Source: Spirochaetaceae bacterium (GTDB taxonomy: Bacteria > Spirochaetota > Spirochaetia > Treponematales > Treponemataceae). Taken from it: a stretch of 64,000 bases of DNA. Positions within the stretch are counted from its first letter, which is position 1. Each line of letters starts with the position of its first letter. The stretch spans positions 1 to 64,000 of the forward strand of contig JAGAAX010000014.1 of the NCBI GenBank assembly GCA_017614995.1, written 5' to 3'. Shown piece by piece: positions 1-64,000 of this stretch. Both the position numbers and the translations under genes were made by a program. Under the pieces are notes generated by a model. It had not been told where the DNA came from. It ran no database searches and saw only the letters and a list, made by a program, of their open reading frames with translations.

Positions 1-97
1 TCCTTAAAATAAGGAATCGTGATTTTTGTTCAAAACAGCTTTCCTTATTTTAAGGAATCTTGTTTTTTAAAAATCCAGAATTCCTTATGGTAAGGTT
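1..97. repeat. Three palindromes on a 40-bp period at the window edge
   Basis: Three copies of a hyphenated palindrome, TTCCTTA-N3-TAAGGAA, start at about 0/1, 41 and 81. The centre triplet varies (AAA, TTT, TGG). The first copy lacks its first base at the window edge, and the third has a decayed right arm. The roughly 23-bp stretches between copies are AT-rich and not alike apart from a shared AATC-TTG-like start. The array sits downstream of the EcoRII-like endonuclease gene and may continue to the left, outside the window. It could be a protein-binding array, a degenerate repeat cluster or part of a transcription terminator region. Confidence 0.7.
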
Positions 98-182
98 AGT
101 GAAATTTAAAGTTTCTCTCACTTTTTTTCAGCTCAGCACAGGCAGGTGGTTTCAGTGGTGATGCTGTAAAAGCTGATTGTGA

Positions 183-1355
183 TTATTTTTCAATTTCCTT
201 TACATAATCAATGAATTTCTTTAAAGACCAAATCTCACTTTGATATTGTTGTGGATATTTTGAAATATATTCTGTTGGTACAACAAGCACGACATTTTCG
301 GATTTCATTTCCTTTAATTGAGGACTTGAAATTCCCTGTTGTAATGTACATAGAAATTTCTGTTTTGAACGCAATCTGTCTGCTTCATTTAGAACCTGTC
401 GCCACCGGTCTTTGCAAGTTGTTTTGGCTGCTAATGAAATCAGTTTGTCTGTTGGAAAAGTCATGTCGTGATAAGATTTTTCTGAAGGAAAAATAAAATC
501 AGGTCTTTTGTTACCTTCTGTTACTGCCTGTGCTGTAAATTGTAAATTATTACCATTGAAAAGTGTTGTTAAATGATGTTCAAGACTTTTTCCTGCTCTG
601 CTTTTACGACGGTTCAAAACTTGGTTTGCCATTTCGATAAAAGCATCAACATCTTTGAAGCCTTTTGTTATTTTTTCTCCGTACCGCGCATGTTCAACAG
701 CTCGAAAAAGATTGTATTCTACTGCTGTCCAATCAAGTAACTTTTTATCTGGATTTGTTTGTATATATTCATTGTGATTGTAGACTGTATTTTGTATTGA
801 TTGTGCTGTAAGTGACATTTCTTCTGAGCTTGGAAAATCGACTTTCAAATTTTTTATAAAATCATTGATTGCTATTTCTTCTTTCGATTCAAGAGAAATT
901 ATTTTCTGCTCAATCAGTCTGTTTGTTTCTGTTGAGCTTAAACCGAAATAATCAAGAAAGGCGTTTATATCATCTTCCAAATTCAAAACATATGCTTTGT
1001 ATGAAGAATCTTTTAATTTTAGGATAACGACTAATGCACCTGTATACTCGGATTGTAAAAATGGGAAACCTCTTCCAAAATGAGTAATACGATATTCGTT
1101 TCTTGTTCCCTGTCCATAATACTTGAAACAAGCAGTTGTCTTGAAGTCATTTTGCCAGATAATCTCATTATTTGTTTCTTTATTCTGTCCTTTTATACCA
1201 GGTTCATTAAAAATCAAAGAAACAGAATTTTTAGGAATATAAATTCCGTCTTGATGTCCACCAGTTTCACCAGTATCATTTGCAGAGAGAAATTTGCAGA
1301 AAATTTTATCACTGTTGATTGCATCTGTTATTGCTAATGAAGAAAGTGTTTCCAA
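183..1355 (-). CDS. EcoRII-family type II restriction endonuclease
   Basis: The 390-aa product matches the EcoRII layout (about 400 aa): an N-terminal effector-DNA-binding domain (about 1-170, with a GTRNEYR...FGRGFPF block at 83-99) and a C-terminal PD-(D/E)xK nuclease domain (about 200-390). Visible catalytic elements are RPDF at 284-287 and AAKTTxxxRWRQ at 309-320. EcoRII enzymes cut at CCWGG and often need a second site as effector; that specificity here is inferred from the family. The start is TTG at 1355, preceded by AGGAG with 6-7 nt spacing, which lies across the stop of the methyltransferase. The gene follows the methyltransferase by 9 nt, so the two are co-transcribed, modification first. 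Confidence 0.88.
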   Translation of the reverse strand: METLSSLAITDAINSDKIFCKFLSANDTGETGGHQDGIYIPKNSVSLIFNEPGIKGQNKETNNEIIWQNDFKTTACFKYYGQGTRNEYRITHFGRGFPFLQSEYTGALVVILKLKDSSYKAYVLNLEDDINAFLDYFGLSSTETNRLIEQKIISLESKEEIAINDFIKNLKVDFPSSEEMSLTAQSIQNTVYNHNEYIQTNPDKKLLDWTAVEYNLFRAVEHARYGEKITKGFKDVDAFIEMANQVLNRRKSRAGKSLEHHLTTLFNGNNLQFTAQAVTEGNKRPDFIFPSEKSYHDMTFPTDKLISLAAKTTCKDRWRQVLNEADRLRSKQKFLCTLQQGISSPQLKEMKSENVVLVVPTEYISKYPQQYQSEIWSLKKFIDYVKEIEK

Positions 1356-1364
1356 GATATACTC

Positions 1365-2642
1365 CTATGCAGATTGTCTGCCGTTCTTTGTTTTTATTTC
1401 AACCTTTGGTTCGACAATATATGGTTTTATAAATTCTGCAACAGCATGGAACAATGGAACTACAACAGAATTTCCAAACTGTTTATATGCCCTTGTGTCT
1501 GAAACAGGAATGATGTAATCATCTGGATACCCCATAAGTCTTGCACATTCGCGAGGTGTCAATCTGCGAGGATTTTTGTTTTCACCTTGCCAAACCAAAA
1601 TCTCAGAACCGTCCTTGTAATATCTGGCTGAAAGTGTTCTTGCAATATCGTCTGGCTTTACCAAACCATATCCAAAACCATTGCCAATTGAACGGTGTTT
1701 TTGAGCATAAGCCTGTAAATATGTCCAAAGATTATCTGTTAAAGTGTATTTTTCCAAAACCTTGTTATTTTCAAAATCAAAATACTTATCTCCGTCTTGA
1801 ATCAATTTAGGTTCTGTGCCATCGGTTTTGTGCAATATACTTGAAAGTTTTATTATGCCTTTTTCAGGTAAAATCATATCATCAAAAGAAAAATCAACTT
1901 TATCTTTAAAGCCTACAATTACAATGCGCTCTCTGTGTTGAGGAACCCAACATTGACCGTCAATTATCTTGTAATCGCAAGTATAGCCTAAATCTTTTGT
2001 GAGAGTTTCCCAAATAACTTCAAAGGTATGTCCTTTATCGTGGGATTTCAAGTTTTTAACATTCTCCAAAACAAAGGCTTTGGGCTGTTTTTCTTTTATT
2101 ATGCGGGCAACATCAAAAAAAAGCGTTCCCTGAGTTTTATCTTCAAAGCCTGTTGGTCTTCCTAAAGATTTCTTTTTTGAGACTCCTGCAATAGAAAACG
2201 GCTGACAAGGGAAACCTGCGAGTAAAACGTCATGGTCTGGAATATCTGAAGCATTTACTTTTGTAATATCTCCGTTTATCGGGTGTTCTGACGGATAATT
2301 ATTGCTGTATGTTTTCTGTGCATATTCGTCCCATTCAGAAGTATAAAGACATTTTCCACCAGCTTGCTCAAATCCCTTGCGTATACCGCCGATTCCTGCG
2401 AATAAATCTATAAATGTAAAATCACCTTGCTTTTCATCATTTTCTTTTGCAGAAATTTTCCTTGTAAGCATATTGAAAAGTCTGTCTGCAATGAATGACT
2501 TGGGTTCAACAGATCCGTTTATCCAACGATGTATGGTGCTTTGATTTACTTGAAATTCTGTAGCAATATCTGCAATTGTATAAAATCGTGTTACTTGTTC
2601 TAACAATTCTGATACAGAGCTTTGGATAAAATTCTCGGACAT
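1365..2642 (-). CDS. DNA (cytosine-5) methyltransferase, Dcm/M.EcoRII type
   Basis: The 425-aa C5-methyltransferase protects the site cut by the adjacent endonuclease. Motif I DLFAGIGG is at 79-86, motif IV GFPCQPFS with the catalytic Cys at about 146, motif VI LENVKNL at 192-198, motif VIII QHRERI at 235-240, and motifs IX and X near the C-terminus. A helix-turn-helix occupies about 21-45 (IADIATEF...STIHRW); in M.EcoRII a comparable N-terminal extension represses its own gene, so autoregulation is plausible. I chose ATG 2642 because AGAGGT precedes it by about 5 nt. The in-frame TTG at 2681 would add 13 residues with no good ribosome site. Confidence 0.93.
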   Translation of the reverse strand: MSENFIQSSVSELLEQVTRFYTIADIATEFQVNQSTIHRWINGSVEPKSFIADRLFNMLTRKISAKENDEKQGDFTFIDLFAGIGGIRKGFEQAGGKCLYTSEWDEYAQKTYSNNYPSEHPINGDITKVNASDIPDHDVLLAGFPCQPFSIAGVSKKKSLGRPTGFEDKTQGTLFFDVARIIKEKQPKAFVLENVKNLKSHDKGHTFEVIWETLTKDLGYTCDYKIIDGQCWVPQHRERIVIVGFKDKVDFSFDDMILPEKGIIKLSSILHKTDGTEPKLIQDGDKYFDFENNKVLEKYTLTDNLWTYLQAYAQKHRSIGNGFGYGLVKPDDIARTLSARYYKDGSEILVWQGENKNPRRLTPRECARLMGYPDDYIIPVSDTRAYKQFGNSVVVPLFHAVAEFIKPYIVEPKVEIKTKNGRQSA

Positions 2643-2801
2643 GTAAACCTCTAAAATGGGATTTCTAATTGCATTATGCAAAACTTATTCCCCATTGTCA
2701 ACGTTCTGTGACGTACCCGAAAGCATATGTACATAAAGACAGGGTGAACTTCCGCAGATCTGTAAATATTGTGAAATCAACCAAGTATATAGGTTAGTCC
2801 G

Positions 2802-2830
2802 TTGCAAAAAGCGTAAATTTGTCGCATAAT
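2802..2830 (+). promoter_or_regulatory. Promoter of metF, predicted leaderless
   Basis: TTGCAA (2802-2807), 17-nt spacer, CATAAT (2825-2830). The metF ATG is at 2839, so transcription should start at or within 2 nt of the start codon. No Shine-Dalgarno precedes the ATG. Confidence 0.65.
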
Positions 2831-2838
2831 TTGCTATT

Positions 2839-3726
2839 ATGAAAATTTCAGATATTCTTAAAAAGAAGAAATTATTAGTATCATTTGAGACATTTCCGCC
2901 GAAACCAACGGCAGATAAAGAGACATATCAATCAATTGTAGACGCAGCTCTTGAGCTTTCAAGCCTTCACCCTGATTTTATGAGCGTCACTTACGGCGCA
3001 GGCGGCGGCACAAGCTCTAACACAGCCGACATCGCGTCACGCATAAACAACGAAGGCGGCATTCCGGCTCTTGCACACCTTTCGTGCATTTCTTCAACAA
3101 AAGAACAGGTGTCAGCCGCGCTCAAAAAGCTCAAGGACGCAGGCATTGAGAACATTCTCGCCCTCCGCGGCGATATTCCGCCTAACCCTGATTTTGTTCC
3201 GCCTAACCAGTATAAATACGCTTATGACCTCATAAAAGAGCTGAAAGAAACAACTGATTTCTGCATCGGCGCGGCTTGCAACCCTGAAGGTCACCCCGAA
3301 TGCACAAACAAAGACGTGGATTTAGACCATCTCAAGCTAAAGGCAGACTTGGGCTGTTCGTTTTTGACTACGCAGATGTTCTTTGACAACAATATGTTCT
3401 ACAATTTCTTGTACCGCGCCCAGCTTAAGGGAATTCATCAGCCGGTTTTTGCAGGAATTATGCCGGTGACGAACGCGGCACAGATAAAGCGCATGGTTTC
3501 GCTGTCAAACGCATTTATGCCGAGAGAGCTTCTCAACCTTATTGAAAAATTCGGCCCGTCAAATGAAGCGATGAAACAGGCCGGCATTGACTATGCGACA
3601 CATCAGATTATCGATTTAATCAGCAACGGGGTCCGGGGCATTCACATTTATACAATGAACAAGCCTGACGTTGCGCGTTCAATTATGAACAATATTTCAA
3701 GCATTGTTGCGTCGCAGAACGCATAA
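2839..3726 (+). CDS. metF: Methylenetetrahydrofolate reductase
   Basis: The 295-aa flavoprotein reduces 5,10-methylene-THF to 5-methyl-THF, the methyl donor for MetH encoded next. The N-terminal signature SFETFPPKP lies at 15-23, with conserved LALRGD (substrate region) and a GAACNPEGHPE block near 145-155. Length equals bacterial MetF. The start is fixed by the family N-terminus; it has no ribosome binding site and the promoter abuts it. The metH start follows 44 nt after the stop, and the pairing makes a direct folate-to-methionine methyl route. Confidence 0.95.
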   Translation: MKISDILKKKKLLVSFETFPPKPTADKETYQSIVDAALELSSLHPDFMSVTYGAGGGTSSNTADIASRINNEGGIPALAHLSCISSTKEQVSAALKKLKDAGIENILALRGDIPPNPDFVPPNQYKYAYDLIKELKETTDFCIGAACNPEGHPECTNKDVDLDHLKLKADLGCSFLTTQMFFDNNMFYNFLYRAQLKGIHQPVFAGIMPVTNAAQIKRMVSLSNAFMPRELLNLIEKFGPSNEAMKQAGIDYATHQIIDLISNGVRGIHIYTMNKPDVARSIMNNISSIVASQNA

Positions 3727-3770
3727 AAATCTAAATTGCGCCCATGAATTTCTATTAAAAAGGAATCTAC

Positions 3771-6275
3771 ATGAATTTTAGAGAATTCTTACAGGAACAT
3801 ATACGCAATCACGAGCCGGTATTCTTTGACGGCGGAATGGGCACAATTATTCAGACTTTGCAGGCAAAAGACAAAGTTCCTCTTGTAGATTTTGAGCTTA
3901 AAGAAGAAGTTCATTACCACGCGCCTGACGAGCTTTCGATTACAGCACCTGAATTAATCAAAGCGATTCATTCAGCTTATCTAAAGGCGGGTGCAAACAT
4001 AATAACGACAAACACTTTCGGCGCAACCCCGATAAAACTCGAAGATTCTTCCTATAAAACGGAAGAAATCATTGAGGCGGCGGTGCGCAACGCAAAAGAA
4101 GCAATCGCCAAAAGCGGTTCAAAAGCCTTTATCGCGCTGGACGTAAGTTCTAGCGGCAAGCTGCTTGAGCCGATGGGGCCGCTCACCTTTGACGAAGCTT
4201 ATGAAAACTACAAGACTACAATGATTGCAGGCGAAAAAGCCGGTGCAGATTTGGTGCTTGTTGAAACGATGAGCGACCTTTACGAGACAAAAGCCGCTGT
4301 GCTTGCCGCAAGAGAGAACACAAATCTGCCGGTTATTGTTTCTGCAACTTTTCAGAACAATCTGCGCACGTTGACCGGCGCAGACCCGCTGACCGCCATT
4401 GTTTATCTTGAAAGCATGGGTGTTGAAGCTGCCGGTTTTAACTGCGGCGGAAGCCTTGCAGACGCAGCAAAAATTACTGAAACAATGGCAGATTATGCGT
4501 CAGTGCCGCTTTTAGTTCAGCCGAATGCCGGTCTGCCTGTTGTAGAAAACGGCAAGACTATATTCAAGGTTAAGCCCGAAGAATTTGCAGAAGCTCAAGC
4601 CGCAAATTTCAAGACAGGCGCGCTCATTCTTGGCGGCTGCTGCGGCACTACCCCTTCGCATATTCAGGCGATGGTAAAAGCCGTAAACAAAATCAAAGCT
4701 GATAAAATAGAAAGGAAACCCAAGCTTCAGAACCACACGATTGTCAGCTCTTATAATGAATGTGTCGATATAGGCTCGCCGGAAAACGGCCCGGTAATCA
4801 TCGGAGAGCGCATAAACCCGACAGGCAAAAAAAAGTTCAAGCAGGCTTTAATCGACAAGAACATGCAGTATATTATTGATGAAGCCTCAAACCAGATAAA
4901 CGCCGGTGCACACATCTTAGACGTAAACGTCGGTCTGCCCGGCATAGACGAGCAGCAGATGATGGTCGATTCGGTAAAGCTGCTGCAAAGCTCTTTTAGA
5001 ATTCCGCTTCAAATTGATTCAAGCGAACCGCCGGTTCTTGAAAAGGCATTACGCTACTACAACGGCAAGGCTCTTATAAATTCTGTAAACGGAAAAAAAC
5101 ACGTAATGGAAGCCGTTTTTCCTATTGTAAAGAAATACGGCGGTTCAGTAGTTGCGCTTGCCCTAGATGAAAACGGCATTCCGCCAACGGCAGAAGAACG
5201 CCTTGCGATTGCAGACCTTATCTTTAAGACAGCCGAATCTTACGGCATACCAAAGCGCGACATTGTGATTGATTCTCTTACATTGACAATAAGCTCTCAG
5301 CAGAAAGAGGCGCGCGAAACTTTGCGCACAATTCAGCTTGTAAAACAGAAACATGGCTGCAAGACTGTTCTCGGCGTTTCAAACATTTCCTTCGGTCTGC
5401 CGCGCCGCGAAATCATAAACTCGCACTTTTTTACACAGGCACTTGCCGCCGGGCTTGATGCGTGTATCATCAATCCGCTTTCGCAGGACATGATGGCAGC
5501 GTTCAGGGCTTTTAAGGCAATAGCCGGTTTTGACGCAAACTGTCTTGAATATATTGAAAATTACGCTAACACCGTTGCACCAACTGCGGTGGCTTCCGAC
5601 GGCAAGGCTGCATCAACAGCACCGGCGCAGAAAGCTGACGCGACAGACTTAAAATCGATTATTGTAAGCGGCTTTAAAGACCGCTCGGCGGCGGCGGCAA
5701 AAGAGCTTTTGCAGACCAATTCCGCGCTTGATATAATAAACAATCACATTGTGCCCGCGCTAGACGAAGTGGGCAAAGACTTTGAGAGCGGACGCAAGTT
5801 TCTGCCGCAGCTTCTTTTGAGCGCAGAGACAGTTTCAAAAGCATTTGAAGTTATAAAAGCCCATCTTGCCGCGTCCGGCGAGGCACAGGAGAGCAAGGGC
5901 AAGATTGTCATTGCAACCGTTCAGGGCGACGTTCACGACATCGGAAAAAACATCGTAAAGGCTATGCTTGAAAATTACGGCTACAACGTGATTGACCTCG
6001 GCAAAGATGTTCCTGTTGAAAGCGTAGTAAACGCCGTAAAAGAAAATGACATAAAGCTTGTGGGCTTGAGCGCGCTTATGACCACAACCGTTGCAAGCAT
6101 GGAACAGACAATAAAGGCACTGCGCGTCTACGAAAAAGAAACCGGCAAAACTGTCAAAATCATGGTGGGCGGGGCTGTGCTTACGGCAGAATACGCAAAA
6201 AAAATAGACGCTGACTATTATGCAAAAGACGCAATGAACAGCGTTGAAATCGCCAAAGAGGTTTTTGGGGCATGA
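3771..6275 (+). CDS. metH: Cobalamin-dependent methionine synthase, short form without reactivation domain
   Basis: This 834-aa enzyme transfers methyl from 5-methyl-THF to homocysteine through cobalamin. Domains in order: homocysteine-binding barrel (about 1-310; zinc ligands Cys225, Cys290, Cys291 in FNCGG and GGCCGT), pterin barrel (IGERINPTG at 344-352), helical cap (about 640-710) and cobalamin-binding fold (GDVHDIG with ligand His722). It stops after the B12 domain. The C-terminal AdoMet/flavodoxin reactivation domain of E. coli MetH (about 1227 aa) is missing, as in Thermotoga-type MetH. AAGGA precedes the ATG by 7 nt. Its TGA overlaps the next ATG. Confidence 0.95.
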   Translation: MNFREFLQEHIRNHEPVFFDGGMGTIIQTLQAKDKVPLVDFELKEEVHYHAPDELSITAPELIKAIHSAYLKAGANIITTNTFGATPIKLEDSSYKTEEIIEAAVRNAKEAIAKSGSKAFIALDVSSSGKLLEPMGPLTFDEAYENYKTTMIAGEKAGADLVLVETMSDLYETKAAVLAARENTNLPVIVSATFQNNLRTLTGADPLTAIVYLESMGVEAAGFNCGGSLADAAKITETMADYASVPLLVQPNAGLPVVENGKTIFKVKPEEFAEAQAANFKTGALILGGCCGTTPSHIQAMVKAVNKIKADKIERKPKLQNHTIVSSYNECVDIGSPENGPVIIGERINPTGKKKFKQALIDKNMQYIIDEASNQINAGAHILDVNVGLPGIDEQQMMVDSVKLLQSSFRIPLQIDSSEPPVLEKALRYYNGKALINSVNGKKHVMEAVFPIVKKYGGSVVALALDENGIPPTAEERLAIADLIFKTAESYGIPKRDIVIDSLTLTISSQQKEARETLRTIQLVKQKHGCKTVLGVSNISFGLPRREIINSHFFTQALAAGLDACIINPLSQDMMAAFRAFKAIAGFDANCLEYIENYANTVAPTAVASDGKAASTAPAQKADATDLKSIIVSGFKDRSAAAAKELLQTNSALDIINNHIVPALDEVGKDFESGRKFLPQLLLSAETVSKAFEVIKAHLAASGEAQESKGKIVIATVQGDVHDIGKNIVKAMLENYGYNVIDLGKDVPVESVVNAVKENDIKLVGLSALMTTTVASMEQTIKALRVYEKETGKTVKIMVGGAVLTAEYAKKIDADYYAKDAMNSVEIAKEVFGA

Positions 6276-7168
6276 GCAATAGCGGAAAGATAAAGCCTGT
6301 CTGCCGGTACAGCGCATTAAAAGTCTATTTCTTTGTCCTGTTTCATCCCTCAACATGGAAACCAACCCTGAGGTTTGTTGCGACTGCCGCGATAGATTTT
6401 TTCTGGCTTCAGTTCAGACGCAAACTTGGGCTTTTAAAAACCAAAATTATTCATGTCGACAGTCCTCTTGACGAGTTTATTCCGTTTAAGCCGGAAAATA
6501 TTGACATTTATCTCGATTTTATCAATTTCTGGGTGCGTCCGCTGTCACTGTTGATTGCATTACGGCGGAAAACTGCGGCAAAACGCCTTTCTGACTTTCT
6601 GGTGCTTATCAACCGCTGTTATAAAGAAGCCGCAGATTTTTACAAATTCAGAATGTCTACGACAAAAAGACCTGAAGGCATAGCGCACAGAAAATTCTTC
6701 TGGATAAAACTGCTTGACCCGCACTACCTCTGTGTGCCTAGCCTGCATGTTTCTGTTGTTGTGCTTACATTCACCTATTTTAAGCGCGTCTTTAAAGAAG
6801 AAAATTTTACCGAAGAAGAGCAGAATTTCTATAATACCGAAATTTATGCCGAAGCAATGGAAATTGCCGAAACAGTTCTGTACATTAAGCAGCACAGCGT
6901 AAACTGCGTTGCCGCCGCACTTTATATGATGAACTGCATTCTGGAAGGAGAATTCAGCATTCAGGACGCAGTTGATTTTATCAACAATATGTTTGCAAAT
7001 GCAGACGACATAACAGACGAACACAAAAGCCTCATCAACGAGCACCTCAACATGCTTTTTGAGCAGCTTCTGCTTGAAGGCACAAACGAATACGACTGGG
7101 TTACTCCGCTTAAACGCTGGATTCTTCAGTGTGAAAAGGACGAAACCGCCCAAGAATCTTCTTTATAA
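6272..7168 (+). CDS. Conserved hypothetical, possible degenerate PAP2-like protein
   Basis: I do not recognise this 298-aa protein firmly. It starts with the ATGA overlap of the metH stop, so it is translationally coupled to metH. A central block PSLHVSVVVL (about 155-164) followed by KQHSVNCVAAALY (about 207-219) resembles the second and third motifs of PAP2-type phosphatases (PSLH...; H-x3-D), but the final Asp is not present and hydrophobic helices are fewer than usual. A hydrophobic stretch near 12-45 and another near 85-97 may be membrane segments. A methionine-pathway role is not implied by the sequence; co-transcription is all that can be said. Confidence 0.55.
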   Translation: MSNSGKIKPVCRYSALKVYFFVLFHPSTWKPTLRFVATAAIDFFWLQFRRKLGLLKTKIIHVDSPLDEFIPFKPENIDIYLDFINFWVRPLSLLIALRRKTAAKRLSDFLVLINRCYKEAADFYKFRMSTTKRPEGIAHRKFFWIKLLDPHYLCVPSLHVSVVVLTFTYFKRVFKEENFTEEEQNFYNTEIYAEAMEIAETVLYIKQHSVNCVAAALYMMNCILEGEFSIQDAVDFINNMFANADDITDEHKSLINEHLNMLFEQLLLEGTNEYDWVTPLKRWILQCEKDETAQESSL

Positions 7169-7201
7169 CATGGCTTAGCGCGCCAAAGCTGTTTTTTCCT
7201 G

Positions 7202-7229
7202 TTGACATGTATAGAAATTTCCCGATAAT
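7202..7229 (+). promoter_or_regulatory. Promoter of the DUF5312-like gene, predicted leaderless
   Basis: TTGACA (7202-7207), 16-nt spacer, GATAAT (7224-7229). Only six bases (AGAAGT) separate the -10 from ATG 7236, with no Shine-Dalgarno. Confidence 0.65.
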
Positions 7230-7235
7230 AGAAGT

Positions 7236-8741
7236 ATGGGTAAAAGCACTAAAAAAACAGATGAAAGCTTTTTTGCAAAGCTTTTCGGGGGACTTTTTGT
7301 TTCAACAGACCCGGAAGCAGAAAAAAGGCGCGCATTAAAGCTTATCGCAAAACAAATAGGCAAATCAAAGTACAAGTTCTACAAATGTCAGCAAAATCAG
7401 ATACAGCCGGTAATGGCAAAATGGTTTTATGATTTATACAAGGCTCTCTCGCCGGCACAGGCTCTGCTTGCAACACCGCAGGCTGTAAACGTACTAAAAA
7501 ACTGCATTATTGACTATTCGCTTTCAAGCAGGCAGAAAGAACGGGCAGAACTTCTTACCGATGAATCTATTTCACAGCGTGCTTCTACTATGGCTATCAA
7601 GGATCTTTCAAAACAGGTTAAAAGTGACTTAGACGCCTTGATTGCAGAATTTGACCAGAACAGAATTGCCGCTATAAACGGGCTTTACTCGCTTTTTATT
7701 TCATTCAGCTCATTCGTAACTTTTGATTACTACTTCTTGCTCAAGAAATTCGATTCAAGTTTTCATGAAAGAGACTTTTCCAGCACACCTGCTTTTCAGG
7801 CTATAAAGGGTGATTATATCGTTGATGATTTGAAAGACTTTATGGCAGTTGCATGGTCTCTGCGCTCAAAAGCAAACTGGCCTGCAATGTTCAAATTCAT
7901 TAAGGAATATAAAGCGACAGAAGTTCTTTCTGCTTCAGTATGGAACAAAATTCTTTCAAGAATTTCAGATGTCCGTTCAAGTGAAATTTTTGAGCAGATG
8001 ATAGCTTATATTTCCGAAAACCCGGATTACAGGTATCAGACTAAAGAAAAAGCAGAGCACGTTGTTGATACATATATAGAACAAACCCGCAACCGCGTTG
8101 AGAATCTTCTTAAAAAGCTTACAACTGAAAAAGCCAATTCCAAGAGCGACGAGCTTTTGAATGCGCTTTTTGGCAACACAAAAGTTGTAATGCTCAAAAA
8201 CTACACAGAAGAATCACAGGCTATGAACGCAAAGCGCACTACACTCCGTTTTGCTTACTGCCAGCCGTTAAACTACATGAAGGCATTTCTTAACGACTAC
8301 TTTAAGAAAGACGTGCGCGAAGTCTATGACCTTGTAATTATGCGCGGAAAATGGACAGACCAGGACAGATCTAAGCAGGTTTCTAACGCCTATAACGAAT
8401 TCCTTGAGTTCTCAAACCAGATTACTACGCTCGACGAATTTGTGGGCACAGCTATCAGTTCAGGCAAAAGCAGGCCGCTTCTGCCGACAGGAAGGGACAT
8501 CAATCAGGAAGCGCACTACATACTTACAAGAGGCGCACAGGATTTGGTGCTTATCGCAAAATACCTGAAGCTGCTTATTGACGACTGCACAAATCCGAAA
8601 GCCGAGCTGCTCATCAACTGGAAGGAAGTTGAGCGCGCGGCAGAGTCGCCAATCAAGAACATGATGGCTGCTGTCTATAAGAAAATCTACCTTTTCGTTT
8701 CGTTAATGCAGATTTATCTTACAGAAGGAAAAAACGTCTAG
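7236..8741 (+). CDS. DUF5312-like spirochaete protein
   Basis: The 501-aa protein is of unknown function. It resembles from memory the treponemal DUF5312 family: a basic N-terminus, a conserved block around 45-75 (KYKFYKCQQNQIQPVMAKW), long helical middle, and no signal peptide or transmembrane segment apart from a short hydrophobic stretch near 150-160. It is probably cytoplasmic and largely alpha-helical. It stands alone, with its own promoter abutting the ATG and a strong terminator at 8800-8830. No catalytic motif is visible. Confidence 0.75.
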   Translation: MGKSTKKTDESFFAKLFGGLFVSTDPEAEKRRALKLIAKQIGKSKYKFYKCQQNQIQPVMAKWFYDLYKALSPAQALLATPQAVNVLKNCIIDYSLSSRQKERAELLTDESISQRASTMAIKDLSKQVKSDLDALIAEFDQNRIAAINGLYSLFISFSSFVTFDYYFLLKKFDSSFHERDFSSTPAFQAIKGDYIVDDLKDFMAVAWSLRSKANWPAMFKFIKEYKATEVLSASVWNKILSRISDVRSSEIFEQMIAYISENPDYRYQTKEKAEHVVDTYIEQTRNRVENLLKKLTTEKANSKSDELLNALFGNTKVVMLKNYTEESQAMNAKRTTLRFAYCQPLNYMKAFLNDYFKKDVREVYDLVIMRGKWTDQDRSKQVSNAYNEFLEFSNQITTLDEFVGTAISSGKSRPLLPTGRDINQEAHYILTRGAQDLVLIAKYLKLLIDDCTNPKAELLINWKEVERAAESPIKNMMAAVYKKIYLFVSLMQIYLTEGKNV

Positions 8742-8799
8742 CTTTTCAGTTTTTAGCCGCATTTTTACCACAAAATAGCTTAAAAACAGCTTAAAAAAA

Positions 8800-8830
8800 G
8801 GCTTTCCGGCACAGGAAAGTCTTTTTTTTT
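8800..8830 (+). terminator. Rho-independent terminator after the DUF5312-like gene
   Basis: GGCTTTCC (8800-8807) pairs with GGAAAGTC (8814-8821), with one wobble pair, followed by nine T. Confidence 0.85.
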
Positions 8831-8831
8831 C

Positions 8832-8858
8832 TAAAGTTTTTTTTTTATAAACCGATAA
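8832..8858 (+). promoter_or_regulatory. Sigma-28 (FliA) type promoter
   Basis: TAAAGTTT (8832-8839), 11-nt spacer, ACCGATAA (8851-8858). The enterobacterial FliA consensus is TAAAGTTT-N11-GCCGATAA, so this has one mismatch with exact spacing. It lies directly after the preceding terminator and about 80 bp upstream of the 131-aa gene at 8938. Confidence 0.75.
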
Positions 8859-8937
8859 CATAAATGAAGTGCAGCATGATTGCACTTAAAACTTTTTTTA
8901 CAGTTTAAAAAGATGAAATCCATATAGGAGGTTCACC

Positions 8938-9333
8938 ATGGTAGAGATGACATCTGGTCTTTTAAGTACATATTCATACTCTTATGCATCAATGCATAAT
9001 GCAAGCGGAAAAGTAGCCATTCCTGTAAAACCATCTATGGTGATTTATTCCCAGCTGGAACATATTTCAGGATATGCAGATCCTAAAGATTCAAGCGGCA
9101 TTTCACTCAACAAAGTTTATATGCTCAACACGCTGATTGATAAAGTTTCAGCTTCAAAAGTTGAAACAACAGCGGGAAAAATTGACATAAAAGGTCTTTC
9201 AGAAAAACAGCTTGACACAATGATTTCTGATTATCAGGCTAAACTTCAGACACAGCTTAGCACAGCAAAAGCTAATCCTTATGCTGTAATTCCTGCCGGT
9301 TTAACAGGAAACGCTGTAGATTTTATGATCTAA
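8938..9333 (+). CDS. Small protein under a flagellar-type promoter, function unknown
   Basis: The 131-aa protein has no signal peptide or membrane segment and no recognised domain. The N-terminus is rich in Ser/Tyr/Ala (about 1-25); the centre (about 32-70) holds a compact predicted fold with a conserved-looking SGYADPKDSSG loop; the rest is helical and polar. A strong TAGGAGGT precedes the ATG by 5 nt, suggesting high expression. It is monocistronic between two terminators. The upstream sigma-28 promoter suggests co-expression with flagellar or chemotaxis genes, so a motility-associated role is an inference from regulation alone. Confidence 0.7.
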   Translation: MVEMTSGLLSTYSYSYASMHNASGKVAIPVKPSMVIYSQLEHISGYADPKDSSGISLNKVYMLNTLIDKVSASKVETTAGKIDIKGLSEKQLDTMISDYQAKLQTQLSTAKANPYAVIPAGLTGNAVDFMI

Positions 9334-9372
9334 GCTTATTGCAGCTAAAAATACATAAAACCTTTTTTCCAG

Positions 9373-9410
9373 CAGCCGTCGAAGCAAAATTCGGCGGCTG
9401 TTTTTATTTT
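9373..9410 (+). terminator. Rho-independent terminator
   Basis: CAGCCGTCGAA (9373-9383) pairs with TTCGGCGGCTG (9390-9400), one G-T wobble, then TTTTTATTTT. Confidence 0.9.
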
Positions 9411-9426
9411 AAAGCTTATTCTGCCA

Positions 9427-9455
9427 TTGAATTTTTCATATTAAAAAGCTATTAT
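9427..9455 (+). promoter_or_regulatory. Promoter of pckG
   Basis: TTGAAT (9427-9432), 17-nt spacer, TATTAT (9450-9455). This gives a leader of about 64 nt ending in TAGGAG before ATG 9526. Confidence 0.65.
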
Positions 9456-9525
9456 CTCTATCTGAGGATTAGTCCTTGTAGTGTAATTTTTTTCTGGCTT
9501 TTGCCGGATTTTATAGGAGTCTTAC

Positions 9526-11376
9526 ATGACACTTAATGACATTAAGAACCCAAAAATCAAAGCTTGGGTTGAAGAATGTGTAAAAATGTGTGAACCGGAC
9601 GAAGTTTACGTTTGCGACGGTTCTACAGCAGAGTATGACCGCTTGATGCAGAAATGCGTTAAAGCCGGTCTCGCAACACCACTTGCAAAGAAGCCTAACA
9701 GCTTCCTTTTCCGCTCACTTCCGTCTGATGTTGCACGCGTTGAAGGCCGCACATTCATTTCTTCAGTAAAAGAAGAAGATGCAGGTCCAACAAACCACTG
9801 GATTGACCCAAAAGAATTGAAAGCAACAATGAAAGGTCTTTACAAGGGCTGTATGCATGGCCGCACAATGTATGTAATTCCTTTCTGCATGGGACCTCTC
9901 GGTTCACCAATTTCTAAAAACGGTATCGAACTTACTGACTCAGAATACGTTGTTCTTAACATGGACATTATGACACGCGCCGGCAAAAAAGTTCTCGATG
10001 TAATCGGAACAGACGGCGAATTTGTTCCATGTCTCCACTCAGTTGGTAAACCATTGAACAACGGCGAATCAGACAACGGCATCTGGCCTTGCGCTGACGT
10101 TGAACACAAATACATCAGCCAGTTCCCAGAAGAGCACCTCATCTGGTCTTACGGTTCAGGTTACGGTGGAAACGCTCTTCTCGGCAAGAAATGTTTCGCT
10201 CTCCGCATTGCTACAGTTTTGGCACGCGAAGAAGGCTGGCTTGCTGAACACATGCTCATCCTTAAATTGACTAACCCACAGGGCGAAGTTAAATACGTTA
10301 CAGGTGCTTTCCCATCAGCATGTGGAAAGACAAACCTCGCTATGCTTATCCCGACAATTCCTGGCTGGAAAGTTGAGACAATCGGTGACGATATTGCATG
10401 GATGAAATACGGCGAAGACGGTCGTCTTTATGCTATCAACCCGGAAGCAGGTTTCTTCGGTGTTGCACCGGGAACTTCAGAAGAATCAAACAAGAACGCT
10501 CTTATTTCTGCTTCAAAGAACACAATCTTCACAAACTGTGCTCTTACAGAAGACGGCGATGTTTGGTGGGAACAGATTGGTTACCCTGCAAAGGGCAAGC
10601 TTGTTGACTGGAAAGGTCAGACACGCGACGCTCTTCCAAAAGATAAATCACCAAAAGGCGAAGAATTCGCTCACCCGAACGCACGCTTTACAGCACCTGC
10701 AAGTCAGTGTCCTTGTATCGCAAAAGAATGGGAAGATCCAAAAGGTGTACCTATTTCTGCTATTTTGTTCGGCGGCCGCCGTCCTTCAACTGTACCTCTC
10801 GTACATCAGGCACGCAACTGGAACCATGGCGTATTCCTCGGTTCTATCGTAGGTTCAGAAATCACTGCTGCTTCTACAATCAATGCTGCTGAAGTTGGAA
10901 AAATCCGCCGCGACCCGTTCGCAATTCTTCCATTCTGCGGCTACAACATGGGCGACTACTTCCAGCACTGGGTAAACGTAGGAAAAGCTGCAAAAGATCA
11001 GAACAAACTTCCAAAGATTTTCTACGTAAACTGGTTCCGCAAAGACGACAACAACAAAGATCTTCCAGGCGGATTCATGTGGCCAGGCTACGGCGACAAC
11101 TCACGCGTTCTCGCATGGATTTTCGACCGCTGCGACGGCAAAGACAATGCTGTTGAAACACCAATCGGATTTATGCCAAAAGAAGGTGCAATCAACACAG
11201 ACGGTCTTGCTGACTGCTACAAGAAAACATTGCCAGAAATTCTCAAAGTTGACAGAGAAGGCTGGTTGAAAGAAGTTAAGGATATCCGTGAAAACCATTA
11301 TCCGAAATTTGGTAAGCACTTACCAAAAGAACTTTCAGACTGTCTCGACGATCTCGAAAAGAGACTTTCTAAATAA
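9526..11376 (+). CDS. pckG: Phosphoenolpyruvate carboxykinase (GTP)
   Basis: The 616-aa enzyme interconverts oxaloacetate + GTP and PEP + CO2 + GDP. In anaerobic gut-type bacteria it often runs towards CO2 fixation. The P-loop [11 protein letters not shown] carries the GTP-class hypersensitive Cys266; GDDIAWM follows as the metal-binding kinase-2 motif; the N-terminal substrate region contains [15 protein letters not shown]. Length matches the GTP class and differs from the ATP class (about 530 aa). AGGAG precedes the ATG by 6 nt. It is monocistronic with a strong promoter and terminator. Codon use looks biased to a small codon set compared with neighbours, consistent with high expression. 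Confidence 0.97.
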
Positions 11377-11398
11377 CTTAGGCTAAGCCGCTTAAATT

Positions 11399-11429
11399 AA
11401 AGCTCCGCAAACCCTGCGGAGCTTTTTTT
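11399..11429 (+). terminator. Terminator of pckG
   Basis: AAGCTCCGCA (11400-11409) pairs perfectly with TGCGGAGCTT (11415-11424), followed by a T run to 11429. Confidence 0.92.
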
Positions 11430-11456
11430 ATGCCAGAACATGGAAGACGTTACATA

Positions 11457-11485
11457 TTGCAAAAAGTATTATCTATAGATACAAT
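11457..11485 (+). promoter_or_regulatory. Promoter of the YcxB-like gene
   Basis: TTGCAA (11457-11462), 17-nt spacer, TACAAT (11480-11485); a leader of about 29 nt carries TAGGAG upstream of ATG 11521. Confidence 0.65.
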
Positions 11486-11520
11486 GTAACAAATAAAAAG
11501 TATAGGAGAAAATCAAGTAA

Positions 11521-12045
11521 ATGGAATACGAAATTAAAGTTAATATCTCAAAAGAAGATCATTTTGCTTTTCAAAAAGAATATCTTATGAACAGTAAAAT
11601 CACTATAATTTTTTTGTCTATCTGTCTTGCGTGGTCTTTTTTTTCAATTGGACAAGATATTTATAATGACAGAAGAGATATAGTATCCTTAATTTTGAAA
11701 GATGCTATTCCTGTTATTCTTATGCTGCTTAGCTTCGTATTGTTATTTCCTCCAATATACCGTTGTTTACTTAAACATTTATACAATTCTGACAGAGCAA
11801 TACAAGAAGAACAGACGCTTCTGCTAAAAGAAGACGGTATCCACCATTCTATGCAGCGCGGCAGTTTCAATTATACGCTTGAAGATTTTAAGCGTGTAAT
11901 ATTCGGGAAAAAGATAATCGCAATTTTTGTTTCAAAACAAAAGGCTTTGCTTCTGCCCCGGCATTGTTTTTCTTCAAAAGAAGAAGAACAAGCCGTCGAA
12001 GATTTTATTAAAGCGCATTACGTAAAAGCAAAAAAAGAGAAATAG
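11521..12045 (+). CDS. YcxB-like membrane protein
   Basis: The 174-aa inner-membrane protein has two transmembrane helices (about 27-44 and 62-80) and a C-terminal cytoplasmic domain (about 95-165). The pattern LLLKEDGIHHS...YTLEDFKRVI...LLPRHCF is that of the YcxB-like family, whose biochemical role is unknown. AGGAG lies 12 nt before the ATG, a longer spacing than usual. It is single and converges on exonuclease III, whose stop is about 20 nt away, with no clear terminator between them. Confidence 0.7.
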   Translation: MEYEIKVNISKEDHFAFQKEYLMNSKITIIFLSICLAWSFFSIGQDIYNDRRDIVSLILKDAIPVILMLLSFVLLFPPIYRCLLKHLYNSDRAIQEEQTLLLKEDGIHHSMQRGSFNYTLEDFKRVIFGKKIIAIFVSKQKALLLPRHCFSSKEEEQAVEDFIKAHYVKAKKEK

Positions 12046-12066
12046 ACTTGCAAAACATCTATTGTA

Positions 12067-12828
12067 CTATTCCACATCTACGGCAATCGGGCAGTGGTCG
12101 GAACCGAGAACATCGCACATAATTACCGAAGACTTTACGCTGTCTATAAAAGACGGATTTACACACTGATAGTCGATGCGCCACCCGATGTTTTTTTCGC
12201 GGGCGTGGAAACGGTAGCTCCACCAGGTATATTGCTTAGGCTCGGCGCAGAAGTGGCGGAATGTGTCCACATAACCTGCGGCTGTAAATTTGTCCATCCA
12301 GGCGCGCTCTTCGGGCAGATAACCGGCGTTGCCTTCATTTGCTTTTGGATTTGCAAGGTCAATCGGTTTGTGCGCAATATTGTAGTCGCCGCAAAGCACG
12401 ATGTTGAAGCCGGCAGCCACAAGCTCATCACATTTTTTAAGCATTGCATCGCAAAACGCAAGCTTGTAGTCAAGCCGCGCGCCTGCGTCCTGGCTGTTCG
12501 GAAAGTACGCCGAAATAACCGCCAGTTTTCCGAATTTGGCAATTGTGACGCGCCCTTCATCGTCAAAGCGCTCGTCGCCCATCAGCTCAACACTGTCAGG
12601 TTCAGTTTTTGAAAAGATTGCAGTGCCCGAATAGCCCGCTTTTTTTGCACTTGAAAAATAGCTTTTATAAACTCCGCCCGGTGCAAGCAGTTCAGGCGAA
12701 AGCTGCCCCGGATTTGCCTTTGTTTCCTGCACACACACAACATCTGCGCCAGAGCCGAGCAGCCACTCAATAAAGCCCTTTTTCTCAACTGCGCGTATTC
12801 CGTTTACGTTCCATGATATGATTTTCAT
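12067..12828 (-). CDS. xth: Exodeoxyribonuclease III / AP endonuclease
   Basis: The 253-aa member of the ExoIII family cuts at abasic sites and removes 3' blocking groups in base-excision repair. Signature features: MKIISWNVNGIRA at the N-terminus, VCVQETKA (catalytic Glu), a central CGDYNIAH (Asp/Asn pair), WWSYR...GWRIDY and the C-terminal SDHCPI with catalytic His. AGAGGT precedes ATG 12828 by 4 nt. It is followed by nothing on the same strand. Confidence 0.95.
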   Translation of the reverse strand: MKIISWNVNGIRAVEKKGFIEWLLGSGADVVCVQETKANPGQLSPELLAPGGVYKSYFSSAKKAGYSGTAIFSKTEPDSVELMGDERFDDEGRVTIAKFGKLAVISAYFPNSQDAGARLDYKLAFCDAMLKKCDELVAAGFNIVLCGDYNIAHKPIDLANPKANEGNAGYLPEERAWMDKFTAAGYVDTFRHFCAEPKQYTWWSYRFHAREKNIGWRIDYQCVNPSFIDSVKSSVIMCDVLGSDHCPIAVDVE

Positions 12829-12856
12829 ATTTACCTCTAAGTCTGTGATTATGGAA

Positions 12857-12979
12857 ACCTCTAAAAACTTCAGTTTTTAGAGGTAACTTTGAAAATGCGA
12901 TGTTGTAAATCGCGCCATTATAGCGATTTACAACTCGGCGGCAATCTCTAAAAAGTCACCATAGTGAGTTTTTAGAGAT
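12857..12979. repeat. Cluster of three long hairpins
   Basis: Three stem-loops lie in 123 bp between two minus-strand genes. The first has a perfect 12-bp stem, ACCTCTAAAAAC (12857-12868) with GTTTTTAGAGGT (12873-12884), loop TTCA. The second has a perfect 12-bp stem, GTTGTAAATCGC (12902-12913) with 12923-12934. The third is ATCTCTAAAAA (12944-12954) with TTTTTAGAGAT (12969-12979), an inner TCAC/GTGA stem and a loop CATA. The outer two share the CTCTAAAAA core. They lie between the stop of the 62-aa gene and the xth start. Confidence 0.85.
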
Positions 12980-12983
12980 GCCC

Positions 12984-13172
12984 TTAATCCTCAGTGTCGG
13001 CAGAATCAAAGCCGAACTGTTTTTCCAAGAGCATTTCCGCATCGTCATGCCCCTGATGAACCTGATTTTCGCGGTATTTTGTCTTATCAAGCTTTTTCTT
13101 AAGCTGACGCTGCAACTGCTCCGCCGAAAGCGAAGAAATCCGCTTGATTGAATAATATTCCTTATCGTCCAT
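12984..13172 (-). CDS. Small hydrophilic protein, unknown
   Basis: The 62-aa highly charged protein has a basic, helical middle (QLQRQLKKKLDK) and an acidic C-terminus ending in ADTED. No domain is recognised. Support for a real gene is a perfect TATAAT ending six bases before the ATG, coding potential between hairpins and the promoter, and its position divergent from the RluA-type synthase gene. It lacks a Shine-Dalgarno, so it would be translated from a leaderless mRNA. Confidence 0.55.
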   Translation of the reverse strand: MDDKEYYSIKRISSLSAEQLQRQLKKKLDKTKYRENQVHQGHDDAEMLLEKQFGFDSADTED

Positions 13173-13178
13173 GTTCTT

Positions 13179-13225
13179 ATTATAGCACGAAACGACTATA
13201 AAAGTTTGCGCTAAAATGATAATAT
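13179..13225. promoter_or_regulatory. Divergent -10 elements for the 62-aa gene and RluA-type synthase
   Basis: On the minus strand TATAAT (13179-13184) ends six bases before ATG 13172. On the plus strand GATAAT/TAATAT (13218-13225) ends six to eight bases before ATG 13232. Neither gene has a Shine-Dalgarno, and the -35 elements are weak. The start codons are only 59 bp apart. Confidence 0.5.
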
Positions 13226-13231
13226 CACTGC

Positions 13232-14092
13232 ATGGAAATCGAAATTTTGTACCAGGATCAATATATAGCCGTTATCAACAAGCCGTATGGGCTTTTGTCT
13301 GTGCCCTACCCCGGCAGCAAGGCAAAAACCGCGCAGTCTATACTTGAAGAACTTCTTCGCAAGCAGGGAACAGCAAACGCAAGACACAAGCCTTTTGCCG
13401 TTCACCGCTTAGACCGCGACACAAGCGGCGTAATGATGTTTGCCTTAACCGAGCAGGCGCAAACCAAAATTATGAATAGCTGGCACAGCATGGTTACAGA
13501 ACGTCTTTACCGGGCTGTTGCCGAAAAGCCTGAAACGACCGACTTAAAAGATGAGGGCATTATTTCAGATAAACTTGCACAAAACGCGCATAAGGTCGGC
13601 TTTGTACCAAAAGAAGGTATCAAAAACAAAGACGGCAAAGCCTTTAAAACCGAAACTGCAAGAACGCATTACAAGATAATCGAAAAAGGCGCAACCCACG
13701 TTTTGTTTGAACTTTCGCTTGATACAGGAAAGAAAAACCAGATCCGCGCCCACCTTGCTTTTCATGGCTTTCCGTTAGCCGGAGACAAAGAGCACCGCGC
13801 AAAAACCGATCACTTCCACCGATTATGCCTGCACGCAAGAACACTTGAATTTGACCACCCTTTTACAGGTGAACATAAAAAATTTGAAGTGCCCGAACCC
13901 AAAGAATGGGCTGATTACGTCAAAAAAGGCGATTTTAGTCTGAAAAAGCCAGCCCACAAAGCCGAACCAAAACGAGCCGCAAAAAGCCGTCATCAGGACA
14001 GCTTAAAAGGCGTAGATTTAGGCGAAAAGCGCCTTTCCCGCAAAGACCTTGCCCACATGGATTTTATCGAAAGAGGCAAGCACCGGCGGTAA
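13232..14092 (+). CDS. RluA-family pseudouridine synthase
   Basis: The 286-aa enzyme isomerises uridine to pseudouridine in RNA. The catalytic motif HRLDRDTSGVMMFA lies at about 54-67 (catalytic Asp in RLDRDTSG), with GKKNQIRAHLA near 170 and the KRIRLHA-type region replaced by LCLHARTLEFDHP near 195-207. There is no N-terminal S4 domain, so it belongs with the short RluA/TruC-like members; the exact target site cannot be assigned. About 60 residues at the C-terminus are Lys/Arg-rich beyond the usual fold end and may help bind RNA. Confidence 0.9.
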   Translation: MEIEILYQDQYIAVINKPYGLLSVPYPGSKAKTAQSILEELLRKQGTANARHKPFAVHRLDRDTSGVMMFALTEQAQTKIMNSWHSMVTERLYRAVAEKPETTDLKDEGIISDKLAQNAHKVGFVPKEGIKNKDGKAFKTETARTHYKIIEKGATHVLFELSLDTGKKNQIRAHLAFHGFPLAGDKEHRAKTDHFHRLCLHARTLEFDHPFTGEHKKFEVPEPKEWADYVKKGDFSLKKPAHKAEPKRAAKSRHQDSLKGVDLGEKRLSRKDLAHMDFIERGKHRR

Positions 14093-14141
14093 GCACCACA
14101 CGTTGCCAGCCCACCCAAGCCGGGTGTACCTTGTTTCAGCC

Positions 14142-14834
14142 TTATTCTGCAATTAAGCCGCAAAGTTTTTCGATATGAAGCTGCATTATGTCGAGCGGCG
14201 GAACGGGACTGTTGTCTTTGTTCAAAGCAAGCGGCAGTTCTGTGCAGCCGAGAATAACTGCTTCTATTCCGTCTTTGGCTTTCATACGGTTTATAACTTC
14301 AATAAGCCTTGCGACAGATTCCGGCTTTACAATGCCATATTCAAGTTCAGTGCCTATAATCTGGTTCACTGCGGTCTTGTCTTCATCAGAAGGAACAACA
14401 ACTTTTACGCCGCGCTCTTCAACCGGCTTTTTAAGATAATCTCTTTCCATAGTGAAAATTGTTCCAAGAAGCCCGATTTTCTTGTATTTGCGTGCAACGG
14501 CGGCTTCCGCAACTGTTTCGGGAATGCTGATAAAAGGCACTGAAACTTTCGGCTTTAAGCGGTCATAGACGACATGCATGGTTGCGGCAGTCAGAGCTAC
14601 AATTTCAGCACCGCCGCGGACAAGATTATCGATTCGGTCTGCAATATAATCTGCAAGCTCGTCGAGCTTGTTGTCTTTTACAAGCTCAAGCGCCTTAAAA
14701 AGATTCAGGCTTTCAACTGCAAGTTCTGGAAAGGCGCTGCCGCCAGCTTTCTTGTTGCAAATTGTGTTGATTTCTTTGTAATAAACTAAAGTCGATTCCG
14801 GCCCTGTTCCACCGATTAAACCTATTTTTTTCAT
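14142..14834 (-). CDS. Aspartate/glutamate racemase family protein with one catalytic Cys
   Basis: The 230-aa protein has the Asp/Glu racemase fold: IGLIGGTGPEST at 4-15 and the second catalytic segment ILGCTELPL with Cys197. The first catalytic position, Cys in most racemases (PCNTAH) and Thr83 in E. coli YgeA, is Ala83 here (TAATMH at 82-87). It therefore keeps only one of the two acid/base residues. It may be a one-directional racemase, an isomerase with another substrate, or inactive. AGAGGT precedes the ATG. It lies just upstream of the phosphodiesterase gene, about 20 bp away on the same strand order. Confidence 0.82.
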   Translation of the reverse strand: MKKIGLIGGTGPESTLVYYKEINTICNKKAGGSAFPELAVESLNLFKALELVKDNKLDELADYIADRIDNLVRGGAEIVALTAATMHVVYDRLKPKVSVPFISIPETVAEAAVARKYKKIGLLGTIFTMERDYLKKPVEERGVKVVVPSDEDKTAVNQIIGTELEYGIVKPESVARLIEVINRMKAKDGIEAVILGCTELPLALNKDNSPVPPLDIMQLHIEKLCGLIAE

Positions 14835-14853
14835 ATAAAACCTCTAATTTACT

Positions 14854-15957
14854 CTAACATTTATACGCAATAAGCGGAATTATCATCTCGTCGCGGCGGA
14901 TGCCGGCATGGTGGCTCTTGAAAGGCTTGGCGTCTTTGTTCCAGAACATGGTGCGTGTGCCTGTTGCGGCGGCTACAAAATCACCGATGCCGGTCAAGTT
15001 CTTGTGAGGTTCGCCTGTGCCGAAAAGCTGACGCTCAAAAACCTGCTGTTTTGTAAAAAGCATGTAGTCATTGCCAAAATGGCGGTTGAATTCATCTGCG
15101 AACACAGCCTTGTACTCGTCTTTTACATAAAAGCTTGCGGCACGCGGCTCAATCACTGGGCGGCGGACAAGCATTTTGGCAAAGTCAGGGTAATTTTCCA
15201 CATAATAGTCGCGCGTAATGTCGTTGTGCCCATGGTCAGCCGTTACAAAAACGAGCGTGTCTTTAAGAGACTTGCAGAGTGCTTCAACTCGCCTGTTCAG
15301 ACCGCTAACACACCTATGAACAACGGCGGCGTCCGTTCCGTTTTTGTGCATATAGCGGTCGGGCTGCCCCCAATAAGCGTAGGTAAAAGTGCGTCCGCCG
15401 GACGAGCACCGCCGCTTTATTTCGCCAAACCAATCGTCCAATTTTGCAAACGGCTTCTCTCCAAACGGAAATATAATACCTGCATCTGCTCTGCCGGTTT
15501 CAATTATTTGAAGAGCTATATTCTTAAATGGAAAATACTTACGCACAACATTATAAGAAGCCGCCGGCGTTTCTGTGCCGGTCAAATTGTTGGTAAAACA
15601 AGTTACTGATTTATCTTCCTGCTCAAAGTAGACATCCCAGCCGAGCCAGCCATGCTCTATAGGCGACAAGCCCGAAAGCATTGTTGTTGTGCTTGCGGTT
15701 GTAGTCGGCGGAAAAACAGACGAATATTCGCACAGAAGGTTCCGGCGCAAAAAAGCATCGGGCGCAAGGTGTTTCTGCAAAATGTTTACGCCAAGCCCGT
15801 CAAGCAGAAGCACAACAACATGCTTAAAATTGCCTTCAAGCAGTTTGTCAGCCAAAGGCAGCGTCGGGTGCTTCACTTTAACACCGTAATGATTCAATAT
15901 TGAACACGAAAAGTTAAGAATACTGTTCTCATAATCTGGAAAACAAGGTTCATTCAT
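14854..15957 (-). CDS. Alkaline-phosphatase-fold phosphodiesterase (PF01663 type)
   Basis: The 367-aa protein belongs to the type I phosphodiesterase/nucleotide pyrophosphatase superfamily. VVVLLLDGLG near 47-56 supplies the first metal Asp; FPPTTTASTTT near 81-91 carries the nucleophile Thr; VTADHGHND near 240 and a late SHHAG supply further metal ligands. No signal peptide is visible, so it is probably cytoplasmic. Its start lies inside the end of the MATE gene (8-nt overlap), with GGAG 7 nt upstream, so both are one operon. The substrate is unknown. Confidence 0.85.
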   Translation of the reverse strand: MNEPCFPDYENSILNFSCSILNHYGVKVKHPTLPLADKLLEGNFKHVVVLLLDGLGVNILQKHLAPDAFLRRNLLCEYSSVFPPTTTASTTTMLSGLSPIEHGWLGWDVYFEQEDKSVTCFTNNLTGTETPAASYNVVRKYFPFKNIALQIIETGRADAGIIFPFGEKPFAKLDDWFGEIKRRCSSGGRTFTYAYWGQPDRYMHKNGTDAAVVHRCVSGLNRRVEALCKSLKDTLVFVTADHGHNDITRDYYVENYPDFAKMLVRRPVIEPRAASFYVKDEYKAVFADEFNRHFGNDYMLFTKQQVFERQLFGTGEPHKNLTGIGDFVAAATGTRTMFWNKDAKPFKSHHAGIRRDEMIIPLIAYKC

Positions 15958-17305
15958 ATTTTTGCTCCAATTGCCTATTATAATAGAGGAAGAAAAACAA
16001 ATTTGCTATGCTTGTAAGCGTCCAGCTTATCGGGTAGCTTACAAAAATCGTAAAAGGCGAATGAAACGCCGCAATCTGAAAAATTACAGAAATCCAGAAA
16101 ACGCGGAATACGCAGCAGCCGAGCATTATTGAGACAACCGGCATAACAGAATGCCCGATACCGCGGATAGAATTGCCGAGACAGTGCATTATTCCGCATA
16201 TAAAAATTGTAGGATAAGTAACCGCCATTCTGATTCTTCCGGCTTCGATAACGTCCGGGTTTGTGGCGTAAATGCCTAAAAGCTGCCGCCCGAATACTAA
16301 GAACAGGAAGCCGAACAGCAGCCCCGTAAACGCCGAGCAGAGCGTAGAAATCCACACTTCTTTGCGGATGCGGCTAAAATTGCCTGCGCCCATGTTCTGT
16401 GAGCAGAAAGTCAGCGTACCGGCTGTAAAGCCGTTCATCATCTGGTAGAGAAAATCTTCAATGCTGCATGCCGCGGCGTTGCCGGCTATAAGCGCTGTGC
16501 CGAATAAATTGATAGAAGACTGAATCTGCACGTTTGAAACCGAAAACATTACACCCTGAAAGCCAGCCGGCAGCCCAATCTTTATAATTTCGATAAAACT
16601 TTCGCGGTCAAGCTCAAGCTTCTTAAAGTCAAAGTGAAATGCACCGGTTTCGCGCACTAAAAGCACAATCACAAAAACGGCGGAATAAACTTGAGAAATT
16701 ACAGTCGCAAGCGCAACTCCGGCGACATTCAGTTTAAAGCCGATGACAAACACAAGGTTTAAAAGCAGATTAATGATACCGGCGCTCAGCAGAATGTAGA
16801 GCGGTCTCTGTGTGTCGCCTTTTGCGCGTAACAGTGCGCTGCCAAAGTTGTACACCATTGTTGCCGTAATGCCCGAAAAATAGATTTTTAGATAAAGCGC
16901 AGAGAGTGGCAGCACTTCGTCGATAGAGTGCATCCAAATCAGAATCTGCTTTGAGAGCGCAAGCCCGAGCAGAGTTATGCACAAGCCGCTTATTATAGAA
17001 AGCACAATTGAAGTGTGAACCGTCTTTTGAATTTTGGCGGCGTTTTTTGCGCCAAAATATCTTGCGGCAATTACGTTTGTTCCAATTGAAAGCCCGATGA
17101 AAAGATTTATAAGCAGATTGATGAGCGAAGTGCATGAGCCGACTGCCGCAAGCGAAGTTTCGCCTGCAAAGCGGCCGACAACCGCGACGTCAGCAGCGTT
17201 AAACAAAAGCTGAAGCATATTTGAACATATAACGGGAATTGAAAACTTTAAAAGCCCGGCTAAAATTGAGCCATGCGTCATGTCAATCTGATTTTTACTG
17301 CTCAT
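15950..17305 (-). CDS. MATE-family multidrug/toxin efflux transporter
   Basis: The 451-aa integral membrane protein has about twelve predicted helices and the two-fold MATE pattern: ILAGLLKFSIPVICSNMLQLLFNAADVAVVGRF at the start, and a second half opening with the FIEIIKIGLPAGFQG segment. It exports cations or drugs by Na+ or H+ antiport, by family. I prefer ATG 17305 over the GTG at 17311 because AAGG lies just upstream. A TATAAT at about 17326-17331 on this strand gives a short leader. Confidence 0.92.
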   Translation of the reverse strand: MSSKNQIDMTHGSILAGLLKFSIPVICSNMLQLLFNAADVAVVGRFAGETSLAAVGSCTSLINLLINLFIGLSIGTNVIAARYFGAKNAAKIQKTVHTSIVLSIISGLCITLLGLALSKQILIWMHSIDEVLPLSALYLKIYFSGITATMVYNFGSALLRAKGDTQRPLYILLSAGIINLLLNLVFVIGFKLNVAGVALATVISQVYSAVFVIVLLVRETGAFHFDFKKLELDRESFIEIIKIGLPAGFQGVMFSVSNVQIQSSINLFGTALIAGNAAACSIEDFLYQMMNGFTAGTLTFCSQNMGAGNFSRIRKEVWISTLCSAFTGLLFGFLFLVFGRQLLGIYATNPDVIEAGRIRMAVTYPTIFICGIMHCLGNSIRGIGHSVMPVVSIMLGCCVFRVFWISVIFQIAAFHSPFTIFVSYPISWTLTSIANLFFFLYYNRQLEQKYE

Positions 17306-17418
17306 CTGCACCTTCTTGTGCGCATTATAGCGAACTTGCCGAATACATGGAATAAACTAGCGCTTTAAACCAGCGCTTTATTTCACTTTGAATAAACTTG
17401 TGCTAAGCTTTAGACAAC

Positions 17419-18978
17419 ATGGCATTATTACAAATATCAGATTTGTCTTTTTCGTACCCTGATTCGCAGGTTTCACTTTTTGAGAATTTTTCGCTTCAAT
17501 TTCAAGAAAACTGGACGGTTATTGCAGGAAGCAACGGCTGCGGCAAATCAACGCTGCTTAATCTTATAGCCGGAAATCTCGCGCCCGACGGCGGAAAAAT
17601 CATTTTTAATGGAAAAATCTTGTATTGTCCGCAGGAAACACAGGAAATACCGGAGAATTTGTACACTTCTTTTTGGAGCGGCGAGAACGATGTGCGCAAA
17701 TTCTTTTCGCTGCTGCACATAACAGAAGAAATGCTCGAGCGCTACGAAACTTTGTCCGGCGGCGAAAAAAAGCGCATTCAAATTGCGTGTGCACTTGCAG
17801 AAAAACCGGCGCTGCTGCTTTTAGACGAACCGACAAATCACCTCGACAAAGCTACGGTGAAGCTGATTCTTGACGCGCTCAAGGCTTTTGACGGCATGGG
17901 CATTATTGTAAGCCACGACCGCTATTTTTCAGACAGCCTGTGCTCTAAGACGGTTTATCTTTTAAACGAGGCAAAATCTTTTGCAGACGGAAGAAACTGC
18001 ATTGTGGCAGAAGTCTACTCTGGCGGTCTTACACAGGCACTGGAGCTTAAAAAAGCCAATGCGTCTAAATCGCGCGCCGAATGGAACAGACTGAACAGCA
18101 AGGCTTCAGGCGAAAAGCAGCGGAGTCAAAAACTTGCAGAAGAAATTGACCGCAAAAAGAGCAGCCTTTCAAAGAAGGGCATCAGCGCAAAAGACCACGA
18201 CGCAAAACTCAAGATTGACAAGCTTAGAGTTTCTGGCGCAGACAGATCAACCGCCGAGCAAAAAGCGCGTGCCGAAAGCCAGATGGAGCGCACTCTGCAA
18301 AGCCGGGACGCTGTAAAAAAGGCGCTTAAACGCAAAGAAGGCTTTTCTGTTACAGGCACAGACTTTTTCAAGACTTTCGCCATAAAAGAAAAAAACATTA
18401 CGGTCGGTTCAGACGGAAGCGGCGCGGCCTATACGCTTCATGTTCCGGCTCTTGAAATTAAGGCTGATTCAAAAATTGCGGTAACCGGTCAGAACGGCGC
18501 GGGCAAAACGCTTTTTATAAGCTATGTAATTTCAGCTATAAAAGAATCTGAAACCAAAGCAGAGATTATGTATCTGCCGCAGGAAATCTCTGATGAGGAA
18601 AAACTTGAGATTTTTGCAAAATTCAGGGAACTGACCAAAGACGAAAAAGGCGAAGTGCTTTCGACGCTTTACCGGCTCGGCAGCGAACCTGAAAATTTGC
18701 AGGGCGACATAAACGCCGTAAGCCCGGGCGAGCTTAGAAAGCTGATGATTTCTATGGCGATTCTAAAGCCGCTCTCGCTTCTTGTGCTTGACGAGCCGAC
18801 AAACCACATGGACATTACAAGCGTGCTTGCCCTTGAGGACGCACTCGCAGAAATTAGCTGTCCGCTAATCGTAATAAGCCACGACGACGCATTTTTGAGC
18901 AAAATCACAAATCAGCATCTGCAAGTTATCCGCGAAGGTTGTAAGGGAAAAGTGCAGACAACCTTCTTTTCGCACTAG
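17419..18978 (+). CDS. ABC-F type ATPase (two fused ABC domains)
   Basis: The 519-aa soluble protein has two nucleotide-binding domains and no membrane segment. Domain 1: Walker A GSNGCGKST near 34-42, signature LSGGEKKR near 111-118, Walker B LLLLDEPTNHLD. Domain 2: GQNGAGKT near 358-365, degenerate signature VSPGELRK, and LLVLDEPTNHMD. A charged helical linker of about 80 residues separates them. ABC-F proteins act on ribosomes in translation or antibiotic protection; the exact subfamily is not assigned. The second signature (SPGE for SGGE) is unusual. No Shine-Dalgarno precedes the ATG. Confidence 0.9.
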   Translation: MALLQISDLSFSYPDSQVSLFENFSLQFQENWTVIAGSNGCGKSTLLNLIAGNLAPDGGKIIFNGKILYCPQETQEIPENLYTSFWSGENDVRKFFSLLHITEEMLERYETLSGGEKKRIQIACALAEKPALLLLDEPTNHLDKATVKLILDALKAFDGMGIIVSHDRYFSDSLCSKTVYLLNEAKSFADGRNCIVAEVYSGGLTQALELKKANASKSRAEWNRLNSKASGEKQRSQKLAEEIDRKKSSLSKKGISAKDHDAKLKIDKLRVSGADRSTAEQKARAESQMERTLQSRDAVKKALKRKEGFSVTGTDFFKTFAIKEKNITVGSDGSGAAYTLHVPALEIKADSKIAVTGQNGAGKTLFISYVISAIKESETKAEIMYLPQEISDEEKLEIFAKFRELTKDEKGEVLSTLYRLGSEPENLQGDINAVSPGELRKLMISMAILKPLSLLVLDEPTNHMDITSVLALEDALAEISCPLIVISHDDAFLSKITNQHLQVIREGCKGKVQTTFFSH

Positions 18979-19165
18979 CTCAATCTATGGGAAAAGTCTA
19001 TTCGGCGAAAAGTGTCGCTTTTGCTTACGCAAAACCGGCAGCTTGTGTATGCAAACCCAAAAATATAGACCTTGCACAAGTCTTTCAAGTTTTCGCGAAG
19101 CGGAAACTTGGCGTTTTGCCAGATTTAACCCAAATTGTAAATTAAACCTATGCAAAACGCAGATG
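18979..19165. other. Convergent intergenic region
   Basis: It separates the convergent ABC-F and surface-lipoprotein genes. It contains a hairpin, AAGTTTTCGC (19087-19096) with GCGGAAACTT (19100-19109), without a T run on either side. No coding potential was seen. Confidence 0.5.
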
Positions 19166-21400
19166 CTACGGTGTTACTATTTTACCTACCATATTGGAAT
19201 TTCCAGCTTCCATATCAGCCTTTATAGCCGACGGAACATGTATTGCCGTGATATTAGCAGGCGTACAACCATTAAACGCACCATTATATGTATTAGTAAC
19301 ATCTCCTGTTTTTGTCATGTTTATCGTAATGCTACCTGATAATGCCGAGCAGCCATCAAAGCAATATGTAATATTTTGAACATTCGATGGTATTGTAGGA
19401 GCAGACTGCAAGCTGGTGCAGTTTTGAAAGGCTGTGTTCATATTGGTAACATCAGTACCTATTGACGCCGGAGGATACTTTAAATTTGTGCAACCGCTGA
19501 AGCATGACTGCATAGACGTAACATTATTTGGTATTGCTGGTGCTACTACCAAATTGGTACAACTAGAGAATGCACCATTCAGATAACCATCGGTTGGTGC
19601 AGGTAAAGTAACTTGCGATAAGTCAAGATATTTTCCCAGATTATTCTTCAATATGGTTGTAAGTCTCCGCGGAGTATGGGTAGCACTGTCATAAGTTACA
19701 TCAGCAGCAGTCAGTCCCGTTATCCTGAGTGTGTAGGGTGATGCCAATGTTGCCTCTGAAGCTGGCAATGCCTGAAGGAATTCATCCAGATTATCGATTG
19801 AAACTTCGTCTGTAACGGTAATTGTCACATCAGTGCTAGTCGCAGATATAGTACTACCACCGCTGGTGTAAGAGGCTATAACAGAAACAGTTACTGTGCC
19901 GCTCTTTCCGGCTATAGGCGTAACACTTGCACTTGAGCCACTCGACGTTATCGTAGCTATTGCAGATGCACCAGAAGGTGATATATTCCATGTATAAGTC
20001 GGTGTACCCGGGAAATTTGTTGAAGAGGCAGTCAAGTCAACCGTTTCTCCAAATTTCACGTTTGAGGTGTTGTCGCTTGTACTGATACTTGCCATAACCG
20101 CAATCCATTTTGCGTACAGGTTTATATTTCCAGTGATATTCGTGCTTGTAAAGTCGAATGCATTCTGGAAAGTAAGATTATCTGTATACCAACCACCGAA
20201 AGCACAAGCATTCATTGTCGGGTCACTAGGTCTGGTTGCTTTTCTACCGCAAACAACAGTCTGTGTTGTTGAATCTGTCATAGTGCCGCCTAGAAGGTTA
20301 AATGTAACCGTTGCCTCAAATTTGCCGTATAAATGTTTAGATCCTATTCCAGGACTAATTGACGTAATTTCTGACCCTGTATAGCCTGCATTCTCATACC
20401 AACCTTTGAACTCTGCGGTAGAACAACTTACAGTTGCCAATGAAGCAAGTCCTGTTTCTATTGAGTATGTATCATCGTTTGGTGTTATTGTGGCATTGAC
20501 ACCGACAGGCTTATTATAAAAAACAGGATAATCAATAAGTGTCCATTTTGCATAGAATGTCTTATTGCCGGTTTCACCAGCATGAATTTCTGTAAAAACA
20601 GAACCGCTGTAAGTATCATCTTCAAACCAACCGCCAAAGTCATAACCTGTCGCTGTCGGGCTTGGCAATGTATGCGCAGCAGTTACATTGTATGTTTCAC
20701 CTGGAACAGACTGTTTATCTGAAATATAAGTTATGGTATATGTTCCTGCACCCGCTTGAAGTTCTGCATCAAGCCTTATATCGCCGCGTACGCCGGTAAC
20801 ATAGCTGCCATAATGCACAACACCGTTGCATTTCCAGCCACAGGTGTTAGCATCTGTGTGTGCGGCAAGGTTGATACCGTCGCGCGCATAATATGTGCCC
20901 TCTGCCACTAATGCACCGGTAAGGTCATAAGCTGTGTAATTATACGGAACTTTGAATTTCAGTGTATTGTGAATTACAATTTCGGTTTGGTCGAGTTCCG
21001 CAACACGCGGACTTTCTTCTGATGCTGAATATATATAGGCTCTGCCTGAAACCTGATCGCCTATTTGGATTTTTGGAAGGACGTCTGTTTTAGTTGTGGC
21101 ATCGGCGATTATTGCTTCCTGCGCTACGCCGTTTATAACTAATTCTATTCTTACGCTTGTTATGTTGTCTATGGCTGCCATCTGGCTTATAAGAAGATCT
21201 CCGTTTTGAATATCTTCTCCGCCAAAGCCGCCGCCGGTCTGGTTGCCGTTACCCCAGCCGCCGCCACCTCCGCCGTTGTGCAGCTTAGAGCTATCTTGAT
21301 AAGCAATAGCACCGCCTCCTCCTCCGCCCCCCCCACATGAGGTAATTATTGCTAATATAAAGAGATAGATGGTTATAAAAAACAAGCTGTTCTTTTTCAA
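19166..21400 (-). CDS. Large surface lipoprotein with InlB B-repeats and BspA-like LRR segment
   Basis: The 744-aa lipoprotein starts at TTG 21400. Its signal peptide ends in the lipobox AIITSC, followed by a run of glycines and a second Gly-rich stretch. The middle has at least three InlB/Listeria-Bacteroides-type repeats ending in GGWFEDD...FYAKW, a partial FKGWYEN...LYGKF and GGWYTDN...LYAKW. Then comes an Ig-like domain (about 440-530, bacterial Ig pattern VTVSVIASYTSGG). The C-terminus carries repeats of the form FSSCTNLVVAPAIP/FSGCTNLKYPP/FQNCTSLQSAP, like BspA LRRs. Such proteins are surface-exposed adhesin candidates. A G8 tract encodes the first glycines. Confidence 0.85.
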   Translation of the reverse strand: MKKNSLFFITIYLFILAIITSCGGGGGGGGAIAYQDSSKLHNGGGGGGWGNGNQTGGGFGGEDIQNGDLLISQMAAIDNITSVRIELVINGVAQEAIIADATTKTDVLPKIQIGDQVSGRAYIYSASEESPRVAELDQTEIVIHNTLKFKVPYNYTAYDLTGALVAEGTYYARDGINLAAHTDANTCGWKCNGVVHYGSYVTGVRGDIRLDAELQAGAGTYTITYISDKQSVPGETYNVTAAHTLPSPTATGYDFGGWFEDDTYSGSVFTEIHAGETGNKTFYAKWTLIDYPVFYNKPVGVNATITPNDDTYSIETGLASLATVSCSTAEFKGWYENAGYTGSEITSISPGIGSKHLYGKFEATVTFNLLGGTMTDSTTQTVVCGRKATRPSDPTMNACAFGGWYTDNLTFQNAFDFTSTNITGNINLYAKWIAVMASISTSDNTSNVKFGETVDLTASSTNFPGTPTYTWNISPSGASAIATITSSGSSASVTPIAGKSGTVTVSVIASYTSGGSTISATSTDVTITVTDEVSIDNLDEFLQALPASEATLASPYTLRITGLTAADVTYDSATHTPRRLTTILKNNLGKYLDLSQVTLPAPTDGYLNGAFSSCTNLVVAPAIPNNVTSMQSCFSGCTNLKYPPASIGTDVTNMNTAFQNCTSLQSAPTIPSNVQNITYCFDGCSALSGSITINMTKTGDVTNTYNGAFNGCTPANITAIHVPSAIKADMEAGNSNMVGKIVTP
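21327..21334 (-). repeat. G8 homopolymer at the lipobox cysteine codon
   Basis: Eight G (coding strand) follow the TGT codon of the lipobox cysteine. Slippage by one or two bases would shift the frame right after the signal peptide. This is a candidate phase-variation tract. Confidence 0.7.
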
Positions 21401-21567
21401 AGTATATTCCCTTGATTCAATATGATAATCAATATGATAAATTCTTCGGCAAAAACTGGCTGCGTAACAATATAATACAGAATAACCTAAATTCAATATT
21501 TTTCAAATATTTAACAAGGCACTTTTGCACAAATTCAGCCCAAAACAGTAATATTTTACAAACCAGC

Positions 21568-22386
21568 TTAAAAGGAATCTTTTGCCTTTTCGGTTGTGGC
21601 TTTGCGCTTTTCTAGGGTTTTGTCAAAAACGGCCGCCGCTACTTTGCCGAAATTCTCGAAGATTTCGGCTGCACCCACTTCGGTTATACCGCCTTTTGTT
21701 GCGACACGCGACAAAACTTCTGAAAAACCAAGCTGTTTTTGGTTTATCAGTCTGCCTGTGCCTTCTAAGGTCTGGGCAAGCATGGCTTCAATTTGAGACG
21801 GCGGCAGGCTTGTGTGCGCCTCTGCTTTTTGGGCAAAAACCGAGAACAGCGCGGCTATAAAACCCGGCATACAGCTTGTAAGTTCAGAAGCCATGCCAAG
21901 CTCGTTTTCTGCAACTTCGGTTACAGTGCCGAAAGATTTCAGCAAAGCTTCAAGATTTGCCTTATCTTTCGGTTCAACATATTTATTGTAGCAGACAGAA
22001 GTTACAGAATAATCAACTTCTGCATTTACAGACGGAATCACTTTGGCGATTCTGGTCTTTTCAGCTAAAACCGACTCAAGCTGGCTGAACATAACGCTGC
22101 CGTTAAGCGAAACCACGAGCGTGTCTTTTGAGACAGCCGCCGCAATTCCGCAGAGTACGTCTTTAAGCTCTGCCGGGCGTATGCACACAAAAACCACATC
22201 AGCTTTTGCCGCAAGCTTGTTGTCGTCTGTAACAGTACAGTCCGGGTACAACTTCTTAAAGCCTTCCATTTTAGCCAAAGTCCTGTTCGCGCATGTCAAT
22301 TCTGACTGGCTTATCACATTATGCTCAAGCAGCTTTCTTGCAATCATGCTGCCCATACTTCCAAAACCGATTATTCCAACTTTCAT
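21568..22386 (-). CDS. proC: Pyrroline-5-carboxylate reductase family protein
   Basis: The 272-aa NAD(P)H-dependent enzyme performs the last step of proline synthesis. The N-terminal Rossmann motif is VGIIGFGSMGSMIA; the C-terminal helical dimer domain carries a family-like segment near 210-230 (LEGTGRLINQ, RVATKGGITEVG). I chose ATG 22386 because AGGAG sits 5 nt upstream; an upstream start would run into the phosphatase gene. The gap to that gene is only 8 nt, so they are one operon. It is slightly divergent from classic ProC, so a paralogue with another imine substrate is possible. Confidence 0.87.
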   Translation of the reverse strand: MKVGIIGFGSMGSMIARKLLEHNVISQSELTCANRTLAKMEGFKKLYPDCTVTDDNKLAAKADVVFVCIRPAELKDVLCGIAAAVSKDTLVVSLNGSVMFSQLESVLAEKTRIAKVIPSVNAEVDYSVTSVCYNKYVEPKDKANLEALLKSFGTVTEVAENELGMASELTSCMPGFIAALFSVFAQKAEAHTSLPPSQIEAMLAQTLEGTGRLINQKQLGFSEVLSRVATKGGITEVGAAEIFENFGKVAAAVFDKTLEKRKATTEKAKDSF

Positions 22387-22394
22387 AGCATCTC

Positions 22395-23093
22395 CTAATT
22401 CTGCAAATGGTGAGTATCGTTGTAACATATAAGCTGTGCCGAAGCAAAATGCGCGCCAGTTTCTTCAGCAGAAGCACATTCTGAAATCTCAACGCAAGTT
22501 ATCGAGGTTACATCAAAAATAAAATGCGAAACCATCTGCCAGAACGGTATGTTCAATAGATGACCGGTCAAAGCCGTTGAAACACCGCCATGGCAGAAAA
22601 ACGCTATATTTTTTTGTTTTGCGCCGGACGCCGCATCAAGCGGAGCTTTCACTTTATAAAGCTGACCGCAATGTTCAAAGCCACGCGATTCAAGCCACTC
22701 GTCAAGTTTTGCGCATTTTTCTTCAACATCGCCGACTATGCGGTCGTTTTTTACGGCTTCATCTGTTTTCCAGCTTTCGCCTTCAGGGTATGCGTGTCTT
22801 GAAGCAAGAAAACGCCCGTTTATTGACCATGGGCTTTCAGTCGAGTATGCGTCACCAGAAAAATCGCCCCAAAGCACTTCTTTAAGCCATGGCAAAATTT
22901 TCACCTCAAGACCGAGTTTTTCAGCCGAATAAGTTGCAGTCTGCACTGCCCTGCCATGCGGCGACGAATAAATCTCGTCGAGTTTCAGTTCGTGAATATG
23001 TGCGGCAAGCTTTTGCGCCTGCATTTTGCCGCGCTCCGTAAGCGAATCGTGCTGATAATCAGGGTCGCCATGCCTAATAAAATATAATCTCAT
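22395..23093 (-). CDS. Histidine phosphatase (phosphoglycerate-mutase-like) family
   Basis: The 232-aa protein carries the catalytic motif LYFIRHGDPDY (RHG at about 7-9), a typical SSPHGRAVQTA (second Arg), and FFCHGGVS with the second catalytic His. The substrate could be a phosphosugar, nucleotide or small phosphoester; nothing in the sequence decides. The start is ATG 23093, with no Shine-Dalgarno and a TATACT ending 6 nt before it. It is the first gene of the operon with proC. Confidence 0.88.
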   Translation of the reverse strand: MRLYFIRHGDPDYQHDSLTERGKMQAQKLAAHIHELKLDEIYSSPHGRAVQTATYSAEKLGLEVKILPWLKEVLWGDFSGDAYSTESPWSINGRFLASRHAYPEGESWKTDEAVKNDRIVGDVEEKCAKLDEWLESRGFEHCGQLYKVKAPLDAASGAKQKNIAFFCHGGVSTALTGHLLNIPFWQMVSHFIFDVTSITCVEISECASAEETGAHFASAQLICYNDTHHLQN

Positions 23094-23147
23094 GTTTTGA
23101 GTATAGCACTTATTCCATATCAAAGGCAAAAGCTGTATAATCCGCGT
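23094..23147. promoter_or_regulatory. 54-bp divergent promoter region, both directions leaderless
   Basis: Minus strand: TTGCCT (23124-23129), 18-nt spacer, TATACT (23100-23105), six bases, ATG 23093. Plus strand: TTCCAT (23113-23118), 17-nt spacer, TATAAT (23136-23141), six bases, ATG 23148. The two promoters overlap almost completely, so binding of polymerase to one should exclude the other. Confidence 0.65.
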
Positions 23148-24104
23148 ATGAGTTACAAAATTTTTATAGACGGAAAAGAAGGCACAACTGGCCTTAAAAT
23201 TTTTGAACGTTTTGAAACAAGAAATGACATTGAAATCATTTCGATTGACGAAGACAAAAGAAAAGACCCGGCTGAAAAAGCAAAAATGATTAACGCCTCG
23301 GACTTTACTTTTTTGTGTCTGCCAGACGCTGCCGCAATTGAATCGGCGGCACTCTGCACAAACCCAAAGACAAGAATTATAGACGCTTCAACAGCGCACC
23401 GCATAAATCCTGAATGGGCTTATGGTTTTCCGGAACTTGACAAATCTTTCCGCGAAAAGATTAAAGGCTCTAACCGCGTTGCAGTGCCGGGCTGCTACGC
23501 AAGCGGCTCTGTTGCAATCTGCTATCCGCTTGTAAAGTCGGGCATTATGCCGGCAGACTATCCTGTGGCAATTCATGCTGTGAGCGGCTATTCCGGCGCA
23601 GGCAAAAAGGCAATTGCGCAATACGAGGCAGAAGGCCGCGACACCGGGCTTGACTCGCCGCGCCTTTACGCTTTGACACAGCAGCACAAGCACCTGCCTG
23701 AAATCAAAAAAATCAGCGGTCTTGCCTTTGAACCAATTTTCAATCCTTATGTCTGCGATTATTTTCAGGGAATGACGGTAACTATCGGGCTTTTTTCAAG
23801 GCTGCTTGCCAAAAAGGTGACGGCGCACGATGTCTGGGAAATGTTTGCCGCTCATTATGAAGGTGCTAAATTTGTAAAAGTAGCCGGTTTTATGGGCGAA
23901 GGCACTTTAACCGAACAGTTTATTCCGGCAAACACGCTCGCCGGTACAAACTCAATGCAGATTTTCGTTTACGGAAACGACGACCGCATTATGGTGACAA
24001 CACGCTTTGACAATCTTGGCAAAGGCGCAAGCGGTGCAGCCGTTCAGTGCATGAACATTATGATGGGCATTGACGAGGCAACCGGCTTAAAAAGCATAGA
24101 CTAG
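23148..24104 (+). CDS. argC: N-acetyl-gamma-glutamyl-phosphate reductase, type 2
   Basis: The 318-aa NADPH-dependent enzyme converts N-acetylglutamyl phosphate to the semialdehyde in arginine synthesis. KIFIDGKEGTTGLKI at the start and PGCYASG with the catalytic Cys near 117 fit the short type-2 class. Start ATG 23148 is chosen because the upstream in-frame ATG lies before the promoter -10. It is a single gene, divergent from the phosphatase-proC operon; no other arginine gene is adjacent. Confidence 0.93.
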   Translation: MSYKIFIDGKEGTTGLKIFERFETRNDIEIISIDEDKRKDPAEKAKMINASDFTFLCLPDAAAIESAALCTNPKTRIIDASTAHRINPEWAYGFPELDKSFREKIKGSNRVAVPGCYASGSVAICYPLVKSGIMPADYPVAIHAVSGYSGAGKKAIAQYEAEGRDTGLDSPRLYALTQQHKHLPEIKKISGLAFEPIFNPYVCDYFQGMTVTIGLFSRLLAKKVTAHDVWEMFAAHYEGAKFVKVAGFMGEGTLTEQFIPANTLAGTNSMQIFVYGNDDRIMVTTRFDNLGKGASGAAVQCMNIMMGIDEATGLKSID

Positions 24105-24109
24105 CTCTT

Positions 24110-24190
24110 GTCATTGCCGGACTTGATCCGGCAATCTTGCAGATTAGAGATGCTGAGCTAAAAGCCGCCGAAGGCTAACGAGTTCAGCAT
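24110..24190. repeat. Two REP-like palindromes
   Basis: First element, 24110-24139: stem TTGCCGGA/TCCGGCAA around CTTGA. It is the exact reverse complement of 29723-29752. Second element, 24150-24190: outer arms ATGCTGAGCT/AGTTCAGCAT with an inner AGCC-GCCGAA-GGCT hairpin. Both carry an outer GACA/TGTC-type flank. They lie between argC and the VOC gene. Confidence 0.85.
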
Positions 24191-24198
24191 GACATGGC

Positions 24199-24567
24199 TT
24201 AGAGCTTCTGATAAAACTCAATCTGCTCACCGAGCGGCCCGAAGCAGAAAGAAATAACTGCTTTCTGACCGCCAAGCTCAATCTGCTTTGGTTCTACAAA
24301 AACTTGATAGCCGGCGGCGCGGCATTTTTCTGCATAAAAAGCTGAATCATCAACGTCAAGCGCAATGTGGCGGATAATGCCTGTTTCCGGCTCGCCTTCA
24401 AGATTGGTGAAAATCTCGATTTGACCGCCGCCGGTCTCTATCATAAGTCCGCCGTCCCATTTGCGCACAACTTTCATGCCGAGCAAATCTACATAGAACG
24501 CAAGCACTTTTTTAAGCCCTTCTTCGCCGCGGCATTTCATCGATATGTGGTTTATTCCGTTAATCAC
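24199..24567 (-). CDS. VOC-family (glyoxalase-like) protein
   Basis: The 122-aa single-domain vicinal-oxygen-chelate protein has the usual beta-alpha-beta pairs: INHISMKC at the start (His ligand), AFYVDLLGMKVVRKW, MIETGGGQIEIF (Glu ligand), HIALDVDD (second His) and a terminal GEQIEFY. Members include glyoxalases, epimerases and resistance proteins; the substrate is not assignable. Its start overlaps the preceding MGMT-type gene by 8 nt, so it is part of that operon. Confidence 0.85.
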   Translation of the reverse strand: MINGINHISMKCRGEEGLKKVLAFYVDLLGMKVVRKWDGGLMIETGGGQIEIFTNLEGEPETGIIRHIALDVDDSAFYAEKCRAAGYQVFVEPKQIELGGQKAVISFCFGPLGEQIEFYQKL

Positions 24568-24949
24568 CGTCTGAATCTCCGTTTGTTCCGTACTTTTTTA
24601 AGTCAACTTTGCCGCCGCGCACTTCAACGCCTTCTGCTTCAAGCATTTTAGCCTGAAGCGCCGATCCGCCAAGCCCGAAATTTGCGCCCATTCTGCCAGA
24701 AGCATTTACAACGCGGTGGCATGGCACAGACTCAAAGTCTTTTACGGCTGCCGGGCTTTGGTCAGCGCAATTAAAGCCGGCCTGCTCTGCAAGCTCTAAA
24801 AACGGCACAGGGTTTTTGTGCATTGTGTTGCCGACAACGCGCGCCAAGTTTGCGTTTCCGCAAGCAAGCGCAACCTGCCCGTAAGTCATAACCTTTCCGC
24901 ATGGAATTTTCCGCACAATGTCGAAAATTCTTTTTTCAAGCTCTGTCAT
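24560..24949 (-). CDS. MGMT/alkyltransferase-like family protein
   Basis: The 129-aa protein matches the DNA-binding domain of O6-alkylguanine-DNA alkyltransferases: TYGQVALACGNANLARVVGNTMHKNP and the active-site PCHRVV with its Cys present, then a Gly-rich end. The segment between them (PFLELAEQAGFNCADQS...) is longer than in the minimal family. The start ATG 24949 lies 2 nt after the TGA of the transglutaminase-like gene, so translation is coupled. A longer upstream start would overlap that gene for over 100 nt and is unlikely. It may repair DNA alkylation or, like ATL proteins, flag it for excision. Confidence 0.82.
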   Translation of the reverse strand: MTELEKRIFDIVRKIPCGKVMTYGQVALACGNANLARVVGNTMHKNPVPFLELAEQAGFNCADQSPAAVKDFESVPCHRVVNASGRMGANFGLGGSALQAKMLEAEGVEVRGGKVDLKKYGTNGDSDGD

Positions 24950-24951
24950 TT

Positions 24952-25575
24952 TCAGTTTTTCCACCTGAAAGAAAGTTCTGTCGGCAGGTCGTTCCACAAG
25001 GCTGCGCGCGTCTTGTTCTGCCGCATACGGGCAATAACTTCTACATCTGGTGCAGGAAAAACTTCGCAAAAGTCAGTCTCGCCTTTTTGGGTGCGCACCG
25101 GAAAAGCAAGCTGCTCTTTTTCAGTTGAAAACTGCGCGTTTACGCCGGGCTTGTTTCCGCGCGCGTCAAGCCGAACCCACTTTTTATGCTCTGCAAGCCA
25201 GACCGCGTTTAAGCCATGCAGAATCAGCACCGGCGCAGTCTCATCATCAAGCAGAAGCTTCTGGTAGCAGAAACCGCAGGGCACTTTTTTGCAGCGCAAC
25301 ACTGCCGCAAGCAGATGCGACTTTGCAAAGCAGATTCCATGCTTCTTCTTGAGAACATCAGAAGCTTTTATTGTAATTTCAGCCATGCCTGCATCTGCTG
25401 AATGAGAAATATTATCGCGGACAAATTCGTAGGCACGCTTTATAAAGTCTGTTTCATTTGCAGAAGCAGAGCGCAATTCATCAGCAAGAGCGCAAATTTC
25501 AGCATCGTCAAAATCGATAATTTCAGATTTTGCTAGATAATCTCCCATATTCTCAGACAAAAGCTTCAAGTTCAA
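24952..25575 (-). CDS. Transglutaminase-like protein
   Basis: The 207-aa protein has the transglutaminase-like catalytic triad pattern: Cys in HGICFAKSHLLAAVLR, His in HGLNAVW, and Asp in VRLDARGN. No signal peptide is present. Such proteins include peptidases and amidases; the substrate is unknown. It is followed after 2 nt by the MGMT-type gene and preceded by the hydrolase gene, giving a five-gene minus-strand run of small enzymes (24.2-26.6 kb). Confidence 0.85.
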   Translation of the reverse strand: MNLKLLSENMGDYLAKSEIIDFDDAEICALADELRSASANETDFIKRAYEFVRDNISHSADAGMAEITIKASDVLKKKHGICFAKSHLLAAVLRCKKVPCGFCYQKLLLDDETAPVLILHGLNAVWLAEHKKWVRLDARGNKPGVNAQFSTEKEQLAFPVRTQKGETDFCEVFPAPDVEVIARMRQNKTRAALWNDLPTELSFRWKN

Positions 25576-25590
25576 TTTCTTTTCCCCGTT

Positions 25591-26376
25591 CTATTCCCCG
25601 TCGAAAAAGTCCATCATTCTCTGCTTATAATCTGGAGCTTCATCATAAACCGCGTGACCGTAGTTTTCATACATAAAGAGTTTGCAGCCAAGCTTTTGCG
25701 CAAGCCGTTCAGAAGCGCCACCGCCGACAACCTTATCTGCTTTTGTGCCGATTACAAACACAGGGCATTTTATTCTGCCAAGCACACGCTCACTTGAAAA
25801 GCCTTTTGCACCTTTAGAAAGCACTATGAATTTCTTTAGTTCCTCTGGTGTTACGTCTTTGTGCGCTTCAATTGCGGCGGCGCGGCACGCAGCGGCAGTT
25901 TCTTTTGAATAGCACAAATCAACAAAAGAAGATACAAGGCTTGAAATATCGCCTTCTTTGGCAAAATCTGTCCACGCTGTGACGGCGGAGCCTTTATCAA
26001 TTTTTAGAGAAGAAGTTGTTGAGGCAAGTATCATCTTTTTGACAAGAGACGGCTCAAAAGCGGCTATAAACTGGCAGATCATGCCGCCCTGCGAAGTGCC
26101 GAAAAGGTAGATGTCTTTTAAGCCGAGCGCATGAATTGCAGCAATTGTGTCGCGCGCCATCTGCTTTACTTTATAGCGGAGGCCGACCTCTTTTTTGCGG
26201 TCAAAAAGATAAACCGTATAGTCTTGGGCAAAACATGAATATGCGCTTTCTATAGATTCCGCAGAGAGCAGCACACTTTTAATGCTCAAGCCCGGAATAA
26301 TGACGAGCGTTTTTTGTCCGCTGCCAAACTGCAAATATTCCATTTCAAAGCCGTTGGTCTTTACGCACTTAATCAT
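25591..26376 (-). CDS. Alpha/beta hydrolase
   Basis: The 261-aa protein has the alpha/beta-hydrolase pattern: oxyanion region LVIIPGLSIKS, nucleophile elbow GTSQGGM near 93-99, acid segment PVFVIGTKADKVV, and the catalytic His in ENYGHAVYDEAPDY. No signal peptide is seen. The substrate is unknown. AGGA lies 6 nt before the ATG. Confidence 0.88.
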   Translation of the reverse strand: MIKCVKTNGFEMEYLQFGSGQKTLVIIPGLSIKSVLLSAESIESAYSCFAQDYTVYLFDRKKEVGLRYKVKQMARDTIAAIHALGLKDIYLFGTSQGGMICQFIAAFEPSLVKKMILASTTSSLKIDKGSAVTAWTDFAKEGDISSLVSSFVDLCYSKETAAACRAAAIEAHKDVTPEELKKFIVLSKGAKGFSSERVLGRIKCPVFVIGTKADKVVGGGASERLAQKLGCKLFMYENYGHAVYDEAPDYKQRMMDFFDGE

Positions 26377-26395
26377 CTTGTTTCCTGCGGTGCGC

Positions 26396-26617
26396 TTAAT
26401 AGCCCGGGCGTTTGTAAATAGTCTTGTTGTTTGGGTCTACGGCGTTCTTATAAACTTTTTCTGTCCATTCATCTTGCGGAACATCAACAATGCTTACAGA
26501 AAAGCTTTTTTCTGGAACATCCAAAGCTGCGCTTGCGGCTTTTACAAGCTCGTCAGCAAGCTTTTTCTTTTTTGTGTCATCCCTTCCCGGATACATCTGA
26601 ACTGTAATATGCGGCAT
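26396..26617 (-). CDS. 4-oxalocrotonate tautomerase family protein
   Basis: The 73-aa tautomerase-superfamily subunit begins PHITVQMYPGR after the initiator Met, giving the catalytic Pro1 once Met is removed. The start ATG 26617 has AAGGAAGG 4 nt upstream; a longer start would bury the proline. Further conserved pattern: KKKLADELVKAASAALDVPEKSFSVSIVDVP. The family catalyses keto-enol tautomerisation; the substrate is unknown. The 18-nt gap to the hydrolase gene suggests one operon. Confidence 0.88.
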   Translation of the reverse strand: MPHITVQMYPGRDDTKKKKLADELVKAASAALDVPEKSFSVSIVDVPQDEWTEKVYKNAVDPNNKTIYKRPGY

Positions 26618-26757
26618 TTTTCCTTCCTTAATAATATCAAGTTCCAATTTGAAACTGTACATTCTATGTGCTATTTTTACAATCCTATTCTGCCTTTTTT
26701 GCGGACATCTTTACAATCAGACAATTTTCCGATAATTTTGCATAGAGGTTATTAATT

Positions 26758-27225
26758 ATGAGAATAGCTATCCTCTACGCGTCAGTTCACCACAAAAACA
26801 CAGAAAAGCTAGTTAAGGCAATTTCTGAAAAATATCCCGACATTACACTTATAGACACAACAAAAGCACTGATGATTTCGCTTGTAGGTTACGACCTTGT
26901 AGGCATTGCATCAGGCATTTATTACGGCAACTTTCATAAATCAATATACACTTTTATAACGAAGAATCTGCCGGAAAGGCTGAAAGTGTTCCTTATGTAC
27001 ACTTGCGGCTCTGACCGCCCCTCTTATGTTGAAAACATGAAGCAGTTTCTTGCGCAGAAAAACGCTTCTGTTGTAGGCGTTTTTAGCTGCAAAGGCTTTG
27101 ACACTTTCGGCCCGTTCAAACTTGTGGGCGGTCTCTGCAAAGGTCACCCAACCGAGCAGGAAATCGAAGAAGCCGTTCAATTTGCAGAAAAAACAATAGA
27201 ACAGAACATGACAATTTCGATATAA
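26758..27225 (+). CDS. Flavodoxin family protein
   Basis: The 155-aa protein has a flavodoxin-like fold: IAILYASVHHKNTEKLVKAI (FMN phosphate loop in degenerate form), GIASGIYYGNFHKSIYTFI, and VFLMYTCGSDRP. Closest in pattern to protoporphyrinogen oxidase HemG-type/flavodoxin-like proteins. AGAGGT lies 11 nt before the ATG. The stop is 10 nt before murJ; the -10 of murJ lies inside its last codons. Confidence 0.85.
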   Translation: MRIAILYASVHHKNTEKLVKAISEKYPDITLIDTTKALMISLVGYDLVGIASGIYYGNFHKSIYTFITKNLPERLKVFLMYTCGSDRPSYVENMKQFLAQKNASVVGVFSCKGFDTFGPFKLVGGLCKGHPTEQEIEEAVQFAEKTIEQNMTISI

Positions 27226-27226
27226 T
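27221..27226 (+). promoter_or_regulatory. -10 element immediately before murJ
   Basis: TATAAT at 27221-27226 ends nine bases before ATG 27236; no Shine-Dalgarno and no clear -35. Transcription could start within three bases of the start codon. Confidence 0.4.
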
Positions 27227-27235
27227 CGACATATT

Positions 27236-28852
27236 ATGAAAAACGAAGAAAGCAAAACAAAAAAACAGGACAGTTCAATAGCTTTAAAAGGGCTTTCGCT
27301 TTCGGTATTGACGCTCGGCTCCAGGGTTTTGGGCTTGATACGAGAAATGACAAAAGCCCATTTTTTGGGCACTTCAAGCCAGTCAGACGCATTTTCAATT
27401 GCGTTTTTAGTTCCTAACCTTTTTAGAAGACTTTTTGCCGAAAATTCCATTTCGGTGGCATTTATTCCAACTTTTAAGACATATCTTAAAGACAACGAAA
27501 CGCCGGAAGACAGAAAGACTACGCAGGAGTTTATTTCAGCGACATTTACGCTGCTCTGCTTTCTGGTCACAACTTTTGTTGTGCTGTGCATGTTCCTCAC
27601 GCCGCTTATTCTGCGCATTTTTTACGGTTTCAAAAAATATGACTTTGATTCTTTTAGCGAAGCAGTAATTCTTACACGAATGATGTTTCCGTATCTTGTT
27701 GTAATTTCGATTGCGGCATTTTTTCAGGGAATTTTAAACGGCGTAAAGATTTTTTCACCTTCAGGCTTTACACCGATTCTTTTTAACGGAATAGTAATAG
27801 CTTTTACATACATTTTTGCGCCGCATACGGCAAACCCGGCGCGTGCAATGGCAATCGGCGTTGTTACAGGCGGAACGGTGCAGGCTTTGTTCCAGCTTCC
27901 TTTTGTGCTTAAAACAAAATGGGCTGTTTCGTTTACAAGCCTGAAAAACGCCTTTACAAACCCGGGCACAAGGCGCGTGCTTAAGCTTGTTGCACCGACA
28001 ATTGTCGGCATGGCTGCTTACCAGCTCAACGACATTTTCTCTACATCAGTTGCAAACAGAGTCAACGAAGGGCTTGTTTCAAGCCTTCAGTATTCGCTAA
28101 GGCTTCAGGAGCTTATCTTAGGTATTTTTGCAGTAACAATCGGAACGGTAATTCTTCCGGATTTGACAGGCTTTGCAAAGCAGAAAAAATGGAAAGATTT
28201 CAACAAGATGCTGACAAATGCGCTCAAAATAATGATTCTGATTTCGATTCCTGTTACGGCGTACTGCATTATTATGAAGCGCAGCCTTGTTGCAACGCTT
28301 TTTGCGACAGGCAGATTTAACGAAAATTCTATTGAAACTACAACCGCGGTTTTTCACTATCACATAATCGGGCTTGTGTTTATTGCGCTGAACCGCATTC
28401 TCTCGCCTTCATTTTATGCGCAGGAAGACGCCGTCAGCCCGACGTTTGCAGGCATAATCAATGTTGCAGTCAACGTCATTCTTGCTTATGCGCTTTCAAT
28501 TCCGATGGGCGGCAACGGAATTGCGCTGGCTCTTTCGATTGCAAGCGCGGTGAACACAGTCATTCTTTTTGTGCTGCTTTTGCGCAAAAAAGACGTTGAC
28601 TCAAAGCACATTTCGCTAAGTTCGGGCTTGTACGCACTTAAAATTGCGGTATTCTCTATAATTGCAGCAGTGCCTGTGTATTTTGCAAGAGAGCCGCTTT
28701 TAAACTTTTTTGAAGGGCACAACCGCTGGATTTCTTATGGCTGCCCGGTGGCGGTTTCAGGCATAATCTTTGCAATTGTGGGCGTTATTCTGCTTTTGGC
28801 AACAAAAGACCCTATTATAAGCCCGCTCGTCAAAAAACTGGTTAAACGCTAG
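27236..28852 (+). CDS. murJ: Lipid II flippase MurJ
   Basis: The 538-aa inner-membrane protein (about fourteen helices) flips lipid II across the membrane for peptidoglycan synthesis. The N-terminal VLTLGSRVLGLIREM and SDAFSIAFLVPNLFRRLFAENSIS patterns, with the conserved Arg and Asn residues of the cavity, are diagnostic. No Shine-Dalgarno is seen. It is followed after 3 nt by the EamA transporter. Confidence 0.95.
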   Translation: MKNEESKTKKQDSSIALKGLSLSVLTLGSRVLGLIREMTKAHFLGTSSQSDAFSIAFLVPNLFRRLFAENSISVAFIPTFKTYLKDNETPEDRKTTQEFISATFTLLCFLVTTFVVLCMFLTPLILRIFYGFKKYDFDSFSEAVILTRMMFPYLVVISIAAFFQGILNGVKIFSPSGFTPILFNGIVIAFTYIFAPHTANPARAMAIGVVTGGTVQALFQLPFVLKTKWAVSFTSLKNAFTNPGTRRVLKLVAPTIVGMAAYQLNDIFSTSVANRVNEGLVSSLQYSLRLQELILGIFAVTIGTVILPDLTGFAKQKKWKDFNKMLTNALKIMILISIPVTAYCIIMKRSLVATLFATGRFNENSIETTTAVFHYHIIGLVFIALNRILSPSFYAQEDAVSPTFAGIINVAVNVILAYALSIPMGGNGIALALSIASAVNTVILFVLLLRKKDVDSKHISLSSGLYALKIAVFSIIAAVPVYFAREPLLNFFEGHNRWISYGCPVAVSGIIFAIVGVILLLATKDPIISPLVKKLVKR

Positions 28853-28855
28853 ACC

Positions 28856-29719
28856 ATGAAATATGTGCTTTCGACAATTGCTGCCGGTTTTCTTTGGGGG
28901 CTAATAAGTCTGTTTATAAAGCCGCTTTCGGCGGCGGGCTTCAACCCTCAAACGATTCTCTTTTTCCGCGTTTTAATTTCAAGCTTTATTCTGGCTGTCT
29001 TTATACTTGTTACCAATCCGAAACTTCTTAAGATAAAGCTTAAAGACTTGTGGATTTTCACCGGCACAGGCATCATCAGCCTTACATTGTTCTCGCTGTG
29101 CTATTTTAGGACAATCATTGAATGCGGCCCGTCAATCGCCGTTATTCTGCTGTACACGTCGCCGGTGTTTGTGCTTCTGTTTTCGGCAATTCTCTTTAAG
29201 GAAAAAATTAACGCACTGAAAATTGCCGCAATCTGCCTTACAGTTACAGGCTGTGTGCTTGTTTCAGGCATCTTCAGCCAGAGCGGAAGTTTCAGGCTGC
29301 CGCTCAAGAGCTTTTTAATAGGGCTTTCCGCCGGCTTCTGCTACGCGCTTTATTCAATTTTCAGCAATTATGCGCTAAAAAAATACGGCACGCTTACGGT
29401 AATTTTCTACACGTTTGTCTTTTCAACGCTTGCAATTATGCCTTTCTGCAATCTTTCTCAAATTGAAATGCTCCGCAATCCACAAAATGCGCTGCTTTTA
29501 TGCGGTATTGCCATAATCTGCACGATACTGCCCTACTTCTGCTACACTTTCGGTTTGAAAGGCTTAAAAACAGGCAGCGCGGCAATTCTTGTAACAGTTG
29601 AGCCTATTGTCGGTACAATGGTCGGTGTGCTTGTGTTCGCTGAAACTTTGTCGCTGCCCATTATTCTGGGCATTGTGCTGATTCTTGCCTCGCTTTATCT
29701 GACCGGCAGAAGCAGCTAA
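28856..29719 (+). CDS. EamA/DMT-family transporter
   Basis: The 287-aa protein has ten predicted transmembrane helices in two EamA repeats (about 5-140 and 150-287): WGLISLFIKPLSAAGFNPQTILFFR in the first and CYALYSIFSNYALKKYG...EPIVGTMVGVLVFAETL in the second. It is a drug/metabolite transporter of unknown substrate. It starts 3 nt after the murJ stop with no ribosome site of its own, so it is probably translated by re-initiation. Confidence 0.92.
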   Translation: MKYVLSTIAAGFLWGLISLFIKPLSAAGFNPQTILFFRVLISSFILAVFILVTNPKLLKIKLKDLWIFTGTGIISLTLFSLCYFRTIIECGPSIAVILLYTSPVFVLLFSAILFKEKINALKIAAICLTVTGCVLVSGIFSQSGSFRLPLKSFLIGLSAGFCYALYSIFSNYALKKYGTLTVIFYTFVFSTLAIMPFCNLSQIEMLRNPQNALLLCGIAIICTILPYFCYTFGLKGLKTGSAAILVTVEPIVGTMVGVLVFAETLSLPIILGIVLILASLYLTGRSS

Positions 29720-29722
29720 GCC

Positions 29723-29752
29723 CAAGATTGCCGGATCAAGTCCGGCAATGAC
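29723..29752. repeat. REP-like palindrome, inverted copy
   Basis: Thirty bases identical to the reverse complement of 24110-24139. It lies between two convergent genes and may serve as a terminator or structural element. Confidence 0.85.
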
Positions 29753-29761
29753 AAAATGTAA

Positions 29762-30328
29762 TCAATGCCTTAAATCTTTTCTGGATTTGATGTCAAGCTT
29801 TTCAAAGATTGTTGCCATGTGGCGCTTTACGGTTTCTACGCTGATGTACAATTCTTCTGCAATCTGGGCATTGGAATAACCGCGGGCTGCAAGACGCGCC
29901 ACTTCTTTTTCGCGCGGAGAAAGTACGGCAAAAGGTTCTGCAGCTCGGGCTTCTGTGTTTTCAGCAGACGAGCCTGCGCCAGCTCCGGCGACACCTAATC
30001 CGGCATCTGCACCACCACCAGCACCAGCGCCCGCCGTCTGCTTTTTCTCAAACGGCAGCAGAATCAGCTTAATCAGAACGCCGAGCAGCACCGGCCGGAA
30101 GTTTACAAAAACCATCAGTAAAAAAGCAGAAATTGAATAATCAGAATAAGCGCCGTTATTGGCTGAAAGATTACGCTCAATTTCAGAAATCAGAATCACA
30201 AGCTTTACGGTTGTGACAAAACTTCCACTTAAGACTGCCGCTTTTGAGAAATCCCTTTGTTTTTGCAGAACCGCAGGAATTATGAAAATCACAATTCCCG
30301 CAAGCACAAGAATCAAATCAATTATCAT
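29762..30328 (-). CDS. Membrane-anchored LuxR-type regulator
   Basis: The 188-aa protein has two to three N-terminal transmembrane helices (about 4-20, 30-48, 68-92), an Ala/Gly-rich linker (about 97-125), and a C-terminal LuxR helix-turn-helix (about 132-188: [36 protein letters not shown]). No receiver or PAS domain is present. The membrane part ends [13 protein letters not shown], like the end of the neighbouring 324-aa membrane protein (INLILLPVESK), so the two membrane parts may be related. It starts 3 nt after that gene; GGA lies upstream. Acting as a membrane-bound transcription factor is an inference. Confidence 0.85.
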
Positions 30329-30331
30329 CTG

Positions 30332-31306
30332 CTATTCCGAATCACAAAGTAATGAAATCTTGCTTTCAACTGGAAGAAGAATCAAGTTTATGAGCAGGCT
30401 GTAAATCAGTGGCAAACTTGCTACAAGAAAATTCAATCCAAGAGCTGACTTATCTTCAAGATTACACATAATTGCCATATAACCGCCTAGTGTACACATT
30501 ATTCCATCCAAGAGAAGAATTGCCTGCAAAGTATGAATTGCATTCAGTGAAATGGCTTTTTGCGAAACTGAAAGCCTTGTATTATTTAATGCATACTTCA
30601 ATGCTTTATAAAAGTGTTTCAAATTTCCAGAAATTGTCAGAAGCAGTAAACCTGGAATAAAAATATAAATTAATCCGGGAAGATCTATAAAATAAGCAAT
30701 ATTCAAAAGACTTGCATCTGAATTGTTAGCTGTGCAGGTACAGACTATCAGATAATATAGCCCGAAAATCAAAACTATTGTAATTATAATTTTTACAACT
30801 TGAAAGATAATCTGCTTTTTTGAACGTTCAATCTTTTTTTCCGGTTCTGCTTCTTCTGACATGAAACCAATAATTTGCTTTCTTATTTTTCCCTTTAAGG
30901 TAATAATAATCATTCCAAAAAAGGCAAGATAATATAGCGAACAGAAAATCGTTGCAAGATTAGGGCCGAGAGTTTGAGTATCAAAGAAATTCAAATAAAA
31001 ATACACTCCCCCAATAATCATAAAAAAGAAGCAAATCAAAGCCAGTGCCTTAAATGAATAATTCAATGCCGCTTCTGTTTTTTTGAGACCTGATAAATCT
31101 GTTTCTTTAATTTTTTTTGATGAAGAAAAGATCTTAAGAAAGGATTTACCATATCCACTAAGAAAAATCATCAAAGCGAGAATTACAATAATTCCAGGCA
31201 GAAGCACGGGCTCTAAAAATTCCCAGACAAAACCTCCACTTGTAAGACTGCACATTACGGCAGTTAAACCAAGAACCAGAAAAGATAAAAGAAATTCGAT
31301 AATCAT
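30332..31306 (-). CDS. MotA/TolQ-like membrane protein, partner of LuxR-type regulator
   Basis: The 324-aa protein has about eight transmembrane helices. Two internal halves each have a MotA-N-terminus-like pattern: EPVLLPGIIVILALMIFLSGYGKSFLKIF in the first half and YFIDLPGLIYIFIPGLLLLTISGNLKHFYKAL in the second. The similarity to MotA is by pattern only; the conserved MotA proton-channel Pro residues are not evident. AGGAGG precedes ATG 31306 by 6 nt. It is co-transcribed with the LuxR-type gene, so it may be the sensor or channel that signals to it. Confidence 0.65.
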   Translation of the reverse strand: MIIEFLLSFLVLGLTAVMCSLTSGGFVWEFLEPVLLPGIIVILALMIFLSGYGKSFLKIFSSSKKIKETDLSGLKKTEAALNYSFKALALICFFFMIIGGVYFYLNFFDTQTLGPNLATIFCSLYYLAFFGMIIITLKGKIRKQIIGFMSEEAEPEKKIERSKKQIIFQVVKIIITIVLIFGLYYLIVCTCTANNSDASLLNIAYFIDLPGLIYIFIPGLLLLTISGNLKHFYKALKYALNNTRLSVSQKAISLNAIHTLQAILLLDGIMCTLGGYMAIMCNLEDKSALGLNFLVASLPLIYSLLINLILLPVESKISLLCDSE

Positions 31307-31438
31307 TTGTGACCTCCTAAAGATAGTTTTGCCCTTCGACAAGTTCCGGAACCGCACGAGCAACCATCACTGCATGAAATTATCACTCTGGTTCTGTTTA
31401 TAAACAAGATGCAAAAAGTTGTAATTTGAGTTGTAATT

Positions 31439-33259
31439 TTATCTTACAATCTTGAAAAATACAAAATCGCCGGGGATTATGCGTACAGGGAAAACTGTTT
31501 CGCATGGTTCAGGCTCATCTGCATTTATGTCAGAACGGCGCTCATACAGCGGCACTGTATAAAGCGGCTTAAGCTCTTTCATCTTTAAGCCCCAGAAGTT
31601 TGAATCATCTCCGTCTGGAATGAATTCGAGCTTTTCTGCTTTTCCCTTAATGTGCACAGTAAATTCAAGCGGTGCGCAGCCGTCCCAAGTGTAGCAGTAA
31701 AGCCCGAATGTGCTGTTATCGTATGTAAAAAGCGAAACGCCGTCCGCACAGTCTATCCAGATGCCCGAAACATCAAGCTCTTTTCTGATTGCGGTAAGAA
31801 TTTCCGCCGGAAGCTTATAAATTTTTGAAGGCATTTCCGGCAGCGTAAGAACTGTAAAGCGTCCTTTGCCGTAAGTGTCGTAGCAGAGAATGCTCTCGTG
31901 GTATTCGCCATGCCCCGCATTTACAAGCGACCAGCTTGCGTTGTTGCGGTGCTCAAGCAGCGGAAATTCAATTGGTTCTGAAGATTTTGTGTAATTCTTA
32001 AAGAAATGCACGATTTTTGCAGGGCTATGGAATTCGTCGGCTGCAAGGCTTCGGTTTGTGTAGCGCACGCTTGTAAACTCCGCAATTTCCGGGAACTTCT
32101 GAAGCGCACCAATCATAAAACCCGAAGTTGCAACTGCGTGTCCGCCAGCCTCAACAAAATGGCGCAGTTTTTCCACGATTTTGGCATCTTCAAGTGATGC
32201 AGCCGTAACCATAACTTTACGGCTGGCGGCATCAACAGCATTGAATTCAGGAAAGTCGCAGACCGGCTCCACCGGCACACCGGCCATACCGAGATAATCT
32301 TCAATGTGGTCGTCGCCCTGCGAATTAAACGGAATATAAACCTTAAGACCGCGCGGCTCACCAAGATGGCTGAGCACCGTATCAAGCCTGTCGTACATAA
32401 AGCCAAGCGGAGTTGCGCGCTTGTTGCCAGCCAGTGCCGGCCAACAGAACATCATAATCTCTTTTGGCTTTGCAAAAGCTGTAAGATATGCCTGCTCAAG
32501 ATATGTGTCAATTCTGTCGCAGTCAAACGGGTCAAACCAGCCGCCGCCATTTCTTCCGGGCGCAACGCTTTCAAAATAGCGCATAAGCGAATAGCTCAAA
32601 TAGCGCGGAAGATGCTGGTCTTGCTGCGCGCCATGCCGGGTTTCTGTACCGGTGTAGATTGAATCAAAAATCTCGCGCTGCTGCCCCGGATTGTAGCCCG
32701 TCTCCTGAAAGCTTTCGCGCCAGTTCGGGTACTTTATGATAATGTTGATTTTTGGGTTTATCTTTTTTGCGGGCTTGATAATCAGATTTTCAGAGACTTC
32801 AAGCATTTTTGCAAGCCGGAATTCTTTCCACGAGCGGTTGCCTTTTTCGCGGATGCAGTCTTCGCACATGCACTGCGTAAAGAAAAAATCGTCGATGATG
32901 AACTCGTCGAAAAGCGAGGCAGTGTATTCGCTTACTTCTTTGAGACGCGCGCGCATAGGCTCGTTGCAGTAGCAGAACGTATTGAACAGCCGCTGACGCT
33001 TTTTGTCGCTTTCGTTCAAGTCTGGCGTTACGGTCGTAATTCCGCCTGAAACTTCGATTCCGTAGTCTTTCATCACGCGCTTTATCATTTCGATTTTTTC
33101 GCGCGCAGCAAATTCATCGCGGTATGTTTCAAGATAAATTTTGTCCAGCTTTACATATTTCTGAAAAAATTCCGCGCCCTTTCTGACTTCTTCCTCAGTT
33201 ACGCGGTTTACCCATCCGGCAACACAATAAGTTACAGTCTTAAAATTCTTATAAAACAT
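31439..33259 (-). CDS. Putative glycoside-hydrolase-like TIM-barrel protein
   Basis: The 606-aa cytoplasmic protein (no signal peptide) is not recognised with certainty. The N-terminal half reads as a (beta/alpha)8 barrel: FDEFIIDDFFF near 110-120 carries acidic residues at a strand end, followed by a CMCEDC cluster that may bind a metal. Segments such as GGGWFDPFDCDRIDTYLEQAYL and EIMMFCWPAL follow. A GATase-like domain (about 285-400) and a C-terminal beta-rich domain complete it, an arrangement like GH42-type beta-galactosidases. GGGGAG precedes ATG 33259 by 5 nt. A carbohydrate-active role is an inference. Confidence 0.5.
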   Translation of the reverse strand: MFYKNFKTVTYCVAGWVNRVTEEEVRKGAEFFQKYVKLDKIYLETYRDEFAAREKIEMIKRVMKDYGIEVSGGITTVTPDLNESDKKRQRLFNTFCYCNEPMRARLKEVSEYTASLFDEFIIDDFFFTQCMCEDCIREKGNRSWKEFRLAKMLEVSENLIIKPAKKINPKINIIIKYPNWRESFQETGYNPGQQREIFDSIYTGTETRHGAQQDQHLPRYLSYSLMRYFESVAPGRNGGGWFDPFDCDRIDTYLEQAYLTAFAKPKEIMMFCWPALAGNKRATPLGFMYDRLDTVLSHLGEPRGLKVYIPFNSQGDDHIEDYLGMAGVPVEPVCDFPEFNAVDAASRKVMVTAASLEDAKIVEKLRHFVEAGGHAVATSGFMIGALQKFPEIAEFTSVRYTNRSLAADEFHSPAKIVHFFKNYTKSSEPIEFPLLEHRNNASWSLVNAGHGEYHESILCYDTYGKGRFTVLTLPEMPSKIYKLPAEILTAIRKELDVSGIWIDCADGVSLFTYDNSTFGLYCYTWDGCAPLEFTVHIKGKAEKLEFIPDGDDSNFWGLKMKELKPLYTVPLYERRSDINADEPEPCETVFPVRIIPGDFVFFKIVR

Positions 33260-33368
33260 AAAAGCTCCCCATGTCATTTATTTATATGGGAATTATAACA
33301 CAAGAATCACAGAAAAATTAAAATTTAGTTTGTATTTTTACAAACTAACATAGCTTAACAGCCACAGA

Positions 33369-33857
33369 CTATTCTTTCTGATACCAGCAGCGGATTGTGG
33401 CTTCTTGAAGAATGTGTCCTTCCATTGCCTTTTTTACGTCTTTTAATGTTGCAGAAGACGGCAGATTAAGCTCTGCATCAAGGGCATAAACCGTAAAGTG
33501 ATAATGGTGCTTAGCATGAAACGGCGGCTTCGGTCCGCGGTATTTATGCCGCCCATAGCCGACACCCTGAACAGCGTGAAAAGGCTCATCGATTTCAGCT
33601 CCAGATGGAATGTTTTCAGGAATCCGGTCTGTTGCAGGAATATTCCAGCAAACCCAGTGGCAGTATTCGTCTGTAAACGGCATGTCTTCATCACAGAACG
33701 AAACTACAAGATATTTTGCTTCATCTGCAAGATTTTCAATATCAAGTTCCGGTGAAAAGTCTTCGCCATAGCCTGAAAACTGAACAGGAAGCAGACCGCC
33801 GTCTTCAAATGACGGACTGAAAATCGTAAGCGCAATTGCCAATAAAACTGTTGTCAT
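33369..33857 (-). CDS. PEBP family protein (YbhB/YbcL type)
   Basis: The 162-aa phosphatidylethanolamine-binding-protein family member has FSPSFEDGGLLPVQFSGYG at the start, YLVVSFCDEDMPF..HWVCWNIP (ligand-site D-P-D-x-P-type region and H-W), and GPKPPFHAKHHYHFTVYALD. Bacterial homologues are of unknown function, some inhibit enzymes. The N-terminal TVLLAIALTIF stretch is short for a signal peptide and fits the first beta strand. AAGGAG precedes the ATG by 6 nt. Confidence 0.93.
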   Translation of the reverse strand: MTTVLLAIALTIFSPSFEDGGLLPVQFSGYGEDFSPELDIENLADEAKYLVVSFCDEDMPFTDEYCHWVCWNIPATDRIPENIPSGAEIDEPFHAVQGVGYGRHKYRGPKPPFHAKHHYHFTVYALDAELNLPSSATLKDVKKAMEGHILQEATIRCWYQKE

Positions 33858-33942
33858 AGTATTACTCCTTATGAAACTTCATGAAAAAATCGTATCAGCT
33901 TTTTCAAAAGGTGTAATTGTCAAATGACAAGAAAAGAGCAAT

Positions 33943-34518
33943 TTACTTTATCTCGCGTTTAAGGCGGCTCAATGAGCTTGGGGTAATTCCTAGATAAGAG
34001 GCGATGTGTTCCTGCTTTGCGCGGCTGACAATTTCAGGATTTTCTTTAGCAAAATCAAGCCAGCGCTCTTTTGCATCTTTGCTTGCGAAAGCATAAGCTT
34101 TTTTGTCTGTCTGCAAATATGCCTGATTTATCAGCTTAGAAACCATTTCCGCCAGCAAAGGCGATTTTGAACACAAAAGCCTTATATCAGAAGTTTTTAT
34201 GCAGGCTGTTTCAACAGATTCCAAAGCTTCAACAAAAAACGGAGACGGCCCGTCTGTAAGATAATTATAGAAACCGCACCAGTCCATTTCTTTTGCAAAG
34301 CACTTTGTGATTTCGCTGCCGTTTTCGTCTATGTAAAATGCACGCACCAAGCCTTTCAGCACAAGATACATGTAATCTGAGCGTCCGCCCATGCGGATAA
34401 TTTCTTTGCCGGCTTTAAAATGCACAAAGGTAAAAAGCCCGGCAATCTGCTGTGCCGCTTCTTTGTCCAGAGATAATTGAGCTGATAAATATGAAAAGAG
34501 TGCTTCCTGGTTTGTCAT
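33943..34518 (-). CDS. Crp/Fnr-family transcriptional regulator
   Basis: The 191-aa protein has an N-terminal cyclic-nucleotide-binding-like domain (about 20-120: IAGLFTFVHFKAGKEIIRMGGRSDYMYLVLKGLVRAFY) and a C-terminal winged-helix part (about 150-191: EHIASYLGITPSSLSRLKREI). The nucleotide phosphate-binding Arg-Ser segment is not obvious, so the ligand is unknown. No Fe-S Cys cluster as in FNR. Start ATG 34518 follows the family N-terminus; no strong ribosome site is visible. It stands alone. Confidence 0.88.
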   Translation of the reverse strand: MTNQEALFSYLSAQLSLDKEAAQQIAGLFTFVHFKAGKEIIRMGGRSDYMYLVLKGLVRAFYIDENGSEITKCFAKEMDWCGFYNYLTDGPSPFFVEALESVETACIKTSDIRLLCSKSPLLAEMVSKLINQAYLQTDKKAYAFASKDAKERWLDFAKENPEIVSRAKQEHIASYLGITPSSLSRLKREIK

Positions 34519-34630
34519 GGTGAATTCAAAAGGGCATCTGCCTAAAAAGCAGCATTGCCGTACCGTACGCCTGTCTGAAGTTGCCTGATGCAGGCAGAAC
34601 AGGCAGGCGCACAGCAACCTTATAGGTCAA

Positions 34631-34660
34631 AAGATTCCCGCGTCAAGCGCGGGAATGACA
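34631..34660. repeat. REP-like palindrome, variant with changed stem
   Basis: AAGATT-CCCGCG-TCAAG-CGCGGG-AATGACA. It shares the flanks and the TCAAG loop with 29723-29752, but the stem is different and still fully paired, which suggests that base pairing is conserved. Confidence 0.8.
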
Positions 34661-34666
34661 CTATTT

Positions 34667-35089
34667 CTAGTTTTTCTGCTTAAGCAAATCGCGGATTTCT
34701 TCAAGAAGAAGGGCTTCATCTGATTTTACGACAGCCGGAGTTTCTTCGGGTTTTGCTTCTTCCTTTTTCTTGAACTTTTCGAAAATCTCAATGACGATAA
34801 AAATACACAGAGCAACAATCAGAAAATCAACTACAGTCTGAATGAAGTTTCCGTATTTAATTTCTGATTCGCCGATTTTAATGCTCAAAGAAGCAAAGTC
34901 GAGTTTTCCGAGTGCAAGACCAATAAGCGGCATTACAATGTCGTTTACAAGGCTTGTTACGATTTTTCCGAATGCACCGCCGATGATAACACCAACAGCC
35001 ATATCAATTACATTTCCACGTGAAATGAATTTCTTAAAAGCACCGAGCTCCTTTTTTGCAGCTCCAAGTCCGTTTTTTATAGTTTCCAT
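34667..35089 (-). CDS. mscL: Large-conductance mechanosensitive channel
   Basis: The 140-aa homopentameric channel opens on hypo-osmotic shock. Typical N-terminus [40 protein letters not shown] (first helix, Gly-rich gate) and second helix [18 protein letters not shown] are present, then a charged C-terminal helix. AGGAG precedes the ATG by 7 nt. It follows gpmI across a terminator. Confidence 0.97.
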
Positions 35090-35100
35090 ATCTGTCTCCT

Positions 35101-35136
35101 AAAAAAATCCCGCTGTGCAATTAAGCAAGCGGGATT
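35101..35136 (-). terminator. Terminator of gpmI
   Basis: Minus strand: AATCCCGCT (35128-35136) pairs with AGCGGGATT (35106-35114), then a T run (35101-35107). It lies in the gap before mscL; mscL's own AGGAG follows directly. Confidence 0.88.
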
Positions 35137-35142
35137 CGTTAT

Positions 35143-36807
35143 TTATTTAAGATTTACCATTGACTTGTCATAATCTGTTGGTGGCACAAATCCCATAAGT
35201 GTCATGAGAGTTGAAGGCCAAGAAGAGATTCCCAAACCGTCGTTCAACTTAGTATTGTCGTACTCGCCTTTGTATTCAGGGTCGTAGATGATGCCAGGAA
35301 CCGGGTTGAGGGAGTGAGAAGTCTTTGCCTTTGGCTCGCCGCCTGAGTCCTTCTTTACGCTGCCGTCTTTTGCGTGCTCGTACATATCGTCTGAGTTTCC
35401 GTGGTCAGCTGTAAGACAGAGAATACCGCCGGCTTCATCGATTGCTGCCTTAAGGCGTCCGAGCTGAAGGTCCATGCCTTCCATAGAACAAACTACAGCG
35501 TTGAAAACACCAGTGTGTCCAACCATATCTCCGTTAGGGAAGTTGAGGCGGATGTGGTCATACTTGCCGCTCTTAATTGCTTCGATTACTTTGTCAGTAA
35601 TTTCTGCACACTTCATCCATGGGCGCTGCTCGAATGGAACAACATCAGATGGAACTTCAATATAGTCTTCGAGTTTTTCGTCGAACTTACCCTGTTTGTT
35701 TCCGTTGAAGAAGTAAGTAACGTGTCCGTACTTCTGTGTTTCAGAAATTGCAAGAAGCTTTACACCAGTCTTTGTAAGATATTCACCCATTGTGCGGTCA
35801 ATGCTTGGTGGGTTTACAAGGTACTGAGCAGGAACATGAGCGTCTCCGTCATATTCCATCATTCCGGCATATTCAACGCTAGGTACGCGAACGCGGTCAA
35901 ATGGAAGATCTCCGCCCTTTGGAGTTTCAAAAGCACGTGTCATTTCAAGAGCACGGTCACCGCGGAAGTTAAAGTAAATTACACTGTCACCGTCTTCAAT
36001 AGTTCCAACTGGTTTTCCATCCTTAGCAATTACAAACTCGTGCATATCCTGGTCGAGAATGCCTGGAACTTCCTGGCGGTAAGTTTCAATAGCCTTTGTA
36101 GCAGAATCAAACTTGCGTCCTTCACCAAGAACGTGAGCCTTCCATCCTCGCTCTACCATAGACCAGTCTGCATTGTAGCGGTCCATTGTCATATACATAC
36201 GTCCACCACCGCTTGCAATCTGATAATCTACACCGGTAAAGCCAGCGAGGAATTCTTCGAGTGGAGTGATGTAGTTCAAAGCAGAAGTAGGGTCAACATC
36301 ACGACCATCAAGCAGAGCATGAACACGGAGTTTCTTTACACCGTCTTTCGAAGCCTGAGTAATCATAGCTTTAAGATGATCAATGTGTGAGTGAACGTTT
36401 CCGTCAGAAACAAGACCAATGAAGTGCAAAGTTGCATTCTTATCATTTACATTCTTAACAAGTTTTTTCCATGTGTCAGCAGCAAACATAGAACCGTTTG
36501 CAATTGATTCACCTACAAGCTTAGCACCCTGAGCAAAAACGCGTCCACAACCCATAGCGTTGTGTCCAACCTCAGAGTTACCCATATCATCATCACTAGG
36601 AAGACCAACAGCAGTTCCGTGAGCCTTAAGTTTTGTGTAAGGGCAGTTTGCAGTAAACCAGTCCAGATACTTCATGCGGCTGGCTTTTACAGCATCTCCC
36701 TCTTCATACTTACCATATCCAACGCCGTCCATAATAACTAGGACAACAGGACCACGACGACCCTTCCAGTTAGGGTTCTTTTCCAATGCATGCATTGTGT
36801 CTGCCAT
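35143..36807 (-). CDS. gpmI: 2,3-bisphosphoglycerate-independent phosphoglycerate mutase
   Basis: The 554-aa alkaline-phosphatase-fold enzyme interconverts 3- and 2-phosphoglycerate in glycolysis. VLVIMDGVG (first metal Asp), MGNSEVGHNAMG with the catalytic Ser, HALLDGRD, and TADHGNSDDMY are present. It is some 40 residues longer than the common 510-aa form, mainly in small insertions. AGGAG precedes the ATG by 8 nt and codon choice looks biased to high expression. Confidence 0.96.
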   Translation of the reverse strand: MADTMHALEKNPNWKGRRGPVVLVIMDGVGYGKYEEGDAVKASRMKYLDWFTANCPYTKLKAHGTAVGLPSDDDMGNSEVGHNAMGCGRVFAQGAKLVGESIANGSMFAADTWKKLVKNVNDKNATLHFIGLVSDGNVHSHIDHLKAMITQASKDGVKKLRVHALLDGRDVDPTSALNYITPLEEFLAGFTGVDYQIASGGGRMYMTMDRYNADWSMVERGWKAHVLGEGRKFDSATKAIETYRQEVPGILDQDMHEFVIAKDGKPVGTIEDGDSVIYFNFRGDRALEMTRAFETPKGGDLPFDRVRVPSVEYAGMMEYDGDAHVPAQYLVNPPSIDRTMGEYLTKTGVKLLAISETQKYGHVTYFFNGNKQGKFDEKLEDYIEVPSDVVPFEQRPWMKCAEITDKVIEAIKSGKYDHIRLNFPNGDMVGHTGVFNAVVCSMEGMDLQLGRLKAAIDEAGGILCLTADHGNSDDMYEHAKDGSVKKDSGGEPKAKTSHSLNPVPGIIYDPEYKGEYDNTKLNDGLGISSWPSTLMTLMGFVPPTDYDKSMVNLK

Positions 36808-36919
36808 ATATATTACTCCTATTTAAGTACAATTTCTTTGTTAAATATACCGAATATGGCAGACTTTTACAACGAGGCAGAAATACAATTCGGCTAATGC
36901 CACACAGAAGAAAGTTTGA

Positions 36920-37942
36920 TTAATCTTTTACCCATTCAATATGTCTGTTTTTTCCATCGTTATCATACTCAACAGAGGGTTCTGACATATTTGTGATTTC
37001 TCTTTTTTTGAATTTAATAATCTGAGAAATATAATCTTTAAGATTAGATGATAATTTATCAGACGTTTTTATTGTTTCCAAATATTCAAGATATGCAGAT
37101 GAGTTCCAAAAATTTAATTCACGCAAAAGTGCTACTGCTAAACACTCATCTTTAAATATTGACTGTTTCAACTGCTCAAAAAGAAATTGATATTCATCTT
37201 CTTTTGGATATTTTCCAAGACAACCAATGCAAAAAATATCGAGTTCTGAATGACCAATAATAAGACACTTGAAAACATTTATTATGAATTCTTCTTCAAC
37301 ATCAAGCAGCTCATGATTATAAAACGCATCGCCAAGAACAAGCTTATATGCTTTTTCTGAATATCCAGGACCTTTTTCTCTGATTTTATAAACCAGATTT
37401 ATGGCAATATACAAAGCTTTTTGTTTTTGCAAAAAGGTCTTATCTTCTAAATCTAACAAAGGGCTGATTTCATTCCATATAAAACGACTTTTCCCAAAAG
37501 GCTCAAACCATGAAACCCTTGTGAAAGCATTCCACATAACAATTGATTTTTCAAAAGTTATTTCAAGCGATATTCCGTAAAACTCTTCGCCGGAAAGAAA
37601 AATCATATATATTTTTGCAAAATATTTATTTTCAAAAGGATTTTCATCGTAATCTAAGACAGTTAAGTCTTCTAAGCAAAAATCTGAAATAGTCTTTTTA
37701 TTTGCCAATACGTCATAATCATCTAACTGGCATTTTTTGATTTCAACATTTTTGAAGATGATTTTTCCTTCTGTCGTCTGATGAGCCAATGGAAATGGAT
37801 TTAATTCATGTTCTGAACATATTTCCATGAATTCCATATCAAAAACTAAATCATTGTCAGACATATAGATTTTTTCGCAACCGCAGTCGTGCAAGGATAT
37901 ATCTGTTAATGTATTTTCGCTTATATATTTATAATCTTGCAT
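36920..37942 (-). CDS. Hypothetical protein coupled to GGDEF gene
   Basis: The 340-aa acidic soluble protein has no recognised domain. The N-terminal half is beta-rich with a LHDCGCEKIYMSDNDLVFDMEFMEI pattern, slightly like immunity proteins of polymorphic toxin systems; the C-terminal half (about 165-310) is helical. Its ATG lies inside the end of the GGDEF gene (14-nt overlap), so it is translated by coupling. No partner toxin is present. I make no functional call. Confidence 0.65.
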   Translation of the reverse strand: MQDYKYISENTLTDISLHDCGCEKIYMSDNDLVFDMEFMEICSEHELNPFPLAHQTTEGKIIFKNVEIKKCQLDDYDVLANKKTISDFCLEDLTVLDYDENPFENKYFAKIYMIFLSGEEFYGISLEITFEKSIVMWNAFTRVSWFEPFGKSRFIWNEISPLLDLEDKTFLQKQKALYIAINLVYKIREKGPGYSEKAYKLVLGDAFYNHELLDVEEEFIINVFKCLIIGHSELDIFCIGCLGKYPKEDEYQFLFEQLKQSIFKDECLAVALLRELNFWNSSAYLEYLETIKTSDKLSSNLKDYISQIIKFKKREITNMSEPSVEYDNDGKNRHIEWVKD

Positions 37943-39074
37943 CTCTTGCTTTTTTGGCTTCGTAGAGTTTTTGGTCGGCAGCGGCGATAAAGCTTTGAAT
38001 TGTCTTCATCTCTTTTTTGTAAGGCGCATAGCCGAAACTGAACGACAAATCGTAGACGACTTTGTCTTCTATACAAATGCCGCGCAAAGCCTGCCTGATT
38101 CTGTCACAGAGAAGCTCGGCTTCGGCATCATCCTGCAAATCTGCAATCATAATGAATTCATCGCCGCCGTAGCGCCCGATAAAATGGTTCGTGTTGCGGT
38201 TTGCAAGTTTCAGCGCATTAGAGCAGCGCACAAGCGCGGCATCGCCTTCAATATGACCATGAACATCGTTTATCTTCTTGAATTTGTTCACATCGAGCAT
38301 GAAAACGTACAGCCGGTTTTCCTGCGGACTGTTTTTCAGCCTTGAACCGAGATAGCGTAAAAGCTGGTTTCTGTTGTTAAGCCCGGAAAGCGTATCAACT
38401 GAAATAAGCAGATTCTGCAAATCAATGTAAACATACAGAAACGCAAGTGTTATGCCTACGCTTACAGTCGGAACAAACGGAAACAGAATCTGAATAATTC
38501 CTATTGAAAGCGGAAAAAGAAGAAACATCGAAAGAATGCGGTATTCCACAGACTTAAGATAAACTTTGCACTTAACAGATTTTATAAAAGCATGAACTGT
38601 TGTGACAATTGTATAAGAATGACATAAAACCGTATGCAGAATGACAAATTTTCCGCGCTGATAAACATTATTTTCATCTATATAAAAGAAGAAACCGTTA
38701 AAATAAGACGCGATAACGCCCAGAACGGCAAGCACCACAGGCAGCTTTGCAAGCAGAATCATATTCCGCTGCTTTATTGCCTTTGAATCGAGCGCAACTT
38801 CGACATAGCAGAGCCAGTAATAGCCCATAAGCACAGACGAAATAAAATAAACCGAATTCGTAAGGTAATTTGCAATTCTCGGTTCTGCAAAAACTTTTCC
38901 GTCTATAAGAGCAGAATTGATTTCTGCAGCAAAGGTGATAAGCCCGGTTATAATGGCTTTTATATAACAGCGCTGCCTCGTCTGTCTGTCGTAATTTTTG
39001 CACAGGCTGTAAAGAACTATGCTCAATACCGTAATGCAAAATATGTCAATTTCTATAATCCACAAATAGTCCAT
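37929..39074 (-). CDS. Membrane GGDEF-domain protein, likely diguanylate cyclase
   Basis: The 381-aa protein has seven or eight N-terminal transmembrane helices (about 1-215) and a C-terminal GGDEF domain (about 220-381) with an intact RYGGDEF. The inhibitory RxxD I-site is replaced by NTNH at the expected place, so product inhibition is unlikely. It should synthesise cyclic di-GMP in response to a membrane or external signal. The start is ATG 39074, with TACAAT ending six bases upstream and no Shine-Dalgarno. Confidence 0.9.
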   Translation of the reverse strand: MDYLWIIEIDIFCITVLSIVLYSLCKNYDRQTRQRCYIKAIITGLITFAAEINSALIDGKVFAEPRIANYLTNSVYFISSVLMGYYWLCYVEVALDSKAIKQRNMILLAKLPVVLAVLGVIASYFNGFFFYIDENNVYQRGKFVILHTVLCHSYTIVTTVHAFIKSVKCKVYLKSVEYRILSMFLLFPLSIGIIQILFPFVPTVSVGITLAFLYVYIDLQNLLISVDTLSGLNNRNQLLRYLGSRLKNSPQENRLYVFMLDVNKFKKINDVHGHIEGDAALVRCSNALKLANRNTNHFIGRYGGDEFIMIADLQDDAEAELLCDRIRQALRGICIEDKVVYDLSFSFGYAPYKKEMKTIQSFIAAADQKLYEAKKARDARL

Positions 39075-39080
39075 GCAAAC

Positions 39081-39086
39081 ATTGTA
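39081..39086 (-). promoter_or_regulatory. -10 of the GGDEF gene, predicted leaderless
   Basis: TACAAT ends six bases before ATG 39074. The -35 is weak (TGTTGA at N17, 39104-39109). A GTTGAATTCAAC palindrome lies at about 39097-39108. Confidence 0.5.
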
Positions 39087-39127
39087 ACATGGTTTTGTTG
39101 AATTCAACAGTTTTTTAAGCTTTATCC

Positions 39128-39616
39128 TTATTCAAGCACACTGTTGATTAGTCTGCCGTCAAGATATTCAAGTTTAAGTGAAAAAAACGGAACTCTTTTG
39201 TCGAGCAAATCAAGAAAGATTTCGTCGCCCTGCCAGTGCGGCAAGCTGTTCATTTTTGATTTTGCAACCCATTCAAGCTCGCCTTCGTCGCAGGCGGCAG
39301 GCGTGGCAGGCTCTTCAAAGTCACCGCACCAAAAAAGGTGCATAAGCTCGTAATAAGTTTCAGGCGCGGGCTTGCCCGGCTTTTCAGTTTCGCGCGAAAC
39401 AAATGTGACAATTCCGCGGTATTCTGGTTTTCTCAAGATTATGCCGGTTTCTTCGCGCACTTCGCGGCGCGCACAGTCAAACGGACTTTCGCCTTCTTCA
39501 AACTTGCCGCCGATGCCAATCCATTTGTCGTGGTTGCAATCGTTCTTTTTCTTTGTGCGGTGAATCATCAGATACGAGGCGTCTTTTTCGATGTAGCAGA
39601 GTGTTGTGTTAATCAT
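39128..39616 (-). CDS. Nudix hydrolase (MutT-like)
   Basis: The 162-aa Nudix hydrolase has the full Nudix box: GGKFEEGESPFDCARREVREETGI (G-x5-E-x7-REVREETGI) at about 36-59. It hydrolyses a nucleoside diphosphate linked to another group; the MutT/YtkD-like N-terminus (TTLCYIEKD...MIHRTKK) suggests 8-oxo-dGTP sanitation but is not proof. No clear ribosome site precedes ATG 39616. Confidence 0.92.
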   Translation of the reverse strand: MINTTLCYIEKDASYLMIHRTKKKNDCNHDKWIGIGGKFEEGESPFDCARREVREETGIILRKPEYRGIVTFVSRETEKPGKPAPETYYELMHLFWCGDFEEPATPAACDEGELEWVAKSKMNSLPHWQGDEIFLDLLDKRVPFFSLKLEYLDGRLINSVLE

Positions 39617-39633
39617 GCGCTGTTAAGCCTGTC

Positions 39634-40104
39634 TCAGTTTTGCAGACTTTTCCTTGCTTTTATGCAGCAGCCTGAATATTTAATGTTTCCCTCATGAATA
39701 TCAAATATATAAATGACCTGATTCATAAAGCTTTTGTCCTTTTCGACTGCAAACAAAGCAAAACAGCCTGACAAGCCGGTCTGTTTATTGAAGGACTTTA
39801 TATATTTGCAAATATTTTTAGCTTCATTTTCATTTACATCAGAAATTTCAACTCTAAAACCATCATAAGACAATCTCTCTTGCTGTGAATCAAAGAAATA
39901 ATCATGGGAATTCAGTAAATCTTTGTCGCTTTGTGTAATGTAGACATTTTTGTTTTTGTTGATTTTAGCCGCATAACAGTTTTCATTTTCTTCGTTCCAT
40001 TTAAGCCCTCTAGGAATTAATGCCAAAACCAAGATTGCCGCGCCCAATATTCCCAAAAGAACCGAACAAATTATCAATGCCTTTTTCTTTAAGTCACCAG
40101 CCAT
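39634..40104 (-). CDS. Hypothetical single-pass membrane protein
   Basis: The 156-aa protein has one N-terminal transmembrane helix (about 8-30) and an extracytoplasmic or cytoplasmic mixed domain. No family recognised. GGAG lies 8 nt before ATG 40104 and TATAAT (about 40134-40139, minus strand) gives a leader of about 25 nt. Confidence 0.65.
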   Translation of the reverse strand: MAGDLKKKALIICSVLLGILGAAILVLALIPRGLKWNEENENCYAAKINKNKNVYITQSDKDLLNSHDYFFDSQQERLSYDGFRVEISDVNENEAKNICKYIKSFNKQTGLSGCFALFAVEKDKSFMNQVIYIFDIHEGNIKYSGCCIKARKSLQN

Positions 40105-40154
40105 ACATTATTCTCCATATCAGTGTCTTTAAGATTATAGCACAGAAAACTTAG

Positions 40155-40176
40155 TCATGGGATAAAACATAATGCG
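40155..40176. repeat. Dispersed 22-bp motif, copy 1
   Basis: TCATGGGATAAAACATAATGCG. Related copies are at 42454-42475 and 43122-43143; the shared core is ATGRGATAAAAYATAAT. This copy sits just upstream of the promoter of the 156-aa gene. Confidence 0.65.
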
Positions 40177-40186
40177 GTTAGCTCAT

Positions 40187-40230
40187 AAAAAAAAGACCTC
40201 CGATGTTTTTTTAACAACGAAGGTCTTTTC
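40187..40230 (-). terminator. Terminator of the SHOCT/lipoprotein operon
   Basis: Minus strand: AAAAGACCTTCG pairs with CGGAGGTCTTTT (one mismatch), followed by a T run. The loop is AT-rich. Confidence 0.8.
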
Positions 40231-40255
40231 TTATGAAAGTGACAGAAACCTTAGT

Positions 40256-40822
40256 CTACCATTCATCAAATTTTGATAAAATCTCTTCAAGACGGCGTTC
40301 CTGTTTCTTTGTCAGATCTTCGTCATCAAGCGAATAACACAAGCTGATAAGGTCATCAGTTTTTTGATCAAGCAGGTTAAGCATATCATCAACGCTCATT
40401 GTATAATCTGGATCTGCATAGTTTGGATCGCCTTCAAGATTTACATATCGGGTTTCACCTGCCTTACCGACTGTATGCAGTTCCATATTATCCAGATAAC
40501 TGAATACCGGAGACATTCCTGCCGAGTATGCATCTTCAGGGTCTTTGATGGATTTCAATTTTTTCTGATATGCATCAACATCTTTCTTGAATTCTTTGAA
40601 ATACGCTATTGCTTCTTCTTTTGAGTTGAATTCCACCCTATAGTTATTCAAGACAAAATAAGGAACTTCCACCACCCATGCGCTAAAATCTGGATCTGTA
40701 TCGCCAATGTAATACTTTCTATCTGGGACAGATACAGATTTTTTCTGCATATTTCCTTTTTTTCCACATGAAGTAAATAAGAGTGAACAAACAACTAAGA
40801 TTAGCAAAAACAAACGCTTCAT
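40256..40822 (-). CDS. Small lipoprotein
   Basis: The 188-aa lipoprotein has the signal peptide MKRLFLLILVVCSLLFTSC with the lipobox LFTSC (Cys19). The mature part is acidic and helical at both ends, with no recognised domain. It is the third gene of the SHOCT operon (about 22-nt gaps), so it is co-expressed with the two SHOCT membrane proteins. AGGAG precedes the ATG. Confidence 0.8.
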   Translation of the reverse strand: MKRLFLLILVVCSLLFTSCGKKGNMQKKSVSVPDRKYYIGDTDPDFSAWVVEVPYFVLNNYRVEFNSKEEAIAYFKEFKKDVDAYQKKLKSIKDPEDAYSAGMSPVFSYLDNMELHTVGKAGETRYVNLEGDPNYADPDYTMSVDDMLNLLDQKTDDLISLCYSLDDEDLTKKQERRLEEILSKFDEW

Positions 40823-40843
40823 TTTTCCTCCTGTTATATAAAC

Positions 40844-41377
40844 TTACATATTCGCCAGAATTTTAGCTTTCTGCGAAGCAAATTCTTCATCACTTAAGAT
40901 GCCTTTTTCTTTAAGCTCTGCAAGTTTTTCTAACTGAACAGAAAGATCTTCAGATGAAACAGCCTTTTCATTTGTAGATGAAGCTGCTTTATTATCTCTG
41001 AATTCCGTTTCTGCACGATTGAAAATTTCTTCAATTCCGTCTTTGACTACATTTTTTTGATAAAAATAAAATCCAATAGGTATAAGCCAACAAACTGTAG
41101 TAAAAAGACCGCAAATTAAGAAAATCCAAAACCAAATTGAAGGTTTATATTCAACGTATGCAACTAAAAGCATATCATTATCTTTTGGTTTTACTTCAAC
41201 TATAGTCTTGTCCTGCCTATTAACAGAACCAAATGTCGCATTAATTGATCCAACTGTCAGAACTCTGCTATCATAATAAACAGTCTCTGCTGATCTTCTG
41301 AACGAATCTTCCAAGAATTTCATAATATCTGAAATAGAAGAATCTGTACGAAATCTTCTGCTTAAATCAAATTTCAT
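40844..41377 (-). CDS. SHOCT-domain membrane protein 2
   Basis: The 177-aa protein has an N-terminal soluble part (about 1-75), two transmembrane helices (about 80-100 and 102-112 region) and a C-terminal SHOCT motif (QLEKLAELKEKGILSDEEFASQKAKIL). SHOCT is a short helical oligomerisation module of unknown role. The last 30 residues closely match those of the upstream neighbour, so both probably interact or are recent relatives in that module. Confidence 0.82.
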   Translation of the reverse strand: MKFDLSRRFRTDSSISDIMKFLEDSFRRSAETVYYDSRVLTVGSINATFGSVNRQDKTIVEVKPKDNDMLLVAYVEYKPSIWFWIFLICGLFTTVCWLIPIGFYFYQKNVVKDGIEEIFNRAETEFRDNKAASSTNEKAVSSEDLSVQLEKLAELKEKGILSDEEFASQKAKILANM

Positions 41378-41398
41378 TTTTCCCTTTCCCCTAAATTA

Positions 41399-41980
41399 TT
41401 ATCCAAGTAATTTTGCTTTCTGGGCGGCAAATTCCTCATCACTTAAGATGCCTTTTTCTTTTAGTGCTGCTAATTTTTCAAGCTGAGCGGTTAAATCTCC
41501 CTGTGATGGTTTTGAAGAAGAACTTACAGGCGAACTTGTAGAAGAACTTGCACCTGAAGAAGAATATGAAGATACAGAACCATTCGAAAGACCTGCATTT
41601 TGCAAAAGCTGCTGCTTTTCAGGATCTTCAACAACATACCCCTCTGCAAGCCGCTTCTTAATAAAATTGAAATAGTAGTTTTTTGTGCGAATAATATTAA
41701 ACACAAAAACTGCTGTAACAATAATTAGTCCAACAACAGGATCGACAGTAAAAAAAACACAAGAAATAAAGATTGCAAGGAATTGAAGTACAAAAAACAG
41801 CAAATCTTTCTTATTAACCGGACTTATAGTTAATGGTGAAAAACAATGAAAACGAAAGTAAATAAATCCTTTAAGAAAGGACATTTTAATTTCCCTTGGA
41901 CAATTCACACGTATGTCCGGCGAGCCCTCTTTTCGCAGAGTGATCTCAACTTCTTTTTCTTTTTTCTCTTTTTTAGCCAT
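41399..41980 (-). CDS. SHOCT-domain membrane protein 1
   Basis: The 193-aa protein has two transmembrane helices (about 60-77, 83-95), a Ser-rich linker (about 135-160) and a SHOCT motif QLEKLAALKEKGILSDEEFAAQKAKLL at the end. It is the first gene of a three-gene operon. AAGGAG precedes the ATG by 7 nt. Its promoter (TTGCTT-N17-TATACT on the minus strand) overlaps twin direct repeats also facing the XRE regulator gene. Confidence 0.82.
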   Translation of the reverse strand: MAKKEKKEKEVEITLRKEGSPDIRVNCPREIKMSFLKGFIYFRFHCFSPLTISPVNKKDLLFFVLQFLAIFISCVFFTVDPVVGLIIVTAVFVFNIIRTKNYYFNFIKKRLAEGYVVEDPEKQQLLQNAGLSNGSVSSYSSSGASSSTSSPVSSSSKPSQGDLTAQLEKLAALKEKGILSDEEFAAQKAKLLG

Positions 41981-41999
41981 AACACATCTCCTTTATTTA

Positions 42000-42040
42000 T
42001 ATGACATATCGTATTAAAGTATACGACATATCATATTAAA
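42000..42040. promoter_or_regulatory. Twin direct repeats over the SHOCT operon promoter
   Basis: Two 19-bp repeats, TATGACATATCGTATTAAA (42000-42018) and TACGACATATCATATTAAA (42022-42040), differ at two places, period 22. The minus-strand promoter TTGCTT-N17-TATACT lies across them. They are probable operators for the divergent XRE regulator. Confidence 0.75.
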
Positions 42041-42090
42041 AAGCAACGAATTTTCGAAGTAGAATAAACGTACAATCGTAAGAGATTTTT

Positions 42091-42399
42091 ATGGATATTC
42101 TCGAAAAAATAACAAAAATGCGGCTCGAAAGAGGTTGGACAGAATACGAACTTGCAGAAAGAGCCGGATTAACACAATCCACTATTTCATCGTGGTATAG
42201 AAAAAAATTAATCCCATCAATTCCATCTTTACAGCATATTTGCGAGGCTTATGGAATTACCTTGTCTCAATTTTTTATAGAAGAAGAATGTTTCTCTGAA
42301 CAATTAACAAAAGCACAAATTGAAATTCTTAACCGTTGGTATAGACTGACAAAAGACCAGCAAAAAAAGCTTGCTGATTTTCTAGATGCAATTCTATAG
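42091..42399 (+). CDS. XRE-family transcriptional regulator
   Basis: The 102-aa protein has an N-terminal helix-turn-helix (about 5-65: LERGWTEYELAERAGLTQSTISSWYRKK). The C-terminal half is short and helical. It is divergent from the SHOCT operon, with twin repeats between the two genes. It probably represses that operon and itself. A -10 TACAAT at 42071-42076 would leave a leader of about 8 nt without a clear Shine-Dalgarno. Confidence 0.88.
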   Translation: MDILEKITKMRLERGWTEYELAERAGLTQSTISSWYRKKLIPSIPSLQHICEAYGITLSQFFIEEECFSEQLTKAQIEILNRWYRLTKDQQKKLADFLDAIL

Positions 42400-42439
42400 A
42401 AAGAAAACGAATAATAAGAACAGATTTTATTTTAATAGA

Positions 42440-42493
42440 TTGACAAAACATTTTCATGGGATAAAATATAATACAACTTTGGATTATCCCATG
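42440..42493 (+). promoter_or_regulatory. Promoter with dyad, and dispersed motif copy 2
   Basis: TTGACA (42440-42445), 16-nt spacer, TAAAAT (42462-42467). Inverted repeat CATGGGATAA (42455-42464) / TTATCCCATG (42484-42493) overlaps the -10 and start region. The left arm is part of the dispersed 22-bp motif (42454-42475). Confidence 0.65.
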
Positions 42494-42529
42494 AAAAAGA
42501 CAAAACTTTTAAAGAATTACCGTATTCAT

Positions 42530-42557
42530 GTGACAATTCTTCTTTTTGTGCTATAAT
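42530..42557 (+). promoter_or_regulatory. Promoter of the DUF4160/DUF2442 pair
   Basis: GTGACA (42530-42535), 16-nt spacer, TATAAT (42552-42557), then AGAGGTG as ribosome site. Confidence 0.65.
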
Positions 42558-42573
42558 GAATAGAGGTGAAAAA

Positions 42574-42840
42574 ATGCCAACATTAAGTATGTTTTACGGA
42601 ATTCTTATAAAAATGAATTGGAAAGATAATGCTCAGCATAATCTGCCTCATTTTCATGCATTCTACGGAGAATTTGAAGCCTCTTTTGATCTTAATGGTG
42701 AAATTTTGTCTGGAGAGTTTCCGGCAAGACAAGGAGCTTATGTAAAGGCATGGACTCTGCTACATCAAGAAGAATTAACTGCCAACTGGAAACTGGCATT
42801 AGAAGGTGAACAAATCTTCAGGATAAATCCTTTACAATAA
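42574..42840 (+). CDS. DUF4160 protein
   Basis: The 88-aa protein of the DUF4160 family has PTLSMFYGILIKMNWKDNAQHNLPHFHAFYG (with the family PHFHA core) and HQEELTANWKLA near the end. The start is ATG 42574, behind AGAGGTG; an ATG at 42556 overlaps the TATAAT of the promoter and cannot be the start. DUF4160 is typically encoded next to DUF2442, as here, and such pairs have been suggested as toxin-antitoxin-like. No activity is known to me. Confidence 0.87.
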   Translation: MPTLSMFYGILIKMNWKDNAQHNLPHFHAFYGEFEASFDLNGEILSGEFPARQGAYVKAWTLLHQEELTANWKLALEGEQIFRINPLQ

Positions 42841-42852
42841 GAGGGCAGAAAC

Positions 42853-43116
42853 ATGGATATGATAAAAGGTGTAAAATTAGGTCCTCGTGTTACATCTGTT
42901 ATTCCTTTGGAAAACTATATTCTGAAAATTGGTTTTAATAATAATGAGATTCGTTTGTTCGATGCAAAAAAAATCTATAATCTTCCCTGCTTTAAACCTC
43001 TAAAGCAAAAAGAAATATTTAATACCGTCCATGTTGAATATGGAAGCATTGCATGGGTAAACGATATTGATTACTGTCCTGACACCTTGTATCAAGAAAG
43101 CATTCCTTATAAATAA
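42853..43116 (+). CDS. DUF2442 protein
   Basis: The 87-aa DUF2442 family protein has LENYILKIGFNNNEIRLFDAKK and FNTVHVEYGSIAWVNDIDYCPDTLYQ (family WxxDIDxxPDTLY). It lies 12 nt after DUF4160 in one operon. It could be the partner of DUF4160 in a small two-gene module. Confidence 0.88.
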   Translation: MDMIKGVKLGPRVTSVIPLENYILKIGFNNNEIRLFDAKKIYNLPCFKPLKQKEIFNTVHVEYGSIAWVNDIDYCPDTLYQESIPYK

Positions 43117-43121
43117 CTGAA

Positions 43122-43143
43122 ATATGAGATAAAACATAATATG
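43122..43143. repeat. Dispersed 22-bp motif, copy 3
   Basis: ATATGAGATAAAACATAATATG, directly after DUF2442. It is the third copy of the motif seen at 40155 and 42454. Confidence 0.55.
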
Positions 43144-43225
43144 ACTTAAAACAGACGTGCTTCATGTGCGCCAAATTGCAAGCCGCCTGTAAAGCAGGGC
43201 TATTATAGGCTCAAAACTCATCTAC

Positions 43226-43258
43226 AAAAAAAAGCCCGCAAGTTATATTGCGGGCTTT
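43226..43258 (-). terminator. Terminator of the SIMPL gene
   Basis: Minus strand: AAAGCCCGCAA (43248-43258) pairs perfectly with TTGCGGGCTTT (43231-43241), then a T run (43226-43233). Confidence 0.9.
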
Positions 43259-43283
43259 GTGTTTCAGGGCTTTTATTCAGCCT

Positions 43284-43970
43284 TTATTTCAGCTCGAACA
43301 CGACAGACACAGACACATCGATTGAGTCTTGTCCGGCTGAAATTGTGGTGGCATTTGCGGAAGCTTTTGCTCTAGCATCTTCCATAGCGCGTACAACCGG
43401 ATATGCGCCAGAATTTTCCATTATAGTAAGCACCTTGCCGAGTTTGCAGCCGGCTTCTTTTGCATAAAGCTCGGCCTTTTCTTTTGCCTGCTGAAACGCA
43501 AGAATACGTGCCTGGTCAAGCGCGGCTTTTGAGTCTTTTACACTGAACGAAATGCCGTTCATCCGGTTTACGCCGGCAGAAATTGCGGTATCAATAACAA
43601 GACCGGCTTTTTCCACATCGTCAAGCACTACAATAATGTCGTTTGACGTAACATAATACCCCGGCTCGTTTTTTCCGTCTCTGTAAATGCTTTCCTGATA
43701 CAGGCTGTAATTTGCGGTCGAAATATCAGTTTCTGCAATACCGATTTTCTTAAGCGCGGCATAGACATTGTTCATTTTGGCGGCATTATTCTGAACCGAA
43801 TTGATTGCGGAAGCTTCCCTTGTCTGAACAGAAAAAGTAAGTCTTGCCTTGTCGGCAGGAACTTTAACCGAACCGCTGCCGCTTACAGAAATTGTGCGGC
43901 CGGCACTCTGCGCAAAAACAGCTGCGGCACAAACAACCGCCAGCAAAAGACAAATTGTAAATTTTTTCAT
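43284..43970 (-). CDS. SIMPL domain (DUF541) periplasmic protein
   Basis: The 228-aa protein has a signal peptide (MKKFTICLLLAVVCAAAVFAQ, predicted signal peptidase I cleavage after VFA) and a SIMPL/DUF541 fold: ISVSGSGSVKVPADKARLTFSV...YSLYQESIYRDGKNEPGYYVTSNDIIVVL...NGISFSVKDSKAALDQARILAFQQAKEKAELYA. Homologues relate to oxidative stress, mechanism unknown. AGGAG precedes the ATG. Confidence 0.93.
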   Translation of the reverse strand: MKKFTICLLLAVVCAAAVFAQSAGRTISVSGSGSVKVPADKARLTFSVQTREASAINSVQNNAAKMNNVYAALKKIGIAETDISTANYSLYQESIYRDGKNEPGYYVTSNDIIVVLDDVEKAGLVIDTAISAGVNRMNGISFSVKDSKAALDQARILAFQQAKEKAELYAKEAGCKLGKVLTIMENSGAYPVVRAMEDARAKASANATTISAGQDSIDVSVSVVFELK

Positions 43971-44168
43971 GTCTAACTCCTAAAACAGTTTTCAATACAT
44001 ATCAGGCGCATAAAACCGAAGCTTTACAACGCCTTAATACAGTACAAACAAAGCAAAGCCCTTTTAGTTTCTTTAATCTGACAAAGATTCAATTTATAGC
44101 AGAATATTTTTTATAAGTTTTATTATTTTGCCATAATTTTGACATATTTCTTTTTTATAATTTGATCT

Positions 44169-44657
44169 ATGAAGAGAAAAATCGCAATTTTTGTTGCAGA
44201 CATTTTATTTCTGTTTATCTTTATAACATGCAGAAAAAATCCGAATATCTGGCATGTTGACGGAAGTTATACTTTTTATTCTTCAGGCTCATTTGAAATT
44301 AAGTGCAAAGAACCGCTTTCTGTTTTTGTAGACTTTGACAATAATTTTCATATTTATGAAAAGAAAAATCATATTCATTTTATTACAAAATCAAAGACAC
44401 GCTTTATACAGGAATTGTCGCGAATCTGCGCAGCAAATTATTATGAAAGAATTACAGTTCTGATGTTATGCAGCGGCTACAACAAGCATACAAAAATCAT
44501 TGATGCCTTAAATGACATAACCCTTGTTTCAAAAACCGAATATGAGACAGGAGAAAACGAATCATACATAATTGCTCATTCATTGGAACGGCCCTCTACA
44601 CAATTAAAGTTCTTTTTCAGCCTTGATTTTATGTACTGTTCATGTAAGGGCGCATAA
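44169..44657 (+). CDS. Putative small lipoprotein
   Basis: The 162-aa protein has a short N-terminal hydrophobic segment ending in IFITC, a possible lipobox with Cys21. The mature part is beta-rich with no recognised domain and four more Cys. There is no Shine-Dalgarno; TATAAT at 44156-44161 ends seven bases before the ATG but its -35 is unclear (TTGACA at 44139 is too close). It converges on the DEAD-box gene. Confidence 0.6.
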   Translation: MKRKIAIFVADILFLFIFITCRKNPNIWHVDGSYTFYSSGSFEIKCKEPLSVFVDFDNNFHIYEKKNHIHFITKSKTRFIQELSRICAANYYERITVLMLCSGYNKHTKIIDALNDITLVSKTEYETGENESYIIAHSLERPSTQLKFFFSLDFMYCSCKGA

Positions 44658-44689
44658 AAAAACGGCACTCTGAAATCTCAAAGTGCCGT
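44655..44689 (-). terminator. Terminator of the DEAD-box helicase gene
   Basis: Minus strand: ACGGCACT (44682-44689) pairs with AGTGCCGT (44662-44669), followed by a T run (44655-44661). Confidence 0.85.
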
Positions 44690-44696
44690 CCGCTAT

Positions 44697-46784
44697 TTAA
44701 TCACAATTTTTATGTTTCTTGTAAAGGCTTGCGTTGCTTGTGCGGTACTGCATCGGCATCATCTCTTTCTGGCGTGAATGTCTTGAGCCGCCTTCGTGTC
44801 TTGAACCGCGGTCAAAGCCGCCGCGTCTTTCGCCACGTTCTCCGCGGTCTCCCCTATCCTGCTTGAACGGCCGGTCAAAGCGTCTGCCGCCCTGGAAATT
44901 TCTACCGCCGCGTTTGCCAGAAACTTCGGCAAAGTCGTTTGCCTTTGTGTCAATGTGCATGTGCGGAAGCTGTCTGTCGCGTTTTGCCATATCAAGAGCG
45001 CGCATAGCTGCGTCAGGCGGCAGGCTTACAAGCGAGAAATTCTCCGTAACTTCAATGCGGTCAACAAGTCTGCCCGGAATATGGAGCAGGCTTGAAAAGA
45101 AGCGCGCAACTTCGGGGCGTCCCATGCCGTCGCGGCGGCCAAGGCTTACATAAAGGCGGATCTGCTTTGAAAGAGGCGCGCCGCTGAATGTGTTTACATT
45201 GCCGTAGCGGCTGCGGTCAAGCTGCTCGCCGAACTGTTCTTCAAGCAGAGCGGCAACAACGGCAAGCGGTTCCTGATCTTTGCAGAGCTTTTCTGCAAAT
45301 TCTACAAAGTCTTTTGAGGCAGCCTTGAGTGCAGGCTTCTTAACTTCGGGTTTTGCTTCTTTTGGAGCGACAAATTCTATAGTCTGAGGAACATCAAAGC
45401 CGTCCTCGCCGGCATTGTCAATCAAATCATCGAGAGAATCTGAAACTTCACTGAAAGCGGCAGCTTCGTCATTGTTCATTTCATGTTCAGAAGAAACAAT
45501 TACTTCGTTTTCAAGATTTGCACAAGGCTCTTCTGCAACAACTTCGTTTTCTTCAATTTCGTCGTCAAAACCGGCGTTTCCGTTTTCAGCCGGAGCAAGC
45601 CCAAGCTTGCAGAGTGTGGCATCAAACAGGCGTTTCTTTTTTGCAGCCAATACTTCATCAATAGAAGGAATTTCAGCTTCTTCAAGATTTCCGCCCGAGA
45701 CTTTTTTAAGGTAATTGATTTTTCTGCGCTCTTCAGGACGCACAAGTGTAAAAGCCATACCCCTTGCTCCAGCGCGGCCGGTGCGTCCAATGCGGTGAAT
45801 ATAAGTCGGGCCGTCAAAAGGCATTGCGTAATTGACAACGTGAGAAAGCCCTGTAACGTCAATGCCGCGGGCTGCAACGTCTGTTGCAACAAGGATGCGT
45901 GTCTTTTTGCTTCTAAAGCGGGCAAGAATTTTTTCGCGCTGAACCTGCGCAATGTCGCCATGAAGAGCAGCCGCCTGATAGCCGCGGTCGTCAAGCTCTT
46001 TTGCAACCATGTCGGCGTCAGACTTTGTCTGGGTGAAAATCAAGCCGTAAAAATCTTCGGAAATGTCGATTAAGCGGACAAGCGCGTTGATTTTCTCACT
46101 TTCGCGCACAACCCAGTAGCGCTGTTCTGTCAAAACAGGTTCTTCGGGGCGGGCTTCTTCTTCTACAATTTCGTAGTCGCCCATAAAACGCGATGCAATA
46201 TTCAAAATCGGCTGCGGCATTGTTGCAGAAAAAAGCAGAACGCGGCTGTTGGGGTTTGCCTGACTGAAAATTTCTTCGATGTCCTCGATAAATCCCATAT
46301 CGAGCATTTCGTCAGCTTCGTCAAGAATGAAATAATCGATGTTTGCTATGTTGAGAGAGCCGCGTTCAAGATGGTCTTTTACGCGTCCGGGCGTACCTAC
46401 AACAATTTCAACGCCGCGGCGCAGTGCTCTAAGCTGTTCTCCCATACCAGCACCGCCATAAACTGAAGCGATGCGCGGAAATTTGCCGGAATGAAGCGAG
46501 TCAATTTCTTTGCTTACCTGAAGCGCAAGCTCGCGTGTCGGGGTTAATACAAGGGCAGAGACTTTGCCTTTGTCTTCTTTGATTGTCTGTACAAGCGGAA
46601 TGCCGAAAGCGGCGGTTTTGCCTGTGCCGGTTCTAGCTTTTGCAATAATGTTTGCGTCTCCGTTCAAAAGGCGCGGTATTGCAAGCACCTGAATCGGAGA
46701 AGGCTGTTCAAAACCTTTTGCAGCAACGGCCGCAAGAGTTTCCTCATTAAGACCGAGGTCTTCAAAAGAGATAGATTCTTCCAT
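44697..46784 (-). CDS. DEAD-box RNA helicase (CsdA/DbpA type)
   Basis: The 695-aa ATP-dependent RNA helicase has Q motif, ARTGTGKT (motif I), PTRELA, TPGR, DEADEMLDMGF (II), SATMP (III), the C-terminal helicase domain with VATDVAARGIDV and HRIGRTGRAG (VI), an unusually long acidic insert (about 370-470), a DbpA-type RNA-binding domain (about 540-620: RLYVSLGRRDGM...GRLVDRIEV) and an Arg/Gly-rich tail. It is likely used in ribosome assembly or cold adaptation. AAGGA precedes ATG 46784 by 7 nt. The leader is long (see next entry). Confidence 0.95.
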   Translation of the reverse strand: MEESISFEDLGLNEETLAAVAAKGFEQPSPIQVLAIPRLLNGDANIIAKARTGTGKTAAFGIPLVQTIKEDKGKVSALVLTPTRELALQVSKEIDSLHSGKFPRIASVYGGAGMGEQLRALRRGVEIVVGTPGRVKDHLERGSLNIANIDYFILDEADEMLDMGFIEDIEEIFSQANPNSRVLLFSATMPQPILNIASRFMGDYEIVEEEARPEEPVLTEQRYWVVRESEKINALVRLIDISEDFYGLIFTQTKSDADMVAKELDDRGYQAAALHGDIAQVQREKILARFRSKKTRILVATDVAARGIDVTGLSHVVNYAMPFDGPTYIHRIGRTGRAGARGMAFTLVRPEERRKINYLKKVSGGNLEEAEIPSIDEVLAAKKKRLFDATLCKLGLAPAENGNAGFDDEIEENEVVAEEPCANLENEVIVSSEHEMNNDEAAAFSEVSDSLDDLIDNAGEDGFDVPQTIEFVAPKEAKPEVKKPALKAASKDFVEFAEKLCKDQEPLAVVAALLEEQFGEQLDRSRYGNVNTFSGAPLSKQIRLYVSLGRRDGMGRPEVARFFSSLLHIPGRLVDRIEVTENFSLVSLPPDAAMRALDMAKRDRQLPHMHIDTKANDFAEVSGKRGGRNFQGGRRFDRPFKQDRGDRGERGERRGGFDRGSRHEGGSRHSRQKEMMPMQYRTSNASLYKKHKNCD

Positions 46785-47076
46785 GTTCAATCCTTTAGCA
46801 CATTGCTGTCTATCGCACAATTCATGAACCGGAAATCATCAAGGGCAAGCCATTAAAGCCCTTCTGTAACAGGAAAAAACTAACGACGCACAGCATTTAT
46901 GCTTTGCTATTATACGGCTTATCTTAATTGCAGCCGTTCCATGCAGATTTATCTGCTGACTCAAGAGAGCTTATACTAGCGTTTTTTGCCTGTTTTGGGA
47001 AGCATAATCTGCTAAAAAAGTGCATTATTTGCAAAATAATGCAAACTTTTGCAAGAACATGCAGATTAATTCATGA
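46785..47076 (-). other. Long upstream region of the DEAD-box gene with hairpins
   Basis: This gap of about 290 bp has no gene. A minus-strand TATAAT at 46909-46914 predicts a leader of about 118 nt. Further upstream a perfect 10-bp hairpin, TGCATTATTT (47021-47030) with AAATAATGCA (47034-47043), sits between two copies of a CATGCAGATT motif (about 46938 and 47058). Long structured leaders are known for cold-induced RNA helicase genes; here this is only suggestive. Confidence 0.5.
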
Positions 47077-47113
47077 TAAAAAAAGCTGTCTGCAATTTGT
47101 TTTGCAAGACAGC
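47077..47113 (-). terminator. Terminator of the esterase gene
   Basis: Minus strand: GGCTGTCTTGCAA pairs with TTGCAGACAGC (one bulge), followed by a T run. Confidence 0.82.
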
Positions 47114-47120
47114 CGTATAT

Positions 47121-48050
47121 TTAGAAGTATTTCTTCATGTAGTCTTCAATCTGCCCCGTAACAATCTCGTGCAGCGGAGCGTCTTCAGGTGCTTCAAGAC
47201 CATGGTTGCTGTTCGGAAACACCGTAAGCTCATAAGTGCAGCCCAAGCTTTCAAGCTTTGCGGCAAACGTCTCACATACAGAGAACGGCACAATCACATC
47301 TTTTTTGGCATAAGCACAAATTGTCGGAATACTTTCCGGCTTCAAATACTCAATAGGTGAATATTCTCTAAAATACGGAATCGCGTCGCTCATGTTCTCT
47401 ACTTTGAGACGCTTCTTGAACATTTTGCCGAGCTTGGCGAAACGCTTTTCCTCAACCTTGCAGAGAAAAGCTTCGTCGGTCAAATCGGCAGGGCCGACAT
47501 AATCTATGCAGAAAACCAAATCAAGAGGACTTGTTTCTATCATTTTATAGGAATAAAGCATGGCAAAATGCGCGCCAGCAGAAATGCCCATAAGAGCCGC
47601 CTTATCAAGCTTTATATTGCTTGCATTAAAGACAAATGCAATTTTATCTATTGCGGTGCAGACATCTTCAAACATTTCCTTGAGAAAGACGGTGTTCGTC
47701 GGCGAGACAAGGCGGTAATCCAAAGAAACAACTGCAATTCCCCTGCGGGTCATTTCAACAAGCATATCGCTCCGCTCGCTCCGGCTTCCTGTGTAATAAG
47801 AGCCGCCATGAATATAAACCACAATATCGAGAGAATCTAAAGACTGATAGTTTTCAGGCAGATAAATGTCGAATTTCTGCTTTGTGTCTGAACCATAAGA
47901 AACAGCCAAAGCCTTGTAAACGCCGTTTTCTGCGTCAAAACGGAAATCTGGAACTTTTGCGGTTGAAACAGTGGCACATCCAGTTAAAACAAGACAGCAC
48001 ACCAAAACCACAGCAACTTTAAAGCAGGCAGAATTAACAAGATTGTTCAT
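47121..48050 (-). CDS. Lipoprotein alpha/beta hydrolase (esterase)
   Basis: The 309-aa protein has a lipoprotein signal peptide ending in VLTGC and an alpha/beta-hydrolase fold: oxyanion VYIHGGSYYTGSRSE, nucleophile elbow GISAGAHF, acid segment CAYAKKDVIVPF, and catalytic His in NSNHGLEAP. The HGG motif places it near the hormone-sensitive-lipase/acetyl-esterase group. It should act at the membrane surface; the substrate is unknown. AAGGAGG precedes the ATG by 6 nt. Confidence 0.92.
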   Translation of the reverse strand: MNNLVNSACFKVAVVLVCCLVLTGCATVSTAKVPDFRFDAENGVYKALAVSYGSDTKQKFDIYLPENYQSLDSLDIVVYIHGGSYYTGSRSERSDMLVEMTRRGIAVVSLDYRLVSPTNTVFLKEMFEDVCTAIDKIAFVFNASNIKLDKAALMGISAGAHFAMLYSYKMIETSPLDLVFCIDYVGPADLTDEAFLCKVEEKRFAKLGKMFKKRLKVENMSDAIPYFREYSPIEYLKPESIPTICAYAKKDVIVPFSVCETFAAKLESLGCTYELTVFPNSNHGLEAPEDAPLHEIVTGQIEDYMKKYF

Positions 48051-48195
48051 CGTTCCTCCTTAACAAAAATCAAAATGTCACAAAATTTTAAGCACTTTTT
48101 GTCTAATCTTTTTTAATTGCGGAAGATAACCAATTCTTTATGTTATTATACTAACAATAAAAGTTTTTATCTATAAACGTTACAGCAAAAATCGG

Positions 48196-48224
48196 TTGCA
48201 ATTTCTATATAGATATTTTATTTT
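48196..48224 (+). promoter_or_regulatory. Promoter of the NifX-like gene
   Basis: TTGCAA (48196-48201), 17-nt spacer, TATTTT (48219-48224); then AAGGGG before ATG 48246. Confidence 0.5.
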
Positions 48225-48245
48225 ATTTATCAAGGGGATTTCATT

Positions 48246-48650
48246 ATGAAAGTAGCAGTAACTTACGAAAACGGCGAAGTATTTCAGCACTTTGGACATA
48301 CAGCCGTATTCAAATTCTATGACATTGAAAACGGCAAAATTGTTTCATCTTCAATTGAGCAGACAAACGGAAGCGGACATGGCGCACTTGCAGGCTTTTT
48401 AAAAGACAAAAAAGCTGACGTACTTATTTGTGGCGGAATCGGCGGCGGTGCACAGACAGCGCTTGCAGAAGCCGGAATCAAAGTTTACGGCGGCGTAAAA
48501 GGCAGCGCAGACGAAGCCGCAGAATCATTTGCAAAAGGCAGACTTATATTCAACCCGGACATCAAGTGCGACCACCACGACCATGAACATGAAGAAGGTC
48601 ACAAGTGCGGCGACCATGGCTGCGGAAGCCACAACTGCGGCTCGCACTAA
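48246..48650 (+). CDS. NifX/NifB-C-like protein with His-rich metal-binding tail
   Basis: The 134-aa protein has the dinitrogenase iron-molybdenum cofactor biosynthesis fold (about 1-105: VAVTYENGEVFQHFGHTAVFKFYDI...GGIGGGAQTALAEAGIKVYGGV). The C-terminus adds a His/Cys/Asp-rich tail with HHDHEHEEGHKCGDHGCGSHNCGSH, an obvious metal-binding site (Zn, Ni or Fe). No nitrogenase gene is nearby, so the role is more likely metal or Fe-S handling. It is followed after 8 nt by the phosphopantetheinyl transferase. Confidence 0.9.
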   Translation: MKVAVTYENGEVFQHFGHTAVFKFYDIENGKIVSSSIEQTNGSGHGALAGFLKDKKADVLICGGIGGGAQTALAEAGIKVYGGVKGSADEAAESFAKGRLIFNPDIKCDHHDHEHEEGHKCGDHGCGSHNCGSH

Positions 48651-48658
48651 AACAAGCG

Positions 48659-49351
48659 ATGCACATCTTTTTAGCTTCAATTGACTTTTTAAACGACACC
48701 ACCCTTTTTGACAGGGCTTTGCAGTTTGCGTCAAAAGAACGGCAGCAAAGAGCTTTAGCATACACGCACCAAACAGGCAGAGCCCGCTCGCTCGGCGCGG
48801 CGCTTCTTTTAGACGAAGCACTGCGCCGCACATTTAAGCATATTCCGCTGCCGGCAGAAATTATCCGCAACAAATACAGCGCACCTTCAATTAAAAATGA
48901 ACCTTCTGTATACATAAGCATTTCTCATGCAGGAAATTACGCGGCAGCCGCAGTTTCAACACTACCAATCGGGGTTGATGTAGAAAACATTAGAAAATGC
49001 AGAGAAGGTCTTTGCAAAAAATGCCTTGCGCAAGACGAGCTTGAGCTTGTGCTTTCACAGAAAACACAAGAAGATGCAGATTTGGCTTTCACCAGACTTT
49101 GGACAAGAAAAGAAAGCTACATCAAGGCAATCGGCAAAGGACTCGCGCAGCCGCTTGCCCAGTTTTCCGCATTAAAAGATGAAGTTATAATGGAAGAAAA
49201 ACGCACAAATTTTTTCTGCAAGACATATATACCCAAAACAGACTGTATAGTTTCGGTCTGTTCCGAAAAAGACACTGAAAAAGACGCTGACTTTCCACAA
49301 GAAATAAATATAGTTGATTTGCAGGCATGCCTTGAAGCTTCTGCTTCTTGA
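48659..49351 (+). CDS. 4'-phosphopantetheinyl transferase (Sfp type)
   Basis: The 230-aa enzyme attaches phosphopantetheine from CoA to carrier proteins. Motifs GVDVENI (Mg2+ ligands) and FTRLWTRKESYIKAIGKGL are diagnostic of Sfp-type members, as is the SISHAGNYAAAAV segment. Start ATG 48659, not an upstream one, because the upstream frame lies in the NifX-like gene. No ribosome site of its own; it is coupled to that gene. Its carrier protein is not in the window. Confidence 0.88.
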   Translation: MHIFLASIDFLNDTTLFDRALQFASKERQQRALAYTHQTGRARSLGAALLLDEALRRTFKHIPLPAEIIRNKYSAPSIKNEPSVYISISHAGNYAAAAVSTLPIGVDVENIRKCREGLCKKCLAQDELELVLSQKTQEDADLAFTRLWTRKESYIKAIGKGLAQPLAQFSALKDEVIMEEKRTNFFCKTYIPKTDCIVSVCSEKDTEKDADFPQEINIVDLQACLEASAS

Positions 49352-49376
49352 GTTTTGCATAAAATGATAGTAAACT
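49348..49376 (+). promoter_or_regulatory. Promoter of the polysaccharide deacetylase, predicted leaderless
   Basis: TTGAGT (49348-49353), 17-nt spacer, TAAACT (49371-49376), six bases, ATG 49383. Confidence 0.6.
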
Positions 49377-49382
49377 GATTTT

Positions 49383-50111
49383 ATGACAACAGCTTATTTA
49401 ACAATTGATGATATTCCTTCAAAGCTGACACCTTCTATAGTTGATTTTCTAAACAAAAAGCAGATTGTACCGGTAATGTTCTGCTGGTGCGAGCGCATAA
49501 ATTACTACAGACAAAATGCAATTTACGCCTTAAAACATGGCATTCTTATTCAGAACCACAGTCTGACGCATCCACATTTCAGCGAGCTTAGTTTTGAGCA
49601 GGCAGTCGAAGAAATTGAAAAAGCCGAAGAAGTGCTTGAATCTCTGTACAAAGAAGCCGGCGTAAAACGTCCGTTCAAGATGTTCCGTTTTCCTTTTGGT
49701 GACAAAGGCGGAAAAAACGAAGCTGCGTTGCAAGAATATTTAAAGGAACATGGTTTTACACAGCTTGATCAAAGCAATATTCTCCCTGCGGAATATGAGA
49801 AGGACGGTGCACAAAAAAATCAGGGTGACTGCTACGACACAAAATGGACTTTTGATTATGCAGAATGGCGCGTAAGACCGAATTCCGGCTTTTCAATCGA
49901 AGATTCCATTTCAAAAGCAAATGCACGCTTCGGCGCACCAACTTCTGACGTTCCAGAATCTGGCGCAGCACCGGCAGGTGCAAAGGCAGAGCAGCTTATA
50001 CTTATCCACGACCACGAGGACACAGAGAATATGTACAAAGGCTATTTTGAAACGCTTATAAATGCGCTTCTAGCCCGCGGCGTGCGTTTTGTAAAGCCGG
50101 TTGTGCGGTGA
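49383..50111 (+). CDS. Polysaccharide deacetylase family protein
   Basis: The 242-aa CE4-fold protein has motif 1 LTIDD, motif 2 NHSLTHPHF (His metal ligands), and motif 3 RFPFGD. No signal peptide, so it is probably cytoplasmic or atypically exported, unlike most peptidoglycan deacetylases. The family removes N-acetyl groups from sugars. There is no Shine-Dalgarno; the promoter abuts the ATG. Confidence 0.88.
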   Translation: MTTAYLTIDDIPSKLTPSIVDFLNKKQIVPVMFCWCERINYYRQNAIYALKHGILIQNHSLTHPHFSELSFEQAVEEIEKAEEVLESLYKEAGVKRPFKMFRFPFGDKGGKNEAALQEYLKEHGFTQLDQSNILPAEYEKDGAQKNQGDCYDTKWTFDYAEWRVRPNSGFSIEDSISKANARFGAPTSDVPESGAAPAGAKAEQLILIHDHEDTENMYKGYFETLINALLARGVRFVKPVVR

Positions 50112-50211
50112 CAAGCTTAAATAATCAGTTTTTGCAAAGCACTTTACAAAAAACTGCATTTATACTAAAGTAAATTAATCGGAATTAAAGATTAATAAAC
50201 AGGGGTTCATT

Positions 50212-51237
50212 ATGGGAAAGAAAAATCTTGACTGGGGCAACCTGCCGTTCGGCTACATGAAGACGGACAAACGTTTCGTTGCCAACTACAAAAACGGAAA
50301 ATGGGACAACGGAAAGCTCACTAAAGACGACAAAGTGTGCATTACAGAATGTGCAGGTGTTTTGCAGTATGCACAGACTTGTTTTGAAGGTCTTAAAGCT
50401 TATACAACTCAAGACGGAAGAATCGTTACTTTCCGCCCAGACCTGAATGCAGAGCGCATGGAAAGCTCATGCAAAAGGCTCGAAATGCCTGTTTTTCCGA
50501 AAGAGCGCTTTGTTCAGGCTTGTTTAGACGTTATTAAAGCAAATAAAGACTGGGTTCCTCCTTATGGAAGCGGCGCAACTCTTTATCTCCGCCCATATAT
50601 GTTCGGTTCAGACGCTGTTATCGGCGTAAAACCTTCACAGGAATATCAGTTCCGCATTTTGGTTACACCGGTTGGTCCTTACTTTAAAGGCGGTGTAAAG
50701 CCGATTACAGTAAGACTTTCTGACCTTGACCGCGCCGCTCCTCATGGAACAGGCGACATTAAGGCTGGTCTTAACTACGCAATGTCTCTGCACAACATTG
50801 TTGATGCACACAACAACGGCTTTGCTGAAAACATGTACACAGACCCGGCAACACACACATATATCGAAGAAACTGGCGGTGCAAACATTCTGTTTGTAAC
50901 AAAAGACGGAAAACTTGTTACTCCAAAATCAGACTCAATTCTTCCGTCTATTACACGCCGTTCTTTGGTTCAGGTTGCAAAAGATTATCTCAATATGGAA
51001 GTTGAAGAGCGCAAAATCAACAAGAGCGAACTTGCAGACTTTGCAGAATGCGGCTTGTGCGGTACAGCAGCAGTTATTTCCCCAATCGGAAAAATCAACG
51101 ACCACGGCAAAGAAATCATCTACAATGACGGAAAAGACGAAATGGGTCCGGTTCTCAACAAACTCCGCGACACATTGACTGGCATTCAGATGGGCACAAT
51201 CAAAGCTCCTGAAGGCTGGATTTACGAAATCAAATAA
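50212..51237 (+). CDS. ilvE: Branched-chain amino acid aminotransferase
   Basis: The 341-aa PLP-dependent class IV aminotransferase converts branched-chain 2-oxoacids to Leu, Ile and Val. The PLP-Lys is Lys184 in GDIKAGLNYA, followed by EETGGANILFV (phosphate-binding) and SILPSITRRS. AGGGG precedes the ATG. It is monocistronic with a terminator. Codon use is biased to high expression. Confidence 0.94.
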   Translation: MGKKNLDWGNLPFGYMKTDKRFVANYKNGKWDNGKLTKDDKVCITECAGVLQYAQTCFEGLKAYTTQDGRIVTFRPDLNAERMESSCKRLEMPVFPKERFVQACLDVIKANKDWVPPYGSGATLYLRPYMFGSDAVIGVKPSQEYQFRILVTPVGPYFKGGVKPITVRLSDLDRAAPHGTGDIKAGLNYAMSLHNIVDAHNNGFAENMYTDPATHTYIEETGGANILFVTKDGKLVTPKSDSILPSITRRSLVQVAKDYLNMEVEERKINKSELADFAECGLCGTAAVISPIGKINDHGKEIIYNDGKDEMGPVLNKLRDTLTGIQMGTIKAPEGWIYEIK

Positions 51238-51280
51238 ATCTCTTCTGTAAGCTTTTAGAAGCACAGAACCTGAAAAACGA

Positions 51281-51329
51281 AAAGCTGTTCGGTAAGAAGC
51301 CACACTTCAACCGGACAGCTTTTTTTTTC
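51281..51329 (+). terminator. Terminator of ilvE
   Basis: AAAGCTGTTCGG (51281-51292) pairs with CCGGACAGCTTT (51311-51322), one wobble, then a T run. Confidence 0.88.
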
Positions 51330-51360
51330 TTTAAAGAATGTACTCCTACTCGCTATTTTG

Positions 51361-51423
51361 TTCGTCTGTCAAGAACAAATTTGTAATTTTGTTCTTGACA
51401 GACGAATATTTTGAAAATATCAT
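51361..51423 (+). promoter_or_regulatory. Long inverted repeat and promoter of ATPase 1, predicted leaderless
   Basis: A perfect 19-bp inverted repeat, TTCGTCTGTCAAGAACAAA (51361-51379) with its complement at 51388-51406, loop of eight. The right arm contains the -35 TTGACA (51395-51400); then a 17-nt spacer and TATCAT (51418-51423). ATG 51431 follows seven bases later with no Shine-Dalgarno. It looks like an operator. Confidence 0.8.
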
Positions 51424-51430
51424 ATAAAAC

Positions 51431-52657
51431 ATGGATATTTCAGAGACACTTTTAGAAGCAATAGAGTCCTGCAAGACGGTAATGGAACGAAAACTTTCAG
51501 GTATGCCCAAGCGGATTCGTCTTTGGACAACAGAATATACCTCAAAAAACAAACTGCCAAAGAACATGATTCTTACAGGTCTAAGGGGAATCGGAAAATC
51601 AACTTTTCTATTGCATTATGCAAAACAGAGCAGTAAAAAGATTCTCTATTTTTCTGCAGATAACCCTCGGATGGCAGCCTTCAATATTTATGATTTTGTA
51701 GCTGCAGTTTTTATGCAGGGATACGAAGGCGTAATAATTGATGAGGTTCATTTTGCCCGAAACTGGAGCGCACATCTAAAATCTTTGTATGATGATTTTC
51801 CTGACCGTTATGTATGGGCAAGTGATTCTTCGGCTCTGATTTTACGGAACGGAACTGCCGACCTTTCGAGGCGTTATGTTTTTGTTCACATGCCGGTTAT
51901 GTCATTCCGCGAGTTTTTGTTTATTGAAACTGGAAATGTTTACAGCACAATAAACCCATTTGAGCTAAAAGAAAGCGTTTCGCTTCCTGTAAAACCCGAT
52001 GCAAACTTTCTAAATTTGTTTGAACAATACAAAGCTCATGGAACCCGCCCTTTTTATACAGAAGGTGATTACGAACAGCGAAGTCTTTCAGTTCTTGAAA
52101 AATCACTCAATTCCGATGTTCCGTTCTTTGTTCCTCAGATTAGTGATGATAACATAAGGCTTATGGCTGCGGTTGTTGGCACCCTTTCTATGTCTTCAAT
52201 TCCACGTCTTCAGGTACGCTCCTTGTGTGCAGACTGGAATGTAAGTGCCGACAAACTTTATCAGCTTCTGGAAGTAATGGAAGCTGTCGGTGTTGTTCGC
52301 ATTATTCGTTTTCCAAATGATACAAAAGCAAAAAGTGCAGGGGCAAAACTCTTTTTTGCAGATCCGTGTCTGTATTCTGTTTTACATGGAAACCCAGGAA
52401 ATATGCGAGAAGCTTTTGTTACGGTTTTACTGCAGGAAGCAGGTTATACAGTAAATGCCAGCAAGGTAGAAACCGACGGTGATTTTGTAATTTCAAAAAA
52501 TATCGGTGGCTTAAATTTAGGAACTTCTCCAAAAATAAAAATCGAAGTTGGCGGCAAAGACAAAGTCCTAAAAAATTCCGACTGGGTAATCCGCGACAAT
52601 TCAGATTACCCTAGTGGAAAAGCAATTCCTCTGTGGCTTCTTGCAATGGGATGGTAG
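51431..52657 (+). CDS. AAA+ ATPase with nuclease-like C-terminus (ATPase 1)
   Basis: The 408-aa protein has a P-loop ATPase domain (Walker A GLRGIGKST at 50-58; Walker B GVIIDEVHF at 100-108) of the AAA_14-like group, a helical/winged-helix middle, and a C-terminal segment (about 340-400) of DUF4143-like shape, with VISKN...KIKIEVGGK resembling the strand-acid-x-K part of PD-(D/E)xK nucleases. The function is unknown. It is monocistronic under a palindrome-overlapped promoter, next to two other ATPases of the same general type. Confidence 0.72.
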   Translation: MDISETLLEAIESCKTVMERKLSGMPKRIRLWTTEYTSKNKLPKNMILTGLRGIGKSTFLLHYAKQSSKKILYFSADNPRMAAFNIYDFVAAVFMQGYEGVIIDEVHFARNWSAHLKSLYDDFPDRYVWASDSSALILRNGTADLSRRYVFVHMPVMSFREFLFIETGNVYSTINPFELKESVSLPVKPDANFLNLFEQYKAHGTRPFYTEGDYEQRSLSVLEKSLNSDVPFFVPQISDDNIRLMAAVVGTLSMSSIPRLQVRSLCADWNVSADKLYQLLEVMEAVGVVRIIRFPNDTKAKSAGAKLFFADPCLYSVLHGNPGNMREAFVTVLLQEAGYTVNASKVETDGDFVISKNIGGLNLGTSPKIKIEVGGKDKVLKNSDWVIRDNSDYPSGKAIPLWLLAMGW

Positions 52658-53178
52658 AAGTTTTTTTCAAGTTCATCTTGGCTTATTATACATTCATTAT
52701 AAAATACTGGATTCTCACTGTTTAGAATTAGAAGAAAAAGCAAAAAAAAGATATTCAGACGTTGATATCAAGTCTGTTTGCTTTTAATCTGTTTGTCAAA
52801 ATACCCGAATCTTCCAAAAAATCTTTGTGAAAAATTCGAACCTTTTCTTTGTTTATTAGCAAGTCTGAATAAAGATATTTTTGATAAAGACTCCGAAACT
52901 GTTGTTCACTTGCGTTATACAAAGTTTTTATTGAATTCTGAGCTATTTCTATTGTCTTAAAAGTCAGGTTTTCAGTGTTTTTTCAATATGATGAATCTTT
53001 GATAAAACTTGAATTTGTTGTTTACCTTTACTGAACAATTCCTCACAAAGGTTTCAGTTCGCTCGAATATCTGCTGGATTTACCAGTAACAAAAGATGGT
53101 GGTAAGGTTTCTACCGAAGAGCCCTATTTATACAACCAAAATAGGAGAGGGTGTTAGCAGGAGTGGTAGTACAACAAT
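52658..53178. other. Gene-poor stretch with apparent gene debris
   Basis: No intact gene. Short open stretches in different plus-strand frames occur around 52778-52960 and 52993-53155 (one contains SLEYLLDLPVTKDGGKVSTE), interrupted by stops and a frame change. They read like the remains of one gene, not recognised. This sits between two convergent ATPase genes. Confidence 0.5.
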
Positions 53179-54492
53179 TTACATATCGCTCATTGATAAA
53201 CCAAAAATTTCATGCTTATATTCCGGTAAGTTCTGCATGAAAACATGGGCTTTGGCTTGGAGCTTATCAAGTTTGAGTTTGTTAGTCTGTCGTTTTACTT
53301 CAAAAATTCTACAGGCTTTTTCATGTTCGTTAATTGTGATTATGTCAATTTCGTTTTCGGATTTTTTATCCCACCAGCCGCCGATTTTTGTGAAATTACC
53401 TTCTTCCTGAAGCTTTGCCGTAAAATAACGCTCCAGCGTTTTTCCGGTGAAGGTTTCGTAGTCTCGCTCAATGTACTGTTTTAGCATGTCATAATTTCCA
53501 AGCTCAATTAAATCCTGATGTGAAAAAAGGAATCTGAAATAAAAAAGCATGTATTCATCAACAATCTGCCAACGGGCATTACGGCTTTCTGTTTTAGAAA
53601 GCAACGGGCGGATTTGCTCTGTTATTCCAAAAACCTTTTGCAAATTCTGCAAATATGCTCCTGTATTTTTTTGAATTATTGAATCAATTTCGCTTTGGGA
53701 GGTATGACCAGTTGCAATTGCCTGAAGAATTGAAAAATAGATTCCGTAATCTTTGCCGATTTCGCTGATAAGAATGTCGCGTCCATCTGTTAAAAATGGG
53801 GATGCCATATTGCATACTGATTTTAGCATTTTATCTTTTGTGACGGCCCCTGCGTACATCAAGAGAAATATATATTTTGCAACACCACCGGAAAGCATAT
53901 ACAGGCATAAAAGATCTTCGGTTTCGTATTTGGTATTAAAATCTTTCAGGATTTCTTTTACTACAGATGGGATGAACGGCCTTAAGTGAATGGTGTGCGT
54001 CGTTCGTCCGAAAAGAGGCTGTTTGTCATCTTTAAAGATTTTTGTCATAAGTGAATATACGGAACCGCATACAATCAGATTGATTTTTGAAGAGGCTTTG
54101 TTACTGTCCCAGATGTTCTGCATCTGACTAAAAAAAGCTTTGTTTATATATTCAATATCCTGAAACTCATCAATTACAAGAATAAAATGATTTTCTTTGG
54201 AAAAAAGCATTATCTGCTCAAAAAGGTCAGACAGTGTTTCGACAGTTCCAAATATTTTTAGACCTATGCTTTCTTCCAGAGTTTTTTGCCACTGTGAGCA
54301 AAGTGCTTTTTCGGCACTGCGGGTTGTAAAAAGATATGCACTTTTTTTATCACTGATAAAATGCTTAAGAAGTTCTGTTTTGCCGATACGTCTGCGACCT
54401 GTAATAACTGTAAAACAGGCATTATTCTCTGATTGTTTTTCTATTTCTGAGAGAGCCTGTAATTCATTTTTTCTGTCGTAAAAGGTTTCCAT
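53179..54492 (-). CDS. ATPase_2/DUF234-type AAA ATPase with PD-(D/E)xK-like end (ATPase 2)
   Basis: The 437-aa protein has Walker A GRRRIGKTE (32-40), Walker B FILVIDEFQDI (103-113), sensor region VCGSVYSLM, and a winged-helix part (about 270-330). The C-terminus (about 385-420) has NEIDIITINEHEKACRIFEVKR, a D...E-x-K pattern typical of the DUF234 nuclease-like module in this family. ATG 54492 is chosen because AGAGGT lies 6 nt upstream. A 17-bp inverted repeat overlaps its promoter region. Confidence 0.78.
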   Translation of the reverse strand: METFYDRKNELQALSEIEKQSENNACFTVITGRRRIGKTELLKHFISDKKSAYLFTTRSAEKALCSQWQKTLEESIGLKIFGTVETLSDLFEQIMLFSKENHFILVIDEFQDIEYINKAFFSQMQNIWDSNKASSKINLIVCGSVYSLMTKIFKDDKQPLFGRTTHTIHLRPFIPSVVKEILKDFNTKYETEDLLCLYMLSGGVAKYIFLLMYAGAVTKDKMLKSVCNMASPFLTDGRDILISEIGKDYGIYFSILQAIATGHTSQSEIDSIIQKNTGAYLQNLQKVFGITEQIRPLLSKTESRNARWQIVDEYMLFYFRFLFSHQDLIELGNYDMLKQYIERDYETFTGKTLERYFTAKLQEEGNFTKIGGWWDKKSENEIDIITINEHEKACRIFEVKRQTNKLKLDKLQAKAHVFMQNLPEYKHEIFGLSMSDM

Positions 54493-54508
54493 GTCACGAC
54501 CTCTTGTA

Positions 54509-54546
54509 ATGTGTATTAATTTAATGGATATTAAGTTAATACACAT
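54509..54546 (-). promoter_or_regulatory. Inverted repeat operator of ATPase 2
   Basis: ATGTGTATTAATTTAAT (54509-54525) and ATTAAGTTAATACACAT (54530-54546) pair over 16 of 17 positions around GGAT. It overlaps TTGACT-N17-TTAATA read on the minus strand, upstream of ATG 54492. Confidence 0.75.
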
Positions 54547-54578
54547 TATATAGTCAAGCAATCAGAAAGTCAAATTAA

Positions 54579-54794
54579 AGAAAGAATGGAATAAATGTCC
54601 AAGAAAAATCGCGCGGGAATAAAATTATTGCTCTTATAGCAGATACTAATCAGATTTCCATACGAGAGCTTTCTGAAAAACTTGGGGTTACTTCAAAAAC
54701 AATTCAGCGTGATTTGGATTTGCTAAAAGAAAAGGATATCATCCGCCGTGTCGGTGCAGACAAAGGCGGACATTGGGAGATTCTGAAATTATAG
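54579..54794 (+). pseudogene. Remnant of a winged-helix C-terminus (AlbA_2/ATP-binding-type protein)
   Basis: An open frame without a start codon runs from 54579 to a TAG at 54792. It encodes about 71 residues with IALIADTNQISIRELSEKLG, VTSKTIQRDLDLLKEKD and IIRRVGADKGGHWEI. That is the C-terminal helix-turn-helix commonly seen at the end of AlbA_2 (Schlafen-like) ATP-binding proteins. The ATG at 54595 is in another frame and stops quickly. The rest of the gene is missing, so this is a truncated remnant. Confidence 0.65.
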
Positions 54795-54800
54795 AAGGAA

Positions 54801-54974
54801 ATGAAAAAGTCTCCTATGTTCAACAGCATAAAACTGCAACAACTTGTTGCAGAATTTGCACAGTCAGGAAAGGCGATTACAAATTACATAGAAAAACTTC
54901 CTCAAAAGCCGGCTCAGTTTGCAAACGAAATCACTTTTGCAAAAGATGTTCTGTTAGCAATTAACCATTGCTAA
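54801..54974 (+). CDS. Small ORF, 57 aa, unknown
   Basis: ATG 54801 to TAA 54974 encodes a 57-aa basic, helical peptide with a C-terminal Cys. AAGGA lies directly before the ATG, too close to be a good ribosome site. It may be part of the same debris as the pseudogene, or a small gene in the ATPase island. No family recognised. Confidence 0.35.
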   Translation: MKKSPMFNSIKLQQLVAEFAQSGKAITNYIEKLPQKPAQFANEITFAKDVLLAINHC

Positions 54975-55030
54975 TTGTCTTTCCATTCCTAGAAAATGCG
55001 TATATACTACATTTTAAGGAATAGAATGAT

Positions 55031-56293
55031 ATGATTATAAACAGAGAAAGCTACATAAATCAGCTGAAAGAAAAGAAACACAACGGAATGATAAAAATCA
55101 TAACAGGCTTAAGGCGGTCGGGAAAGTCGTTTCTGCTGTTTACGCTTTTTTATGAACGCCTTTTGGAAAGCGGGGTTGCAGATGACCATATCATAAAGAT
55201 TCCCCTTGATGACCTTGATTTTTATGATTACAGGGAAAAAATTGCTCTGTACAAATTCATAAAATCAAAAATTACAGATAGTTCGCTTTATTATGTTTTT
55301 CTTGATGAAATTCAGCTCGTTGACGGATTTGAGGAAGTCTTGAATTCGCTTCTACATATCAAGAATGTAGATGTTTATGTTACAGGCAGCAATTCAAGAT
55401 TTCTTGTTAAAGATGTGATAACGGAATTCCGCGGCCGTGGCGATGAAATCAGAGTGTATCCGCTTTCGTTTTCCGAGTTTTATTCAACATGTTCTGATGA
55501 TTTTTATACGGCGTGGGCAGAATACTGCACTTATGGAGGGCTTCCGCTTGCCGCTCAAATGAAAACGCACAAAGAGAAATCAGATTATCTTGCTTCGCTT
55601 TTTTCAAAAGTATATCTCACTGACGTTGTTGACAGGTACAGGATAAAAAACAAAAAGGAGTTTGAAGACATTTTGAATGTCATTTCATCTTCTGTGGGTT
55701 CTTTAACGAATCCTGCAAGAATAGAAAAAACTTTTAAGAGCAGGGAAAAGTCTGGCATTACAAACAAGACTATATCAGCATATCTTTCATACCTTGAGGA
55801 TGCTTTTTTGATTCAGAGTGTACAACGTTATGACATAAAAGGTAGAAAATACATCGGTGCAAACAAAAAATTCTATTTTACAGATTTGGGATTGCGGAAT
55901 GCACGGCTCAATTTCAGGCAGATTGAAGAAACTCACATTATGGAAAACATTATTTACAATGAACTTTGTATGCGCGGATATAATGTTGATGTGGGCGTCG
56001 TAGAATACAATACGAAAGACAAAAACGGCATTTCAAAAAAAATTCAGCTTGAGTGTGATTTTGTGGCAAATATGGGAACGAACCGCATTTACGTTCAGTC
56101 CGCATTTGATATAAGTGCAGACGAAAAGAAAAAACAGGAAACTGCTTCGCTGTTTCGAATTTCCGATATGTTCAAAAAAGTCGTAATTCAAAAACAAGAT
56201 GTCGTACCGCATTTTGATGAAGACGGCATTTTGATTTGTTCTCTAAAAGATTTTTTGCTCAAAACAGAAGAATTACAGAAGATGTTTGTGTAA
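55031..56293 (+). CDS. AAA_14/DUF4143 ATPase (ATPase 3)
   Basis: The 420-aa protein has Walker A GLRRSGKS (26-33), Walker B YYVFLDEIQ (87-95), sensor VTGSNS, arginine-rich region EFRGRGDEI, a winged-helix middle (about 205-275) and a C-terminal DUF4143 domain (about 280-400) with LECDFVAN...RIYVQSAF, a nuclease-like fold in this family. AAGGA lies about 12 nt before the ATG. TATACT upstream gives a leader of about 20 nt. The family is abundant in Treponema; function unknown. Confidence 0.88.
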   Translation: MIINRESYINQLKEKKHNGMIKIITGLRRSGKSFLLFTLFYERLLESGVADDHIIKIPLDDLDFYDYREKIALYKFIKSKITDSSLYYVFLDEIQLVDGFEEVLNSLLHIKNVDVYVTGSNSRFLVKDVITEFRGRGDEIRVYPLSFSEFYSTCSDDFYTAWAEYCTYGGLPLAAQMKTHKEKSDYLASLFSKVYLTDVVDRYRIKNKKEFEDILNVISSSVGSLTNPARIEKTFKSREKSGITNKTISAYLSYLEDAFLIQSVQRYDIKGRKYIGANKKFYFTDLGLRNARLNFRQIEETHIMENIIYNELCMRGYNVDVGVVEYNTKDKNGISKKIQLECDFVANMGTNRIYVQSAFDISADEKKKQETASLFRISDMFKKVVIQKQDVVPHFDEDGILICSLKDFLLKTEELQKMFV

Positions 56294-56361
56294 ACAAAAG
56301 CCCACATCAACTCGATGTACACCATCACAAGGCATTCGGTGCGGTAGCTTCAGTTTTTATG

Positions 56362-56390
56362 TTGCTAGATTTTCTGTTTTCTACTATATT
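56362..56390 (+). promoter_or_regulatory. Promoter of the CobW gene, predicted leaderless
   Basis: TTGCTA (56362-56367), 17-nt spacer, TATATT (56385-56390), six bases, ATG 56397. An AGAGG lies between, but only one base before the ATG, too close to act. Confidence 0.55.
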
Positions 56391-56396
56391 AGAGGC

Positions 56397-57692
56397 ATGA
56401 AAAAGAATCTTATTCCTGTAACCCTGCTGACCGGTTATCTCGGAGCGGGAAAAACAACCCTTTTGAACTATATTCTTAACAACCAGAAGGGCTATAAAGT
56501 AGCGGTTATCGTCAACGACATCGGCGAAGTAAATATTGACGCAAGCCTTATCGCAAAAGAAGCGAGCATTGTTGAAGAAGACAAAGATTCTGTCGTGCCT
56601 CTTCAGAACGGCTGTATTTGCTGCAACTTAAAGACCGACCTGATGAATCAAATCATCAAATTATGCGAAACACATAAATTTGACTATATCTTAATTGAAG
56701 CAAGCGGAATCTGCGAACCGATGCCGATTGCCCAATCAATTGAAACATTGAGCGGAATTACCGGCGACAGAAGCGTGCCTGCTGTGTGCAAGCTCGACAA
56801 CATTGTTGCAGTTGTTGATGCCCTGCGCCTTGTAGACGAATTTGCCGGCGGCAACAGTCTCTTGAAGAAAGACCTTGAAGAGACCGACATTGAAGCGCTT
56901 TTGATCCAGCAGATTGAATTCTGCAACACAATCTTGATTAACAAAACTGACCTTGTTACACCTGAACAGCTTGAGCTTGTTAAGAAAGTTGTACGCACTT
57001 TGCAGCCGTCTGCAAAAATGATTGAAACCCAGAAGGGTGTAGTTGACTTAAAAGAAGTGCTCGGCACAAACGCCTTTGACTTTGAAAAGGTTTATTCGAC
57101 TGCCGGCTGGATTAAAGAGCTTGAAGAGCACGACAAGCACGAGCACGAAGGCCATGACCATGATGAGCACGACCACGAACACCACCATGAGCATGAGGAA
57201 CACGAGCACCATCATCATGACCACGACCACGATGACGGCAAAGACCATTCACACTGCGACCATGAGCACGGCCACTGCTGCCACGATCATGGAGAAGGCC
57301 ACCAGCATGGTGACGAATTCGGCATCAGCACATTCGTTTATTATGTACGCAGACCTTTTGACCGCATGAAGCTTGAAAACTTTGCGTCAAACTGGCCGAA
57401 TTCGGTTATCCGCGCAAAGGGCATTGTCTGGTTTGCTGACGACAACGATGAAGCTTTTGTGCTTGAACAGGCTGGCAAACAGATTACAGCTTCTTATTCC
57501 GGCGACTGGATGGCAACCGCACCGAAAGGCCAGATTAAAAAAGCACTGGCAAGCGACCCTGAGTTTGCAAAGAACTGGGACGAAAAACTCGGCGACAGAA
57601 TGGTTAAGCTTGTATTTATTGGACGCAATATGGATAAATCAAAAATTATTGCCGCACTCGATGAATGCACTGTAGAGCCGAACATCAGATAA
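56397..57692 (+). CDS. CobW/COG0523 metal-chaperone GTPase
   Basis: The 431-aa GTPase has Walker A GYLGAGKTT (13-21), the metal-binding CICC (73-76), NKTD guanine specificity motif, and a C-terminal CobW_C domain (about 315-431). Between them a strikingly His/Asp/Glu-rich tract (about 245-305, some 60 residues, many HH/HDH repeats) should bind several metal ions. Such proteins insert Zn or other metals into client enzymes. ATG 56397 is chosen from the family N-terminus. The two lipoprotein genes follow. Confidence 0.92.
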   Translation: MKKNLIPVTLLTGYLGAGKTTLLNYILNNQKGYKVAVIVNDIGEVNIDASLIAKEASIVEEDKDSVVPLQNGCICCNLKTDLMNQIIKLCETHKFDYILIEASGICEPMPIAQSIETLSGITGDRSVPAVCKLDNIVAVVDALRLVDEFAGGNSLLKKDLEETDIEALLIQQIEFCNTILINKTDLVTPEQLELVKKVVRTLQPSAKMIETQKGVVDLKEVLGTNAFDFEKVYSTAGWIKELEEHDKHEHEGHDHDEHDHEHHHEHEEHEHHHHDHDHDDGKDHSHCDHEHGHCCHDHGEGHQHGDEFGISTFVYYVRRPFDRMKLENFASNWPNSVIRAKGIVWFADDNDEAFVLEQAGKQITASYSGDWMATAPKGQIKKALASDPEFAKNWDEKLGDRMVKLVFIGRNMDKSKIIAALDECTVEPNIR

Positions 57693-57698
57693 CTTTAA

Positions 57699-57721
57699 GG
57701 CTGTTTCAATTTGAAGCAGCC
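57699..57721 (+). terminator. Hairpin after the CobW gene
   Basis: GGCTGTTTCA (57699-57708) pairs with TGAAGCAGCC (57712-57721), one wobble. The following run is only ACTTTTA, so it may attenuate rather than stop transcription into the lipoprotein genes. Confidence 0.55.
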
Positions 57722-57744
57722 GCACTTTTAAAAGGAGGGTTCAA

Positions 57745-58206
57745 TTGAAAAAGTTTATAACAGCTTTTGCGCTGACCGCTTTATTGGTAAGTCTCTGCAC
57801 ATCTTGTGCGACAGCATCTAAATCAAAAAAAGCAGAAGAACCTGTTGTTGAAAATGTAAACGTAAAAGGAATTTGGGTAAATCTTAGTTCTGATGACCAG
57901 GAATTTATAAAGGCAATTGCCGGCAACAACAATTTTGAGGACATCGGGCTTTGGTTTAAACCGAAAGGCATAGCTCAAATCATTTTTAAAGCGAACGGCA
58001 CATATTACACAAGCAATATAGAAGAATCCATGCTGAAATACAAAGTTTCAGGCGCGGGCCTGTCGCTTAAATTCCCTGACGGAAGCATCATAAAAGGTAT
58101 TGTCAAAATCAACGGCAGTCAGATGACATACACCGTTCCAGACACACCGCCGTTAGTGCTTACAATGACAAAGTACACCGGCCCGGAACCAAAAATTCTA
58201 AACTAA
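57745..58206 (+). CDS. Lipoprotein with one copy of a beta-rich repeat domain
   Basis: The 153-aa lipoprotein starts at TTG 57745, with AAGGAGG 7 nt upstream. The signal peptide ends in LCTSC. The mature part (about 38-150) is one domain with GIWVNLSS...IGLWFKPKGIAQIIF...YYTSN...KYKVSGAGLSLKFPDG...VKINGSQMTY. This domain occurs twice in the next gene. Function unknown; the shape suggests a small beta barrel, lipocalin-like. Confidence 0.82.
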   Translation: MKKFITAFALTALLVSLCTSCATASKSKKAEEPVVENVNVKGIWVNLSSDDQEFIKAIAGNNNFEDIGLWFKPKGIAQIIFKANGTYYTSNIEESMLKYKVSGAGLSLKFPDGSIIKGIVKINGSQMTYTVPDTPPLVLTMTKYTGPEPKILN

Positions 58207-58248
58207 GTATAGACATATAGACAGACTTGTCTTAAACAGGAGGAAATT

Positions 58249-59064
58249 ATGAAGAAGATTATCGGCTTAGTGCTGATTATTTCACTTGCACTTTGTCTTT
58301 GTGTTTCATGCGGAAGCGCAAAAAAGGCACAGCCTGCAGCAGAAACAGCTGAAAACGTAAAGACTGAAGCACCGGTTGAACAGAAAAACCAGCAGGTTGC
58401 AGATGTTGATCTTGTGGGCAAATGGATTGACTGGACATACAGCAACGGCAAAGTAGAAAACAGAGGTTTGTGGTTTACAAACAGCGGCAAAGTCTACATT
58501 CTTACAAAAGAAGGCAAGACTTACTACTATTCAAACGATGCAAAAGATACAATGTCTTATGCTGTTTCAGGCAATAGACTTACAATGACAGCCGAAAACG
58601 GACAGACTGTTGTTAATCTTGTAAGCATCAAAGATGATGTTCTTTCTGTAGAAAATCCAAGTGATTCTAGTGAAAACATAACACTGAAAAAATCTAACAT
58701 CATTCCGTCTTTGAAAAAAGCAAAGGCAGCACCTGCAGACGTTAATGTCCTCGGCATGTGGCTCAAAACAAGCTCAAAGGGCGGCACCTTTGATGACGAA
58801 GGTCTCTGGTTTGCAGACAACGGCAAGATTTATCCGCTTGTTAAATACAACGGCGTCTGCTATTACAGTGATGACCCGAATTCAGTTATGTCTTATAGCG
58901 TTGCAGGTTCTTTGATGACAATTACATTTGCAGACGGAGACACCGTAACAACAAACGTAAAAATCAACAACAACAAGCTTACAATGCTTGATTTGAAGAA
59001 ACTTAAAGGCGAAATGACACTGACTAAATTCAGCGGCCGTGTTGAACGCCTTACTACAAAATAA
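58249..59064 (+). CDS. Lipoprotein with two tandem copies of the same domain
   Basis: The 271-aa lipoprotein (lipobox LCVSC) has a short Pro/Ala/Glu-rich linker and two tandem domains (about 52-145 and 163-258). Each reads GxW..(S)NGKxx..RGLWFxNxGK.Y.L.K..G..YYS.DA..MSYxVxGxxLTxT...G. They match the single domain of the 153-aa gene. AGGAGG precedes ATG 58249. The pair probably arose by duplication; both may be surface or periplasmic binding lipoproteins. Confidence 0.85.
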   Translation: MKKIIGLVLIISLALCLCVSCGSAKKAQPAAETAENVKTEAPVEQKNQQVADVDLVGKWIDWTYSNGKVENRGLWFTNSGKVYILTKEGKTYYYSNDAKDTMSYAVSGNRLTMTAENGQTVVNLVSIKDDVLSVENPSDSSENITLKKSNIIPSLKKAKAAPADVNVLGMWLKTSSKGGTFDDEGLWFADNGKIYPLVKYNGVCYYSDDPNSVMSYSVAGSLMTITFADGDTVTTNVKINNNKLTMLDLKKLKGEMTLTKFSGRVERLTTK

Positions 59065-59083
59065 GCGCTTATCATAAGCAGAC

Positions 59084-59123
59084 AAAAAAAGCGGAGCCGC
59101 AAATTGCAGACTCCGCTTTTTTT
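59084..59123. terminator. Bidirectional terminator
   Basis: A-run, GCGGAG (59091-59096), loop, CTCCGC (59111-59116), T-run. It serves the lipoprotein gene on the plus strand and ychF on the minus strand. Confidence 0.88.
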
Positions 59124-59146
59124 ATGCCCTGAAAGACAGGCAAAGA

Positions 59147-60256
59147 CTAAACGTTGAACTTGAAGAAAATTACATCGCCGTCTTGAACAACATATTCTTT
59201 GCCTTCAATGCGGTATTTTCCTGCTGCCTTAATTTCGGCTTCACTGCCATATTTTACAAGGTCATCAAAAGCGTAGGTTTCTGCCTTGATAAAGCCTTTC
59301 TCAAAGTCTGTGTGAATTACACCGGCTGCTTTTGGTGCTGTGTCTCCGGCATGAATTGTCCATGCGCGGCACTCATCAGGACCGGCTGTCAAGAATGTGC
59401 GCAAGCCCATAAGGTGATAGGCTGCACGTGCAAGAACAGAAAGTCCGCTCTCTTTAAGCCCAAGCTCGCCAAGGAATTCCTGACGCTCTTCAGGGCTGCC
59501 CATCTCGGCAAGCTCTGCTTCAAATTTTCCGCAGATAACTACAACATCAGAGTTTTCTTCTGCCGCAATCTTCTTTACAGTTTCAATATAAGCATTGCCG
59601 TTTCTTACGCCGTCTTCATCAACATTGCAGACATACATCTGCGGTTTCATCGTGATAAGATGGCAGTCGTAAACAGCTTCTTTTTCATCGTCAGTCAATT
59701 CTGCAATTCTGGCTGCTTTTCCGTTTTCAAGCAGAGGCTTTATCTTGTCTAAAGCGCCTAAAACAACGGCGGCTTTTTTCTGCTCGTCTTTGCCCATAAC
59801 GCGGCTTGCACGCTGTGCTTTTTCAATACGCTTGTTTACGGTGTCCAAGTCTGCAAAAGCAAGTTCCATGTTGATTGTTTCAATGTCATCAGCAGGGTCT
59901 ATTTTATTATTAACGTGAACAATGTCAGGGTTTTCAAAACAACGCACAACATGAGCAATAACACCAACTTCGCGGATATTTGCAAGAAACTGGTTGCCCA
60001 AGCCCTCGCCTTTTGACGCGCCTTTTACAAGACCTGCGATATCTACAAATTCAACTGTTGCAGGAACTTTTCTTTTTGTCTCGAATTTCGCGGCAAGATA
60101 GTCGAGTCTTGGATCTGGTAAATCGACAATGCCGATATTAGGATTAATTGTACAGAACGGATAGTTTGCTGCTTCTGCCGGAGCAGAAGTTAATGCCGAA
60201 AAAATTGTTGACTTACCGACATTCGGCAAGCCTACGATACCACAATTTATAGCCAT
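59147..60256 (-). CDS. ychF: Redox-regulated ATPase YchF
   Basis: The 369-aa Obg-like P-loop ATPase has [11 protein letters not shown] (G1), [19 protein letters not shown], and a C-terminal TGS domain ending [19 protein letters not shown]. The family associates with ribosomes and is linked to oxidative-stress response. Length is standard. AAGGA precedes the ATG by 8 nt. Confidence 0.97.
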
Positions 60257-60347
60257 TATGCTTTCCTTATAAATGAACTAATGGAAGTATAATGAACTTA
60301 AGGAAAAATTGCAAACTAGGTTTTAGAACAGCGTAGTAAATGCATCA

Positions 60348-60376
60348 TTGACAAAAGTACTTTTATAATTTAAAAC
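60348..60376 (+). promoter_or_regulatory. Promoter of the ATT-start gene
   Basis: TTGACA (60348-60353), 17-nt spacer, TAAAAC (60371-60376). A TATAAT also lies in the spacer. Confidence 0.45.
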
Positions 60377-60419
60377 TCTAGTTATAAAGTTACTCACAAT
60401 AGAACACAGGAGAGAGAAA

Positions 60420-60884
60420 ATTAAAGAAGTAAGATTTGAAACTATATATACAGCAAAAGAAATCTCCGAACGTATTAACAAGTTGATTGATTCTGAATCT
60501 TTGTTTGATTTAGATGAAGCAGGGAAGCCTTTCCGTGGATTCTGCAATATTTGCAAATTTGATATGGAATACCCAAACTTATCAAGATCAAATAATTATA
60601 GTCCACGATATAGCATAAAAGGAACTATTACTGACAATGGAAATATCAGGAAAGTATATTTCCTTATAAGAAAATCTTTGAATTCCTATTTATATGTATT
60701 ATTATGCTTGATTATTTTTATTTGTTTAGCTTTTAATGGCTCGAAATCAGCTATCATACAGCTTATTTATTCGTTAATTGGTCTAATGTCTTATGTATTA
60801 TACATAAAGTTTTCAACAAATAAAAACAAAAAAATAGAAGATAAAATATCAGAATTGTTAGTCAAAGCTATATTGAACAATTAA
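60420..60884 (+). CDS. Small membrane protein with possible ATT start
   Basis: The 154-aa protein has a soluble N-terminal part (about 1-95) and two transmembrane helices (about 98-114 and 118-137), then a basic tail. No family recognised. AGGAG (60408-60412) lies 7 nt before ATT at 60420, and the frame stays open from there; no ATG, GTG or TTG lies at a sensible distance. The first TTG, at 60483, lacks a ribosome site. Either initiation is at ATT (as in infC) or this gene has lost its ATG. Confidence 0.5.
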   Translation: MKEVRFETIYTAKEISERINKLIDSESLFDLDEAGKPFRGFCNICKFDMEYPNLSRSNNYSPRYSIKGTITDNGNIRKVYFLIRKSLNSYLYVLLCLIIFICLAFNGSKSAIIQLIYSLIGLMSYVLYIKFSTNKNKKIEDKISELLVKAILNN

Positions 60885-60902
60885 AGCTAATCTAAATATT
60901 TA

Positions 60903-60944
60903 AAGGAGAAAAGAACCTGCTTGTTTAGAGGTTCTTTTCTCCTT
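60903..60944. terminator. Perfect 16-bp hairpin between convergent genes
   Basis: AAGGAGAAAAGAACCT (60903-60918) pairs perfectly with 60929-60944, loop of ten bases. No long T run; likely a shared terminator. Confidence 0.65.
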
Positions 60945-60950
60945 AAAGTT

Positions 60951-62771
60951 TTATTCATTCTTGGCGGCTTCCAGGAGTTTCCAGTATTCGCCTTTTTTGG
61001 CGAGAAGCTCGGAAGGAGTTCCGCTTTCTATAATACCTTTGCGGTCAACAACAAAAATGCGGTCGGCATTTGCTATAGTAGAAAGGCGGTGCGCAATTAC
61101 AAAAGAAGTTCTGCCCTTAAGCAGCGCCGCAATACCCTTCTGCACAAGCAGCTCGGTCTTTGTATCAATACTGGACGTTGCTTCATCAAGAATAAGAATC
61201 TTGGGCTTAGAAATCATTGTGCGGGCAAACGCAAGAAGCTGTCTTTGTCCGTTGCTGAGCTCGCCGCCGCGCGCCGTCAGTTTGGTGTCATATCCGTCTT
61301 TCAAAGAGTTTATAAAATCATCAGCATGAACAGACTTTGCTGCTTCAATTATTTCCTCTTCTGTAGCGTCAAGTTTTCCGTATTTGATGTTATCTCTTAT
61401 AGTGCCGGAAAAAATGTAATTGTCCTGAGTCATAATGCCCATCTGACTGCGCAAGTCTGCAAGTTTCATGTCACGCACATCAATTCCGTCTATAAGAATG
61501 TGCCCGCCCTGAATGTCGTAAAACCTTGAAATAAGATTTACAATCGTAGACTTGCCCGCCCCAGTCGGGCCAACAAGAGCGATTGTCTCGCCCGGCTTTA
61601 TGTGAAAGCTTACATCTTCAAGAATGTTGACAATCTTTGAGTTATCAAGCTCAGTAACATTGTTCGGGTTATTCGGGTTGCCTGCCGCATCATAGCGGAA
61701 CGTTACATGCTTGAACTCAACCTCGCCCTTTATGGCGTCTACAGCAACTGCATCTTTTTTGTCGGTTATTGTCGGCTTTGTGTCGAGAATCTCGAAAATG
61801 CGCTCGGCTCTAGAAACGCAGGTAACAACCTGATTGTAGAACTGGCTCAAGCCCTGAATCGGCTGCCAGAACATGCCGATGTAAGCGCTGAACGCAAGAA
61901 AAGTACCGATAGAAACGCTTTCAATGCCCATAACCTTGATGCCGATCCAGTACATGGCAAAAATGCAGAGACCCCACGAAAAGTCGATAATCGCAAAGTT
62001 TCCGTCTGCCCAGCGGCAGGCGTTTACAAAACTGTCGCGGTCTTCATCAGCAAGCTGCCTGAAAGTGCGGTTAGTTTCTTCTTCAGCAGAAAAACTCTGC
62101 ACAACTTTTATGCCGGAAAAGTCTTCGCTTATGAATGCGCACATATTCGAGCACTTCTTTGAGTTTATCTTCCAATATTTGTGGCTGTTCCGCGAAACTA
62201 CAGCGACACCAACAATAAGAATCGGCACACCGACAAGCGCGGCACATGCAAGCTGCGCGTTTTTCGAGAACATAATCGCGATAACAGCAACAATCGTTAT
62301 AAAGTTTGGAATAAGGCTCGTGATTGTGTTCTCAAGCACATCTTTAAGCGAATTTACGTTGCCGACAATTCGGGCAAGAATCTTGCCGCTTGGTCTTGAG
62401 TCAAAAAACGCAAGGTCAAGCTTCTGAATATGCTCGTAAAGTTCCTGTCTTATTTCCTGAATAACATGATTAGTCAGCTTTGACATTATGAGCATTCTGA
62501 TTTTGATTGCGAGAACCATTACAAGGTTTAGCCCGACCGCAAATGCCATAAACATAAAAAAGCCTTTTATGTTCTTTACGGCAATGTATTTGTCTATTGC
62601 TGTCTCTACAAAAATCGGGTTTACAAGCGAAACAAACGTGCCGATTGCCATAAGTCCCATTACAATCAGAATCTTCCATTTATATTTGAGAAGATAAGAC
62701 AAAAGGCGCGTTATAGTCTTTATTTTTGGAACATCGCTTATCTGTTCGTCTTCTTTATATGAATTAGCCAT
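60951..62771 (-). CDS. ABC exporter subunit with consensus nucleotide site
   Basis: The 606-aa protein has a six-helix transmembrane domain (about 1-330) and a nucleotide-binding domain (about 345-606): Walker A GPTGAGKST, signature LSNGQRQ (degenerate LSGGQ), and Walker B ILILDEATSS with catalytic Glu intact. It is the partner of the overlapping upstream gene (8 nt overlap), together a heterodimeric exporter of lipids, drugs or peptides. Confidence 0.93.
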   Translation of the reverse strand: MANSYKEDEQISDVPKIKTITRLLSYLLKYKWKILIVMGLMAIGTFVSLVNPIFVETAIDKYIAVKNIKGFFMFMAFAVGLNLVMVLAIKIRMLIMSKLTNHVIQEIRQELYEHIQKLDLAFFDSRPSGKILARIVGNVNSLKDVLENTITSLIPNFITIVAVIAIMFSKNAQLACAALVGVPILIVGVAVVSRNSHKYWKINSKKCSNMCAFISEDFSGIKVVQSFSAEEETNRTFRQLADEDRDSFVNACRWADGNFAIIDFSWGLCIFAMYWIGIKVMGIESVSIGTFLAFSAYIGMFWQPIQGLSQFYNQVVTCVSRAERIFEILDTKPTITDKKDAVAVDAIKGEVEFKHVTFRYDAAGNPNNPNNVTELDNSKIVNILEDVSFHIKPGETIALVGPTGAGKSTIVNLISRFYDIQGGHILIDGIDVRDMKLADLRSQMGIMTQDNYIFSGTIRDNIKYGKLDATEEEIIEAAKSVHADDFINSLKDGYDTKLTARGGELSNGQRQLLAFARTMISKPKILILDEATSSIDTKTELLVQKGIAALLKGRTSFVIAHRLSTIANADRIFVVDRKGIIESGTPSELLAKKGEYWKLLEAAKNE

Positions 62772-64000
62772 TGTTTTCTCCGTATTGTGTCACGTATGTC
62801 TCGTAGTACAAACCGCGGCGGGCAAGCAGCTCTTCGTGCGTGCCCTCTTCTGCTATGTGCCCGTCCTCAAGCACAATGATCTTGTCAGCTTTTTTTACTG
62901 AACTTATGCGGTGCGCAATGATGATTTTCGTCATGCCTGTCATTTCGTTCAATGTATGCTGAATCTTCTTCTCTGTTTCTGCGTCAAGTGCCGAAGTTGA
63001 GTCGTCAAACACGATAATCGGCGCGTTTCTAGACATTGCGCGCGCCATTGTAAGACGCTGCTTCTGTCCGCCTGAAAGCCCGACACCGCGCTCGCCGACA
63101 ACCGTTTCTTCGCCGTCTTCCATTTTAGAAACAAACTCATTGCTTGCAGAATCTTCCATTGCCTTTTTGACGGCTTCTTCAAGCAGACTGTCTTTTTCAC
63201 CAAGCTTTACGTTTCCGTTTATCGTCTCTGAAAACAAGAATACGTCCTGCATTACTATAGAAACCGCGCGCCTAAGCTGCTTTAAGCTCATGTCGCGTAT
63301 GTCAATTCCGTCTATTGTAATTGAACCTGAACTTACGTCGTACATGCGCTTGAGCAGATTTACAAGCGTTGTCTTGCCGCTGCCTGTAGCGCCCATAATG
63401 CCGAGCGTCTGTCCTGCATCAATACTGAAACTTACGTCTTTCAGAATCGGCGTGCCTGTCTCTGAATTGAAGCAGACATGGTTATAGCTTATGCTGCCCT
63501 TGATTTCGGCGCATTTTCTGTCGAGTGCATCGGCTTTTTCTACAATCTGCGGAATTTCGTTATAGATTTTGTCAATGCGCTTAATGCTTGCCTTTCCCTG
63601 GCTGAATCCGCTCGTAAGCCAGCCGAGCATTTCCATTGGCCAGACAATGTTCATTGAATACTGAACAAAAGCCGTAAGCTCGCCGAGCGTCAGATTGTCA
63701 TTCATTACGAACATGCCGCCTGTAATGACAATCACAATTGGCACTAAGCATTTGAACATAACCAGCAGCGGATGATAGCGCACAAAAATGCGCGAAATCT
63801 TGTAGTTGAGCGAATAATACTTTGCATTGTGTATGCTGAACTTCTTGATTTCAAACGGCTCACGCACAAACGATTTTACGGTGCGCACAGCGTTCAAGTT
63901 TTCCTGCGCTGTATTGTTCAAAACCTGGGTTTCCTGCCCGATAGCCTCAAACACAGGGCCGAGGTGCTTTTCCATTGTAAGCGCGATAATTGCACAGATT
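62764..64000 (-). CDS. ABC exporter subunit with degenerate catalytic site, 5' truncated by the window
   Basis: The open frame runs in from the right edge, so the true start is outside the window; at least 411 residues are seen. Part of the transmembrane domain and a complete nucleotide-binding domain are present: Walker A GATGSGKTT, signature LSGGQKQRLTMARAM, and Walker B FDDSTSALD, where the catalytic Glu is Asp. Such asymmetry is characteristic of heterodimeric exporters like TM287/288, in which one ATP site does not hydrolyse well. Confidence 0.93.
   Translation of the reverse strand, partial: ICAIIALTMEKHLGPVFEAIGQETQVLNNTAQENLNAVRTVKSFVREPFEIKKFSIHNAKYYSLNYKISRIFVRYHPLLVMFKCLVPIVIVITGGMFVMNDNLTLGELTAFVQYSMNIVWPMEMLGWLTSGFSQGKASIKRIDKIYNEIPQIVEKADALDRKCAEIKGSISYNHVCFNSETGTPILKDVSFSIDAGQTLGIMGATGSGKTTLVNLLKRMYDVSSGSITIDGIDIRDMSLKQLRRAVSIVMQDVFLFSETINGNVKLGEKDSLLEEAVKKAMEDSASNEFVSKMEDGEETVVGERGVGLSGGQKQRLTMARAMSRNAPIIVFDDSTSALDAETEKKIQHTLNEMTGMTKIIIAHRISSVKKADKIIVLEDGHIAEEGTHEELLARRGLYYETYVTQYGENNG

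Follow-up and report, generated by a model that had tools for sequence, protein, structure and literature searches.

Private palindromes and a residue-to-base code suggest that PDC-S01-type ATPase-nucleases read their own promoters

The window, a stretch of 64,000 nt from contig JAGAAX010000014.1 of a Spirochaetaceae bacterium, contains three ATPase genes, P0001 to P0003 (Table 1). Their reading frames lie where the initial annotation had placed them, and its family assignments were borne out by Pfam: P0001 matches AAA_14 (1.8e-25), P0002 matches ATPase_2 (1.8e-20) and DUF234 (1.7e-14), and P0003 matches AAA_14 (2.4e-30) and DUF4143 (5.3e-21). Among the PADLOC profiles, PDC-S01 is matched strongly by P0003 (1.5e-115) and weakly by P0001 (2.3e-19), PDC-S27 strongly by P0002 (1.6e-46). 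PDC-S01 (AAA_14/DUF4143) and PDC-S27 (ATPase_2/DUF234) likewise consist of an ATPase and a domain of the PD-(D/E)xK superfamily; PDC-S01 is described as ranking fourth in frequency among the defence systems of prokaryotes, and for most PDCs experimental validation is pending (NAR 2026, doi 10.1093/nar/gkag225). In the literature searched, where DUF4143 is scarcely mentioned, we found neither private operators nor self-recognition described for PDC-S01 or PDC-S27.

Table 1. The three ATPase genes of the window and the features at their promoters.
Feature	Position	Strand	Description
P0001	51431..52657	+	AAA_14 ATPase, 408 aa; winged-helix-like region, C-terminus D...EVGGK
P0002	53179..54492	-	ATPase_2 + DUF234, 437 aa; intact EID...EVK motif
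P0003	55031..56293	+	AAA_14 + DUF4143, 420 aa; QSA in place of the nuclease ExK
HTH gene remnant	54620..54795 (about)	+	between P0002 and P0003; HTH_DeoR 1.3e-9
P0001 operator candidate	51361..51406	.	near-perfect palindrome upstream of P0001, 22-nt arms, 95% complementary
P0001 -35 box	51395..51400	+	TTGACA, within the right arm of the palindrome; 17-bp spacer to TATCAT
P0001 -10 box	51418..51423	+	TATCAT, 7 nt before ATG, near-leaderless
P0002 operator candidate	54507..54548	.	palindrome upstream of P0002, over the -10 region, 19-nt arms, 95% complementary
Putative P0002 promoter	54529..54557	-	TTGACT - 17 bp - TTAATA; the centre of the palindrome falls on the -10 box
Quasi-palindrome upstream of P0003	54985..55022 (54985-54998 / 55010-55022)	.	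weak, bulged; ATTCCTAGAAAATG / CATTTTAAGGAAT

A nuclease-like C-terminus had been proposed for each of the three ATPases. This holds for P0002, which carries the D...ExK motif of PD-(D/E)xK enzymes (EIDIITINEHEKACRIFEVK); EID...EVK is found in 13 of 14 members of its family, the 14th reading ...EID...ECK. It does not hold for P0003, in which the D is kept but ExK is lost (CDFVANMGTNRIYVQSA; CDF...YVQSA), and most relatives in its clade show IQSA at the ExK position. The C-terminal sequence of P0001 is D...IEVGGK, within a predicted model of low confidence (pLDDT 53.7, below 40 at the C-terminus).

The accessory character ascribed to the three genes agrees with the patchy distribution of their relatives among genomes: P0001-like proteins (E<=1e-20) occur in 32 of 197 genomes, relatives of P0002 (1e-40) in 12 of 149 and those of P0003 (1e-60) in 32 of 100, and a search of viral contigs for relatives of P0001 and P0002 found none. 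They do not form one system but are three separate members of superfamilies with about 25 AAA_14 genes in the host genome, besides unrelated AAA proteins. The gene debris noted between the ATPases includes a genuine HTH remnant, whose Schlafen/AlbA_2 origin is no more than putative. No small gene resembling the antitoxin of a type II toxin-antitoxin module was noticed beside the window genes on informal inspection. Elsewhere in the window, an EcoRII-type restriction endonuclease (183-2681, minus strand; EcoRII-C 7.8e-64, EcoRII-N 1.3e-24) adjoins a C5 cytosine methylase (9.6e-89), the two making up a type II restriction-modification pair. A CobW-type GTPase with a His/Asp-rich insert (56394-57692, plus strand) lies directly 3' of P0003.

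The palindromes described across the promoters of P0001 and P0002 are real and of a kind rare in control genes. A scan of the 64 kb with a loop of <=14 and a score of >=14 yielded three inverted repeats, namely that of P0001, which ranks first in the window, that of P0002, and one at 60903-60944. The last is a strong terminator-like repeat (AAGGAGAAAAGAACC...GGTTCTTTTCTCCTT) adjoining the gene at 60951-62771. For comparison, 301 control promoters were drawn from 20 stretches of the host genome and scored without gaps over a slightly wider stretch than in the AAA_14 scan; 5/301 scored at least 14 and 9/301 at least 13, one of these lying before a GntR-like regulator. There is no second full copy of the P0001 palindrome in its genome, the longest other match being 23 bp. 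In L196, which is 62% identical to P0001, the inner AAGAACAAA is kept and the outer arms are different yet still paired. The quasi-palindrome of P0003 is not significant by itself; its clade relatives L380, L381 and L394 possess perfect arms of 20 nt. L380 and L381 have the inner 17 bp in common and differ in the outermost triplet alone (CCC/GGG vs TTT/AAA), and their proteins differ in the hairpin that precedes EIDF as well as in 80 other places.

Operator-like control of these promoters, as suggested earlier, found support and is far more general than had been seen. Outside the clade marked by YR...LxxWK, 10 of 16 AAA_14 genes of the host genome (including P0002) have an inverted repeat scoring at least 13 between -125 and -12, each of a different sequence. 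One PRQ-type AAA_14/DUF4143 gene (L016, G000:C52:72321-73454), located 8 kb past the end of the window, has its own palindrome with imperfect arms of 22 nt and a promoter TTGAAA-17-TACAAT 6 nt before the ATG. Genes of the same genus follow the same pattern, and the relatives L006 and L077 differ in their arms with pairing kept. In the P0002/DUF234 family the palindromes are made of TTAATGGCCATTAA-type units, one being 73 bp long. When we asked whether the operators of paralogues within a genome are more different than expected, the difference was -0.05 +/- 0.04 over 10 pairs only.

The YR...LxxWK clade is organised in another way. Palindromes occur in 3 of its 34 members; direct repeats reach a score of 13 in 18/32, compared with 0.2% of shuffles and 3/246 control genes. 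They comprise two or three copies with a period of 32-33 bp in 19 of the 21 strong cases. The clade had initially served us as a negative control for palindromes, before its direct repeats were found. The loci L017, L018, L020, L428 and others show private iteron-like repeats upstream of the start codon.

The sites were analysed most closely in the highest-scoring DUF4143 clade, named PRQ after its GPRQxGKT motif, with relatives from public genomes, viral contigs and the phylum. The genomes sampled belong mainly to a single phylum, to which 80 public loci from many phyla were added, and start codons were picked by their distance to the P-loop. Palindromes with a score of at least 12 were found in 97/256 non-redundant genes and in 0/2560 dinucleotide shuffles; about half of the PRQ genes are without a strong palindrome under the start choice used. 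In 63 genes the centre was fixed from the inner 24 bp alone, so as to avoid selection bias, and the outer offsets were then read. Offsets 13-19 are paired in 84, 83, 81, 76, 71, 62 and 56% of these genes (shuffles about 25%), and pairing is back to 25-33% from offset 21. Since outer pairing ends near offset 20, the PRQ site is about 39 bp long. Its centre is odd in 52/63, and pair types are mixed while symmetry is held. In about 15 genes a -35 TTGA lies at right-arm offset 3-4 with a -10 box 16-18 bp further on, mostly 6 nt before the ATG.

Some palindromes lie near the start codon or span it, as would suit a 5' leader that forms an RNA hairpin or attenuator. However, mismatches compatible with G-U pairing are not in excess (G.T 68 vs A.C 66), in the clearest promoters transcription starts downstream of the palindrome, and bases on both arms are predicted by protein residues (see below). 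The hairpin was rejected for want of a wobble bias, and we regard it as very improbable.

Covariation between protein columns and operator offsets was evaluated by mutual information with average-product correction (APC) in 103 PRQ genes with odd-centred palindromes, residues being numbered as in L013. The top pairs are 312-16, 219-6, 218-7, 217-5 and 219-5, followed by 208-8, with 311-15 within the first eight. The z-scores amount to 21 for K312 with offset 16, 16 for T219-6, 15 for S218-7 and 14 for S217-5, compared with a maximum of 5.2 for flanking DNA of the same promoters; the maximum APC was 0.477 (0.156 upon permutation). The resulting rules are chemically sensible. Asparagine at 312 goes with T at offset 16 in 48/56 cases, lysine with C in 26/26 and aspartate with G in 21/30; H218 goes with C in 43/48 and D217 with C in 30/30. 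Predicted from residue 312 with training proteins of less than 45% identity, the base at offset 16 was right in 69%, as opposed to 15% for the commonest base, while residue 208 did not beat the baseline in cross-validation. Offset 16 was predicted correctly in 10/10 half-sites of five held-out plasmid genes that have a palindrome; in the Runella rosea gene this palindrome is perfect over 39 bp. A sixth, L436 from a Wolbachia plasmid, showed no clear site. The plasmids of two PRQ-type genes, L431 (Runella plasmid pSP2_2) and L436 (pWALBA2), carry further genes of note, one having CRISPR-associated and WYL-domain genes nearby, the other a RelE/ParE toxin gene.

Independent residue switches were moreover scored against base switches on a tree that was computed with the code columns left out. 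Phylogenetically independent pairs stand at about 8:0 for 312N/T16, about 8:0 for 312KH/C16 and about 7:0 for 219 PV/T6, with too few of them for residue 311. Close pairs switch together, for instance L013 and L272 with K to N at 312 and a symmetric change at offset 16. Covariation of protein with operator, the mark of an autoregulatory DNA-binding protein, was measured in the PRQ clade and is present there. Because their residues covary with operator bases, it is strongly supported at the sequence level that PRQ proteins read their own promoters. By analogy to this related clade the same may apply to P0001, P0002 and P0003, since their sites are of the same type and their domains follow a related order, and by analogy also to the PDC-S27 proteins.

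Quasi-palindrome correction can make the arms of a repeat match. Chance or symmetrisation by template-switching mutation, with no recognition by a protein, is nevertheless hardly credible in view of the fixed length of ~39 bp with a sharp end, the specificity for gene families and a residue-to-base code whose predictions carry over to held-out genes.

The structure of the PRQ protein L154 (391 aa) was predicted with a pLDDT of 94.6. The model comprises an ATPase, a winged helix (207-214, 218-230, strand 234-237) and a nuclease-like domain of helix-strand-strand-strand-helix order with E285, D317, E330 and K332. Residue 218 starts the helix 218-230, and 310-314 are part of a hairpin turn. The best fold matches are the archaeal ATPase_2 structures 2qen (PABY2304) and 2fna (SSO1545) with Z 15-16 over 243 residues; they differ in that the alignment ends at about residue 267, leaving the nuclease domain outside. 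Homologues of the nuclease domain are absent from the fold list, which carries no meaning because the ATPase part fills it. The NBD-HD-WHD arrangement of STAND NTPases (NLR resistosomes, CED-4, Avs5) is recovered in the model, with matches to NLRs and CED-4 at Z 12-13 over about 230-245 residues. In contrast to these, no separate sensor repeat region or sensor superstructure is evident within the 391-aa protein, and the WHD itself appears to read DNA.

The PD-(D/E)xK residues are present in nearly all PRQ genes with palindromes (E285 in 103/103, D317 in 102/103, E330 in 96/103, K332 in 97/103). As they are near-invariant, we would say that the PRQ nuclease does something beyond reading the operator. 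The same constancy speaks against ordinary self-regulating transcription factors with no immune role, whose nuclease-like domain would be a DNA-binding module, and so do the patchy, multi-copy, accessory distribution and the matches to defence-candidate profiles. Such factors would account for bases being read by two domains and for an ExK loss of the P0003 type, and 8bob, a STAND-type regulator of the maltose system, is among the Foldseek matches; we give them a small chance of being the whole explanation.

The palindrome could instead be a cleavage target, a private site which a site-specific endonuclease cuts or nicks, for instance to ensure its spread or retention or in order to break the promoter when activated. 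The near-invariant residues and the position of the base-reading residues 311-312, which sit 5-6 residues before the catalytic D317, would fit. On the other hand the P0003 clade keeps perfect palindromes though ExK is lost, palindromes are also kept by a few PRQ proteins that have Q330 or lack K332, and the sites overlap promoter elements in an operator-like manner, so that this reading appears rather improbable. A combined version, in which the endonuclease has its own promoter as a private 39-bp site, acts as a repressor while parked and cuts the site or its relatives once activated, is unlikely too, if somewhat less so; if true, each copy would be an immune or selfish unit addressed to itself and insulated from the others.

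We consider it likely that the proteins are private-site-reading, STAND-like ATPase-nucleases that repress themselves and remain parked until triggered. Each would join a PD-(D/E)xK-type domain to an ATPase of STAND-like build, with NBD, helical domain and winged helix, and would recognise a repeated site that is private to it and lies at the promoter of its gene. In the PRQ clade two protomers are predicted to read one 39-bp palindrome, the recognition helix of the winged helix (217-219 of L013) contacting offsets 5-7 and the hairpin just before the catalytic Asp (311-312) offsets 14-16, which lie roughly a helical turn farther from the centre. In the YR...LxxWK clade the sites would instead be arranged head to tail at intervals of 32-33 bp. 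By occupying the -35 or -10 region the protein would shut down its own gene, and P0001 and P0002 may do likewise through their own palindromes. Because the sites overlap promoter elements, the ATPase-nucleases probably repress themselves; since operator positions vary, activation rather than repression may occur at some promoters. A small amount of the protein, an immune or toxic nuclease kept silent, would thereby be held on its promoter; once a trigger switches the ATPase, it would be released and its gene derepressed.

Plasmid Rep initiators have iterons and inverted-repeat operators, and likewise combine direct and inverted half-site repeats at the own gene within one family. They differ from the genes described here, which are chromosomal single genes with a nuclease domain and no evidence of an origin. 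Immune genes under the control of a repressor are likewise known, for example with RptR (PMC12255303) and CapK/CapS (PMC13373217), where the regulator is a separate protein, whereas the reading elements would here be located in the effector itself. A role of the ATPase-nucleases in antiphage defence is plausible given their status as PADLOC candidates, their patchy distribution and the STAND-like fold.

Taken together, our data predict an activity for the PDC-S01 family, namely sequence-specific recognition of the own promoter, with a decipherable residue-to-base code that would be split between the winged helix and, unexpectedly, a hairpin of the nuclease domain. Each copy gains a predicted binding site, which suggests a way in which tens of paralogues per genome could be controlled separately, and the function of the family becomes directly testable.
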